Source of the DNA: an uncultured Anaerolineales bacterium
GTDB lineage: Bacteria; Chloroflexota; Anaerolineae; UBA4142
Length of the DNA stretch: 40,780 nucleotides
Direction: 5' to 3'
Assembly (NCBI GenBank): GCA_903825565.1
Contig: CAIKBD010000196.1
Coordinates: 1 to 40,780 of the forward strand
In this document: piece by piece, positions 1 to 40,780 of the stretch
Position numbering within the stretch: position 1 is the first letter of the stretch
How the letters are laid out: each line of letters opens with the position of its first letter
Made by a program: the position numbers and the translations under genes
Notes under the pieces: generated by a model
What the model was told of the DNA's origin: nothing
The model's input: only the letters and a program-made list of their open reading frames with translations
Database searches by the model: none

Positions 1-133
1 GGAATAGCGTGATGCAAGCGCGGTGGGACAAATTTGTAAATTTGTCTCACCCCAAGTGGGTGTTGCTCGAAGCGAAACAAAAGGAATAGCGTGATGCAAG
101 CGCGGTGGGACAAATTTGTAAATTTGTCCTACC
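1..133. repeat. Direct duplication carrying palindromic hairpins
   Basis: A block of about 46 bases starting at position 1 recurs at 83, an 82-base step. Each copy ends in a near-perfect palindrome (23-50 and 105-132): GTGGGACAAATTT, a 2-base loop, then AAATTTGTC followed by TCAC or CTAC. The single mismatch in each arm is a G:T pair and falls at a different position in the two copies, so RNA pairing would be kept. A closely related hairpin lies at 37302-37330. No gene is seen in 1-153. Confidence 0.75.
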
Positions 134-153
134 TTACTGGACACGAACTGAAA

Positions 154-531
154 ATGGAATTTGCTCTGTGTGCCTTGCGGTTACATTCGCCGCGCGAACT
201 TCGCGCCGAAATTGAACGCATCGGCGGGGAAGAGACCCTGCGGCGCGAACAACTCGCCCAAGGCACGTTTCACACGCTCAAACTCGAAGGGATCGCGCCG
301 CGCCTGGCGCGATTTTTGTATCAGGAACTCGTCCTCGAAGGGGGGCAGGTGGTGTTGCCCGCGCGTTTGGAAACGCGCACCGAACCGGTCGCCGTGTTGC
401 TCTTCGGCACGCAGTACCAACTGCAACATCTGGTCGTTCGCCTCCGCACGCAAAGCGACGATGAACTGGCGTGGCTCGCCGACGAGTTGGAAAGCGTCTT
501 GGAGAACCAAAATGACCCTACTCTTTTCTGA
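154..531 (+). CDS. Stand-alone domain resembling the N-terminus of dihydropteroate synthase
   Basis: A protein of 125 residues. The pattern LHSPRELRAEIERIG, then a LKLEG block, then RFLYQELVLEGGQVVLP, then a VLLFGTQYQLQHLVVRLR block resembles the roughly 100-residue N-terminal extension that precedes the TIM barrel in many Firmicutes and Chloroflexota dihydropteroate synthases. The barrel itself is absent: the frame stops after an acidic tail. Start chosen at the ATG at 154, where family-like sequence begins; an upstream ATG at 91 lies inside the duplicated repeat and is less likely. No strong ribosome-binding site is visible. The 3' end overlaps the next gene by 20 bases, so the two are probably co-translated. 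Function of the isolated domain is unknown; folate synthesis should not be assumed. Family recognition is from memory of conserved patterns. Confidence 0.6.
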   Translation: MEFALCALRLHSPRELRAEIERIGGEETLRREQLAQGTFHTLKLEGIAPRLARFLYQELVLEGGQVVLPARLETRTEPVAVLLFGTQYQLQHLVVRLRTQSDDELAWLADELESVLENQNDPTLF

Positions 532-1549
532 AATTTCCGAACAGCCCGCCGCGCTCGCGCGCTTTCTCGCCGCCGAATCCGCAAACGTCGAACGGATCGC
601 CGCGGCGATTCATCGCGCCGGGATCAAGTACGTGACGATTGCCGCGCGCGGCACGTCGGACAACGCGGCGACGTATGCCAAGTACGTCTTCGCCGCGTTC
701 AATCGTTTGCCGGTCGCGCTGGCGACGCCCTCGCTCTACACCGTTTACCAAACGCCGCCGCGCCTCACCGATTCGCTCGTGATCGGCATTTCGCAATCGG
801 GCGAATCGCCGGACATTGTGGCAGTTGTCGCGGAAGCGCGCCGCCAAAATGTGCCGACGCTCGCCATCACCAACTTTGCCGATTCGCCGCTGGCGCGCGC
901 CGCCGAGCACGTCATCCTGCAAAATGCGGGCGAGGAAAAAACGATTGCCGCGACGAAAACGTACACGACCCAACTCGGCGCGCTCGCGTTGCTGTCCACC
1001 GCGCTCGCGCAAGATTCCGCACGGCGCGCAGAACTCGCCGCGGTGCCGGACGCGATGGCGCGCACGCTCGCGCTGAACGATGCGGCGGAACAGGCGGCAT
1101 CGCGCTGGGCAGTGGCGACGACGATGCTCGTGATCGGGCGCGGCTACAACTACACAACTGCTTTCGAGATCGCGCTGAAACTCAAAGAACTGGCGTATGT
1201 TACCGCCGAGCCGTTTTCCTCCGCCGATTTTTTGCATGGACCCATCGCCGTTGTGCAGGGCGGCTACCCCGTGTTGTGCGTCGCGCCACGTGGCCGCGTG
1301 TTCGACGATCTGCTCGATCTCGCGCGCCAGTTAAAAGCGCGCGGCGCAGACCTCGTGATGATCTCGGACGAGCCGCGCGCGTTGGCGTTCAGCCGCGCGC
1401 CGCTGGCGTTGCCGGCATCACTCCCCGAATGGCTGTCGCCGCTCACCGCCGTCGTGCCGGGGCAATTGCTCGCGCACCACTTGACGAGTGCCAAGGGCTA
1501 TGATCCCGATCATCCGCGCGGGTTGACCAAAGTGACGCGCACGCTGTAA
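512..1549 (+). CDS. SIS-domain sugar isomerase/deaminase (GlmS C-terminal-like, NagB-II/AgaS type)
   Basis: A protein of 345 residues made of two SIS (sugar isomerase) domains like the isomerase half of glucosamine-6-phosphate synthase, without the N-terminal glutaminase. The first domain has ARGTSDNA near residue 45 and the phosphate-sugar loop SQSGES at about 94-99. A KTYTTQL segment follows, and the second domain contains EIALKLKELAYV and the FLHGP signature typical of GlmS/NagB-II. Such proteins usually deaminate or isomerise glucosamine-6-phosphate or related amino-sugar phosphates in the cytoplasm. The ATG at 512 is chosen because GGAG at 501-504 lies 7 bases upstream and because translation upstream in this frame is a shadow of the overlapping gene. 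The overlap of 20 bases with the preceding domain protein suggests an operon. The exact substrate cannot be settled from sequence. Confidence 0.85.
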   Translation: MTLLFSEISEQPAALARFLAAESANVERIAAAIHRAGIKYVTIAARGTSDNAATYAKYVFAAFNRLPVALATPSLYTVYQTPPRLTDSLVIGISQSGESPDIVAVVAEARRQNVPTLAITNFADSPLARAAEHVILQNAGEEKTIAATKTYTTQLGALALLSTALAQDSARRAELAAVPDAMARTLALNDAAEQAASRWAVATTMLVIGRGYNYTTAFEIALKLKELAYVTAEPFSSADFLHGPIAVVQGGYPVLCVAPRGRVFDDLLDLARQLKARGADLVMISDEPRALAFSRAPLALPASLPEWLSPLTAVVPGQLLAHHLTSAKGYDPDHPRGLTKVTRTL

Positions 1550-1575
1550 ACTGGCACACCTGCCCGATTGTCCTA

Positions 1576-1604
1576 TTGTGGCTCGACGTGCCGCGTGCTA
1601 CAAT
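1576..1604 (+). promoter_or_regulatory. Sigma-70-like promoter for the 56-residue protein
   Basis: TTGTGG at 1576-1581, a 17-base spacer and TACAAT at 1599-1604. Transcription would begin near 1611, just before a GAAGGTG ribosome-binding site. Confidence 0.6.
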
Positions 1605-1621
1605 TTTAACGAAGGTGAAAT

Positions 1622-1792
1622 ATGGCGAAACCATCGCAGCGTCGTCAAGTGAGCAAGCGCGTTCGCGCTAAACTCGGCAAGTGGATCGGCGATCTGAAAT
1701 CGCGGATCGCCGGCTTGGGGCACTGGTTGCCCGAGCCGCAACTTGCGCCGGTGTTCAACCGCGTGCCGCGCGCGCGCCGACAAGGACGTTGA
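1622..1792 (+). CDS. Small basic protein of unknown function (56 aa)
   Basis: A 56-residue, strongly basic reading frame (MAKPSQRRQVSKRVR at the start, RVPRARRQGR at the end) with one central hydrophobic patch. It has a promoter (1576-1604), a ribosome-binding site AAGGTG at 1612-1617 and a good terminator directly behind it at 1804-1837, so it forms a complete small transcription unit. I do not recognise the family. The high Arg/Lys content would fit an RNA- or DNA-binding role, but that is inference only. Confidence 0.6.
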   Translation: MAKPSQRRQVSKRVRAKLGKWIGDLKSRIAGLGHWLPEPQLAPVFNRVPRARRQGR

Positions 1793-1803
1793 GCCGCAAA
1801 CTG

Positions 1804-1837
1804 GGGCGGGGCATTCAAAAAATGCCTCGCCCTTTTT
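1804..1837 (+). terminator. Rho-independent terminator
   Basis: Twelve-base stem GGGCGGGGCATT / AATGCCTCGCCC with one G:T pair, a 5-base loop and a run of five T. Confidence 0.8.
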
Positions 1838-1864
1838 GTGTCCTGCGCCTTATCGTGTTACAAT
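1836..1864 (+). promoter_or_regulatory. Promoter for the TPT lipoprotein gene
   Basis: TTGTGT at 1836-1841, 17-base spacer, TACAAT at 1859-1864. The -35 box begins in the T-run of the preceding terminator. Confidence 0.6.
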
Positions 1865-1886
1865 CGCTTCCGATGGAGTTTGACTT

Positions 1887-2804
1887 TTGAACAATCGCCT
1901 CACCTTGCTTTGGGCGATCCTCGTCGGCATCGCTTGGCTGTGCGCCGGATGCGCGGATGCGCCGCGCGCAACTGAACCCGCGCCGACCGAGATGCCCGCG
2001 CCAACCAAAGTTGCCTTTGCCGTTCCCTCCGCCACGCCAACCCTCACCCCAACTGCAACATTCACGCTGACGCCCACACGCACGCGCACGGCGACGAACA
2101 CGCCGCCGCGCAAACCGACCGCGACGGCGACGCCCGCGCCAACGTCCGCGCCGGCAACGCCCACGCCAACGGCGACGAGTAGCGCGGCGATTCCCGGCGA
2201 AAAGTACGGCACGCTCGCCGTCATCGGCGCGCGGCACGCGCCGCAAACAACTGTCTCGGATGTGAACCTCACCGTGCGCGGTTTTGCGCCGACGAACGCC
2301 GCGCTCACGCTGGTCGAGATTGAGGGTCCAGCGGACGCCAACGCGCCGCGTCTGTACACCTTGTTCGCGGATCGGCGCGCGCCGACGATTCGCGCGACGT
2401 ACCAGGTGCGCGATCACACCGGCGCGCTGATCACCGATCCCGACGTGACGCTGATCGCGCTCGCCGCAACGAGCGGCGATACGCTCCACGTCCCGGAATC
2501 CGGCTACACCATCGGCGATGGCTACGGCGTGCTCGTCGTGTTTGCAGACGCAGAACGCATCGTGGTGACGTATACGCGCGACGATAGCACGATTCGCGGC
2601 TACGTGCTGTACTTTGAGGGCGTTTCGGTCGAGCCAAGTCTCGTCGCGCTGTACCAACAAGCGAACGACGCCGGGCGCGGGACGTTGCCGGCATTACGCG
2701 CCGGGCAAGCGTTTGCGCGCGCGCGCGGCGACGTGAGATTCGCCGTGCGGGATGCGGGCACATTTTTGGATCCGCGCTCGCGCAAGGACTGGTGGCGCAA
2801 ATAG
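1887..2804 (+). CDS. Lipoprotein with Thr/Pro-rich linker, unknown C-terminal domain
   Basis: A protein of 305 residues with a lipoprotein signal: a hydrophobic stretch LLWAILVGIAWL followed by the lipobox CAGC at about residues 19-22. Residues 30-110 are a low-complexity linker of Thr, Pro and Ala (TPTLTPTATF type) that would hold the C-terminal domain away from the membrane. The domain from about residue 115 is mostly beta-strand-like and ends in a conserved-looking DPRSRKDWW segment; I recognise no enzyme motif. The start is a TTG at 1887, chosen because GGAG at 1875-1878 is 8 bases upstream and the signal peptide starts immediately. It has its own promoter and is followed by a MITE-like repeat. 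Confidence 0.8.
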   Translation: MNNRLTLLWAILVGIAWLCAGCADAPRATEPAPTEMPAPTKVAFAVPSATPTLTPTATFTLTPTRTRTATNTPPRKPTATATPAPTSAPATPTPTATSSAAIPGEKYGTLAVIGARHAPQTTVSDVNLTVRGFAPTNAALTLVEIEGPADANAPRLYTLFADRRAPTIRATYQVRDHTGALITDPDVTLIALAATSGDTLHVPESGYTIGDGYGVLVVFADAERIVVTYTRDDSTIRGYVLYFEGVSVEPSLVALYQQANDAGRGTLPALRAGQAFARARGDVRFAVRDAGTFLDPRSRKDWWRK

Positions 2805-2879
2805 CCAACGGCGCAACCGTTTGCCACGCGCTACCGCCGCCGGAGCCGATTTGCCGTGCCACGCCCAATTGCCCGACAC

Positions 2880-3053
2880 GGCTTTTCAAATGTCGCTTGA
2901 CATCACCCCTCACCCCGATAGCGCGTCCATAACGCGGCAGAATGCTGCACAGACGACGCGCTATCGCCTCTCCCCAATAGGGGCGAGGGAATTTACCCCT
3001 TCGCCCTTTGAGGGAGAAGGTTGGGATGAGGGTCGCCTGACTTTTGAAAAGCC
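2880..3053 (+). repeat. MITE-like 174-bp element, copy A
   Basis: An intact 174-base element bounded by GGCTTTTCAAA and its inverse TTTTGAAAAGCC. The inside holds a second inverted repeat (GATAGCGCGTC ... GACGCGCTATC), a run of CACCCCTCACCCC and a closing GGGATGAGGGTCGCC. No coding capacity. Copies with the same length lie at 30791-32401 (interrupted) and at 37390-37563 (opposite strand). This element accounts for most of the gene-free stretch 2805-3105. Confidence 0.85.
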
Positions 3054-3067
3054 CCGATTGCCCGATT

Positions 3068-3095
3068 TTGCATCTGAGTAAACTTGTGCTAGAAT
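3068..3095 (+). promoter_or_regulatory. Probable promoter for the GH99-like gene
   Basis: TTGCAT at 3068-3073, 16-base spacer, TAGAAT at 3090-3095. Transcription would start only a few bases before the ATG at 3106, and no Shine-Dalgarno is present, so the message may be nearly leaderless. Confidence 0.5.
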
Positions 3096-3105
3096 AGCAC
3101 CACTC

Positions 3106-4149
3106 ATGAAGCGACGAATTTCCCTTTTCGCCCTCTTCCTCAGTGTTTTGGCTGGAATCGTTTTTGCCAGTCCCGCGTTTGCCGCGCGCTCGCCCCTCGT
3201 CCTTGCCTTTTATTACATTTGGTACGACGAGAGCACGTGGAAACCGGACAAGGTGCCAGACATTCCAGCGATCAAGTACGCCTCGCGCGATCCGGGCACG
3301 ATGGCGCGGCACATTCAGCAAGCCAAAAGCGTGGGCATTGATGCGCTCGTGGCATCGTGGTGGGGCGTCGGCAATCCGACGGAAGACAACCTCCGCGTTT
3401 TGCTCGAACAAGCCGCCGCCGCCAATTTCAAAATCGCCGTTGATTTTGAATTGACCTCGCCCTTCTTTAAATCCAAAGACGACGTGATCCGCAATTTGCG
3501 TTACCTGATCAACACACACGCGCGCCGCTCAGCGTACTTGCAGGTGGATGGCAAGCCGGTCATTTTCTTTTGGCGGCAACAAATGTACTCGGTGGACGAG
3601 TGGAAGGCGATCCGCGACGCGGTGGATCCCAATCGCCAAACAATTTGGATTGACGAGGGGCTGGACGTTTCGTACCTCCGCGTCTTTGACGGGCACCACT
3701 TGTATATGGTCGCCTGGGCGCCCAATCCGCAAGCCGAGCTGAACAAGTGGCCCCCCCGCATTCGGCAATTTGGTGCGGACAAGATTTGGGTGGCGACGGT
3801 CAACCCCGGCGCGGATAATCGCAAGACGACGCAACCGGAAAAAGTGGTGCGGGATCGTCAGAACGGCGACTATTTCCGCGAGACGTGGCGTGCGGCGTTT
3901 TCCTCGTACCCCGACTGGATCATGATCACGAGTTTCAACGAGTGGGCGGAAGGCACGATGATCGAGCCGAGCGTAACGTACGGCAATTTGTATCTCGACA
4001 TTACGCGCGAATACGCCGCCAAGTTCAAAGCGGCTTGCCCACGCCCACGCCGACCAACACGCGCACACCCACGCCGACGCGCACGGCGACACCTGAAGTT
4101 TCCTCGACCGTGCCCGCAGTTGCGCCCGTGCCGGAAACCGGCGGTGTGA
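3106..4149 (+). CDS. Secreted GH99-like (glycosyl hydrolase family 99/71-type) protein, 5' part of a frameshifted gene
   Basis: Begins with a clear signal peptide (LFALFLSVLAGIVFASPAFA, cut near residue 26). The mature part starts LVLAFYYIWYD and contains the blocks DALVASWWG, FKIAVDFEL, VDGKPVIFFWR and MITSFNEWAEGTMIEPS. These are typical of the GH99-like domain found in glycan-processing enzymes and in many uncharacterised secreted proteins; catalytic activity cannot be confirmed. The domain ends at about residue 308 (AAKFKA, position 4030). After that the frame gives an Arg/Pro-rich tail (residues 309-347) that is an artefact of wrong-frame reading of Thr/Pro codons. The natural continuation, a TPT linker and SH3 domain, lies one frame over at 4029-4625, so the original gene was probably 3106-4625 with a one-base loss near 4021-4037. 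Confidence 0.75.
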   Translation: MKRRISLFALFLSVLAGIVFASPAFAARSPLVLAFYYIWYDESTWKPDKVPDIPAIKYASRDPGTMARHIQQAKSVGIDALVASWWGVGNPTEDNLRVLLEQAAAANFKIAVDFELTSPFFKSKDDVIRNLRYLINTHARRSAYLQVDGKPVIFFWRQQMYSVDEWKAIRDAVDPNRQTIWIDEGLDVSYLRVFDGHHLYMVAWAPNPQAELNKWPPRIRQFGADKIWVATVNPGADNRKTTQPEKVVRDRQNGDYFRETWRAAFSSYPDWIMITSFNEWAEGTMIEPSVTYGNLYLDITREYAAKFKAACPRPRRPTRAHPRRRARRHLKFPRPCPQLRPCRKPAV

Positions 4150-4625
4150 ACGGCGAGATTATGGGCGTGCGCGCGACGATCACCAACACGATCCGCGTCC
4201 GCTCCGAACCGAGCAACAACGCGAACGTGCTGGGACGGTTGGCGGAGGGCGCAGCGGTCGAGTTGCTGGCGATCAGTCACGACAGCAATTGGTGGCAAAT
4301 TGCGTATCCGAATGCGAAATCGCGCGGCTGGATCTCCGCCGAGTTTGTCAAGACGGATGATGACACGAGCGATTTGCCGATGATCGTTCCTGCCAACTTG
4401 TTGCCCACGCCGACGGCAACCGCGACGCCGACGCGCAAGGGCGCCAAGCCGGAACCAACGGCGACTGCGACGCCGACTGCCACACCCACCCCAGTTCCTG
4501 TCGTGGAACCGGTTGCGCCGCCGCCGCCCGCGCTCATCGAAGCGCCGCCGCCCACGCCGACGCCAACGCCAACGGCGACAGCGCAACCGTCTTTACTCAA
4601 ACGGTTCCTGCCCTTTTTACCGTAA
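4029..4625 (+). pseudogene. Out-of-frame 3' part of the GH99-like gene: TPT linker, bacterial SH3 domain, TPT linker
   Basis: In the frame one base back from the GH99-like gene, the sequence runs SGLPTPTPTNTRTPTPTRT, then a bacterial SH3 (SH3_3) domain. That domain has TIRVRSEPSNNANVLGRL, VELLAIS and WWQIAYPNAKSRGWISAEFV. A second Thr/Pro linker and a short hydrophobic end LLKRFLPFLP before the stop at 4625 follow. SH3 domains of this type bind cell-wall material, so the intact protein would be a wall-associated secreted enzyme. There is no promoter of its own and no convincing start (an ATG at 4161 and a TTG at 4035 are possible). A terminator follows. It could be a sequencing error, a true frameshift mutation, or less likely a recoding site. 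Confidence 0.7.
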
Positions 4626-4631
4626 CGCCGA

Positions 4632-4661
4632 AACCCGCCGCGCTCCAGCCGGCGGGTTTTT
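4632..4661 (+). terminator. Rho-independent terminator
   Basis: Stem AACCCGCCG / CGGCGGGTT with a 9-base loop and a T-run, between the SH3 part and hpt. Confidence 0.8.
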
Positions 4662-4676
4662 CAACGGGAGCACTTG

Positions 4677-5255
4677 ATGGCTGACCTCGAAAAAGACATT
4701 GCCAAAATTTTAATCACCCGCGAGCAACTTGCCGCGCGCATCGCCGAACTGGGCGCGCAGATCAGCCGGGAGTACGCGGGCAAGGATTTGCTACTCGTGT
4801 GCGTGCTCAAAGGCGGGATTCTGTTTCTCAGCGATCTCGTCCGTGCGATTCGGATTCCGCACGAATTTGATTTTATGGCGATCTCGTCATATGGCGGGGC
4901 GCGCACGGTTTCGTCCGGCGTCGTGCGAATTGTGATGGACTTGAACACGAACATCGAGAACCGCAACGTGCTGATCGTCGAGGACATTATTGACACGGGG
5001 CACACGCTGACATACATGATCGGCAACCTGCGGACGCGCAAACCGGCATCGTTGAAAATTTGCACTTTGCTCAACAAACCGAGCCGCCGCGAGATTGAGG
5101 TGCCGGTGGATTACGTGGGGTTTGATATTCCGAATGAATTCGTCGTCGGCTATGGTTTGGATTACAACGAGATTTACCGGAACTTGCCGTTCGTCGGCGT
5201 GCTCAAAGAGGAACTGTATACGCGGGTGGAAGAGCAAGAGCACTCGGCGTCGTGA
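4677..5255 (+). CDS. hpt: Hypoxanthine phosphoribosyltransferase
   Basis: A cytoplasmic purine-salvage enzyme of 192 residues that joins hypoxanthine or guanine to PRPP to make IMP or GMP. The PRPP-binding signature VLIVEDIIDTGHTL is at about residues 98-111. The early LLLVCVLKGGILFLSDL block and the MAISSYGGA loop match HPRT, and the C-terminal VDYVGFDIPNEFVVGYGLDYN stretch holds the base-binding region. Length fits the bacterial family (about 180 residues). The ATG at 4677 is preferred over the adjacent TTG at 4674 because GGGAG at 4666-4670 then has a 6-base spacer. The gene starts just after a terminator; the next gene (HicB-like) follows after 48 bases and may be co-transcribed. Confidence 0.95.
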   Translation: MADLEKDIAKILITREQLAARIAELGAQISREYAGKDLLLVCVLKGGILFLSDLVRAIRIPHEFDFMAISSYGGARTVSSGVVRIVMDLNTNIENRNVLIVEDIIDTGHTLTYMIGNLRTRKPASLKICTLLNKPSRREIEVPVDYVGFDIPNEFVVGYGLDYNEIYRNLPFVGVLKEELYTRVEEQEHSAS

Positions 5256-5303
5256 GCAGGTCCAAGGTAAACGGCGTGCGAGAATCAGGCGCGGAGGTTG
5301 CTA

Positions 5304-5489
5304 ATGAAACTTGCCGTTATCATTCGACCGGGCGAGGATGGCTATTTGATTGCGGATTGTCCGGCGTTACCAGGGTGTATGAGCCAGGGGCGTACCGAAA
5401 AGGAAGCGTTGCGAAACATTAAAGAGGCGATTGCGTTATGGCTTGAAGTTGAAGCGGAAAAGCACGCCGGGAAACTTGCCCGCGACTGA
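5304..5489 (+). CDS. HicB-like protein (orphan antitoxin-type domain)
   Basis: A 61-residue protein with the HicB/UPF0150 fold pattern: LAVIIRPGEDGYLIADCPALPGCMSQG, then EKEALRNIKEAIALWL. Ribosome-binding site GGAGG at 5293-5297, 6 bases before the ATG. HicB proteins normally neutralise the RNA-cleaving HicA toxin and are encoded beside it, but no HicA-like frame is present here: a strong terminator follows directly. It lacks a C-terminal DNA-binding domain. It may be a solitary remnant, may act on a HicA elsewhere, or may have another role. A second HicB of this short type, with HicA, is at 23143-23385. Confidence 0.75.
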   Translation: MKLAVIIRPGEDGYLIADCPALPGCMSQGRTEKEALRNIKEAIALWLEVEAEKHAGKLARD

Positions 5490-5496
5490 GCGCCTA

Positions 5497-5542
5497 TAAA
5501 ACCAGTCCGCAGGATTTTGTAAATCTTGCGGACTGGTCTTTT
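5497..5542. terminator. Bidirectional terminator between convergent genes
   Basis: A 17-base stem (ACCAGTCCGCAGGATTT at 5501-5517 pairing with 5521-5537, one G:T pair) with a 3-base loop. It has a T-run on the plus side and an A-run upstream that serves as a T-run for the minus strand. It separates the HicB-like gene from the aminotransferase gene. Confidence 0.85.
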
Positions 5543-5543
5543 C

Positions 5544-6713
5544 TCAATCCATAATTTTTTCGACGGCGGCGTGGATGCGCCGCAACGCCTCTTGAATATT
5601 TTCGAGCGAGTTGGCGTACGAGAACCGCAAGTATCCTTCGCCCGCCGCGCCGAATGCGGTACCGCTGAGACACGCGACGCCCGCTTCGTTCAGCAAGTAA
5701 TCCGCCAGCTTGCGCGAATCCCAACCGGTGTGTGTGGTGTTGGGAAACGCGTAGAACGCGCCGCGCGGTTTCAGGCATTTGAAGCCGGGAATCGCATTAA
5801 GCCCTTCCACAATCACATCGCGCCGCGCTTTGAACGCGGCAAGCATTTTCCCCACCGAGTCTTGCGGTCCCGTCAATGCTTCCAAGCCGGCGTACTGCGT
5901 AAACCCGGCGACGCACGAGGTCGAGTTCGTTTGCAAACGCGAAACCTGCGCCGCCAGTTCGGGCGGCATCACGCCCCAGCCCAGCCGCCAACCGGTCATT
6001 GAGTACGTCTTGCTGAATCCATCGAGCACAATCGTGCGATCTGCCAGCGTGGGCACGCTGAGCAAACTGCTAAACGCGCCGTCGTACAGCACCCGCCAAT
6101 AGATTTCGTCGGTGAAGATCACGCAGTCGTATTTCAGCGCGACTTCGGCAATCACCTGCAAGTCCGCCGTTTCCAGCACGCCGCCGGTCGGGTTTTGCGG
6201 CGAGTTGAGGATGATCATTTTCGTTTTGGGATTGGCTTTGGCGCGAAACTCGTCTGGGTCGAAGCGAAAGTGATTGGCTTCGCGCAAGATGTACGGCACC
6301 GGCTTGCCGCCGCAATAATTGATCATGCTTTCATAGATCGGAAAACCCGGATTGGGGTACAACACTTCGTCGCCCGGCTCGACGAGCGCGAGGATGGCAA
6401 AGAACATGATCGGTTTCGCGCCGGGCGTCACGACGACTTGGTTTGCTGTGATGTTGACGCCGCGTGTGGCGCTCGTGTGCGCGGCGATGGCTTCGCGCAA
6501 TTCCGGGATGCCGGCGCTGGGTGTGTATTTCGTTTTGCCATCGTGCACTGCGCGCACGCCCGCTTCGATGATATTTTCCGGCGTCGGGAAATCCGGTTCG
6601 CCCACTTCAAGGTGGATGATATTTCTGCCTTGCGCTTCCAGCGCTTTGGCTTTGACCAAAACCTCGAACGCGGTTTCGGTGCCGAGCAAGTTCATTCGTT
6701 GTGCGAGTCGCAT
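5544..6713 (-). CDS. Pyridoxal-phosphate aminotransferase, class I/II (aspartate aminotransferase-like)
   Basis: A protein of 389 residues of fold-type I. Recognisable blocks are IIHLEVGEPDFPTPENI near residue 32, the glycine-poor cofactor region VVVTPGAKPIMFF at 93-105, NSPQNPTGGVL at 170-180, the TDEIYWRVLY strand at 201-210 and the PLP lysine in DGFSKTYSMTGWRLG (Lys235). It transfers amino groups between amino and keto acids in the cytoplasm; the subfamily resembles archaeal/thermophile AspC-type enzymes, but the substrate is not certain. A GAAGGAG ribosome-binding site precedes the ATG. It starts 15 bases after the methyltransferase gene stops, so the two are probably co-transcribed from the promoter near 9780. 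Confidence 0.9.
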   Translation of the reverse strand: MRLAQRMNLLGTETAFEVLVKAKALEAQGRNIIHLEVGEPDFPTPENIIEAGVRAVHDGKTKYTPSAGIPELREAIAAHTSATRGVNITANQVVVTPGAKPIMFFAILALVEPGDEVLYPNPGFPIYESMINYCGGKPVPYILREANHFRFDPDEFRAKANPKTKMIILNSPQNPTGGVLETADLQVIAEVALKYDCVIFTDEIYWRVLYDGAFSSLLSVPTLADRTIVLDGFSKTYSMTGWRLGWGVMPPELAAQVSRLQTNSTSCVAGFTQYAGLEALTGPQDSVGKMLAAFKARRDVIVEGLNAIPGFKCLKPRGAFYAFPNTTHTGWDSRKLADYLLNEAGVACLSGTAFGAAGEGYLRFSYANSLENIQEALRRIHAAVEKIMD

Positions 6714-6728
6714 TATCTTCTCCTTCGT

Positions 6729-9161
6729 TCAATTTTTCTTTAGAACGATCAGAAATTCGGATTTCATCCCTTCCGGGTTTTTGTTTTTGCGGCGACCGAA
6801 CAGTTGCCGATTTTTGATCCGATCTTCAAGGACGCGCTGCAACGTCCAACCGCGCTCGCCGAAATACTCCGCGAAAACGCGCCAAGTTGCAACCTCGATG
6901 CCGTCAATTCTGGGATTGCCGACAAAAATGCATGCCGTGCCGCCGCCGCGCAAATAACGCATAGCGTTTTCAAACGCCTGCAGCGTAAAGCCAAAGTACG
7001 CATCTAACAGTGCGCGGAGATCGGGGCGCGTGAGGTTCGCTCGCACTGCGTTGAGTGTGGGCGTCTCGGGCGACAGCGTCGTTTTGCGGTACGGAATTTC
7101 CAGGCGGCTCAACTGTTTGATCTCGGCTTCGGTGTGCCCCAACCAATACAGTTCTAATTTCGAAGTTCGAATATACTCCTGCGCTTGCAAATAGGGCGGT
7201 GAACTGATCAGGCAATCTACCGCTTGGCTCTGCGCGGGTTGCCACGTTGCCGAATCAATGCCGGTGTATGTGACCACTTGGTTGTGGTTGTGCGCGAGGG
7301 TCGCGGCGAGTTGTTGTGCGCGCGTGAGGTTTTCTAACGCGGTCTCGGCAATGAACGCATCCAGTTGGGCGTGCCAGTCTTGTTGCAAGCGTGCGGCAAT
7401 TTCGGCGGCTTTGGTTTTCGACTTGAAGAGTTTGGGGGTTTTGTGCTCGGCATACGAAAATTGTTTGCTCGCTTTGAGCAACGCCGATTCGATGACGAGC
7501 GCATACGGATCGGCTCCCAATTGTTTTTGCCAGCCCCAGTAGCGGCTGAGCGTCTCTAGCATTTGCGGCGGATACCAGTACGCCAAGTTTGACCAGTCGG
7601 GATGGAAGGTCTGTGCGCTGGAGCGCATTTCGGCGAGTTGGCGCTGGAGCGTCGTTGCGTCCAAGTCGGTTCGCCGAAAGCGCATTTTCAAAGCGACGAT
7701 GTGTTGCAAAAGCGGATTGAGGTCGAGCAAGATTGCATTGCGTTCGCACAGTAGCGCTTCCAAGCCGACGGTGCCCGATCCAGCGAACGGATCAATGACC
7801 CAGCCATCGTACGGCGTAAACTCACGAATGCAATACCGCACTACCTGCGGAATGAACTTGGCGGGATAATAAAACAACCCGTGCGTCAAATAATTGGTGT
7901 CGGTGATTTCCGGGATCAGGGCGCGAAAACTAACCGGCTCCGGTTGCCCGGTGATTTCCGCTCGGGGAAAATCTAACAAGGGCGATTGCCGGTAAGTGCC
8001 GCGTGGTTCTGCCAGTGTGGGTGGGGGCGTCGCGCGGGCGCGTTCGTAAATCGCTTTGAGAAAAAGGAGATCGCGAATATATAAGGATTGATCCCCGGGT
8101 GAACGCACCGGCAGACTGTCTTCTTTCCACTCAGTGACAAGCCGCTGCGTAGCCAGATCGATAGACTGGCAAAGTTGAGCGTAAGACTTGAAATCGAAGG
8201 CAAGACCGAGGCGACTGAATTTTTGGTTCAGTAAACGAATATTGGAGACATTACGGAGCGCAAACGTATCAATTTCCAAGCTCGCAAGAGCATAAGCCAC
8301 CCATAGATCGTCCCAACTTTCAATTGTTTGCACAATATCGCGCACAGCGGATGCGGATTGAGAACCATCCGGATCATCCCAATCGAAAACGCTTTGGAGA
8401 ATTTCATCTGTGCCGTATGCCATTTTCAAAGTAATGCGTTTGGCTACGGGGATGCCTTTGCCAATTTGTTCAAATGCTTTGCGGTCGAGCGGCGTATGAT
8501 CTTTGAGCGAGTGATAGATTTTTTCGATGGTGGATTCACGCTGTTGAGCATCCCGTTGATCCCAAACGCAAATCAGATAGAGGATTTTATCTTTCGGCGT
8601 AACCTTGAGCCGAAGTAGCCCGCGCAATAAATCTACTAGCGAACCTTTGGCGGTTGTTCCGCCCGTGTCATCGCGAGAGCGCAATTGCATCACGATCATT
8701 TTGTGCGATTGCGGATTGACGCCCATTACATCAATGTCATTATGCGGAACCGGTTTGCCAAAAGACTTTTCCAAGAGTGGAAGCATCTCTTTTTTTACGC
8801 TATCGGGCACCAGAGAAAATTGGGTATGTTCGCGCAAAATTGTTTTGAAAACTTCTTCCAACACCTTGCCTTGGCGAGCGCGGTAGGAACTGTGAAAAAA
8901 CTGATGAAAAGAGAACATCAGCGAATAATAGCGCGCCGTTGCGTAATCCGGCGCAAGAGTTGCGGTTCGGTTGATTCCGGCGGCAAATTTTTTGATGCTA
9001 TCCAAGGCATCTTCCAACGATTGGAAATCTTCCTCGAACAAACAAGTGACGAGGTCGCGCGCTAGCTCCAAAGGACTGGCTAAAATGCGCTTTGCGGGAA
9101 TCGTTTGGGCGTTGTCGTCTGCTAAAAGGAGAAACGTTCTTGCCTGGTAAATATCATCCAT
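6729..9161 (-). CDS. Large DNA methyltransferase with additional N-terminal (possibly nuclease-like) region
   Basis: A protein of 810 residues. The C-terminal half is an adenine-N6 or cytosine-N4 DNA methyltransferase: a lead-in THGLFYYPAKFIPQVVR at about 426-442, the AdoMet-binding motif I DPFAGSG at 457-463, and the catalytic motif IV SSPPY at 653-657, giving the order I then IV. The N-terminal 350 residues are not a methyltransferase. The stretch HNDIDVMGVNP (141-150) followed by MIVMQLRSRDDTGG (155-168) resembles a PD-(D/E)XK nuclease core with Asp142/Asp144 and a QxR in place of ExK. If correct, this is a one-protein restriction-modification enzyme; otherwise it is an orphan methyltransferase. 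No separate nuclease or specificity gene is nearby. GGAG lies 8 bases before the ATG. It sits between a thioesterase and an aminotransferase gene, an unusual place for an R-M gene. Confidence 0.8.
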   Translation of the reverse strand: MDDIYQARTFLLLADDNAQTIPAKRILASPLELARDLVTCLFEEDFQSLEDALDSIKKFAAGINRTATLAPDYATARYYSLMFSFHQFFHSSYRARQGKVLEEVFKTILREHTQFSLVPDSVKKEMLPLLEKSFGKPVPHNDIDVMGVNPQSHKMIVMQLRSRDDTGGTTAKGSLVDLLRGLLRLKVTPKDKILYLICVWDQRDAQQRESTIEKIYHSLKDHTPLDRKAFEQIGKGIPVAKRITLKMAYGTDEILQSVFDWDDPDGSQSASAVRDIVQTIESWDDLWVAYALASLEIDTFALRNVSNIRLLNQKFSRLGLAFDFKSYAQLCQSIDLATQRLVTEWKEDSLPVRSPGDQSLYIRDLLFLKAIYERARATPPPTLAEPRGTYRQSPLLDFPRAEITGQPEPVSFRALIPEITDTNYLTHGLFYYPAKFIPQVVRYCIREFTPYDGWVIDPFAGSGTVGLEALLCERNAILLDLNPLLQHIVALKMRFRRTDLDATTLQRQLAEMRSSAQTFHPDWSNLAYWYPPQMLETLSRYWGWQKQLGADPYALVIESALLKASKQFSYAEHKTPKLFKSKTKAAEIAARLQQDWHAQLDAFIAETALENLTRAQQLAATLAHNHNQVVTYTGIDSATWQPAQSQAVDCLISSPPYLQAQEYIRTSKLELYWLGHTEAEIKQLSRLEIPYRKTTLSPETPTLNAVRANLTRPDLRALLDAYFGFTLQAFENAMRYLRGGGTACIFVGNPRIDGIEVATWRVFAEYFGERGWTLQRVLEDRIKNRQLFGRRKNKNPEGMKSEFLIVLKKN

Positions 9162-9201
9162 CTCTAAAACTCCGCGTGCTGCCCGTCGAAAATTTGCGCG
9201 C

Positions 9202-9726
9202 TCACTTTTTCTTCGCGCGCGTCAGCCGCAACTGTTGGCGCGCTTCGGCTTCATCCCAGCGCCGCCGGTCTTGGTCCGTTTCGAGAATGAGCGGGGGCAC
9301 GGTGCAGGGTTTGCCGGCGTCGTCGAGCGCGACGAACACGGCATACGCCGAGTTGGTGTGCGTGATCTCGCCAGTGATCGGATTCTCCGCCTCGACGCGC
9401 ACGCCGACCTCGATGGATGATTTGCCGACCCAGTTCACCGCCGAGTGCAACATAATAACGTGCCCCACGCGGACCGGCGACAAGAACGTGATCGAGTCCA
9501 TCGCTACGGTGACGACGGGACGGCGCGCGTGCCGCATCGCCGCGAGCGCGCCGGCTTCGTCCACCAACTTCATGACATATCCGCCGTGCACATTGCCTAG
9601 CGGGTTGGCATCCGATGGCATCATTTGTTGACTGAGCATTACTTGCGATTCGGACGCGCACTTGGCGGGCAAGCGCGCGTCGCCGCCGTGCACATTCAAT
9701 TCAACTTGCGGGCGTTCGTCGGTCAT
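9202..9726 (-). CDS. Acyl-CoA thioesterase (hotdog fold, YciA/BACH type)
   Basis: A protein of 174 residues with one hotdog domain. The signature is MMPSDANPLGNVHGGYVMKLVDEAGALAA, where Asn/His-Gly-Gly followed by Asp-Glu-Ala marks the acyl-CoA hydrolase active site. It is followed by VTVAMDSITFLSPVRVGHVI and SIEVGVRVEAENP. These enzymes cleave acyl-CoA to free acid and CoA in the cytoplasm. The tail is highly charged and ends in several lysines. A GAGGAAAAGT ribosome-binding site precedes the ATG at 9726, and a promoter lies at 9778-9805. It is the first gene of the three-gene minus-strand unit with the methyltransferase and aminotransferase. Confidence 0.88.
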   Translation of the reverse strand: MTDERPQVELNVHGGDARLPAKCASESQVMLSQQMMPSDANPLGNVHGGYVMKLVDEAGALAAMRHARRPVVTVAMDSITFLSPVRVGHVIMLHSAVNWVGKSSIEVGVRVEAENPITGEITHTNSAYAVFVALDDAGKPCTVPPLILETDQDRRRWDEAEARQQLRLTRAKKK

Positions 9727-9777
9727 ACTTTTCCTCGCTGTGTTGATAACAGAACTCTAAATTTCTCTGCGCGAGTG

Positions 9778-9805
9778 AGTATAGCGCGATTTGGATTTTT
9801 GACAA
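9778..9805 (-). promoter_or_regulatory. Promoter for the thioesterase-methyltransferase-aminotransferase unit
   Basis: On the minus strand: TTGTCA (9805-9800), 16-base spacer, TATACT (9783-9778). It overlaps the plus-strand promoter at 9791-9819, so firing in both directions at once is unlikely. Confidence 0.7.
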
Positions 9806-9819
9806 CCCCTTGTTATAAT
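9791..9819 (+). promoter_or_regulatory. Promoter for the TPT membrane protein gene
   Basis: TTGGAT at 9791-9796, 17-base spacer, perfect TATAAT at 9814-9819. Confidence 0.7.
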
Positions 9820-9873
9820 AGCCGCGCAACGAACTAATGGGGAGGTTGGCGCGGCGGTGCGATACAATCCAGA

Positions 9874-10335
9874 ATGGTATGCGGCGAGGCGCGCGTAGTG
9901 TATAACGACGATCCCGAATGGGCTGCGCCGCCTACCGGCGGGTGGTGGGCGAGTTTGTCTGCGGGGCAACAACTGGGGTACGGTTGTTTTGCCATCGTAA
10001 TGATCGGCGCATTCGTGATGTATTGCGCCGGGACGATCAGTTGGTTGGCGCGTCCGGCGCTGACCCAGCGCGAGCCAACGCCGACGATGATGGCGCGTTC
10101 GACGGTCGTGCCGACTTTAACCTTGGTGCCTCCCACGTTTATCAAAGTGCCGGGTGGGACGCTCGTTGCGACGCCGACGCAAATGTCCATTCCGACGCGT
10201 GTGCCGCCTTCGCTAACCCCCACGGTCGATCTCACGAACCCGGCGCCGGCGATCACGACGACCGTGACGCTCACGGCAACCGTGACGCGCACACCCACGC
10301 GGCGCACCACGCCGACGCTGATGCCGCGACCCTAA
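9874..10335 (+). CDS. Single-pass membrane protein with Thr/Pro-rich external tail
   Basis: Up to 153 residues: a short N-terminal part (NDDPEWAAPPTGGWWASLS), one transmembrane helix (LGYGCFAIVMIGAFVMYCAG) and then about 90 residues rich in Thr, Pro and Val with no recognisable domain. The tail is likely outside the cell. The start is uncertain. ATG 9874 gives the longest frame; GTG 9898 has GAGG 10 bases upstream and starts just before VYNDDPEW. A strong GGGGAGG at 9839-9845 instead precedes a 13-codon frame from GTG 9857 that reads RYNPEWYAARRA and stops, so the 5' end may have been altered. Function unknown. Confidence 0.6.
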   Translation: MVCGEARVVYNDDPEWAAPPTGGWWASLSAGQQLGYGCFAIVMIGAFVMYCAGTISWLARPALTQREPTPTMMARSTVVPTLTLVPPTFIKVPGGTLVATPTQMSIPTRVPPSLTPTVDLTNPAPAITTTVTLTATVTRTPTRRTTPTLMPRP

Positions 10336-10341
10336 AATCGA

Positions 10342-10385
10342 ACAAAAAAGTTGGGCAAGTTTTCGGGCTTGCCCAACTTTTTTTA
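10342..10385. terminator. Bidirectional terminator between convergent genes
   Basis: Perfect 13-base stem AAAGTTGGGCAAG / CTTGCCCAACTTT, 8-base loop, A-run before and T-run after. It overlaps the stop codon of the minus-strand ATPase gene. Confidence 0.9.
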
Positions 10386-12101
10386 TTTGTTCGGTCGGGT
10401 GAGTCTGTCCCAGCCATCGCGGATTTTTTGCAGATTGCCGAGGACGGTGAGCACAAACGCGAGCGCGCTGACGAGCGAGATGCCGATGGAGATAATAAAG
10501 CCAGAATAAAAATCCACCCGAAAGGTGAGCGGGATGGTGTGCGTGGGCATCGCGCGATTCGCCGGTTGCACGATCAATTCGACGCGCCGTTCCTCCGTGC
10601 GCGGATTGAACGGATTGTACGGAATGACGCCAGCGCCATGTTGATTCAGCGTGATCGCAAAACGTTCCTGGCTTGCCGGGGGTTTGAGTTCGCGCCGCGC
10701 GGCACCCTCGAGCGAAATGTCGTCCGCCTGATCCTTGTTCAACGTGATCATGAGCGGCTCGCTGAATTTTTCGACTTCGACGCGAACTTGAGTCGGTGTG
10801 TCGGCATTAGCGCGCAGAATTGGATCGTAGCGCACGATAGCCGTCGCGCCGAATGCGGACAGTTCCGCGCGCGTGTTGATCGAGCGCGATGTCAGGAGAA
10901 TATCGGTGGCGTAAACGTAGAGAAACGGAAGGTTAACGAGCAACGTCACCAGTGCGATCAAGAGCAGGGAGACGCGCCACAAGGGAAACCGGCGCGGCGG
11001 GGTGATTTGCGGTGGTTCCGCCGGAATGTCAAACACATCCTGCAATGCGGCGAGGTAGATAGCATTCCGAACGACACACTGCGACTCGACTTCGCGGATC
11101 AATCCCAACATTTCCAATTTCACCGTGGCTTTGGTGTGCCGATTAAAGTTGACGGGTTTGCCGATGACGATGTCGCGGAGCGTTGCCTGAATCGTTGCGT
11201 CGGTATGCTCTTGCGCTTGGCGCAAGATGCGTTCGACGTGCCCGTCGTTGCGGAGAATTTCGGCGGCAGTTTGGTCAACCACTTTGGCGGTGATGGTGTG
11301 GGGATGGGTCTGCTCAATTACCTGGCACATTTTTTGCGTGAGGTACGGATGCCCGGCAGTATGATCGAAATTCAGTTGGGCAGTTTCACGCGGCGCGGCG
11401 ATGTTGAGCCGCGCAAAATTGGCGACGAGCGTTTGGACGCCGGCAACGTCAAAATCTTTGAGGTAGATGCGGTCGGTGATATTGTGGAGCGGCGAGTTGC
11501 GATCTTCCGCCGCGAGCCGTTGCAGTTCGTGCGCGCCGCTCAACACGAACAAGTATTTTTCAAACGCGGCGTCTTCTTCTTTGCGGCGGCTGGAAAAGAC
11601 ATGGCGGATTGTGCCGAAGAACGGCGTCGCCACGCTTTCGCGGATTGTTTCGACTTCGTCCAGCAAAATCACGATGCGCGGTGTTTGGGCTTGCCGCGCC
11701 ACGTCGAACAGGAATTGGCGAAAGGTGATCGAGTTGGTGGGGCGAATGAGGTCTTTGGGGACGGTGCCGCGCGGAAAGATCGGCGCGAGCTCGGTTCGCA
11801 TTTCGCTGGCGATGAACGCGTAGAGTTGATCCTCCGGCTGATTGTCCAGCAACGTGAGATCGATCAACGCGACGCCGATGCCGTATTGCCGCAGGCGCGC
11901 GCGCATTTGGTACAGCAGTGTAGTCTTGCCGGTTTGGCGTGAACCGAGCAATGCCAGGTACGCGTCAATCGTGTTGGCGCGTGCCACGCGCACCAGGCGT
12001 TCCAATTCGGGGCGAGCGACATGGATGGCGCTGTCGTTCACCGGGTCAAGGGGTCCCCACGTCTTGAAAAGCGAGTGTTCGGTCGAGTCGGGCAGGGTCA
12101 T
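10383..12101 (-). CDS. Membrane-anchored P-loop ATPase (AAA/STAND-like) with external beta-rich domain
   Basis: A protein of 572 residues. The N-terminal ATPase has Walker A GSRQTGKT at 53-60 and Walker B RIVILLDEVE at 142-151, in the arrangement of AAA-like/STAND NTPases. Residues about 290-365 look like a winged-helix region. A transmembrane helix follows at about 375-397 (LLLIALVTLLVNLPFLYVY), then about 135 residues predicted outside the cell and beta-rich, then a second helix at about 534-557, leaving a short cytosolic end. Its ATG overlaps the stop of the preceding propeller-ATPase gene by 4 bases (ATGA), so the two are translationally coupled and probably made in fixed ratio. I recognise no effector domain. 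Role is inferred to be a membrane signalling or complex-forming partner of the first ATPase. Confidence 0.8.
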   Translation of the reverse strand: MTLPDSTEHSLFKTWGPLDPVNDSAIHVARPELERLVRVARANTIDAYLALLGSRQTGKTTLLYQMRARLRQYGIGVALIDLTLLDNQPEDQLYAFIASEMRTELAPIFPRGTVPKDLIRPTNSITFRQFLFDVARQAQTPRIVILLDEVETIRESVATPFFGTIRHVFSSRRKEEDAAFEKYLFVLSGAHELQRLAAEDRNSPLHNITDRIYLKDFDVAGVQTLVANFARLNIAAPRETAQLNFDHTAGHPYLTQKMCQVIEQTHPHTITAKVVDQTAAEILRNDGHVERILRQAQEHTDATIQATLRDIVIGKPVNFNRHTKATVKLEMLGLIREVESQCVVRNAIYLAALQDVFDIPAEPPQITPPRRFPLWRVSLLLIALVTLLVNLPFLYVYATDILLTSRSINTRAELSAFGATAIVRYDPILRANADTPTQVRVEVEKFSEPLMITLNKDQADDISLEGAARRELKPPASQERFAITLNQHGAGVIPYNPFNPRTEERRVELIVQPANRAMPTHTIPLTFRVDFYSGFIISIGISLVSALAFVLTVLGNLQKIRDGWDRLTRPNK

Positions 12102-15100
12102 GGGGTCGCTCCCTGGGCGCTACGAATTTCTTGAGTGAAACTTCCGACCAGCCCGACGACATCTTGGCTACGCCGCAACACTTCGGGGAAGGCGTGCGCG
12201 GCGAAGGTGTACTTGGGTCCGTCGCGGCGTAAGATCGAGTAAAGGGTCAGTCCTTCAAAAGCGGCTTCCAGTTGTGCGGGCGGCACCGCGAGGTTGCGCG
12301 CGCGCAAGAGGTCGGCGATTTCGGGTTGGGTGACGGCAGGATGTTCCAACATCAATAACGTGATCAACCGTTCGAGTGGGGTGGCGTTGCCCCAGGAAAT
12401 TTCGACAAAGTATTCGGCGAATTGCGCCGAGCGCGCAATCGAATCAATATCGGCGCGCGTGATGATGCGTTCGCGGCGATGATTGATGCGCTCGATCAAT
12501 TGTTGACAGATGTATTGCACCAGGTTCGGGTGCTCCGCAGCAAGTTCAACCGTTTGATCGGCGAGATCGTTGCCTTCCTCCAAGGTGATGCCCATTTCTT
12601 GCATCGGGTCAATGACCACGCGGCGGGCTTCTTCTTTGGAGAGATAGGTCAGCGGGATCAAATTGCAGAAATTGAAAAAGACGAGTTGCGGATTATGCAG
12701 CGCGGCGTTGAGCACTTTTTCGCCACAAAACACAAAGCGCACCGGCAATTCTTGCGCGAGCGCACGAATAATCCGAAAGAGCGGTTCGCCGTTTTTAATG
12801 TCATAGTTCAGCAAGCTGTCAATTTCATCGAAGAGCATGACGATGGTGCGCGAGGGATATTGCGCGGGCAAGTCGGTGATGAGCCGGCGAAATGCTTCGG
12901 GGGTCGGCGTCGCCAGCGGCATTTTCCACATCGTGTCAATTGTTTCGAATAGCTCTTCGTGCGTGAGCACCGCTTGGCAGTCGAGATAAAACGGTTGATA
13001 TTCGGGCGCATCTTGCAACAGTTGGAACACGCGCGAGAGCACCGATGTTTTGCCGATTTTACGTCCGCCTACGATGGCAAAGTTGGTGTCGCGCACGGTG
13101 CGAACTATTGTTTTCAGTTCATGCTCGCGGCCAAAGAACATGTTGGTGGGCACGGGCCCGCTGGTGACGTATGGCGAGACAACGGTCAGATCAACCTGGC
13201 TCAAGATAATTTCGACGAGACGGCGTGCATGATCCCGGGCGTCCAGCAAATTACGAATGTTGCTACCATCCAACACGATAAAGTCGTGCGCGGCTTCGCG
13301 CACCAAGTGTTTGAACGATTGGCGCGGGTCTTTGGGCGGCGCATCGCGCAGATCAATGATCAGCGCAAAGTAGCTGACCATATTCAGCACGCCCATCAAA
13401 TCGCGCAGGGCTTCGAGATCGCTTTCTTGCGCTTGCCGGCGCGGCACAAAGATGATGGGAAAGCGCGGTGGAATTTTTAGTCGCAATGCCGGCGCGCGCA
13501 CGACGTATCCGATCAACCCTTTGTACGTGCGCTCGTCAATGCGGGTAAAGCCGAGCAACGAACAGAGTTGATCCACCATTTGACCGGTGACGGACTTGAA
13601 CGCTTCTTCGTTGCCGACCTCTTCCCAAGCGGCTTTCCAATGGCTGAGAAATTTTTGCGCGGTGATGAAATTATCCTGGCGCAAAACGGGTGGTACGGTT
13701 TGCAAATTCAACGCATCGGTAGGATGCACGGTGACGTAATATTGCAACGCGCGTGCTAGGTTGCGGCGCGGCATTTTGTGAAGCGTGCTACTGTTCGCTT
13801 CGCCGCTCGTGCGCAATGCCAAAGTGATTGCGTTTTCCCATTGTGCCCACTCTTGCTGCCATGCACGCGCTTTGGCGGCAGGACTGAATCGGGTGCGCCA
13901 TAGACCTGCGCCCACGCTAAATACAAGCAGGAGTGTCACCCCGCCCAGCGCGATGGCGGTGAGCCATTCGCTCGGTACGGTACTGCGAAACGAATCTGCG
14001 CCGCGCAACGCGCCATTGCCGTTGGTGCCGGCGAACACCGTTTCGGGGTTTTGCGGGTCAATGGCGATGGCTTGCACTTCGACATTCAGCGCCAAGCCGG
14101 TTTTGGCGGTAACCCAAGTTGCGCCGCTGTCGTCGCTGCGATAGATGCCGCGATCCGTGCCCGCGTACAGAATATTGGATGCGCTTGGGTTGAATGTGAG
14201 CGCGTACAACCGTTCCCGCGCCGGAAACGTGGCGCGTCCCAGGGCTTGCCATTTTTCGCCGGCATCGTCACTGCGATAGACGCCGTTGGAGACATAACCT
14301 ACCACCACCGTCTTTGGCGTGTGCGGATCGAAGAGCACCGCACGCACTTCATCGGCGGGCAATTGCGTGGATGCGTTTTGCCACGTGGCGTTGGGCGTAG
14401 CGCTGTTGAGCAGGTACAAACCGCGATCTGTTCCGGCATACAAGGTGTTGGGCGGCGCAAGGGTCAAGACATTTACGCGCGCGGAACTGCCCAAACCGTT
14501 GGTCTGCGGCGTCCACTTTTGTCCGCCATCCGTGCTCATGTACAACCCGTTGCCCCAGGTGCCGACGTACAACGCCGTGCGATTGTCCGCGTCGCGCACA
14601 ATCGCAAGACTGCCCAGCGGCGCATTCGCGGCGAGGTTTTCGACGAGGCGTGTGAAATTTGCGCCGCTATCCTGCGACACGAACAGCGAACTGCCCCAAC
14701 TGCCGGCGTAGACAGTGGCGGGGTTTTGCGGATCGGTGGTGAGCGAGGTGATGCGTGGATCGGGCACGCCGTTGACCTCGACCCAGGTTGCGCCGTGATC
14801 GGGACTGCGGAACAAACCGAAACTGGTGGCGGCGAGCAAAGCGCTGGGATTGCCGGCGGCGATGGCGAGTTGGTTGACGTTTGTGTTAATCAACCCTGTA
14901 TTGAGCGGCGTCCAGTTTTGACCCTCGTCCGTCGTTTTCCAAATCCCTTGGACGGTCGCCGCATACAATGTATTGGTGTTGCCCAATGCCAGCGAAACGA
15001 TAGACAGATTACCGAGCGATTTGGGAAGCAAGCCCCATGCGCCGCCGCCGTCGGTCGAGCGCACAATGCCTTGCGGGAGCACGGCAAAGAGCCGATCGGG

Positions 15101-15880
15101 TTGCTGAGCGTTGTTGATCAGCGGTCGGGCTTGCGCCGTGCTCGTGCCACTGCCGAGGAGACTCCACGTTTTGCCGTCACGATTGCGATACAGTCCTTGT
15201 GCTGTGCCAACGATCAGCCCGGTTTTGGTGACGACGATAGATTGCGGGCGCGCGCTTTCCGGCAATCCATCCGACATGGCTTGCCAACGCGCGCCGCGAT
15301 CCTTGGTTGCATATACGCCGCCATCCGTCGCCGCATACAACGTGCTGTCGCTTGCCAGCGCGAGGGCAGAGACGCGGACCGACTTGAGCTCCATCCCGAT
15401 GTCATTCCAGGTCTCGCCGTTGTTGTCACTCCGCAATACGGTGAGTGCTGTGCCGGCGTAAATCACTTGCGGGGTTTGCGGATCGATCAAGAATGTGTAA
15501 ACGAATTGGTTGGCGAACCGTTGATCGGCGGGAGCCCAACTTGTGCCGGCGTCGCGTGTGCGATAGATCCCATCGCGGGTGCCGGCAAAAGCCGTGTCGG
15601 GGTCGCGTGTCACTGCCAGCGCGTAAATCGTCGGATTGTCCGGCAAGCCCTTGGAAGTTGCCGTCCAGTGTGCGCCTTCATCGCGCGTGATAAACACCGC
15701 GTTATTCGAGCCGGCGTACAAGGTCAGGGGATTACTCGGCGCAATGGCGATCACGTTGATCAAGCCGCCTGGCGGGCCGCCGGTGGTTGTCCACTGGATA
15801 CCATTTTCTGCATAGGCAATGGCGACAGAGATGAGGAGTAGAGCGATGACCAAGCCAAATGTCGAGCGACGGAGTAGCAC
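12098..15880 (-). CDS. Transmembrane protein: external beta-propeller (BNR/YCF48-like repeats) fused to a cytosolic AAA/STAND ATPase
   Basis: A protein of 1260 residues with an unusual layout. After a signal-anchor (FGLVIALLLISVAIAYA, about residues 8-25) come some twelve or more repeats up to residue 630, each with the pattern LYAGT..GIY(R/K)S.D.G.TW. These are the Asp-box motifs of BNR/sortilin/YCF48-type propellers and would form one or two extracellular propellers. A transmembrane helix follows at about 640-662. The cytosolic half has an uncharacterised region (665-900), the box MFFGREHEL, Walker A GGRKIGKTS at 938-946, Walker B IVMLFDEID at 1013-1021 and a C-terminal winged-helix-like region. 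GTG 15880 is chosen because GGAGG lies 6 bases upstream and the signal peptide starts there; a longer ATG start at 16000 would place the promoter inside the gene. Coupled to the second ATPase by ATGA. Confidence 0.85.
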   Translation of the reverse strand: MLLRRSTFGLVIALLLISVAIAYAENGIQWTTTGGPPGGLINVIAIAPSNPLTLYAGSNNAVFITRDEGAHWTATSKGLPDNPTIYALAVTRDPDTAFAGTRDGIYRTRDAGTSWAPADQRFANQFVYTFLIDPQTPQVIYAGTALTVLRSDNNGETWNDIGMELKSVRVSALALASDSTLYAATDGGVYATKDRGARWQAMSDGLPESARPQSIVVTKTGLIVGTAQGLYRNRDGKTWSLLGSGTSTAQARPLINNAQQPDRLFAVLPQGIVRSTDGGGAWGLLPKSLGNLSIVSLALGNTNTLYAATVQGIWKTTDEGQNWTPLNTGLINTNVNQLAIAAGNPSALLAATSFGLFRSPDHGATWVEVNGVPDPRITSLTTDPQNPATVYAGSWGSSLFVSQDSGANFTRLVENLAANAPLGSLAIVRDADNRTALYVGTWGNGLYMSTDGGQKWTPQTNGLGSSARVNVLTLAPPNTLYAGTDRGLYLLNSATPNATWQNASTQLPADEVRAVLFDPHTPKTVVVGYVSNGVYRSDDAGEKWQALGRATFPARERLYALTFNPSASNILYAGTDRGIYRSDDSGATWVTAKTGLALNVEVQAIAIDPQNPETVFAGTNGNGALRGADSFRSTVPSEWLTAIALGGVTLLLVFSVGAGLWRTRFSPAAKARAWQQEWAQWENAITLALRTSGEANSSTLHKMPRRNLARALQYYVTVHPTDALNLQTVPPVLRQDNFITAQKFLSHWKAAWEEVGNEEAFKSVTGQMVDQLCSLLGFTRIDERTYKGLIGYVVRAPALRLKIPPRFPIIFVPRRQAQESDLEALRDLMGVLNMVSYFALIIDLRDAPPKDPRQSFKHLVREAAHDFIVLDGSNIRNLLDARDHARRLVEIILSQVDLTVVSPYVTSGPVPTNMFFGREHELKTIVRTVRDTNFAIVGGRKIGKTSVLSRVFQLLQDAPEYQPFYLDCQAVLTHEELFETIDTMWKMPLATPTPEAFRRLITDLPAQYPSRTIVMLFDEIDSLLNYDIKNGEPLFRIIRALAQELPVRFVFCGEKVLNAALHNPQLVFFNFCNLIPLTYLSKEEARRVVIDPMQEMGITLEEGNDLADQTVELAAEHPNLVQYICQQLIERINHRRERIITRADIDSIARSAQFAEYFVEISWGNATPLERLITLLMLEHPAVTQPEIADLLRARNLAVPPAQLEAAFEGLTLYSILRRDGPKYTFAAHAFPEVLRRSQDVVGLVGSFTQEIRSAQGATP

Positions 15881-15919
15881 AGCAATCCTCCACAGAGTGG
15901 GAATACCAGGGTTGAATTT

Positions 15920-15948
15920 ATTATACCCTACTTGGCGCGCAATGTAAA
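15920..15948 (-). promoter_or_regulatory. Promoter for the propeller-ATPase operon
   Basis: On the minus strand: TTTACA (15948-15943), 17-base spacer, perfect TATAAT (15925-15920). The predicted leader is about 33 bases and contains GGAGG before the GTG start. This strongly supports the shorter start. Confidence 0.8.
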
Positions 15949-15971
15949 AAAAGGAATGGGCATGATGCCGC

Positions 15972-17237
15972 TCATTTGCCGAACCAGCCGGGAAATACAC
16001 TCGTTGCCACCAAAATCACCGTGAGGAAAATCAGCGCAATGATCATTGCCCATGCCAGCGCATTAAAGATGCGTCCGTTGACATACTTGCCCATCAAGCG
16101 CGGGTCGTTGATCAATTTGAGCATCGTGATCAAAATGACCGGTAACAATACGCCGTTGAGCGTTTGACTCGCGAGCATTGCTTCGATCAACGACGGAATC
16201 GGCAACAAGATGATCGCCGCGCCCACGACGATCAGCGCGGTGTACACCGAGAAAAACACCGGCGCATCTTTCCAATCGCGGCTAACCCCCATTTCCCAGC
16301 CGAACGCCTCGCACACGACGTAGGCCGTCGAGAGCGGCAAGATCGCGGCGGAGAACACCGAGGCGTTGAGCAAGCCGAGCGCGAACAAACTCGCCGCATA
16401 CTCGCCCGCTAACGGCTTGAGCGCGAGCGCGGCGTCCTCTGCCGTTTTGATGTTGACGCCCGCGGCGAACAAGGTTGCGGCGCACGCAATCGTAATAAAC
16501 CCGGCGACGATCACGGCAAACACCGAACCTACGATCACATCGAGCCGTTCATAACCCAGTTCGTCTACCTTCAAGCCCTTGTCCACGATGGATGCCTGCT
16601 GATAAAATTGCATCCAGGGCGCAATCGTCGTGCCGATGATCGTGACAAAGATTGTGACGTAGCCGGCGTCGAAATGAAAACTGGGTGTGACGACCGCTTG
16701 GAGCACCTTGCCCCACGGCGGATTGGCGATCACGCCGGACAAGACATACGAAAAATAGATCGCGCTGGCGACGAGAAAGATGCGCTCGACCGATTTGTAA
16801 CTCGCCTTGACGATCAACAGCCACACGCCGAACGCAACGAGCGGCACCGAGAGGTACTTGCTCACGCCGAAAATTTCCATACTCGCGGCGACGCCGGCAA
16901 ATTCGCTGACAGTGTTGGCGAGGTTGGCGACCACCATCAACGCAATGATCGCTGCCGTCGCGCGCACGCCGAAACTCTCGCGGATCAGATCTGCCAAGCC
17001 CTTGCCGGTCACGATGCCGAGCCGCGCGCTCATTTCTTGCACGATGATCAGCGCCAGCGCGACGAGCGTCAGCATCCACAAGAGCGAATAGCCATAGTGC
17101 GCGCCCGCCACCGAATACGTGGTGATGCCGCCCGCATCGTTATCTACATTCGCCGTAATGATCCCCGGTCCGATCACCGACAGCATCAAGAGCAACCGGG
17201 TGCGCCAGGGTTTGGATTTTCGCAATGTCATCGTCAT
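15972..17237 (-). CDS. Nramp-family transporter, magnesium-type (NRMT-like)
   Basis: A protein of 421 residues with about eleven hydrophobic helices and the Nramp fold signatures, but with altered metal-site residues. The helix-1 motif that is DPGN in manganese/iron transporters reads DAGG at 34-37. The helix-6 motif that is (A)xxMPH reads TTIAPW at 203-208, so the metal-binding Met is Ala206 and the His is Trp208. Loss of the soft Met ligand with retention of the Asp is the pattern reported for Nramp-related magnesium transporters. It would import a divalent cation, probably Mg2+. The downstream ATG at 17237 is chosen because GGAGG lies 6 bases before it. It follows the PRC/MgtE_N/CBS gene by 71 bases, and MgtE domains sense Mg2+, which supports this reading. 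Annotation as mntH would be misleading. Confidence 0.85.
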   Translation of the reverse strand: MTMTLRKSKPWRTRLLLMLSVIGPGIITANVDNDAGGITTYSVAGAHYGYSLLWMLTLVALALIIVQEMSARLGIVTGKGLADLIRESFGVRATAAIIALMVVANLANTVSEFAGVAASMEIFGVSKYLSVPLVAFGVWLLIVKASYKSVERIFLVASAIYFSYVLSGVIANPPWGKVLQAVVTPSFHFDAGYVTIFVTIIGTTIAPWMQFYQQASIVDKGLKVDELGYERLDVIVGSVFAVIVAGFITIACAATLFAAGVNIKTAEDAALALKPLAGEYAASLFALGLLNASVFSAAILPLSTAYVVCEAFGWEMGVSRDWKDAPVFFSVYTALIVVGAAIILLPIPSLIEAMLASQTLNGVLLPVILITMLKLINDPRLMGKYVNGRIFNALAWAMIIALIFLTVILVATSVFPGWFGK

Positions 17238-17308
17238 GGGTCGCCTCCGCAAGCCGATCCGACGCGCGCCATGCCGCGCCAGGTTTCGCGTTGAACCGGG
17301 AGTTGGGT

Positions 17309-18565
17309 CTAGAACAAGCGCGGCATTTGAATTTTCAGATCGTCCGGCAAAATCAAATCGAGCGCGTCGTCCGCCGTGATAATGCCTTGCAAATGATTGT
17401 CGTCGTCCACGACCGGCACGGCGAGCAAATTGTATTTAGCGATCAATTCGAGCACGTCTTCCGGCGATGCGTCCAGTCGCACGCGCACGGCTTTGTGGTG
17501 CATAATCGAATCCACCGCCATGTCCGGTGCGGCAAGCACGAGGTCGCTCAACGAGAATACGCCGAGCAAGTGTTCGTCCGCGTCAACGACATAGACATAG
17601 TAGATGGTTTCGGCTTCTTTTGCGCCGGCTTCGCGCCGAATACATTCGAGCGCCTGCGCGACGGTGACGTTGAGCGGCACGGTGAGATACTTGGTCGTCA
17701 TCAAGCCGCCGGCGGTGTTTTCGGGATGTTCGAGCAGTTCGGCGACTTGGGCGCTTTCCTCCGGTTCCATCAAATTGAACACTTGGGCGCGGCGATCTTC
17801 TTCCATTTCTTGCAGGACATCTGCCGCTTCGTCCGGCTCCATTTCCTCCACGATGTCCGCCGCGCGTTCGTTCGGCAACGTCTCCAACACTTCGGCTTGA
17901 AATTCCGGCTCCAACTCTTCCATCACGTCTGCCGCTTGCTCGTCGGACATTTCGCGGATCAATTCGCCGGCTTGGCGTGGACTCATATCTTCCAAAATTT
18001 CGGCAATGTCCGCCGGGTGCAACTCGCGCAGTTTGGTGCGCGCGACGCGCACCTTGAGATCGCCGCGCGGGACGAGTTCGAGATCGTTAAACCGGATGGC
18101 GCGGGAAGGGAGTTCGCGGCGCAGGGTTTCCGCCACGCGCTCAAAGGTGTCTTCCCAACCCAGGCGGCGGAGCAAGCCGCGCGCGCCAATATCTACATTG
18201 ACGAGGCGATAGTCCGCGCCGATCTTGGCGAGTTCGAGATCGTTGACGCGTACGACGCGAAAGCCGTGAATGTCAATCACTTGTTTATCCATCACGTCGC
18301 GGTTCAAAAAAACTTCATTGCCGGTTGCGGGGTACGGCGTAGTCGCCGGTTTTTGCAAAATGATCTTATTGCCGGCAAGGTCTTCGTTGCCGCCCCAGGG
18401 CACCAGCGCCGGGTCCTTCCCGCCGCGTTTCACAGCCAGCGCGACGATGCGCGGGTATGGATCGTTGTTCACCTCGGAGACAATCAACACATCTGCCAGG
18501 GTGCCGACGAGTGCGCCTTTGGCGTCGCGCACATCTCTGCCTAACAATTCGCTGAGGTATGCCAT
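17309..18565 (-). CDS. Soluble PRC-barrel / MgtE N-terminal / tandem CBS protein (Mg2+ sensor-type)
   Basis: A protein of 418 residues with no transmembrane helix. Residues 1-70 and about 85-165 look like PRC-barrel-type domains (LLGRDVRDAKGALVGTLADV, then DIHGFRVVRVNDLEL). Residues 182-285 are the acidic helical repeats of the MgtE N domain (LHPADIAEILEDM, DEQAADVMEEL, NERAADIVEEM, DEAADVLQEM). Residues 286-418 are two CBS domains (GGLMTTKYLTVPLNVTVAQAL; VDSIMHHKAVRVRLDAS). This is the cytosolic Mg2+-sensing half of an MgtE channel without the channel. Its neighbour is an Nramp-like transporter with a magnesium-type site, so it may gate that transporter. Start at 18565 chosen for GAGGAGG 8 bases upstream. 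Whether it binds Mg2+ or a nucleotide cannot be read from sequence. Confidence 0.85.
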   Translation of the reverse strand: MAYLSELLGRDVRDAKGALVGTLADVLIVSEVNNDPYPRIVALAVKRGGKDPALVPWGGNEDLAGNKIILQKPATTPYPATGNEVFLNRDVMDKQVIDIHGFRVVRVNDLELAKIGADYRLVNVDIGARGLLRRLGWEDTFERVAETLRRELPSRAIRFNDLELVPRGDLKVRVARTKLRELHPADIAEILEDMSPRQAGELIREMSDEQAADVMEELEPEFQAEVLETLPNERAADIVEEMEPDEAADVLQEMEEDRRAQVFNLMEPEESAQVAELLEHPENTAGGLMTTKYLTVPLNVTVAQALECIRREAGAKEAETIYYVYVVDADEHLLGVFSLSDLVLAAPDMAVDSIMHHKAVRVRLDASPEDVLELIAKYNLLAVPVVDDDNHLQGIITADDALDLILPDDLKIQMPRLF

Positions 18566-18670
18566 TCGGCGTTCCTCCTCACGGGGATCGGGAATCACGA
18601 GAGCCGGTTGAGCTGCGTGCGGTTCTCGGCACGCGTCGTTATAGCACGGTTGCGTTTGGGCGTCAACCGC

Positions 18671-18735
18671 AAAAAAATCCGGTCGCGCCAGCGGCGGACC
18701 GGATTTTTCTAGTAGGGACGTTTGTCAAAACGTCC
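18671..18735. terminator. Terminator plus second small hairpin
   Basis: A stem AAATCCGGTC (18675-18684) / GACCGGATTT (18697-18706) is flanked by an A-run and a T-run, usable by the minus-strand SDR gene. It is followed by a hairpin GGACGTTT / AAACGTCC (18716-18735) and two degenerate echoes of CAAAACGT up to about 18770. No gene is seen in 18566-18775. Confidence 0.7.
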
Positions 18736-18775
18736 ATCTTTCAAAACGTTCGTCGGTCAAAACATTCCCGGCTGA

Positions 18776-19567
18776 TTACCAGTTGTCTTCACCGCCGTCC
18801 ACGCGAATCACGGTACCGGTCATCCAATCCAATTTGGGATCGGCGAGCGCGACGAGAATGCGCGCAACATCTTCCGGCTGGGTGAGCCGTCCGTCGGGGT
18901 GCATCTGTTGGACCTGCGCGACGGCTTTTTCGTGACCTGGGATCATGCGGAGGGCGGGCGTGTCCGTCACGCCGGCTTGGAACGTGTTGACGGCAATGCC
19001 CCGCGTCGTCAACTCGAGCGAGAGTTGACGCGTGTATGCTTCGAGCGCGGCTTTTGCGGCGGAGACCGGTCCGTAACCGGAAATGACGCGATGCGAGCCG
19101 GCGCTTGTCATCGAAAATACTTTCGCGCCGCGCGTGAGCAAATTCGCGCGCACGAGGTCTTGCGTCCAGTAGACGAGCGAACTCGCCATCACGTCGAGCG
19201 TCATTTCGATGGCTTTGCGATCGACCGCGTCTTCCGGTTTGTCCGTGATGAACGGCTTCAAGTTGCCGAAGGCGACCGAGTGCAAAACGATCTCAATGGT
19301 GCCGCCGCCGACGCTTGCAAAATACTCTTGGATTTTGGCGATAATTTCTGCGCGGTTACGATCATCGGCGATGTTCTTGTTGAAGAAAATTGCCTGGCGT
19401 CCTTTCGCTTCAATGTCCGCTTTCACCGCGAGTGCGCGCGGAAGCGTCATTTTCAAATCGAAATGCGCGCCAAAAATATTAAACCCGGCATCCGCGAGTG
19501 CACGCGAACATGCCGCGCCGAACCCGCTGGACGCGCCCAGAATCAATGCCCACCGTTCACTTGCCAT
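18776..19567 (-). CDS. Enoyl-ACP reductase-like short-chain dehydrogenase (FabL/FabI type)
   Basis: A protein of 263 residues with a Rossmann fold. The nucleotide-binding loop is GASSGFG at 11-17, of the classical SDR kind. The catalytic pair is Tyr165-x6-Lys172 (YGPVSAAK) rather than the Tyr-x3-Lys of ordinary SDRs; a six-residue gap is characteristic of FabI/FabL enoyl-ACP reductases, which carry out the last step of each fatty-acid elongation round. The C-terminal GTVIRVDGGEDNW end fits the family. The MaoC-type hydratase two genes upstream also fits acyl metabolism. ATG 19567 is chosen because GGGAGG lies just upstream; an in-frame ATG 87 bases further up would run into the preceding gene. 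Specific substrate remains inference. Confidence 0.8.
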   Translation of the reverse strand: MASERWALILGASSGFGAACSRALADAGFNIFGAHFDLKMTLPRALAVKADIEAKGRQAIFFNKNIADDRNRAEIIAKIQEYFASVGGGTIEIVLHSVAFGNLKPFITDKPEDAVDRKAIEMTLDVMASSLVYWTQDLVRANLLTRGAKVFSMTSAGSHRVISGYGPVSAAKAALEAYTRQLSLELTTRGIAVNTFQAGVTDTPALRMIPGHEKAVAQVQQMHPDGRLTQPEDVARILVALADPKLDWMTGTVIRVDGGEDNW

Positions 19568-19580
19568 CTCTCTCCTCCCA

Positions 19581-20006
19581 TTATTCTTTCGTGTCATGCG
19601 GTTTGTGCGTGTGCGTACGTTTGACGATCCAATACGCCGCGGTGACGGCCGCAATGATCACGGCTAACCCAATTAAGGTCAAACTATCCAGTTTCTTGAT
19701 GTCAAGGATGATTACTTTGCGGAGCACGGCGACCATCGCCGCGGTGACGATCACCTCTTCGTGCACCACGTGCTCGACCAGGTATGCCTTGATCGTGTCG
19801 AGCAGTTCGATGCCGACGAGCACGAGCAGAAACCATCCAAAGATGTTGAGCAACTCGTCCACGCCCAAAAGCAAAACGGGCGGGGACAGCAAATCTTGGA
19901 TCAGCGTCCACGCTAAATCGGCAACCGCGGCGAGCAGGACGACGACGAGCAACAGGATCAGCGCGAACGTGATGATTTTTTCGAAACGTTCCAGGAAATT
20001 TAGCAC
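19581..20006 (-). CDS. PsiE-like small membrane protein
   Basis: A protein of 141 residues with about four hydrophobic helices (ITFALILLLVVVLLAAVADL; LLNIFGWFLLVLVGIELL; VIVTAAMVAVLRKVII; LTLIGLAVIIAAVTAAYW) and a short charged C-terminus. The KAYLVEHVVHEEVIVTAAMVAVLRKVI block matches the phosphate-starvation-inducible PsiE family, whose biochemical role is unknown. It lies 14 bases after the alcohol dehydrogenase gene and 13 before the SDR gene, so all three are likely one transcript. Confidence 0.75.
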   Translation of the reverse strand: MLNFLERFEKIITFALILLLVVVLLAAVADLAWTLIQDLLSPPVLLLGVDELLNIFGWFLLVLVGIELLDTIKAYLVEHVVHEEVIVTAAMVAVLRKVIILDIKKLDSLTLIGLAVIIAAVTAAYWIVKRTHTHKPHDTKE

Positions 20007-20020
20007 GAGAGTTACCCGAT

Positions 20021-21022
20021 CTATTCTGAAATCAGCAGTACGCCCGCGCCGCGAATTTCGCTGCGCTTGAGCATTTGGAGCGCGCGGTTGGCGTCGTGGA
20101 GCGGAAAGATTTCGACTTGAGTTTGCACCGGAATTTCCGCCGCGACGAGCAACATTTCGCTCGCGTCTTGCCGCGTGCTGTTGGCGACGGTGCGGATGAC
20201 GCGTTCGTGATACAGTGTTTCGTACGCGAGCGTTGGGATCGGCGTGCTGTAAATGCCGGCGAGCGTGACGGTGCCGCCTTTGCGGAGCACGCGTAACGCC
20301 GCGGGCACGAGTTCGCCCGCCGGCGCGAAAATGATCGCGCGGTCAAGCAATTGCGGCGGCGCGTCGTCGGCGTGCCCGACCCAGGTTGCGCCGAGCGTCT
20401 GCGCGAGCGCGCGATGTTCGGCGCGGCGCGTAAAGACGTAAACGGTACAGCCCCAGTGGCGCAAAAATTGCAAGACGATGTGCGCGCTGTTGCCGAAACC
20501 ATACAGTCCAACGCGGTCGCCGGTTTGCACGCCCGCCAGGATCAGCGCGCGATAACCGATCACGCCGCCGCACAAGAGCGGCGCGGCTTGCGGGTCGCTA
20601 AAATTTTCGGGCAGGTGATACACAAAATTTTCGTGGACGACAATGTATTCGGCGTAACCGCCATCCACGTGCTGCCCGGTAAAACGCGCCTGGTCGCACA
20701 AGTTTTCTTCGCCGCGTTCGCAGAACTCGCACGTGCCGTCCGCCCAGTTGAGCCAGGGCACGCCGACGCGATCTCCAATGCGGAACCGCGTTGCGGCTTG
20801 CCCTAGACTTTCGACGACGCCGACGATTTGATGCCCTGGGATCACCGGCAATTTGGGCAAGGCGATTTCCCCTTCGACTGTGTGCAGATCGGTGTGACAA
20901 ATGCCGCACACGCGAACCTGAATCCGCACCTGATCCGCCAGGGGTAAGGGTATCGGCGCGTTGACCCATTCAAGCGGGTTTTCGTCCACGTTGCGCGGAC
21001 GTTTCAGCACCATTGCTTTCAT
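20021..21022 (-). CDS. Zinc-dependent alcohol dehydrogenase family protein
   Basis: A protein of 333 residues of the medium-chain dehydrogenase family. The catalytic zinc site is CGICHTDLHTVEGE with the following GHQIVGVVESLG; the structural zinc is bound by the Cys cluster in CEFCERGEENLCDQARF. The Rossmann domain starts near RVGLYGFGNSAHIVLQFL, with GFGNSAH in place of the usual GxGxxG. The family oxidises alcohols or reduces aldehydes with NAD(P)H in the cytoplasm; this subtype is close to AdhP/YogA-like enzymes. Two ATGs are possible (21022, 21013); the first is used. It heads a tightly spaced group with the PsiE-like and SDR genes. Confidence 0.88.
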   Translation of the reverse strand: MKAMVLKRPRNVDENPLEWVNAPIPLPLADQVRIQVRVCGICHTDLHTVEGEIALPKLPVIPGHQIVGVVESLGQAATRFRIGDRVGVPWLNWADGTCEFCERGEENLCDQARFTGQHVDGGYAEYIVVHENFVYHLPENFSDPQAAPLLCGGVIGYRALILAGVQTGDRVGLYGFGNSAHIVLQFLRHWGCTVYVFTRRAEHRALAQTLGATWVGHADDAPPQLLDRAIIFAPAGELVPAALRVLRKGGTVTLAGIYSTPIPTLAYETLYHERVIRTVANSTRQDASEMLLVAAEIPVQTQVEIFPLHDANRALQMLKRSEIRGAGVLLISE

Positions 21023-21088
21023 TTTGACCGCCGCAAGTAAAATGAATCGGAAGAATTGGCGTTTGGCGTTTCGCGCCTCCTTCCGTTT

Positions 21089-21547
21089 TTATGCTTTGCT
21101 TTTCACGAGAATCGTCCACTCGCCCACTTGGACGGTGTCGCCGCGCTGGTTCAGAACGCGCGCATTAAACACGACGATGCCGCCGTTCAGCGCGCGCATC
21201 GCTTTCGTCTGTTTGACTTGGGCGACGAGGTGCACCGTGTCGCCGATCTTGACCGGGCTTTTAAATTTCCACTCCAAGCCCATAAAGGCGATCACCGTGC
21301 CGTCGAGAAAACCGAGTTGCATCCCCAAGCCGGTCGCCACGGATAGGACGAGCAAACCGTGCGCGATGCGGCCGTCGAACGGCGTGGTCTTGCCGAACTC
21401 GGCGTCGGTGTGGATCGCGTTGTAATCGCCGGAGACGCCGGCAAAATTCACGATGTCGGTTTCGGTGATCGTGCGCGCCTGGGTGACCATTTCAATCCCA
21501 GCCGCGAAATCTTCAAAGTACATTCCGCGTGGATGATACTCTGCCAT
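21089..21547 (-). CDS. MaoC-family (R)-specific enoyl hydratase-like protein
   Basis: A protein of 152 residues with a hotdog fold. The hydratase-2 motif is seen as FAGVSGDYNAIHTDAEFGKTTPFDGRIAHGLL, where Asp, His and the Gly-rich turn are the active-site region. The later FLDGTVIAFMGLEWKFKSPVKIGDTV and KSKA end fit the MaoC dehydratase family. It would add water to trans-2-enoyl thioesters (or the reverse) in the cytoplasm. GGAGG lies just before the ATG. Located between enolase and the alcohol dehydrogenase gene, on the same strand; with the enoyl-reductase-like SDR it suggests acyl-chain metabolism. Confidence 0.88.
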   Translation of the reverse strand: MAEYHPRGMYFEDFAAGIEMVTQARTITETDIVNFAGVSGDYNAIHTDAEFGKTTPFDGRIAHGLLVLSVATGLGMQLGFLDGTVIAFMGLEWKFKSPVKIGDTVHLVAQVKQTKAMRALNGGIVVFNARVLNQRGDTVQVGEWTILVKSKA

Positions 21548-21570
21548 GCGTCCTCCGGCTCAAGGTCTTG

Positions 21571-21614
21571 ATTGCCGAGCGCAGCGGGCGGACAATCGCT
21601 CTGTGCTCGGCAAT
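21571..21614. repeat. Long hairpin between enolase and the MaoC gene
   Basis: Inverted repeat ATTGCCGAGC-x-CAG (21571-21584) and CTG-x-GCTCGGCAAT (21601-21614) around a 16-base loop. There is no T-run on either strand, so it is not a standard terminator. It may stabilise or process the operon mRNA. Confidence 0.6.
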
Positions 21615-21629
21615 TGACAATCCGAAAAT

Positions 21630-23142
<1,513 letters not shown>

Positions 23143-23146
<4 letters not shown>

Positions 23147-23385
23147 ACGGTCACTCGCTGCAAACCCACAAATTCCAAACCGGTTTCCGTTTCGGTGACT
23201 TGAAGGCACAATTGAATGGCTTCTTTGATGCGTTCCGCTAACGTATCGAGCGAACGCGCTTGCGTGTGACAGCCGCGCAATGCGGGCACGCTTGCTACGT
23301 ACCAGCCGTCCTCGTCGCGCTCGATCACGACAACAAATTCGCGCGGCTTGCAGTGACGCGCGATCCGCAGTTTACGCGTTTGCAT
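23143..23385 (-). CDS. hicB: HicB-type antitoxin
   Basis: A protein of 80 residues with the HicB core FVVVIERDEDGWYVASVPALRGCHTQA, followed by LDTLAERIKEAIQLCLQV. It lacks the C-terminal helix-turn-helix or ribbon-helix-helix domain of longer HicB proteins, so it may not regulate its own promoter. AAGGAG precedes the ATG. Its stop codon overlaps the hicA start (ATGA), giving the order hicB-hicA, the reverse of the commoner hicAB order. In a working pair HicB binds and blocks HicA, an mRNA-cleaving toxin. Confidence 0.85.
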
Positions 23386-23436
23386 TGGCTCGCTCCTTAA
23401 CTACTCCCAGCAATGGCTGATTCAAAATCGGGCATC

Positions 23437-23465
23437 ATTCTAACACACCCACCTAGTTGCGTCAA
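23437..23465 (-). promoter_or_regulatory. Promoter for hicB-hicA-eno
   Basis: On the minus strand: TTGACG (23465-23460), 17-base spacer, TAGAAT (23442-23437). Confidence 0.7.
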
Positions 23466-23506
23466 AACCGAAAATCGCAACCGCGCCGCGCGCGTTTTTT
23501 TCGGCG

Positions 23507-24601
23507 TTACGCCCAAATCCCCGGAATTTTTGCGCCGCACTGGGGGCACGCGCCGCGCCCGCTGAGTTGATCGCGTTGGATGCGATACGCGTACCGCTCG
23601 ACCAGCACGGCGTTGCAGGCGGGGCAGTGCGTGTTCTCGTAATTTTTTACGCTTCCCGGCAAATTGCCCGCGTAGACGAATTGCAACCCGGCTTCCTGCC
23701 CGATCTCCGCCGCGCGAATCAACGTCGTCGCCAGCGTGGGATTGGCGGCAGTCATCTTATAATCGGGATGAAACGCGGTGACGTGCCAGGGAATTTCCGG
23801 CGAGACGGAACGAATGAATTGCGCCGCGTCCATCAACTCGGCGTCCGAATCGTTAAAGCCGGGAATCACGAGCGTGACGATCTCGACCCAAAAGCCCATG
23901 TGCTTGGCGAGCGCAATCGTGTCGAGTACGCGGTTGCGCGGCGTGCCGAGTTGGCGGTACTGCTTGTCCTGCATCGTCTTGAGATCGATTTTGTACGCGA
24001 CGACGTACGGGCGAATAAATTCCAACGCCTCGCGCGTCGCGTTCCCGTTGGACACATAGACGCCGCGAATTCCTAACGCTTGCGCCTGCTGAAAAATGGC
24101 GACCGCCCATTCGCTTGTGATCAGCGGCTCGTTGTACGAACTACCGATCAATTGCGAACGCGTGCGCCGCGCGAGCGCAACGATTTGCTCCGGTGAGACG
24201 CGCAGCGGCGCGCCGCCCGCGTCGGCGTCGCGGAGCGTTTGCGAGATTTCCCAGTTTTGGCAATTCGCGCAATGCAGATCGCAACCGAGCATCCCGAACG
24301 TCAACGTCGTCGAGCCGGGCAAAACGTGGTAGAACGGTTTTTTTTCGATTGGGTCGGGGTTGAGCGCGGCAACGTAGCCAAACGGCGCGAACAATTGCCC
24401 GCCGCGATTATAACGCACTTGGCAAATCCCGCGCGCGCCATCGCCGAGCACGCACCGATGAGCGCACGCGGTACAGCGCACGCGCGCGTCGGCGAGTCGC
24501 TCGCACAATTCGCCGGCGCGTGTCAGATCGTCGAGCGTGCGCGCAAGCGACGATGCGCCGGCAAGCGGCGCGCGAATGGCGTTGTGGGTTTGCTGATCCA
24601 T
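23507..24601 (-). CDS. AmmeMemoRadiSam-type radical SAM enzyme (AmrS-like)
   Basis: A protein of 364 residues. An N-terminal Cys motif CTACAHRC (43-50) precedes the radical SAM cluster motif C107-x3-C111-x2-C114 in GMLGCDLHCANCQNW, which binds the [4Fe-4S] cluster that splits S-adenosylmethionine. The barrel continues with GSSYNEPL, GVYVSNGN, VAYKIDLK and VTLVIPGFND. A C-terminal HCPACNAVL and CPQCGAKIPG pair looks like a zinc or iron-sulfur finger. This fits AmrS of the AmmeMemoRadiSam system, whose usual partners (MEMO1 and AMMECR1 homologues) are not nearby; the exact reaction is not well known. ATG 24601 is chosen for AGGAGG 8 bases upstream. A -10 box TATAAT lies at 24631-24626. Confidence 0.88.
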   Translation of the reverse strand: MDQQTHNAIRAPLAGASSLARTLDDLTRAGELCERLADARVRCTACAHRCVLGDGARGICQVRYNRGGQLFAPFGYVAALNPDPIEKKPFYHVLPGSTTLTFGMLGCDLHCANCQNWEISQTLRDADAGGAPLRVSPEQIVALARRTRSQLIGSSYNEPLITSEWAVAIFQQAQALGIRGVYVSNGNATREALEFIRPYVVAYKIDLKTMQDKQYRQLGTPRNRVLDTIALAKHMGFWVEIVTLVIPGFNDSDAELMDAAQFIRSVSPEIPWHVTAFHPDYKMTAANPTLATTLIRAAEIGQEAGLQFVYAGNLPGSVKNYENTHCPACNAVLVERYAYRIQRDQLSGRGACPQCGAKIPGIWA

Positions 24602-24707
24602 TTTCCCATCCTCCTGCGCGGCGATATTATAGCACACAAACCGCACGACTCACCAAAGGGTGTGTGTCGCGGCAGTTCTTTTTCGCCAAATTGCTTACCG
24701 AGCCGTT

Positions 24708-24736
24708 TTGACAGCACACCCGGATCGCTTTATACT
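24708..24736 (+). promoter_or_regulatory. Strong sigma-70-type promoter for the SARP regulator
   Basis: Perfect TTGACA at 24708-24713, 17-base spacer, TATACT at 24731-24736. Leader of about 27 bases. Confidence 0.85.
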
Positions 24737-24769
24737 TTCTTCCAACTCTTCCATCCCCGGTGAAATCGA

Positions 24770-27700
24770 ATGGCACACGCATCTGCGCGTCCGTCAATTC
24801 TGTTCACGCTCCAATTGTTTGGCGCGTTTCACCTCAGTGCCGGCGGTGAAACGATTCGCTTGCCGCGCCGCAAAGTCGAAGCGTTGCTCGCGTACCTCGT
24901 CGTACGCTCTGTACCCCAAGGGCACACGCGCGAACAACTCGCCGCGCTCTTTTGGGGTGATACCTCCGACGACCAAGCGCGCACGTCATTGCGAACTAGT
25001 CTCGCCGTGCTCCGCAAAACCCTGGGGAGTGATGCCATCCTCGCCGACCGCGAACGCGTCGAACTCAATCCCAATTTCCCGTTGCGTGTGGACGTGCTCG
25101 AATTTTTGCAGGCGTGCTCGACTGCGCCTGAACGCGCTGTCGAATTGTATTGTGGCGATCTCTTGCCCGAACTGTATGACGATTGGGTCTTGGCGGAGCG
25201 CGAACGTCTGCGCGATCGGTATATCAAAACGCTCTTGCGCTTGACACAACAGATGCGCTCACACAGCGAATACGAGCGTGCGATCCACTATGCGCGCCTA
25301 GTTCTTGCCAGCGAACCCGCAAACGAAACGGCTCACCAGCATTTAATGTTTTGCGAAATGGCGCGCGGTAACCGGCTTGCCGCGCTGGATCAATACGAAG
25401 CGTGTGCTCGTGCTCTCCGCGATGAACTTGCGGTTGAACCATCGCCGGAGACCCAGGCGCTTTCACATTGGATCAAACAAACGCCCACGCTCACCTCATC
25501 CGACGCCGCGCGCATCACCAACTTACCCGTTCCGCATACTTCGTTTGTGGGGCGCAAACCGGAACTGGGTCAAGTCAAGGCATTGTTTCTGGGTTCGCGA
25601 CTCTTGACGCTGACCGGCGCAGGCGGAAGCGGCAAGACGCGCCTCGCGATCCAAATGGCAATGGATTTGTTGAGCGGATTCCGCGATGGCGTGTGGATTG
25701 TCGAACTTGCCAGCATTGTCAACCCGACGCTTGTGGCACAATCCGTTGCCAAAACGTTAGGTATCAGCGAAAAACCCAGGCAGACCCAAACCGAAGCGAT
25801 CCTGACCGCGTTACGCGGCAAGCAATTGATCTTGATCCTCGACAACTGCGAACATCTCACCGCTACGTGCGCCGAACTTGCGGATGCGATCCTAAGTAAC
25901 GAGGCGTGCGGCAACGTCAAAATTTTGGCGACGAGCCGCGAGCCGCTTGCCATTGCCGGCGAAAGTGTGTGGCACGTTCCCACACTCACCGTGCCTCCGT
26001 TCGCGCCCACTCGCGAGCAATTGATGCTCACATACGAAAGTGTGCAACTGTTTGTCGAGCGTGCGCGTGCGGTGAATGCGCGTTTTGAATTAACGGCGGA
26101 CAATCTTAACGCGGTCACGCAAATTTGCCGCCGTCTCGACGGCATCCCACTTGCGATTGAACTGGCGGCAGCGCGCACCGCCGTGCTCTCCGCGCAAGAG
26201 ATCGCGGCGCGACTCGATGATCGTTTCAGTTTGCTGACCGGCGGCAACCGCACTGCGTTGCCGCGCCAACAAACGTTGCGCGCGCTCGTGGATTGGAGTT
26301 ACGAGTTGCTTTCTCCCACCGAGCGCACGTTGTTTTGCCGGCTCGCCGTTTTCAGCGGCGGGCGCACGTTGCCTGCCATCGAAACCGTGTGCGCGTTCGG
26401 TTCGCTTGCCCGATCCCAGATTCTCGATTTGGTTGCCCGCTTGGTTGCCAAATCCTTACTCGTGCGCGAGCAGGCGACGAGCGACGGCGAAACGCGCTAT
26501 GGGTTTCTCGACACGATCAAACAATATGCGTGCGAAAAATTAGAACAATCGGGGCAAGCCGATGAGGTGCGCCAGCATCATCTCGACTATTTTTTGCAAT
26601 GGGCGGAACAGATTGCTCCAGAGTTGAATGGCGCGCGTCAGATTGCCATGTTACAACTTGTCGAACGCGAACACGCCAACTTGCGCGTGGCACTGCGTTT
26701 TGCGATGGAGCGCCAACAGCACGAATATGCCTTGCGCTTGGGCAACGCGTTGAGCGAGTTTTGGGATGTGCGTGGTTATTTAACCGAGGGGCGCGAAGTC
26801 TTGCGGCGAATGCTCGAAGCCAGCCGCCCAACATTCGAACACACGCTAGTGGGCGAGTTTGGGGCGTGTTATGGTTGGGCGCAGGTGAATGCGGCGACGC
26901 TCGCCGCGAAACAAGGCGACCTGGAAGCGGCAATCCAACTGGCGGAGACAAGCCGCGCTCTCTTCGACGAACTCGGCGACGAGCCGGGCATTGTCACCGT
27001 ACTTAATCTGCTCGGCAGTATCGCGCGAATGCAAAGCGCGTGGGCATTAGCGCGCGAACGATTTGAAGAGTGTATTTCACGTGCGCGCGCTTTGCGAGAC
27101 AAGCGGCATTTGGCGACTGCGCTACGCAACTTGGGAATCATCACCGAATCATTGGGGAATTATGCTCAAGCCCGTCAGTGGTACGAGGAAAGTCTGCAAC
27201 TGAGCCGCGAATCGGATGATTCGCGCGCGATTGCCACAACTTTGAATAACCTGGGAAACATTGCACAACAACAAGGCGATTACGCCACCGCGCGCGTATT
27301 GTACGATCAGGTGCTCGCCGTTTATCGTGCGGCGGGTGCAGTCTGGAGCGTTGCCGCCACTCTGACCAACTTGGGTAATCTCGCCCATTCCCAAGCCGAC
27401 TATACCGCCGCGCGCGAATTTCACGAGGAGGGCTTGCGAATCATGCGCGCGATTGGCGACAAGCGCGGGATCGCCGTGGTGTTGAACAACTTGGGGAACG
27501 CCACGCTTGCCCTGGGCGATTTTCCCGCCGCGCGCAAATTGCACGAAGAAGGTTTGCGGTTGCGGCGTGAGTTGAATGATCGGCGGGGAATTGCGATGGT
27601 GCTGAGCAACCTGGGCGATGTTGCCGCCGGGGCGGCGCAATATGCAGAGGCGCAACGATTTTACGCCGAAGGGTTGGTGGGCTTGCGCGAATTGGGCGAC

Positions 27701-27973
27701 AAACGCACGATTGCCAACTGCTTGATCGGCGTCGCTCAAATTACGGCGCAAACGTACCACCCCCAGCACGCCGCCCAACTCGCCGGCGGCATCCACGCAA
27801 TTTTGGCAACGCTCGACGCGCAGATTGACGCGCGCGAACGCGGACGGTACGAGCACGCGCAACAACTTGCGCGTGAGCAACTCGGCGCGGCGGAGTACGC
27901 CAACGCATGGGCGCAGGGTGTTGCGCTGACGCCGGAGCAAACCATTGCGCTGGCAATTGGCGGCGCACCGTAA
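24770..27973 (+). CDS. BTAD/NB-ARC/TPR transcriptional regulator (SARP/AfsR-like)
   Basis: A protein of 1067 residues. Residues 10-105 form an OmpR-type winged helix (LQLFGAFHLSAGGETIRLPRRK, TSLRTSLAVLRKTLG) and 108-235 the bacterial transcriptional activation domain (BTAD). Residues 255-600 hold an NB-ARC/STAND ATPase with the P-loop GAGGSGKT at 283-290, LILDNCEHL as Walker B, and GIPLAIELAAARTAVLS. Residues about 640-1000 are tetratricopeptide repeats, several of them nearly identical in pattern (LNNLGNIAQQQGDYATAR; LNNLGNATLALGDFPAARKL). Such proteins sense a ligand or partner through the TPRs, switch with nucleotide and activate promoters. The large SARP class is common in Chloroflexota and Actinobacteria. 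No obvious biosynthetic target cluster lies nearby. A GGTGA motif precedes the ATG. Confidence 0.93.
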   Translation: MAHASARPSILFTLQLFGAFHLSAGGETIRLPRRKVEALLAYLVVRSVPQGHTREQLAALFWGDTSDDQARTSLRTSLAVLRKTLGSDAILADRERVELNPNFPLRVDVLEFLQACSTAPERAVELYCGDLLPELYDDWVLAERERLRDRYIKTLLRLTQQMRSHSEYERAIHYARLVLASEPANETAHQHLMFCEMARGNRLAALDQYEACARALRDELAVEPSPETQALSHWIKQTPTLTSSDAARITNLPVPHTSFVGRKPELGQVKALFLGSRLLTLTGAGGSGKTRLAIQMAMDLLSGFRDGVWIVELASIVNPTLVAQSVAKTLGISEKPRQTQTEAILTALRGKQLILILDNCEHLTATCAELADAILSNEACGNVKILATSREPLAIAGESVWHVPTLTVPPFAPTREQLMLTYESVQLFVERARAVNARFELTADNLNAVTQICRRLDGIPLAIELAAARTAVLSAQEIAARLDDRFSLLTGGNRTALPRQQTLRALVDWSYELLSPTERTLFCRLAVFSGGRTLPAIETVCAFGSLARSQILDLVARLVAKSLLVREQATSDGETRYGFLDTIKQYACEKLEQSGQADEVRQHHLDYFLQWAEQIAPELNGARQIAMLQLVEREHANLRVALRFAMERQQHEYALRLGNALSEFWDVRGYLTEGREVLRRMLEASRPTFEHTLVGEFGACYGWAQVNAATLAAKQGDLEAAIQLAETSRALFDELGDEPGIVTVLNLLGSIARMQSAWALARERFEECISRARALRDKRHLATALRNLGIITESLGNYAQARQWYEESLQLSRESDDSRAIATTLNNLGNIAQQQGDYATARVLYDQVLAVYRAAGAVWSVAATLTNLGNLAHSQADYTAAREFHEEGLRIMRAIGDKRGIAVVLNNLGNATLALGDFPAARKLHEEGLRLRRELNDRRGIAMVLSNLGDVAAGAAQYAEAQRFYAEGLVGLRELGDKRTIANCLIGVAQITAQTYHPQHAAQLAGGIHAILATLDAQIDARERGRYEHAQQLAREQLGAAEYANAWAQGVALTPEQTIALAIGGAP

Positions 27974-28001
27974 AACAAATTTGGCAATCTGGCGAACGCC
28001 T

Positions 28002-28039
28002 CCCCGTTTTCCGCTTGAAGCGAAAACGGGGATTTTTTT
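28002..28039 (+). terminator. Rho-independent terminator after the SARP gene
   Basis: Stem CCCCGTTTTC / GAAAACGGGG with an inner GCTT / AAGC, one bulged C, then a run of seven T. The rest of the gene-free stretch 28040-28372 has no frame, repeat or clear promoter that I can support. Confidence 0.85.
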
Positions 28040-28372
28040 GGCAGGGTAGCACGCTGACCGATAACTTGCGGAATCTCCGCAGAGCGCAGAGTTTTCCTTT
28101 TATTTTTCACGGTGTTTTCTGCGCCTCTGGTGAAATCTCGTCGCCTCGGTTGCCGTGCTACGGTGTCATTTTTTTTGTCGCGATCTTGTCACGGGTGGCT
28201 GGTAAAATGCCATGTGAACAACGCTGGCAAATCGAAAATTTGTCCGACCTTTCGCTAGCAAATCGGGAACTTGGCAGACACAAGGCGCGTCTATTGTTTA
28301 TAAAGCACTCAGCTCTGGACGATAAAATACGTGCGTTGCCGCGTCAGGTCACACCCCGAAAGGAGATTGCAG

Positions 28373-28867
28373 ATGGATACCGTCGCCATTATCGCCGGGC
28401 TATACGCCCAAATGCCAACTTCAAATGTGTTCGTCTTGCCGTTGCTCTTGGGTTTGGGCGCACTGATTCTGGGCCGGCTTGTGTTCGTCGTCGCGCAGAG
28501 AGTACTCAATTGGAATGCGCTTGGACAAGGCACGTCGCTGGTGCTCGCTCACGCGCGCCTGACGAACGCCGTGCTCACGCGGGTCGGGCAAGCCGAAGTT
28601 GCGCGCGACGGTCATCGCGTCAACGTCTTTTTGGAATTTCAAATTCCGCTGCGCGATGGCGCGACGTACCGCGCCGGTTCAACTTGGTTGATCACCATGC
28701 CGCAGTGGGCACATCTGCGCATCGGGCAGGTCATCGCCGTCCAGGTGGATGCGAATGACGCCGACGTGATTTATCCGAATGTTGGTTGGGCGCAATATCA
28801 TTGGGGTTATGGCAAAACGGAACCCGCACTTAATTCATACGAGGTGAAAAGATGTTCAGTAAAATAA
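28373..28867 (+). CDS. Single-pass membrane protein of unknown function
   Basis: A protein of 164 residues. One strong transmembrane helix (VFVLPLLLGLGALILGRLVFVVAQ) follows a short N-terminal part; the remaining 110 residues (LVLAHARLTNAVLTRVGQAEV, VNVFLEFQIPLRDGATYRAG, LRIGQVIAVQVDANDADVIYP) look like a small beta-barrel, similar in style to bacterial DUF3592-type or OB-like extensions, but I cannot name the family. AAGGAG lies 7 bases before the ATG. It overlaps the next gene by 16 bases, so it heads a three-gene operon with a lipoprotein and a small membrane protein. Confidence 0.75.
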   Translation: MDTVAIIAGLYAQMPTSNVFVLPLLLGLGALILGRLVFVVAQRVLNWNALGQGTSLVLAHARLTNAVLTRVGQAEVARDGHRVNVFLEFQIPLRDGATYRAGSTWLITMPQWAHLRIGQVIAVQVDANDADVIYPNVGWAQYHWGYGKTEPALNSYEVKRCSVK

Positions 28868-30474
28868 TCGGCGCGAGTTTGCTCGTTTTGCTCTTGATCG
28901 GCTGTGCTGTGCCGGCTCAAGAGCCACCCCGCGCGACCGCAACCGCGCGCCAAACTCTGGTGCCCCCAACGGCAACCGCGCTTTCCCAGTCGAGTGCGAC
29001 GAATGCGATACCGACCAATTCCATGCCAACCGCGCTGCCCCAGCCGAGTGCATCGCGCGCATCGCCGACCCTTTCCATTCCCACCGCGCCGGCAATGCCG
29101 ATTGGCGTGATCGCGCGCCTCAACGAACCGTTCACGCTCAAGGTGAGTGAATCGGTGGCGGTGCCGGAGGCGAACAGTTTGCGCGTCTATTTCACGAACG
29201 TGCTCGAAGATTCGCGCTGTCCCCCCAACATCGCGTGCTATCAAGCCGGCAGGGTGCGCGTGTTGATCACCGTCGTGCATAACGCCAAACTCGCGCAGTT
29301 TGATTTCAGCACAGCGCTAGGGGATTACCGGCGGCAAGGCACGCTGGGGGGCTATCTCGTCGAATTGCTCGATGTTGCGCCGCCGCCGAATCCGGCAAAC
29401 ACGCCAATGCCGCGCCCCGAATATCGCGTCACCCTGCGTGTTACCGCCGGCTCGCTTGCGCGAACGCGTGCGCGTGTGAACGAACCGTTCACAATCAAAC
29501 TTGGCAAAACGGTCGAGTTTGAAAATAGCCCGCTGCGAATTACGTTCGATTCCGTCGCCCAAGACTCGCGTTGCCCAACGCGTGCCACCTGCGCGACCAG
29601 CGGCGCCGCCACGCTCGCCTTGCGCCTGACGCACAACGACGCCAGTCAGTCTATGTCGGTGGATGTTCGCGGCAACGGCGTGCTGACCAACTTTCCGGTC
29701 GTGCGGAGCGTGGCGTTCACCGTTTACGCGCAGGCGCTCACGCCGTACCCGCAAATAGAATTTGCCAGCAAGGAAATTTCGCTCGACGAGTACGAGGCAA
29801 CCCTGCTCGTCGTCAACCCAGTCGCCGCGCCGGGCACGCCGACCTCGCGCGATGCCACCGCGATTCCGCTCGCCGCTTGCGCCGAACTGACGCGCGGCGA
29901 CGCGTCCGAAATTCTCGGTGAGCCGATTCAGGCAGCGCCGCAGGAAATGATCTTGTTTCCCTCGCCGAACAGTTTGGTGGATGTGCGGGGCTTGTGCGGT
30001 TACGGCAGTGTCGCCTTCACGCCGAACAAACCCGCGGCGAAAAACGTGCCCAGCGTGACGCCGGTTTCTGCGCGGGCAGACCACGCCGTCATCGCCGGCA
30101 AATTCACCGACGCCAAGCGCATCGAGCAATTGCTGAGCATTGCCGGTGTGATTCATGCGGCGAACCCGCGTAGCGATGGCGTCCTGATCAACAAACTGAT
30201 CGCGCTGTCCGCCGCAGGCGTATGGTCGCGCGATCTGCTCGATGATTTTCCCAATGCGGCGCGCGATGCCAGCGAGGTGCGCGTGCGCTCCGCATCCGGT
30301 TTCGGCGATAAAGCCATCTGGGTTTGGCGCGAGTGGAACGCCGGGCGCTATGCGGCGCTCGTCGCGCAAAAGGGGGATACGCTGTTCGTGCTTGCCGCGC
30401 TGACGGACGAACACCGCGCCGAAGAATCGGTGTTCTTGACTGCATCGAGCGTGATGCAAAAAATGATTCGGTAA
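28852..30474 (+). CDS. Lipoprotein with Thr/Pro linker and a duplicated DSRCP domain
   Basis: A protein of 540 residues. The lipoprotein signal is IIGASLLVLLLIGC with the lipid Cys at about residue 18. A Thr/Pro/Ser/Ala linker runs to about residue 82. Two tandem domains of about 115 residues follow. Each starts LNEPFTLKV or VNEPFTIKL, carries an EDSRCPPNIAC or QDSRCPTRATC motif with two Cys that could form a disulfide, and ends in a Tyr-Arg-Val-Thr-Leu or Tyr-Glu-Ala-Thr-Leu strand. The remaining 200 residues contain AACAELTRGDASEILGEP and a WVWREWNAGRYAALVAQKGDT strand and resemble secreted proteins of unknown role. GAGGTGAAAAG precedes the ATG. The duplication of one domain inside one protein is clear from sequence; the function is not. 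Confidence 0.8.
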   Translation: MFSKIIGASLLVLLLIGCAVPAQEPPRATATARQTLVPPTATALSQSSATNAIPTNSMPTALPQPSASRASPTLSIPTAPAMPIGVIARLNEPFTLKVSESVAVPEANSLRVYFTNVLEDSRCPPNIACYQAGRVRVLITVVHNAKLAQFDFSTALGDYRRQGTLGGYLVELLDVAPPPNPANTPMPRPEYRVTLRVTAGSLARTRARVNEPFTIKLGKTVEFENSPLRITFDSVAQDSRCPTRATCATSGAATLALRLTHNDASQSMSVDVRGNGVLTNFPVVRSVAFTVYAQALTPYPQIEFASKEISLDEYEATLLVVNPVAAPGTPTSRDATAIPLAACAELTRGDASEILGEPIQAAPQEMILFPSPNSLVDVRGLCGYGSVAFTPNKPAAKNVPSVTPVSARADHAVIAGKFTDAKRIEQLLSIAGVIHAANPRSDGVLINKLIALSAAGVWSRDLLDDFPNAARDASEVRVRSASGFGDKAIWVWREWNAGRYAALVAQKGDTLFVLAALTDEHRAEESVFLTASSVMQKMIR

Positions 30475-30498
30475 ATGGATCGAGGTGAGGAAAATTCA

Positions 30499-30705
30499 AT
30501 GGATACGAAAACGCAAACGACGCCCCAACTTGTGTTGCTGATCTTTATTGTCTCCGCGCTTGGGATTGCCATGTTGCAACCGTTTCGCACGATTGGATCA
30601 TCCATCGGACCTGGGTGGTCGGACGCGCTCAACGGGGGGATTGCGCTTGTGTTGCTTGGTGTCGGCGCAGTGATTGTGCTGGTGATGCGGGCATGGCAAC
30701 GATAA
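30499..30705 (+). CDS. Small two-helix membrane protein
   Basis: A protein of 68 residues with two hydrophobic helices (LVLLIFIVSALGIAMLQPF and GGIALVLLGVGAVIVLVM) joined by a short loop IGSSIGPGWSDALN. GTGAGG at 30485-30490 lies 8 bases before the ATG at 30499; an alternative ATG at 30475 overlaps the preceding gene end. It is the last gene of the operon 28373-30705. The DNA behind it (30735-30775) is rich in overlapping inverted repeats of GACGCGGA/TCCGCGT that could act as a weak terminator. Confidence 0.65.
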   Translation: MDTKTQTTPQLVLLIFIVSALGIAMLQPFRTIGSSIGPGWSDALNGGIALVLLGVGAVIVLVMRAWQR

Positions 30706-30910
30706 CCGAACGGCAAACGTAAGCCAGGGCAGAGATTGGACGGACGCGGATGATTTTTCGTCCGCGTTCGCCCGCGTCCGATCAAATCACGGCTTTTCAA
30801 AAGTCGCCTGACATCACCCCTCACCCCGCTAGCGCGTCCATAACGCGGCAGAATGCCGCACAGACGACGCGCTATCGCCTCTCCCCAATAGGGGCGAGGG
30901 AATTTACCCC

Positions 30911-32327
30911 CATACGCATCAAGCTAAGATTTAGAAAATAGAAGCCCTTGAGGTATGATAGAAGTTGCGACACATCCTCATCCTCAAAGGCTTCCAATGA
31001 CGAGTGTATCACAACTTTGCCAAATTTTCCAAACCGTTCTCACAACGGTTGCCGACCACGCTGCGCGTGCGACCTGTTTTGTGCAACGGCAATCCAAATT
31101 GACGGGTGCGAAATTTGTTCAGACCTTGGTCTTCGGTTGGTGGGATAATCCCGATGCCACCTACGAACAGTTGGCACAGATTGCTACGGGCTTGGGCGTG
31201 CCGATCACCGCGCAAGGTCTGGATAGTCGATTTACACCCGCGGCGGCGGATTGTCTGAAACAGATTCTGGAACGTGCGGTGCAAAACGTAATTGTCGCTG
31301 AGCCGGTGATGATTCCGTTGTTACAACGATTCAATGGCGTCTATCTCCAAGACGGCACGACCATCACCTTACCCGATGCTATCGCGCACCTCTGGCAGGG
31401 TTGCGGGGGCAGTACGCCCGCAGGGACGAGTGCCGCACTCAAAGCGCAAGTTCAGGTCAACCTCAGCGATGGACAACTGACTCACTTGGACTTGCAGGCA
31501 GGGCGAGCCTCTGATAAAACTGCGCCCATGCAAACGGCCGCGTTGCCCAAAGCGGCATTACGCATTGCGGATCTCGGTTATTTACCGATTCCGGTATTGG
31601 CGGCGTATGATCGCCAAGGCGTATTTTGGCTAACGCGTTACCAAGCCACTCTGTTGCTGTTTGACCCGGATGGGCAAGCCCTGGATTTGTTGCGCCTATT
31701 GCCTGCCACGGAGAAAACCGTGCTGGATCGCACCGTCCAGGTCAGCGAGCATCGGCTCGTCTGTCGGCTCGTGGCGGTCCGCGTGCCGCCCCAGGTCGCT
31801 GAAGAGCGACGACGCAAATTGCGCGCCGAAACGATCGAGAAAGGACGCACGCCTAGTGCACGCCAGTTAGCGTTATGCGATTGGGTCATCTTTCTCACCA
31901 ATGTCCCTCCCGAACGCTTGAGTGTGGCGGAAGGGCTCGTGCTGGCACGCGCACGGTGGCAAATTGAACTACTCTTCAAACTCTGGAAGTCTGATGGACA
32001 CGTCGCTCAATCGCGCAGTGCCAAGCCATATCGCATTTTGTGCGAGGTGTATGCCAAGTTGTTAATCATGCTGATGCAACACTGGGTCGCCATCACGTGC
32101 GGATGGCAACACCCCAATCGCAGTTGGTTGAAAACCGCGCAAACGATTCGCCAACATGTGATCTCGTTAGCGAGCGCCTTAGGTTCCGAAGAACAGATGA
32201 CCAAGGTATTTCATACGATTCAAGCCTGTTTGGCGAAAGGGGCACGGTTGAACCCGCGCAAAACGAAACCGAATTTGTATCAACTCTTGCTCGCGTGTGG
32301 CGAGAAGGGGTTAGCTTGATGCGTATG
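30911..32327 (+). mobile_element. IS4-family insertion sequence (IS231-like target choice)
   Basis: About 1417 bases. The ends are a perfect 17-base inverted repeat, CATACGCATCAAGCTAA. The 20 bases on either side are identical; since the target site is flanked by four G and four C, the true duplication could be anything from 12 to 20 bases. A 12-base duplication with ends starting CCCCC fits the 10-12 base duplications of the IS4/IS231 group, and G/C-run-flanked targets are also known for IS231. One transposase gene fills the element. It is inserted in the MITE-like copy B, so it is younger than that copy. Confidence 0.9.
30997..32319 (+). CDS. IS4-family DDE transposase
   Basis: A protein of 440 residues (454 if the ATG at 30955 is used). 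The DDE triad is suggested by LQDGTTITLP (first Asp), IADLGYLPIPVLAAYDRQG (second Asp region) and the C-terminal signature ARWQIELLFKLWK, which fits the IS4 R-x3-E-x6-K motif, here without the usual Tyr before the Arg. Between them is a beta-strand insertion domain with FLTNVPPERLS, as in IS4 transposases. ATG 30997 is preferred because AAAGG lies 6 bases upstream; for ATG 30955 the GAGG motif is too close. The reading frame is intact, so the element may still be active. Confidence 0.9.
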   Translation: MTSVSQLCQIFQTVLTTVADHAARATCFVQRQSKLTGAKFVQTLVFGWWDNPDATYEQLAQIATGLGVPITAQGLDSRFTPAAADCLKQILERAVQNVIVAEPVMIPLLQRFNGVYLQDGTTITLPDAIAHLWQGCGGSTPAGTSAALKAQVQVNLSDGQLTHLDLQAGRASDKTAPMQTAALPKAALRIADLGYLPIPVLAAYDRQGVFWLTRYQATLLLFDPDGQALDLLRLLPATEKTVLDRTVQVSEHRLVCRLVAVRVPPQVAEERRRKLRAETIEKGRTPSARQLALCDWVIFLTNVPPERLSVAEGLVLARARWQIELLFKLWKSDGHVAQSRSAKPYRILCEVYAKLLIMLMQHWVAITCGWQHPNRSWLKTAQTIRQHVISLASALGSEEQMTKVFHTIQACLAKGARLNPRKTKPNLYQLLLACGEKGLA

Positions 32328-32423
32328 GGGGCGAGGGAATTTACCCCTTCGCCCTTTGAGGGAGAAGGTTGGGATGAGGGTCGCCTGACTTTTGAAAAGC
32401 CCTGCCGATCAAATGAATTGAAC

Positions 32424-32453
32424 TTGCCAATTTTATCCGACCCGGCGTATACT
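32424..32453 (+). promoter_or_regulatory. Promoter for the FAH-family gene and its leader ORF
   Basis: TTGCCA at 32424-32429, 18-base spacer, TATACT at 32448-32453, directly behind the MITE-like copy B. Confidence 0.55.
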
Positions 32454-32585
32454 GGAAATGATCTTGTGCGTGAGCAAGGTGGTTTTGGTTCTGCCGACCG
32501 ACAACCGAGTGCGGAACGAAAAATTCGAACGAAGAGACTTGCTTGCTCGACGCGAACGGGTCTTTTCAACCGCAAGGAGGAACGA

Positions 32586-32660
32586 ATGAGTTTGCCGAAT
32601 GCGCCAGCAGGGAATGGGGCGCGTGGGACGGATGCAAGCCCGGGGAGTCTTGCCCGATGA
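32586..32660 (+). CDS. Short leader ORF upstream of the FAH-family gene (24 aa)
   Basis: Twenty-four codons starting with an ATG 5 bases behind the strongest Shine-Dalgarno in the region (AAGGAGG at 32575-32581). They end in a TGA that overlaps the ATG of the next gene (ATGA). The peptide MSLPNAPAGNGARGTDASPG has no recognisable domain. The layout suggests that ribosomes reach the FAH gene by translational coupling. It could also be a chance frame. Confidence 0.45.
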   Translation: MSLPNAPAGNGARGTDASPGSLAR

Positions 32661-33514
32661 GACTGGTTACATTTGCGGATGATGATGCGCCGCGCCTCGG
32701 TGTGTGGCTGGGCAATTACGTGCTCGATTTGCGCCGCGCGCAACCGCGCTTGCCGACAGAGATGATCGCGTTTCTGCAGGCGGGCGAACCGGCGCGCGCC
32801 CAAGTACGCGCTACGGCGGTGTATGCCGACGAAAGATTTTGCATATCGGCGGCGGCGGTGACGTTGCTCGCGCCCTTGCCGCAACCCCGCAACATTATTT
32901 GTGTCGGGCACAATTATCACGGACATACCGGTGCGGAACCGCCGGCATACCCCGACATCTTTGCCAAGTTCGCGAACGTCGTACTGGCGCACGGGCAACC
33001 CATTGTGTTGCCGCGCGCGGCGCAAGCGGTGGATTATGAAGCCGAACTCGCTGTGGTGATCGGCAAGCGCGCGCGCCACATCCCGGTGGAACGCGCGCTC
33101 GATTACGTCGCGGGGTATACGATCTTTAACGATGTTAGCGCGCGCGATTTCCAAAAACGGCAATCGCAGTGGACGCTGGGCAAAACTTTCGATACGTTTG
33201 GTCCGCTGGGTCCCGCGCTGGTTACCCAAGACGAAATCGGGGATCCTGGCAACCTGAATTTGACGCTGTGGGTGAACGGCGTGCGCCGGCAACAGGCGAA
33301 CACGCGCGATTTGATCTTTGCGGTGCCGTTTCTGATCGCGTATCTCAGCCAAGTGATGACGCTCGAACCGGGTGATCTCATCTCGACCGGCACGCCAAGC
33401 GGCACGGGCGCGTCACTCACGCCGCCGGTGTTTTTGCGAGCGGGCGACGTGGTGAAAATCGAAATCGAACGAATTGGGGTGCTCGAAAATCCGGTGGTCG
33501 CGGAAGCAGGGTGA
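32657..33514 (+). CDS. Fumarylacetoacetate hydrolase (FAH) family protein
   Basis: A protein of 285 residues with the FAH/HHDD-isomerase barrel. Conserved blocks are IICVGHNYHGHTGA, PDIFAKFANVV, VDYEAELAVVIGK (metal-binding Glu pair), VAGYTIFNDVSARDFQ, WTLGKTFDTFGPLGPAL and LEPGDLISTGTPSGTGA. Members hydrolyse or decarboxylate beta-diketo acids, for example in the 4-hydroxyphenylacetate or oxaloacetate/acylpyruvate routes, in the cytoplasm with Mg2+. The N-terminal 75 residues (MRLVTFADDDAPRLGVWLG) are the usual small FAH N-domain. ATG 32657 overlaps the leader ORF stop. The specific substrate cannot be read from sequence. Confidence 0.92.
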   Translation: MRLVTFADDDAPRLGVWLGNYVLDLRRAQPRLPTEMIAFLQAGEPARAQVRATAVYADERFCISAAAVTLLAPLPQPRNIICVGHNYHGHTGAEPPAYPDIFAKFANVVLAHGQPIVLPRAAQAVDYEAELAVVIGKRARHIPVERALDYVAGYTIFNDVSARDFQKRQSQWTLGKTFDTFGPLGPALVTQDEIGDPGNLNLTLWVNGVRRQQANTRDLIFAVPFLIAYLSQVMTLEPGDLISTGTPSGTGASLTPPVFLRAGDVVKIEIERIGVLENPVVAEAG

Positions 33515-33548
33515 GAAAAAAAGAGAGACGCGGCAACGCCGTGTCTCT
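33515..33548. terminator. Terminator between convergent FAH and methyltransferase genes
   Basis: Stem AGAGACGCGGC / GCCGTGTCTCT (one G:T pair) with a 3-base loop. The A-run at 33515-33522 serves as the T-run for the minus-strand gene; the plus side has only a weak T-tract. Confidence 0.75.
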
Positions 33549-33567
33549 TCGAAACCTGGGATTGATT

Positions 33568-34428
33568 TTACTGCGCTTTGGCTTTTTGCGCGGCGCGATA
33601 TGCCTTGATCCAACGCATCGCGTACTCATCGTGCCCCATCAGCAGATCGCACGCCCGGATCATCGTCGCCAGTTCCGGCACTGTCGGATCGGTGATGGCG
33701 GCAGTCAGCCCACGCGCGATGCCGAGCGCGAGGTACGCGGCATTGATCGGTTTGCGGTCGGGCAAGCCGAAACTGACATTGCTCGCGCCGAGCGAGAGAT
33801 TGACGCCCAATTCTTGTCGCACGAGTTGCATCGTGTCGAGCGTGATCTTGCCCGCTTGCGAATCCGCGCTGACGGTGAGCGCGAGGCAATCAATCACAAT
33901 GTCTTGGGCGGGCACGCCGAAATCGTTGGCGCGTTGTACGATACGTTGCGCTACAGCGAGTCGTGCTTCGGGTGTTGCTGGCAAGCCGCTGTCATCGGTG
34001 ATGACGCCGATGACGGCGGCGTGGTATTTTGCGGCGAGTGGCAACACCACGCTCATCATTTTTTCTTCGCCCGTCGTCGAGTTGATCAGCGCCTTGCCGG
34101 GGTACACGGCGAGCGCGGCTTCCAACGCGGCGGGATTCGCGCTGTCAAAGCAGAGCGGCGCATCGGTTTCGGCGCTGAGCGCGCGGGTGAGATCGGCGAG
34201 CAGTTGCGGCTCGTCCGCACCGGGCACGCCGGCGTTTACGTCGAGTACATGCGCGCCCGCGGCGATTTGGTTGCGCGCATCTTCCAGCGCGATGGCGAAA
34301 TTGCCGGCGGCGAGCGATTCGAGCAGGGATTTGCGACGCGTTGGGTTGATCCGTTCGCCGATAATGACGAAGGGATGGGCGGGGCTAATCACGACCTGGT
34401 GTTTTTGGCTAGCGAGAATCGTTTCCAT
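33568..34428 (-). CDS. Pterin-binding methyltetrahydrofolate:corrinoid methyltransferase-like protein
   Basis: A protein of 286 residues of the DHPS/MeTr superfamily. The barrel starts FVIIGERINPTRRKSLLE, followed by AGAHVLDVNAGVPGADE, PLCFDSANPAALEAAL, ALINSTTGEE, IVIDCLALTVSAD and LGASNVSFGLPDR. This order matches AcsE/MtgA-type methyltransferases and the pterin-binding domain of MetH, which move a methyl group between methyltetrahydrofolate and a cobalamin protein. No corrinoid protein or acetyl-CoA pathway gene is nearby. ATG 34428 is chosen for GAGG 7 bases upstream. It is distinct from the lone DHPS N-domain-like protein at 154-531, which lacks a barrel. Confidence 0.88.
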   Translation of the reverse strand: METILASQKHQVVISPAHPFVIIGERINPTRRKSLLESLAAGNFAIALEDARNQIAAGAHVLDVNAGVPGADEPQLLADLTRALSAETDAPLCFDSANPAALEAALAVYPGKALINSTTGEEKMMSVVLPLAAKYHAAVIGVITDDSGLPATPEARLAVAQRIVQRANDFGVPAQDIVIDCLALTVSADSQAGKITLDTMQLVRQELGVNLSLGASNVSFGLPDRKPINAAYLALGIARGLTAAITDPTVPELATMIRACDLLMGHDEYAMRWIKAYRAAQKAKAQ

Positions 34429-34650
34429 GAGTTGACCTCGGTGGCGCAAAAACGCCACGCACTAAATTAGCGGCATTATAGCACGAAACAAATCGTTTGC
34501 CAAAAAGACAAGGAAAATTGGACGCAGACGAGCGCGGGTCGGTGATTCGACAAATTTCGCTATCCGGTGTATTGTCCAATCCGATTCATCGCAGGAACGC
34601 GTGCCGAAATGCTTGGCGTGCGCCACGCAAATTTTTTCCCGGAGTCTTAC

Positions 34651-36105
34651 TTGGCAAACCTCATTACTCCCGCTTGGGTCCAAGACGCGATTATTTACCA
34701 AATTTTCCCGGATCGTTTCGCGCAGAGCGCGCGCGTGGACAAGCCGCACAATCTCGAAACCTGGGACGCGCCGCCTTCAGCTTTCGGTTTCAAAGGGGGT
34801 GATCTGCTCGGCGTCGTCGAGCGGTTGGATTACCTCGCCGAACTTGGCATCAACACAATTTATTTCACGCCGATCTTTGCGTCCGCTTCGAATCATCGCT
34901 ACCACACGCACGATTATTTTCAGGTGGACCCGATGCTGGGCGGCAATGCGGCGTTCACCGAACTGCTCGCGGCGGCGCACGCGCGCGGGATGCGGATCAT
35001 TCTCGACGGGGTGTTCAATCACGCGAGTCGCGGTTTTTTGCAATTCAATCACGCGCTCGAAAACGGCAAAGCGTCGCCGTATCTCGACTGGTTTCACTTT
35101 CACGATTTTCCGGTGCGCGCGTACGACGGCGCGCCGAATTACGATGCGTGGTGGGGCATCGGCGCGTTGCCGAAATTCAATCATCGCAACCCGCAGGTGC
35201 GCGAGTTTATTTTTCGCGTGGCAGAGCACTGGGTGCGTGAGGGCATTGACGGCTGGCGGCTCGATGTGCCCGGCGAAATTGACGACGACGAATTTTGGCG
35301 CGAGTTTCGCCGCCGCGTGAAAAACGTCAACCCCGACGCCTACATCGTCGGCGAGATTTGGCAAAACGCCAACCGGTGGTTGCAGGGCGATCAGTTCGAC
35401 GCGGTGATGAATTACCAATTCACGCGCCTCACGCTGGCGTTCTTTGCGAATCATGCGGGGGTTGATCGCGCGCTCGCGCACGAACATTCCTACGGCGAAA
35501 TTCGTCCGCTCGACACGACCGAGTTTACGCGCGCGCTCGTCGAAATGCTGACCTGGTATCCGCGCGAGATCGCGTTCGCGCAGATGAACTTGCTCGACAC
35601 GCACGACACCGCGCGCTTTGTGACGATTGCGCGCGGCGACACGACGGCGCTCCAACTTGCGCTCCTCACGCTATTCTGTTATGTCGGCGCGCCGACGCTC
35701 TACTACGGCGACGAACTTGCGCTCGAAGGGCGGCGCGATCCGGATTGCCGGCGCGGGATGATCTGGGAGCCAAGTGCGCGCGGGCACGAAATGTTCGCGT
35801 TCGTGAAACGCCTAACCGCGCTCCGCAAAAAATACGCCGCGTTGCGGCGCGGCGAAATGACGAACGTCTACGCGCAGTCGAAAACCTTTGCGTTTGCGCG
35901 TCACCTCGAAAATGAAATCGTATTCCTTGCCGTCAACGCCGCACACGAACCGGTCACGCTCGATCTTCGTGTGGATGCCCTCGTGCCCGACGGGACGCGG
36001 TTGATCGAAGAATGGACGCGCGAGGAGATCAGCGTCACCGAAGGATTCGCGCGCCGGATTCCGATCCCGGCGCGCGCCGGCACCGTGTGGGTCGTTGCGA
36101 ATTAA
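34651..36105 (+). CDS. GH13 alpha-glucan hydrolase (cyclomaltodextrinase/neopullulanase-like)
   Basis: A (beta/alpha)8 barrel enzyme of 484 residues. Visible GH13 motifs are region I DGVFNH, region II GWRLDVPGE with the nucleophile Asp (205 in this numbering), region III VGEIWQNA with the acid/base Glu (235), and region IV LLDTHDTAR with the third Asp (319). The opening WVQDAIIYQIFPDRF and FASASNHRYHTHDY match neopullulanases. There is no N-terminal CBM34-type domain and no signal peptide, so it acts inside the cell on maltodextrins or related oligosaccharides. TTG 34651 is chosen because GGAG lies 6 bases upstream and homology begins there; ATG 34609 or 34567 are possible. Its stop codon overlaps that of the convergent MFS gene in the shared TTAA. 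Confidence 0.9.
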   Translation: MANLITPAWVQDAIIYQIFPDRFAQSARVDKPHNLETWDAPPSAFGFKGGDLLGVVERLDYLAELGINTIYFTPIFASASNHRYHTHDYFQVDPMLGGNAAFTELLAAAHARGMRIILDGVFNHASRGFLQFNHALENGKASPYLDWFHFHDFPVRAYDGAPNYDAWWGIGALPKFNHRNPQVREFIFRVAEHWVREGIDGWRLDVPGEIDDDEFWREFRRRVKNVNPDAYIVGEIWQNANRWLQGDQFDAVMNYQFTRLTLAFFANHAGVDRALAHEHSYGEIRPLDTTEFTRALVEMLTWYPREIAFAQMNLLDTHDTARFVTIARGDTTALQLALLTLFCYVGAPTLYYGDELALEGRRDPDCRRGMIWEPSARGHEMFAFVKRLTALRKKYAALRRGEMTNVYAQSKTFAFARHLENEIVFLAVNAAHEPVTLDLRVDALVPDGTRLIEEWTREEISVTEGFARRIPIPARAGTVWVVAN

Positions 36106-37280
36106 CCGGCAACTTGGCGCAGGTCGTCGCGCTTGGGTTGATCGTTTGGCAACAGGAACGCCAACAATGCGGCAGTGACCGGCAATGCCGCGTTGATGTT
36201 CAACGTGGGATACAAGCCGATCTGATCGGCGATGATGCCGCTGATCGCAACCCCAATCGCGCCGGCGATAAATGTGAATCCCAGGACGATGCCGGACATT
36301 AGCCCCAGCCCGCGCGGGATGAGTGACTGCGCCATGACGAGCGTCACCGGCGTAGATGCGCCCATCGTCAAGCCCAACACAATGCCCACCCCGTACACCG
36401 CGCTCCCGCTCATGTGCAGGAGCAACCACATCGCAGGTCCGCTCAAGATCGTGCTCGCGATCAACACGCGCCGGCGGCCAATCTTGTCGGACAGGGTGCC
36501 GCCGATCAACCCACCGATGGCGAGTGGGAACAAGACGCTGAACAAGACATTGCCCGCATCGGCGTTGGAATAGCCGAACGCTTTGAACATTTGCGGTACG
36601 TAGGTTGAGACCGCCGAGTGCATCCACGACCGCAAAAACATGACGAGCATCAACACGACGATGACGCTGATCGCCACGCGTTTGGCGGGCGTGGCGGGCA
36701 CGGCGGCGGACGTGGCGTGTGACGCGTGCGGTTGTGCGGCGAGCGCCCAAAACACAATCGCGGCTTGGGCGAGGCCCAGCACGGCGAGCGTTTCCGGCAT
36801 AAACTCGCCGGTCGCCGCAAAGATGGCGGTGTTGAACAGGGGTCCAAATGCAAAGCCGGTGTTGCCGCCGAGCATAAACACCGAAGCGGCAGTGCCGCGT
36901 TGCGCGCTCGGCGCGCGCGCGGCAAGCGTCGCGCCCTGCGGATGAAACGCGCCCGAACCCAGCCCGGCGATCACGGACAGCGCGATCAGCACCGAGTAAC
37001 TATCCACAAAGCGCATCACGCCGACCGTCATCGCAATCGCGGCGACGCCCAGCACTGCCATCGGGCGCGCGCCGCGCTGATCGCCGATCCAGCCAAACAG
37101 CGGTTGACTGAGCGAACCGGAGAGACTGTAAATCATCGAAACGAAACCGACTTGGGCATAAGACAGTCCGAGTGGTTGGGTGAGCGCAAGCAAAATCAGC
37201 GGCAACATACCGGAATACATATCCACGCTGAAATGCCCAAAGGTAGCCGCAAGCAAATAACGATTTTTGAGCAGATTCAT
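36102..37280 (-). CDS. MFS transporter, fosmidomycin-resistance (Fsr)-like
   Basis: A polytopic membrane protein of 392 residues with about twelve helices. It opens with YLLAATFGHFSVDMYSGMLPLILLALTQPLGLSYAQVGF, a pattern typical of Fsr-type MFS exporters, and carries the MFS loop signatures GWIGDQRGARP after helix 2 and GTLSDKIGRRRVLI after helix 8. The GAFHPQGATLAA segment is also family-like. Export of a drug or metabolite is likely; the substrate is not known. ATG 37280 is chosen for AAGGAAAAAAG just upstream. Its promoter at 37340-37368 and a hairpin in the leader are described separately. The 3' end meets the GH13 gene tail to tail with overlapping stops. Confidence 0.88.
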   Translation of the reverse strand: MNLLKNRYLLAATFGHFSVDMYSGMLPLILLALTQPLGLSYAQVGFVSMIYSLSGSLSQPLFGWIGDQRGARPMAVLGVAAIAMTVGVMRFVDSYSVLIALSVIAGLGSGAFHPQGATLAARAPSAQRGTAASVFMLGGNTGFAFGPLFNTAIFAATGEFMPETLAVLGLAQAAIVFWALAAQPHASHATSAAVPATPAKRVAISVIVVLMLVMFLRSWMHSAVSTYVPQMFKAFGYSNADAGNVLFSVLFPLAIGGLIGGTLSDKIGRRRVLIASTILSGPAMWLLLHMSGSAVYGVGIVLGLTMGASTPVTLVMAQSLIPRGLGLMSGIVLGFTFIAGAIGVAISGIIADQIGLYPTLNINAALPVTAALLAFLLPNDQPKRDDLRQVAG

Positions 37281-37301
37281 CTTTTTTCCTTCTCGAAAAT
37301 A

Positions 37302-37330
37302 GTAGGACAAGTTTCCCAAACTTGTCCTAC
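37302..37330. repeat. Perfect 29-base palindrome in the MFS leader
   Basis: GTAGGACAAGTTT, loop CCC, AAACTTGTCCTAC: thirteen base pairs without mismatch. It lies between the predicted start point of the MFS promoter and its ribosome-binding site, and is clearly related to the palindromes at 23-50 and 105-132. A REP-like repeat is likely. Confidence 0.75.
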
Positions 37331-37339
37331 GCAGATCGC

Positions 37340-37368
37340 AGTATAATACAGCCATAGCATTGCGTCAA
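37340..37368 (-). promoter_or_regulatory. Promoter for the MFS gene
   Basis: On the minus strand: TTGACG (37368-37363), 17-base spacer, TATACT (37345-37340). Confidence 0.8.
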
Positions 37369-37389
37369 CCAGATTGCGGGTTCGCGCAG

Positions 37390-37563
37390 GGCTTTTCAAA
37401 AGTCAGGCGACCCTCATCCCAACCTTCTCCCTCAAAGGGAGAAGGGGTAAATTCCCTCGCCCCTATTGGGGAGAGGCGCTAGCGCGTCCGTAACGCGGCG
37501 GGACGCCGCACGGATGTCGCGCTAGCGGGGTGAGGGGTGATGTCAAGCGACTTTTGAAAAGCC
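37390..37563 (-). repeat. MITE-like 174-bp element, copy C
   Basis: Intact 174-base copy in reverse orientation, with matching terminal inverted repeats (GGCTTTTCAAAAGTC both ends). Its inner stem differs from copies A and B by paired changes (GCTAGCGCG instead of GATAGCGCG, with the other arm changed to match), which points to selection for or inheritance of pairing. With the following octamers it fills the gene-free stretch 37369-37624. Confidence 0.85.
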
Positions 37564-37567
37564 GTGG

Positions 37568-37591
37568 GGTTCGCGGGTTCGCGGGTTCGCG
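37568..37591. repeat. Three tandem GGTTCGCG octamers
   Basis: Three perfect copies side by side, with one more copy at 37379-37386 on the other side of MITE copy C. The element may have landed in an existing octamer array. Confidence 0.8.
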
Positions 37592-37624
37592 TTCATCCCA
37601 ACGCGTTCTGCCGAAGGATAAACG

Positions 37625-38731
37625 ATGAAATTTCACCAGTATCCGATCCAGGTTCGCCGCGTGGTCACGGCGCTGTGGTTTGCGCTCTTGGCGATCAACC
37701 TCGCCGAATATATTTTGCAATGGGCGCGCGCGCTCTATGCGTGGCTGTACAACCCCTTGCACTTGCCGCACCTTGATTTTTTACAACCGTTCCAAAACGT
37801 CTTGCCGAACTTGCTCGTCGCGCACCTGGGATTGTTTGCCGCGCTCATCGCCGCGCGGTTTCTCGCGTTTCTCACGCCGAGCGTTTTGCTACAACACAAG
37901 GGCTTGGCACTGCGGACGCGCTTGGGCACGCGCTTGATTCCGTACAGTGCGGTACGCGCCATTCGCTCCACCGAATTGGCGAACGGGCGCTACATCGTCT
38001 GGGTCAGCGCGACGGTGGCATTGCCGTTGCAAGATGCGCTGGCGAGTTTGTTGTTTGGGCGATGGCTGTGGCGCGGCTTTTTGCTCACGTCCGATTTGGA
38101 CGGCTTTGACGAAATCGTGGGCGTGTTAGCGGGGCAATTAAAAAAGCGCATCGGCGAAGAAAAATTTGCGCGGCAATTTGTCGAGGAAGCGCCGACGCGG
38201 TTGCTGGCGATGTTGGCGACGCCGGCGGAAACCTTGCGCGCGCTCGTCGCCGAAGAGACGTTGCCGATCACGGCACGCGAAGCCGCGTGGCACATCGGAT
38301 CGTATGCGGCATCCATGCTCTTGCCGCTCGGCGTCAGCGCGTTGATTCATTGGCAAATTCCCTGGGGCGCATTGCTCGTCCCGTTGATTGCCGCGCTCGA
38401 AGTGCCGCTGGGCGCGCTGTACCTCACGGCGATGCCGCTCGAATCGGAACGGCGGATCGAGTTTCGAGACGCGTGGCGCGTGTACGCGGTGACACAACTG
38501 CCGCGGTGGTTCGTCGCGTTCGGCGTGACCTGGCTGATCGTCGCCGGCGTGCCGTTCCCGATCCTGATCCTTGGCGTTGTGCCCGCGCTGATCCCAGGTT
38601 GCTACGCCGTGATCAAGTTGACGGAAGTGTGGTTCGAGGTCAAGCCGTTGGAGAGTTTGATCGGCGTCATTGTCAGCGCGATTTACCAAATCGTCGTGTA
38701 CGAATTGTTTCTCGTGTTGCTGGCGCGTTGA
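37625..38731 (+). CDS. Polytopic membrane protein of unknown function
   Basis: A protein of 368 residues. Hydrophobic helices are near residues 14-33 (VVTALWFALLAINLAEYIL), 62-88 (LLVAHLGLFAALIAARFLAFL) and four or more between 225 and 365 (SYAASMLLPLGVSALIHW; GALLVPLIAALEVPLGALYL; WFVAFGVTWLIVAGVPFPILILGVVPALI; IVVYELFLVLLA). Between them is a soluble part of about 130 residues (LLQHKGLALRTRLGTRLIPYSAVRAIRS) that looks like a PH-like bacterial domain; that is inference. AAGGATAAACG precedes the ATG. I do not recognise the family. It ends one base before the convergent reductase gene ends. Confidence 0.75.
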   Translation: MKFHQYPIQVRRVVTALWFALLAINLAEYILQWARALYAWLYNPLHLPHLDFLQPFQNVLPNLLVAHLGLFAALIAARFLAFLTPSVLLQHKGLALRTRLGTRLIPYSAVRAIRSTELANGRYIVWVSATVALPLQDALASLLFGRWLWRGFLLTSDLDGFDEIVGVLAGQLKKRIGEEKFARQFVEEAPTRLLAMLATPAETLRALVAEETLPITAREAAWHIGSYAASMLLPLGVSALIHWQIPWGALLVPLIAALEVPLGALYLTAMPLESERRIEFRDAWRVYAVTQLPRWFVAFGVTWLIVAGVPFPILILGVVPALIPGCYAVIKLTEVWFEVKPLESLIGVIVSAIYQIVVYELFLVLLAR

Positions 38732-38732
38732 T

Positions 38733-40139
38733 TTACGCGCGCCCCAACACCGCGCGCATCTCCGCGACGCTGGTGAATTTTACGCGCGGGCGGCCTTGCG
38801 CCTTGCCGCGGGCGACTTCGAGCGTGTCCAGCGCGAGCCAATCCGCAAACGAAAAGTAATGCGGCTGGCGTTCGCGGATCAGATATTCGGCGCGCGCCGC
38901 GTCTGCATCCGCCGGTTGAAACGTCGCGCCGCGTTCGGCATCTTCGAGCATCGCGTTCGCCGTTTCGACGGCGTCCGGTTTGTTCGTGCCGATCACGCCG
39001 CTGGGTCCGCGTTTGATCCAGCCGGCGGTGTACAAGCCGGTGAGCGGTTGCTGGGTTGCCGGATCGATCACGCGCCCTTGAATGTTGGCGAGCGTGCCGG
39101 CGCGCTCGTTGAACGGTACATCGGGCAGGGGCACACCGCGATACCCGACCGAGCGAAAGACCAAGCCGACCGGCAGTTCTTCAAACTGATCGGTCGCTTG
39201 CGCCGCGAGGTTGCCCGTCGCCGTTTGCGTCAGCACGTTTTTGACGAGCCGCATTTTGATGATTTGCCCGTTTGCGTCGCCGAGCAACTCGACCGGCGAA
39301 ACGAGAAACCGCACATGCAACGTGCGCGCTTTGCCGCTGGGCTGATGGCGCGCATACGCTTGGAGAATTTCGATTTTCTTGGCGAGCGCGGGATCGTTGG
39401 CTTGCGCGATCTCGGCGCGGCTCAATTCGTCGAGCGCAACTTCGCTGGCGACGGTCAGCACGTCCGCGTCGTGCATTTCGCCGAGTTCCCGAATCTCCGG
39501 CGTGGAGAACGCCGCTTGTGCGGGTCCGCGCCGACCCAGCAGGTACACTTCTTTGACGCGACTTTGGCGCAACGCGGCAAGCGCGTGATCGGCAATATCC
39601 GTCGCGGCAAGTTCGTCCGGCGAGAGCGACAGGATGCGCGCCACGTCAATCGCCACATTGCCGATGCCGACGACGGCAACGCGTTCCTGGGACAGATCAA
39701 AGTGGCAGTTGCGAAAATCCGGATGTCCATTGTACCACGCGACAAATTCGGTGGCGGGATGGCTACCGCGCAAATCTTCGCCGGGAATGTTCATGCGGCG
39801 ATCCGTTTGTGCGCCGGTGGCGAACAAAACTTGGTGATAGCGTGCGCGCAGATCGGCGAGATTCAGGTGCGTGCCAAATTCGACATTGCCGAAAAAGCGG
39901 AAACGTGGATGTTTGGCAATTTGCTCGAAAACTTTGGTGACATTTTTGATCTTTTGGTGATCCGGCGCAACGCCGCCGCGCACCAAACCGAACGGGGTCG
40001 GCAGGCGGTCAAACAAGTCTACGGCGGCGGTGACGCGCGGTGACTTGAGCAAATGCTCGGCGGCGTAAAACGCGGCGGGACCCGAACCGATGATGGCGAC
40101 GCGCACCGGTTCGAGTGTGACATTAGGCGAATTGGGCAT
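38733..40139 (-). CDS. FAD-dependent NADPH:ferredoxin (adrenodoxin-type) reductase, FprA-like
   Basis: A protein of 468 residues with two dinucleotide-binding folds. The FAD loop is VAIIGSGPAAFYAAEHLLK, followed by DRLPTPFGLVRGGVAPDH, which is characteristic of adrenodoxin reductase/FprA. The NADPH loop is VAVVGIGNVAIDVARIL, and the C-terminal FAD motif is LYTAGWIKRGPSGVIGTNK. It passes electrons from NADPH to a ferredoxin in the cytoplasm. ATG 40139 is chosen because AGGAGG lies 8 bases upstream; the ATG at 40172 would put a 12-residue tail with two Cys in front. It has its own promoter (40239-40267), divergent from that of the last gene. Confidence 0.92.
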   Translation of the reverse strand: MPNSPNVTLEPVRVAIIGSGPAAFYAAEHLLKSPRVTAAVDLFDRLPTPFGLVRGGVAPDHQKIKNVTKVFEQIAKHPRFRFFGNVEFGTHLNLADLRARYHQVLFATGAQTDRRMNIPGEDLRGSHPATEFVAWYNGHPDFRNCHFDLSQERVAVVGIGNVAIDVARILSLSPDELAATDIADHALAALRQSRVKEVYLLGRRGPAQAAFSTPEIRELGEMHDADVLTVASEVALDELSRAEIAQANDPALAKKIEILQAYARHQPSGKARTLHVRFLVSPVELLGDANGQIIKMRLVKNVLTQTATGNLAAQATDQFEELPVGLVFRSVGYRGVPLPDVPFNERAGTLANIQGRVIDPATQQPLTGLYTAGWIKRGPSGVIGTNKPDAVETANAMLEDAERGATFQPADADAARAEYLIRERQPHYFSFADWLALDTLEVARGKAQGRPRVKFTSVAEMRAVLGRA

Positions 40140-40238
40140 TGCTTCAACCTCCTGACAACAAGCGCGCGTCACGCTTTTGGATCAAGCGGGACGCACACCA
40201 CGAAATCAAAGTCCGTGGAAACGATGTTTTACGGTTTT

Positions 40239-40267
40239 ATTATACAAATCCCGGCACTTTTCCGCAA
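40239..40267 (-). promoter_or_regulatory. Promoter for the FprA-like reductase gene
   Basis: On the minus strand: TTGCGG (40267-40262), 17-base spacer, perfect TATAAT (40244-40239). Predicted leader of about 95 bases. Confidence 0.75.
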
Positions 40268-40273
40268 GAGCTA

Positions 40274-40302
40274 TTGACGGGTGATCTAAAAAAACATATA
40301 CT
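40274..40302 (+). promoter_or_regulatory. Promoter for the last gene
   Basis: TTGACG at 40274-40279, 17-base spacer, TATACT at 40297-40302. Its -35 box is 6 bases from that of the divergent promoter. Confidence 0.8.
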
Positions 40303-40376
40303 AGCGCCGATCCTCGTCACTCTCATTCAAACATTTTTGAACAGAAGGATTCTCATCGGAAAAAGGTAGATGGCGT

Positions 40377-40780
40377 ATGCGTCACTTGAAAACTTCAATT
40401 GTCTACTTGATTCTTGGTTTGACCATTCTCTTTAACATCAAGCGGTTGAACTTTGAGGAAGGCAAGATTGACATCCTCCCGCTGTTTTACGCGCTCGGTT
40501 TTGCTGTCGCGCTCATCATTATCCTGTTCCCGTTGTTTCGGCGGATTAACCTGTTCATTTCGCTGATTTTGTGGAATGCGCTCGGCTTGCTTCTCAAAGC
40601 CGCTTTTTTTGCGGAGGAAAGCCCGGTCTTTGGCGACATTAACACGTACCTGACGATTACGGAACTGTCGCTCCTGTCCATCATCGTAGTCTTGGCGCAC
40701 CAGTTGGCGCGCAACCTGAGCGAATTTGAAGAAGCCGTCGAGAATATGACGCTGGCGACCGTCGGCAGGCAATTGCGCGA
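40377..40780 (+). CDS. Membrane protein, N-terminal part (probably a signalling protein), cut by window end
   Basis: The first 134 residues of an open frame that runs off the window. About four helices are visible: SIVYLILGLTILFN, LLPLFYALGFAVALIIILFPL-like, FISLILWNALGLLLKAAFF and LSLLSIIVVLAHQLA. The end, LSEFEEAVENMTLATVGRQL, looks like the helix that leads from a membrane sensor into a cytosolic output domain, as in GGDEF or histidine-kinase proteins; this is inference since the domain itself is missing. AAAAGG lies about 10 bases before the ATG at 40377; an ATG at 40370 is in another frame that stops soon. Confidence 0.7.
   Translation, partial: MRHLKTSIVYLILGLTILFNIKRLNFEEGKIDILPLFYALGFAVALIIILFPLFRRINLFISLILWNALGLLLKAAFFAEESPVFGDINTYLTITELSLLSIIVVLAHQLARNLSEFEEAVENMTLATVGRQLR

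What the first reader, a model, noticed from the sequence alone, without database searches (positions are those of the whole stretch)
6729..9161. 810-residue DNA methyltransferase with a possible nuclease core in the N-terminal half
Motifs I (457-463) and IV (653-657) are clear. The 350-residue N-terminal part carries IDV then MQLRSRDDTGG, which is like the central strand pair of PD-(D/E)XK nucleases but with QxR for ExK. A single-chain restriction-modification enzyme or an inactivated one would both be of interest, as would its place in a metabolic operon.
Basis: partly seen in the sequence, partly recalled or inferred. Interest (0 to 1): 0.5.

Follow-up and report, generated by a model that had tools for sequence, protein, structure and literature searches.

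The report
Fused restriction and modification enzyme
One bacterial protein joins a DNA-methylating half to a half that looks like a new kind of DNA-cutting restriction enzyme, and in related microbes the two halves are separate neighbouring genes, so it is most likely a natural one-piece system against foreign DNA.

Summary
Confirmed and extended. Window 6729-9161 (minus strand) is an intact 810-codon gene. Residues 411-810 are an N4/N6-type DNA methyltransferase with motif order X-I-II-(about 190 residues)-IV and SSPPY. Residues 1-400 match no known family significantly, but they are a real family with ten carriers found. Five are fused to this methyltransferase (one interrupted), four are a separate gene overlapping the methyltransferase frame (three genomes, one virus contig), and one is decayed. 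D142, D144, Q159-x-R161 and RDDTGGxTAK are kept while most pairs are only 30-48% identical. An AlphaFold2 model of the core (mean pLDDT 70, pTM 0.71, four rows) gives the restriction-nuclease topology with these residues at the expected sites, though the QxR loop itself is modelled less surely. Of the 50 best structural rows, 27 are restriction enzymes; Z is modest (8.1 at best). A working single-chain restriction-modification enzyme is thus more likely than an orphan or dead one. It is not a classical Type IIG enzyme (those have a gamma-class methyltransferase). The metabolic-operon setting is incidental: in 7 of 7 relatives the flanking genes are directly adjacent. Cleavage, methylated base and target are untested; site-avoidance statistics did not reveal the target.

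The parts
6729..9161 (-). whole gene, 810 aa, N-terminal nuclease-like half fused to C-terminal DNA methyltransferase
   Evidence: translation; motif positions
8028..9161 (-). N-domain, residues 1-378; homologous to stand-alone genes in L040, L041, L042, L049
8367..9044 (-). residues 40-265, the stretch modelled; nuclease-like core about 94-261
   Evidence: AlphaFold2 model; structural comparison
8856..8885 (-). residues 93-102 YRARQGKVLE, at the start of the long core helix; E102 identical in the 8 of 9 rows that cover it
8724..8741 (-). residues 141-146 NDIDVM; D142 and D144 invariant, candidate metal-binding aspartates
8631..8687 (-). residues 159-177 QLRSRDDTGGTTAKGSLVD; Q159-x-R161 in the place of (D/E)xK, with invariant K172 and acidic residue 177
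7932..8027 (-). linker, residues 379-410; in other fused forms it holds a YQxxLF-type leader like that of the stand-alone methyltransferases (weak in the window itself)
   Evidence: inference
6729..7931 (-). methyltransferase domain, residues 411-810
   Evidence: Pfam N6_N4_Mtase E 2.8e-14; PADLOC MTase_II
7839..7868 (-). motif X-like YPAKFIPQVV, residues 432-441
   Evidence: motif name recalled
7773..7793 (-). motif I DPFAGSG, residues 457-463
7191..7205 (-). motif IV SSPPY, residues 653-657
5544..6713 (-). flanking aminotransferase gene; next to the thioesterase-like gene in relatives without the insert
   Evidence: function by reading the sequence
9202..9726 (-). flanking acyl-CoA thioesterase-like gene
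   Evidence: function by reading the sequence

Best explanation
The gene encodes a complete Type II restriction-modification system in one chain (subtype IIC in the broad sense). The C-terminal half methylates a short DNA target with S-adenosylmethionine, probably N4 of a cytosine (inferred from SPPY). The N-terminal half is a restriction nuclease with a PD-(D/E)XK-like fold whose site is D142/D144 ... Q159-x-R161. The usual acidic residue of (D/E)xK is Q and the usual lysine is R, with D/E177, E102, D164/D165 or K172 as possible substitutes. It should cut unmethylated copies of the target in incoming DNA, probably as a dimer. Because separate-gene versions exist, each half probably reads the target by itself, unlike Type IIG enzymes in which one specificity module serves both activities. 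Fusion fixes the 1:1 ratio and may delay cutting until dimers form. Shown: ORF, domain make-up, two-gene and fused relatives, conservation, predicted core fold, insertion at this locus. Inferred: cleavage, methylated base, shared target, role in defence.
For: Fused forms in five genomes (window; G416, interrupted; G419/L038; G1009/L045; G926/L046) and separate N-domain genes overlapping the methyltransferase frame in three genomes and a virus contig (L040, L041, L042, L049). D142, D144, Q159, R161, R163, D164, D165 and K172 identical in 9 of 9 rows, also in broken L047. AlphaFold2 core with the restriction-nuclease order of helices and strands; of the 50 structural rows shown, 27 are restriction enzymes by title, best BstEII Z 8.1. 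G413 carries a 62-64% identical methyltransferase preceded instead by an unrelated ORF that hits a PADLOC Type II restriction-enzyme model, E 7.6e-5, so this methyltransferase lineage is found in R-M-like pairs. Open frame, and constraint on the N-half where measurable (dN/dS 0.35). Engineered precedent: fusing eco29kI R and M genes gives an active IIC enzyme (PMC3039593, abstract and passages).
Against: No significant sequence match of the N-domain to any characterised nuclease. The model rests on four rows (one partial); window residues 40-93 and 165-173 are below pLDDT 50, and the ten-residue blocks 120-129, 160-169 (which holds R161) and 170-179 average 61, 52 and 66. Foldseek's best E is only 0.012, and Z 8.1 is at the level the tool calls common for models without a clear match. 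The full-length model is poor (pLDDT 50). (D/E)xK is absent: lysine is known to be replaced by E, Q or N in active enzymes (PMC4081073, passage), R is not named in that passage, and two BsaHI relatives lacking ExK were reported inactive (unpublished data cited in PMC2413257, passage). The G416 copy is interrupted and the G922 copy decayed. No footprint of a target site that follows the gene.
Confidence: 0.7

Rival explanations
1. The N-domain has the nuclease fold but no cleavage activity. The protein is a solitary methyltransferase with a DNA-binding or dimerising relic, kept for epigenetic or regulatory use.
For: QxR instead of ExK; two BsaHI relatives without ExK were reported inactive (PMC2413257 passage); one carrier has a decayed N-domain with an intact methyltransferase (L047); related viral methyltransferases STSV1/STSV2 have no N-domain.
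Against: A dead site should drift, yet D142, D144, QxR, RDDTGG and K172 are identical in 9 of 9 rows although 33 of 36 pairs are only 30-48% identical. It persists as a separate gene in four carriers.
Confidence: 0.2
2. The N-domain is not a nuclease but an accessory subunit (target recognition or regulation) of the methyltransferase, and cutting is done by another protein such as the P0002-like nuclease.
For: In virus contig L049 the N-gene, the methyltransferase and a P0002-like gene lie together, so cutting could belong to the latter.
Against: Of 11 genomes or records searched with P0002, only its own source G413 and the L049 record matched; the window's genome did not (several genomes are incomplete). 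G413 has P0002 and the methyltransferase but no N-domain. The predicted fold is nuclease-like.
Confidence: 0.1
3. The N-domain is a methylation-dependent or nicking nuclease with a role other than classical restriction (for example DNA repair).
For: QxK-type sites occur in Mrr and MspJI nucleases (PMC12707154 passages); four nickase entries are among the structural rows.
Against: A methylation-dependent nuclease fused to a methyltransferase of the same target would be suicidal; patchy spread and insertion at unrelated loci look like a defence gene.
Confidence: 0.05

Closest known systems
Type IIC combined R-M enzymes (MmeI, BpuSI and others)
   Same: in the majority the nuclease domain is N-terminal and the methyltransferase domain follows in one chain (PMC4081073 passages)
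   Different: the majority have a gamma-class NPPY/F/W methyltransferase, and IIG enzymes a shared specificity module; here the motif order is X-I-II-(long gap)-IV with SSPPY, and IV lies about 150 residues before the C-terminus with no evident separate specificity domain
BtgZI
   Same: Type IIC enzyme with an alpha-class methyltransferase and Q in place of E in the nuclease motif (PMC4081073 passage)
   Different: order reversed there (methyltransferase first); here lysine is also replaced by R; no sequence comparison was possible
RM.Eco29kI (engineered fusion)
   Same: an R gene and the overlapping downstream M gene joined into one active chain (PMC3039593 abstract and passages)
   Different: man-made, GIY-YIG nuclease; here a natural fusion with a PD-(D/E)XK-like core
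Sulfolobus virus STSV1/STSV2 DNA methyltransferase (STSV1 record: 'similar to PspGI methylase')
   Same: 36-37% identity over residues 405-809
   Different: methyltransferase only; no N-domain; neighbours in STSV2 are unrelated genes
CCGG-family restriction enzymes (Bse634I, PfoI, Kpn2I, SgrAI, AgeI, PspGI, Ecl18kI, EcoRII)
   Same: 12 of the 27 restriction-enzyme rows of the structural comparison belong here (membership from PMC6344858 passages, Bse634I recalled); an acidic residue follows the strand, and R163-D164 resembles the family's R-(D/E)R motif
   Different: no lysine at the catalytic place; spacing differs; no sequence match; CCGG and CCWGG not depleted in the window's genome sample

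Membership tests
Type IIC combined R-M enzyme | nuclease and methyltransferase domains in one chain | tested here: met
   methyltransferase by Pfam; nuclease core by predicted fold only
Type IIC combined R-M enzyme | both activities shown | not testable with these tools
   needs protein or clone
Type IIG | gamma-class methyltransferase domain (definition in PMC4081073, section 30) | tested here: not met
   motifs X 432-441, I 457-463, II about 478-483, IV 653-657 with about 190 residues between I and IV, and SSPPY not NPPY; class rules partly recalled
Type IIG | AdoMet stimulates or is needed for cleavage | not testable with these tools
   biochemistry
[quoted passage not shown]
   predicted only: (core blocks mostly 70-92, three blocks 52-66); 27 of 50 rows restriction enzymes, Z 8.1 and below
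PD-(D/E)XK nuclease fold | (D/E)xK letters on the third strand | tested here: not met
   Q159-x-R161 in 9 of 9 rows; the motif is known to vary (PMC4081073 passage), so this lowers the claim of a canonical site, not of the fold
CCGG-family restriction enzymes | PD...K...D/E site and R-(D/E)R recognition motif | tested here: inconclusive
   D144 and D/E177 present, lysine absent at 161, R163-D164 present with other spacing; weak structural rows
Orphan methyltransferase | no linked restriction nuclease | tested here: not met
   nuclease-like N-domain fused here, and a separate adjacent gene in four carriers; its activity is untested
N4-cytosine methyltransferase | methylates N4 of cytosine | not testable with these tools
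   SPPY is the recalled m4C form of motif IV; no methylome

The most novel reading that the evidence does not exclude
This is an undescribed restriction-nuclease family whose active site uses D...Q-x-R, with arginine in place of the catalytic lysine or with a relocated lysine (K172). It occurs both as a separate gene and as a natural single-chain fusion to an alpha-order, probably m4C, methyltransferase in which each half reads the target by itself: nature's version of the engineered RM.Eco29kI. The same methyltransferase lineage can exchange this nuclease for an unrelated one (G413), and a virus carries both nucleases with one methyltransferase (L049).
Probability: 0.5. Interest if true: 0.6.

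Novelty: new variant of a known kind. Interest (0 to 1): 0.45.

Why it matters
[quoted passage not shown] A natural fusion of an independent restriction nuclease with an SPPY methyltransferase, with two-gene relatives still in existence, makes the proposed gene-fusion route to such enzymes directly testable. An invariant QxR site would extend what is accepted as an active restriction nuclease; the profile libraries searched here did not recognise this one.

Tried and rejected
Profile libraries with the N-domain: nothing significant in Pfam, NCBIfam, PADLOC, PHROGs or PDB sequences. A faint GajB hit (2 of 10 members, best E 0.001) and one SspG hit (1 of 10, E 0.0018) were not followed.

Target site from word depletion (samples 7-113 kb per genome). 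GGCC is depleted about 17-fold in the window, but is also at 0.31 or below in 14 of 15 order genomes without the gene, so it is not diagnostic. CCGG and CCWGG are not depleted in G000, G413 or G416. CCWGG is at 0.12-0.35 in the four carriers of the other phylum (G419, G595, G590, G587), but the control shows pooled 0.44 in 20 genomes without the gene drawn near them by handle number, many at 0.15-0.45, so it is not diagnostic either. GCWGC is at 0.27 in G000 and 0.06 in G413 against 0.97 pooled in 15 order genomes without the system (rank 4 of 467 motifs tested). But it is 0.70 in G416, 0.67 in G419, 0.49 in G595, 0.91 in G590 and G587, 0.82 in G926, and also low in three genomes without the gene (G411 0.58; G408 and G418 with few sites). 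It is a lead at most.

Tree of the methyltransferases: too few supported forks to say whether fusion happened once, or whether the two-gene forms L040-L042 are derived.

First structure job (three rows, whole N-domain): pLDDT 50, not used. Foldseek on viral models: no match at E 0.001. Viral-contig scans found no relative; L053 is a chance pattern match.

Literature: searches listed no paper that by title or start of abstract describes a natural fusion of this kind or a QxR restriction nuclease. I opened six papers, mostly passages. The library holds only open-licence papers, so this is no proof of absence.

Full report
Observation. The quoted motifs sit at the quoted residues. Pfam gives N6_N4_Mtase (E 2.8e-14) for the C-terminal half only; PADLOC calls it a Type II methyltransferase (E 7.3e-22). 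Residues 1-415 hit nothing in Pfam and nothing convincing in NCBIfam, PADLOC or PDB sequences.

Methyltransferase half. The order is YPAKFIPQVV (432-441, motif X-like), DPFAGSG (457-463, I), LLDLNP (478-483, II), then a long stretch, then SSPPY (653-657, IV), about 190 residues after I. This is the order of alpha classes, with the target-recognition part between I-III and IV; SPPY usually marks N4-cytosine enzymes (class and motif names recalled; the alpha order is also described in PMC5867850, passage). The closest named relatives found are the Sulfolobus virus STSV1/STSV2 methyltransferases, 36-37% identical, the STSV1 one annotated 'similar to PspGI methylase'.

Relatives of the N-half. It is rare. 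With the single sequence, 1 of 400 phylum genomes matched, the window's own. With a three-row profile, 5 of 396 class genomes matched (including the window's own and G416), and 4 of 291 genomes in the phylum of L038's genome, including that genome. A genome-contig scan found L037 (same contig as G416:C244) and L038. A virus-contig scan found L049, whose contig also has a terminase gene. With L038's N-domain there was no match in plasmids or phages at E 1; with the whole window protein the rows listed start at residue 364 or later (2 of 22 plasmid records were not listed).

Forms. Fused: window 810 aa, L038 846 aa, L045 833 aa, L046 818 aa, and G416, whose gene is cut in two at contig ends. There the two ends share an 8-base repeat, and the sequence beyond begins with inverted ends, as after insertion of a transposable element. 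Separate genes: L040 (413 aa, overlapping the 435-aa methyltransferase gene by 11 bases), L041 and L042 (overlapping frames, exact methyltransferase start unknown; L042 is cut by the contig end), and L049 (388 aa, overlapping frame of a 425-aa methyltransferase). Decayed: L047 (two stops inside the N-part; methyltransferase intact). That is five fused, four separate and one decayed among ten carriers.

Exchange of the nuclease. G413, in the window's family, has a methyltransferase 64% identical in its domain to the window's but no N-domain. Its upstream neighbour is an unrelated 334-aa ORF, P0002, that hits a PADLOC Type II restriction-enzyme model at E 7.6e-5. The virus contig L049 carries an N-domain gene, the methyltransferase and a P0002-like gene (35% identical) in one cluster. 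Of 11 genomes or records searched with P0002, only G413 itself and that virus record matched.

Conservation. Across nine N-domains (33 of 36 pairs 30-48% identical, the others 63, 71 and 90%), D142, D144, Q159, R161, S162, R163, D164, D165, T166, G167, G168, T170, A171, K172, S174 and L175 are identical; residue 177 is D or E; E102 is identical in the eight rows that cover it. The N-half is under constraint: dN/dS 0.35 for L041/L042. The other two N-half pairs are saturated at synonymous sites, with pN 0.27 for window/L037 and 0.18 for L045/L046.

Fold. AlphaFold2 on residues 40-265 with three permitted relatives gave mean pLDDT 69.6 and pTM 0.71. Order in window numbering: helix 94-112; strand 145-149 directly after D142/D144; strand 154-161 with Q159 and R161; helix 177-184; strand 192-199; further helix and strands. 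This is the restriction-nuclease core with the candidate residues where PD and (D/E)xK normally sit. Residues 40-93 and the 165-173 loop are below 50, and the blocks 120-129, 160-169 and 170-179 average 61, 52 and 66, so the QxR end of the strand and what follows are the less sure part. VIA-align compared the 1000 chains that Foldseek ranks highest; 425 had Z 2 or more and 50 entries are shown: BstEII Z 8.1 (rmsd 4.2, 146 residues), McrC 7.3, Bse634I 6.9, PfoI 6.9, and so on. By title 27 of 50 rows are restriction enzymes (McrBC and nickases included), 15 more are other nucleases or nuclease folds (partly recalled), 8 are neither or unclear. Single Z-scores of this size mean little, as the tool warns; the agreement of the list is the evidence. 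Foldseek alone is weak (EcoO109I E 0.012; viral models none at 0.001).

Place in the genome. In 7 of 7 family genomes with a close (78-84%) aminotransferase orthologue (G415, G406, G417, G412, G410, G413, G411) the thioesterase-like gene lies directly next to it with a gap of about 28-97 bases. Three more distant paralogues (55%) in these genomes lack that neighbour and were not counted; three further genomes of the eleven searched (G416, G418, G407) had no match at the strict limit. Only the window's genome has the R-M gene between them. Its third-position GC is 0.50 in the N-half and 0.65 in the methyltransferase half, against 0.67-0.79 in the six other window genes measured. In relatives the gene lies elsewhere: after mreC-like genes (L045, L046), beside mutS (L038), beside glyS (L040) (names by reading the sequence). 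It looks like a horizontally acquired insert, not part of metabolism.

How it likely works. The methyltransferase half marks the host's copies of the target; the N-half, as a dimer, cuts unmarked copies. For Type IIC enzymes it has been argued that a fused chain is a methyltransferase first and a nuclease only once enough protein has dimerised (PMC12707154 passage), which would ease entry into a new host. Every step after fold and conservation is inference.

Against known kinds. Most IIC enzymes join an N-terminal PD-D/EXK domain to a gamma-class methyltransferase; BtgZI is given as an exception with an alpha-class methyltransferase first and a nuclease with Q for E last (PMC4081073 passages; section 30). 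The window protein fits neither. The engineered RM.Eco29kI shows that simple R-M gene fusion gives a working enzyme (PMC3039593, abstract and passages). Active nucleases with lysine replaced by E, Q or N are known (PMC4081073 passage); arginine is not named in the passages I saw.

Target. Not determined. Depletion of GGCC and CCWGG is shared by neighbours without the gene; GCWGC is low in G000 and G413 but not in all carriers, and low in a few genomes without the gene.

Noticed in passing
window and G000 sample; order genomes G400-G418: GGCC is at 0.03-0.31 of expectation in 14 of 15 order genomes without this gene (G410 is the exception, 0.80) and 0.06-0.10 in G000, G413, G416; AGCT and CATG are also low in several. 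An order-wide site avoidance unrelated to this gene.
   Followed up: partly
L049 10872-11891 and L009 2899-3903: A second unnamed nuclease-like family (P0002/P0006, 34% identical to each other) sits beside the same methyltransferase family; its SIK/SIR strand motif also alternates K and R.
   Followed up: partly
L037 1-110 and L026 1865-2105 (G416): The fused gene of a close relative is split between two contig ends with an 8-base repeat and inverted ends, as by a transposable element.
   Followed up: partly
L038 3557-7332: A HerA-like ATPase and a NurA-like gene lie next to, and divergent from, the fused R-M gene (names by reading the sequence).
   Followed up: no
window 10383-16000: Two adjacent genes with ATPase-like parts, one joined to a long stretch of BNR/sialidase-like repeats (1300 aa); read from the sequence only, function unknown.
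   Followed up: no
window 30955-32319: ORF that reads like an IS4-type transposase.
   Followed up: no
L047 1-680 (G922): N-domain decayed by stops while the adjacent methyltransferase is intact: an R-M system perhaps turning into an orphan methyltransferase.
   Followed up: partly

Follow-up and report, generated by a model that had tools for sequence, protein, structure and literature searches.

An NRMT-type Nramp gene paired with a channel-less MgtE-type sensor gene in an uncultured Anaerolineales bacterium

Introduction

Can the magnesium sensor of one transport family control a carrier of an unrelated family? The question is raised by a gene pair on the minus strand of an uncultured Anaerolineales genome, in which a gene for a soluble, MgtE-like, sensor-like protein (18565-17309) is followed by an Nramp gene (17237-15972). 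Positions are those of the window, the whole stretch of 40,780 nucleotides that was analysed.

A fragment resembling MgtE was described beside most NrmT genes by Shin et al. (2014, PLoS Genet, PMC4072509). These authors speculated that the fragment might take part in cytoplasmic feedback regulation or affect metal chaperone activity, and they noted its co-transcription with NrmT under M-boxes, which are present only in a subset of the NrmT-fragment operons. In the same study, co-expression of the A. capsulatum pair, fragment with NrmT, did not improve Mg2+ rescue; this NrmT behaved as a Mn2+ transporter, giving full rescue of a Mn2+-transport mutant and partial rescue of a Mg2+ mutant, and the C. 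acetobutylicum NrmTs work without the fragment (PMC4072509). Our literature search, with most subscription journals outside its coverage, found no later paper testing the fragment.

The published pairs (the Ca_c0685 operon of C. acetobutylicum and Acp2976/2977 of A. capsulatum) consist of the same genes in the usual order, fragment then NrmT, and the feedback role proposed for them is the one proposed here. The window pair is a Chloroflexota example of this published NrmT and MgtE-fragment pair, and the idea of gating across families is not new, as it appears in Shin et al. (2014, PMC4072509). The window pair belongs to a Chloroflexota genome and, unlike the M-box subset of those operons, is without an M-box. 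Its soluble protein contains a PRC module, of which the excerpted parts of that paper (PMC4072509) yielded no mention. The present analysis adds counts that show how specific the pairing is, a reading of the sensor residue by residue, the finding that the second PRC-like half is conserved, and the absence of a riboswitch at the locus.

Gene layout

The sensor-like gene starts with an ATG at 18565 and stops at 17309, and the Nramp gene, on the same strand, starts with an ATG at 17237 and stops at 15972, leaving an intergenic gap of 71 bp from the sensor stop to the Nramp ATG. Sequences resembling ribosome-binding sites precede both ATGs, GAGGAGG in the case of the sensor-like gene. The earlier note, made from the sequence alone, had described a soluble PRC/MgtE_N/CBS protein preceding an Nramp protein; its coordinates and features were confirmed. 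The features of the locus are as follows.

17309..18565, minus strand: soluble sensor-like protein, 418 aa (Pfam, PDB matches, AlphaFold, Foldseek)
15972..17237, minus strand: NRMT (Nramp-related magnesium transporter), 421 aa, site DAGG / TTIAPW (Pfam, EleNRMT match)
18638..18666, minus strand: likely promoter of the pair, TTGACG - 17 nt - TATAAC (found by eye)
18671..18710, minus strand: hairpin and T run, likely terminator of the upstream reductase gene (sequence, RNA fold)

The carrier

The window carrier matches the Nramp family (PF01566, 7e-98; Pfam). Its best solved relative is EleNRMT (7qia, E=4e-117, 46% identity), the remaining Nramps matching at 1e-27 or weaker and MntH at about 1e-19, and its MntH profile score of 146 bits falls below the cut-off of 430. 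The site reads DAGG in place of DPGN, the M-P-H of helix 6 has become A-P-W, and Thr occupies the first of the helix-6 ligand positions. The published NRMT signature comprises DxxG in helix 1 and TxxA/T in helix 6, replacing DxxN and AxxM (Ramanadane et al. 2022, PMC8806188); the window carrier has D39-G42 and T208-A211 at these places. W213 replaces the first helix-6 His of the proton path, as in EleNRMT, and no later His occurs in the helix. At the metal site, the two proteins have identical residues (D, G, T, A, W, Q).

Given the gap in scores to EleNRMT, the same site letters and the DxxG/TxxA signature, the window carrier is, as judged from its sequence, a member of the NRMT (magnesium-type) group, distinct from MntH. 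The substitutions listed in the earlier note (DAGG for DPGN, Ala and Trp for the helix-6 Met and His) proved correct when the residues were re-read, and its designation of the site as magnesium-type is consistent with the signature and the EleNRMT match. EleNRMT transports Mg2+ and Mn2+, not Ca2+, without proton coupling (PMC8806188). It was studied alone, and a term search of PMC8806188 gave no MgtE-like partner, whereas the window carrier has one next door.

Architecture of the soluble protein

Pfam places a PRC domain at residues 2-73, MgtE_N at 182-283 (PF03448, 4e-28) and a CBS pair at 284-405 (PF00571, 5e-21), with a second PRC-like half plus helices at about 84-165. In other proteins, PRC modules serve as adaptors. 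The MgtE channel domain (PF01769) was not detected in the protein by Pfam: it ends at about the position of the MgtE plug helix, a short tail replacing plug helix and channel, and its top 19-residue hydropathy of 1.64 does not suggest a membrane span. A PDB search aligned residues 166-405 with the cytosolic domain of T. thermophilus MgtE (2yvx/2yvy), with the N domain and CBS pair matching throughout. The AlphaFold model (pLDDT 89.8), compared by Foldseek with the Mg2+-bound MgtE cytosolic domain 2yvy, gave an rmsd of 2.3 and a TMt of 0.86. In contrast to T. thermophilus MgtE, the window protein has no channel domain and no plug helix, carries an added PRC module and has changed residues at plug-facing and ATP-stacking positions.

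The possibility that the sensor-like gene is a broken MgtE was rejected, as 60 aligned relatives have kept this architecture without a channel.

Conservation and specificity of the pairing

NRMT genes and channel-less MgtE sensor halves are paired in a conserved and specific manner. A fragment was found next to or near the NRMT gene in 72 of the 80 NRMT loci fetched from several phyla, a sample biased to the closest relatives, and this recurrence argues against chance. The exceptions include four contig ends and three loci (L051, L054 and L077) with no fragment within about 4 kb. No single open frame containing both sensor and carrier was found among the fetched loci.

We also surveyed 251 Chloroflexota genomes, taking low-scoring Nramps as NRMT-type; all counts are among the matches listed. 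An MgtE_N gene lay within 3 kb of 48 of the 71 NRMT-type Nramps versus 1 of the 79 MntH-type Nramps, and in this sole MntH-type case an NRMT lies between the two genes. With that MntH set aside, the inspected Nramps near a fragment all carry Thr at the first helix-6 position and lack Met, and DxxG is present in nearly all of them. The co-occurrence on which the earlier note had made its idea depend was thus found in both surveys.

Seen from the sensor, the 86 top-scoring Chloroflexota MgtE_N genes listed comprise 12 full MgtE channels and 74 channel-less genes, 55 of which adjoin an NRMT-type Nramp. Among the other channel-less genes listed, 17 that were inspected had no Nramp within about 2.6 kb, and ten of these genomes have an unlinked NRMT-type gene elsewhere. 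Beside three channel-less fragments without a linked Nramp, no alternative transporter partner was found; their neighbours were CTP synthase, ketoacyl synthase, phosphoglucose isomerase, DUF5722 and others without a match. NRMTs with a DGTSY site mostly lack a linked fragment (5 near, 10 none).

The latter form a Chloroflexota subgroup (L087, L090-L092, L094 and L096) whose helix-6 positions are occupied by Ser and Tyr and in which NRMT and a channel-less MgtE fragment share genomes, unlinked.

Conservation of sensor residues

Site conservation was counted over 75 fragment sequences, with MgtE site lists taken from published papers. The channel-closing Mg2+ sites of MgtE that were compared are E59, D91, D95, D226, D247, D250, E258 and D259; of these, E59 (as D), D91, D95, D247 and D250 are kept in the window protein. 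In the fragment alignment, D95 (Mg6) is retained in 71 of 71 sequences, although its conservation could be structural, and the Mg4 residue D91 in 54 of 71; the Mg7 position is acidic (D/E) in 60 of 72. At the Mg5 position D226, just 17 of 74 fragments have Asp, and the window protein has Asn. Adenine-stacking F227 is mostly Leu across the fragments, as in the window protein, R187 is Ser in the latter, and E258 and D259 fall within the plug helix that it lacks. The alignment suggests that the N-domain sensing face has been kept and that channel-facing and nucleotide contacts have loosened. With plug-facing sites degraded or missing, the MgtE plug mechanism could not be copied as it stands, and a gating route would have to differ.

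Columns conserved at 90% or above number 10 of 51 in the second PRC-like half (aa 88-138), compared with 6 of 102 in MgtE_N. Many of the most conserved residues lie in this half (D93, R106-V107-N108-D109, D125 and R133-R134), and its high conservation makes it a candidate docking surface.

Degraded plug-facing Mg sites would also suit a soluble protein that is another kind of partner, such as a Mg2+ buffer or chaperone, an assembly factor, or a nucleotide sensor adjusting the abundance or placement of NRMT, and so would the adaptor role of PRC modules elsewhere. A metal chaperone role was named as an alternative by Shin et al. (PMC4072509). We consider a partner of this kind unlikely, given that the soluble protein keeps both the acidic sites of its N domain and the N-CBS fold seen in the Mg2+-bound MgtE sensor.

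Riboswitches and genome context

An M-box Mg2+ riboswitch lies directly upstream of the pair or cluster in 12 of the 53 relative loci scanned and before a lone NRMT in two more (L051 and L054), and the Mn2+ riboswitch (yybP-ykoY) was found in none of the 53. M-boxes before the pair in relatives, including the closest one, together with the lack of Mn2+ riboswitches, strengthen the link of the pair to Mg2+.

That closest relative, L004, has an NRMT 83% identical to that of the window and the gene order reductase, M-box, sensor, NRMT. Its M-box and terminator (L004:2028-2195) lie between the same flanking genes as window positions 18566-18775. No M-box or other riboswitch was found in the window at gathering or relaxed thresholds; the promoter-like TTGACG-17-TATAAC leaves a leader of about 65 nt, and an M-box needs about 168 nt. 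The consensus scan, requiring T as the final -10 base, did not score this promoter-like sequence, and the terminator-like hairpin (18671..18710) is missing from the list of the simple terminator scan. The RNA fold z for the whole intergenic stretch upstream of the pair is -4.3. The RNA-level Mg2+ control of L004 is missing at the window locus, where the protein sensor is kept.

Two other arrangements were seen. L051 and L054 have RNA control without a protein sensor, no MgtE fragment occurring within 4 kb. In L009 (1212-5248), a cluster of NRMT, MgtE fragment and NRMT lies behind an M-box (645-811), the first NRMT being much more divergent from the window NRMT than the second.

Elsewhere, the window genome encodes one CorA and a separate canonical MntH with a DtxR/MntR-like regulator gene beside it. 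No MgtE channel domain (PF01769) was found in the whole draft genome, an absence that is not final at 93% completeness. This MntH shares the Nramp family (PF01566) with the window NRMT but differs from it in having DPGN and MPH, a DtxR-like regulator as neighbour and no MgtE_N neighbour.

The physiological metal of the pair might instead be Mn2+, imported by the NRMT and answered by the MgtE-like protein. Such a role would accord with the published results for the A. capsulatum NrmT, which has an adjacent fragment and no riboswitch and gave full rescue of the Mn2+ mutant and partial rescue of the Mg2+ mutant (PMC4072509), and with EleNRMT, which has the same site and also moves Mn2+ (PMC8806188). 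It appears quite improbable in a genome that already has a canonical MntH beside a DtxR/MntR-like regulator gene, with the closest syntenic relative under an M-box and no yybP-ykoY in the 53 loci.

A possible mechanism

We regard it as fairly probable that the pair forms an operon of two genes that serves to import magnesium and to control this import through a detached MgtE-type sensor. Like EleNRMT, the NRMT carrier would work without proton coupling, importing Mg2+ and perhaps Mn2+. The soluble protein would be an MgtE-type cytosolic N/CBS sensor that has been separated from its channel and extended by an N-terminal PRC module; most likely it would dock on or near the carrier, damping import at high cytosolic Mg2+. 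Since the plug-facing sites are lost and the second PRC-like half is rich in the most conserved residues, this half, not a plug helix, may carry the signal. We infer the physical contact, the binding of Mg2+ by the sensor, the sign of control and the gating of the carrier by the sensor.

This explanation is supported by the EleNRMT match, the signature, the pairing counts, the M-boxes, the kept N-domain sites and the fit of the model, and also by the separate MntH and the lack of a detected MgtE channel domain in the window genome. Counted against it are the A. capsulatum co-expression null and the function of the C. acetobutylicum NrmTs without the fragment, as well as the changes of D226 to Asn, F227 to Leu and R187 to Ser, the lack of an M-box in the window and the mostly unlinked DGTSY subgroup. 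Inherited linkage without joint function is very hard to credit: the genes could be neighbours by descent, and the two proteins have correlated distance matrices (r 0.56, which we do not take as proof of joint function because common descent alone could give the same), but the pair is found again in Chloroflexi, Deltaproteobacteria, Firmicutes, Omnitrophota and Nitrospirae, in some cases with the genes convergent, and the MntH-type Nramps listed for the same phylum lack it.

More tentatively, magnesium import under a detached sensor may take a specific form, in which an Nramp carrier is gated in trans by the sensor of an unrelated channel family, a PRC-like module replaces the plug helix as the coupling, and Mg2+ feedback has moved between unrelated folds. 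Should the sensor indeed gate the carrier, a single Mg2+-sensing module would serve two unrelated transport folds, and NRMTs examined as lone proteins would have been examined without their regulator.

Other genes of the window

Three further genes of the window were recorded. A 1300-aa open frame (12098-16000, minus strand) overlaps the NRMT stop and encodes a BNR/Sortilin-type beta-propeller and, after it, a STAND/AAA-type NTPase; the real start of the frame is probably further downstream. An 810-aa protein (6729-9161, minus strand) has a central DNA methylase domain (N6_N4_Mtase), and a 1067-aa protein (24770-27973, plus strand) has BTAD, NB-ARC and TPR regions, resembling a SARP-like regulator.
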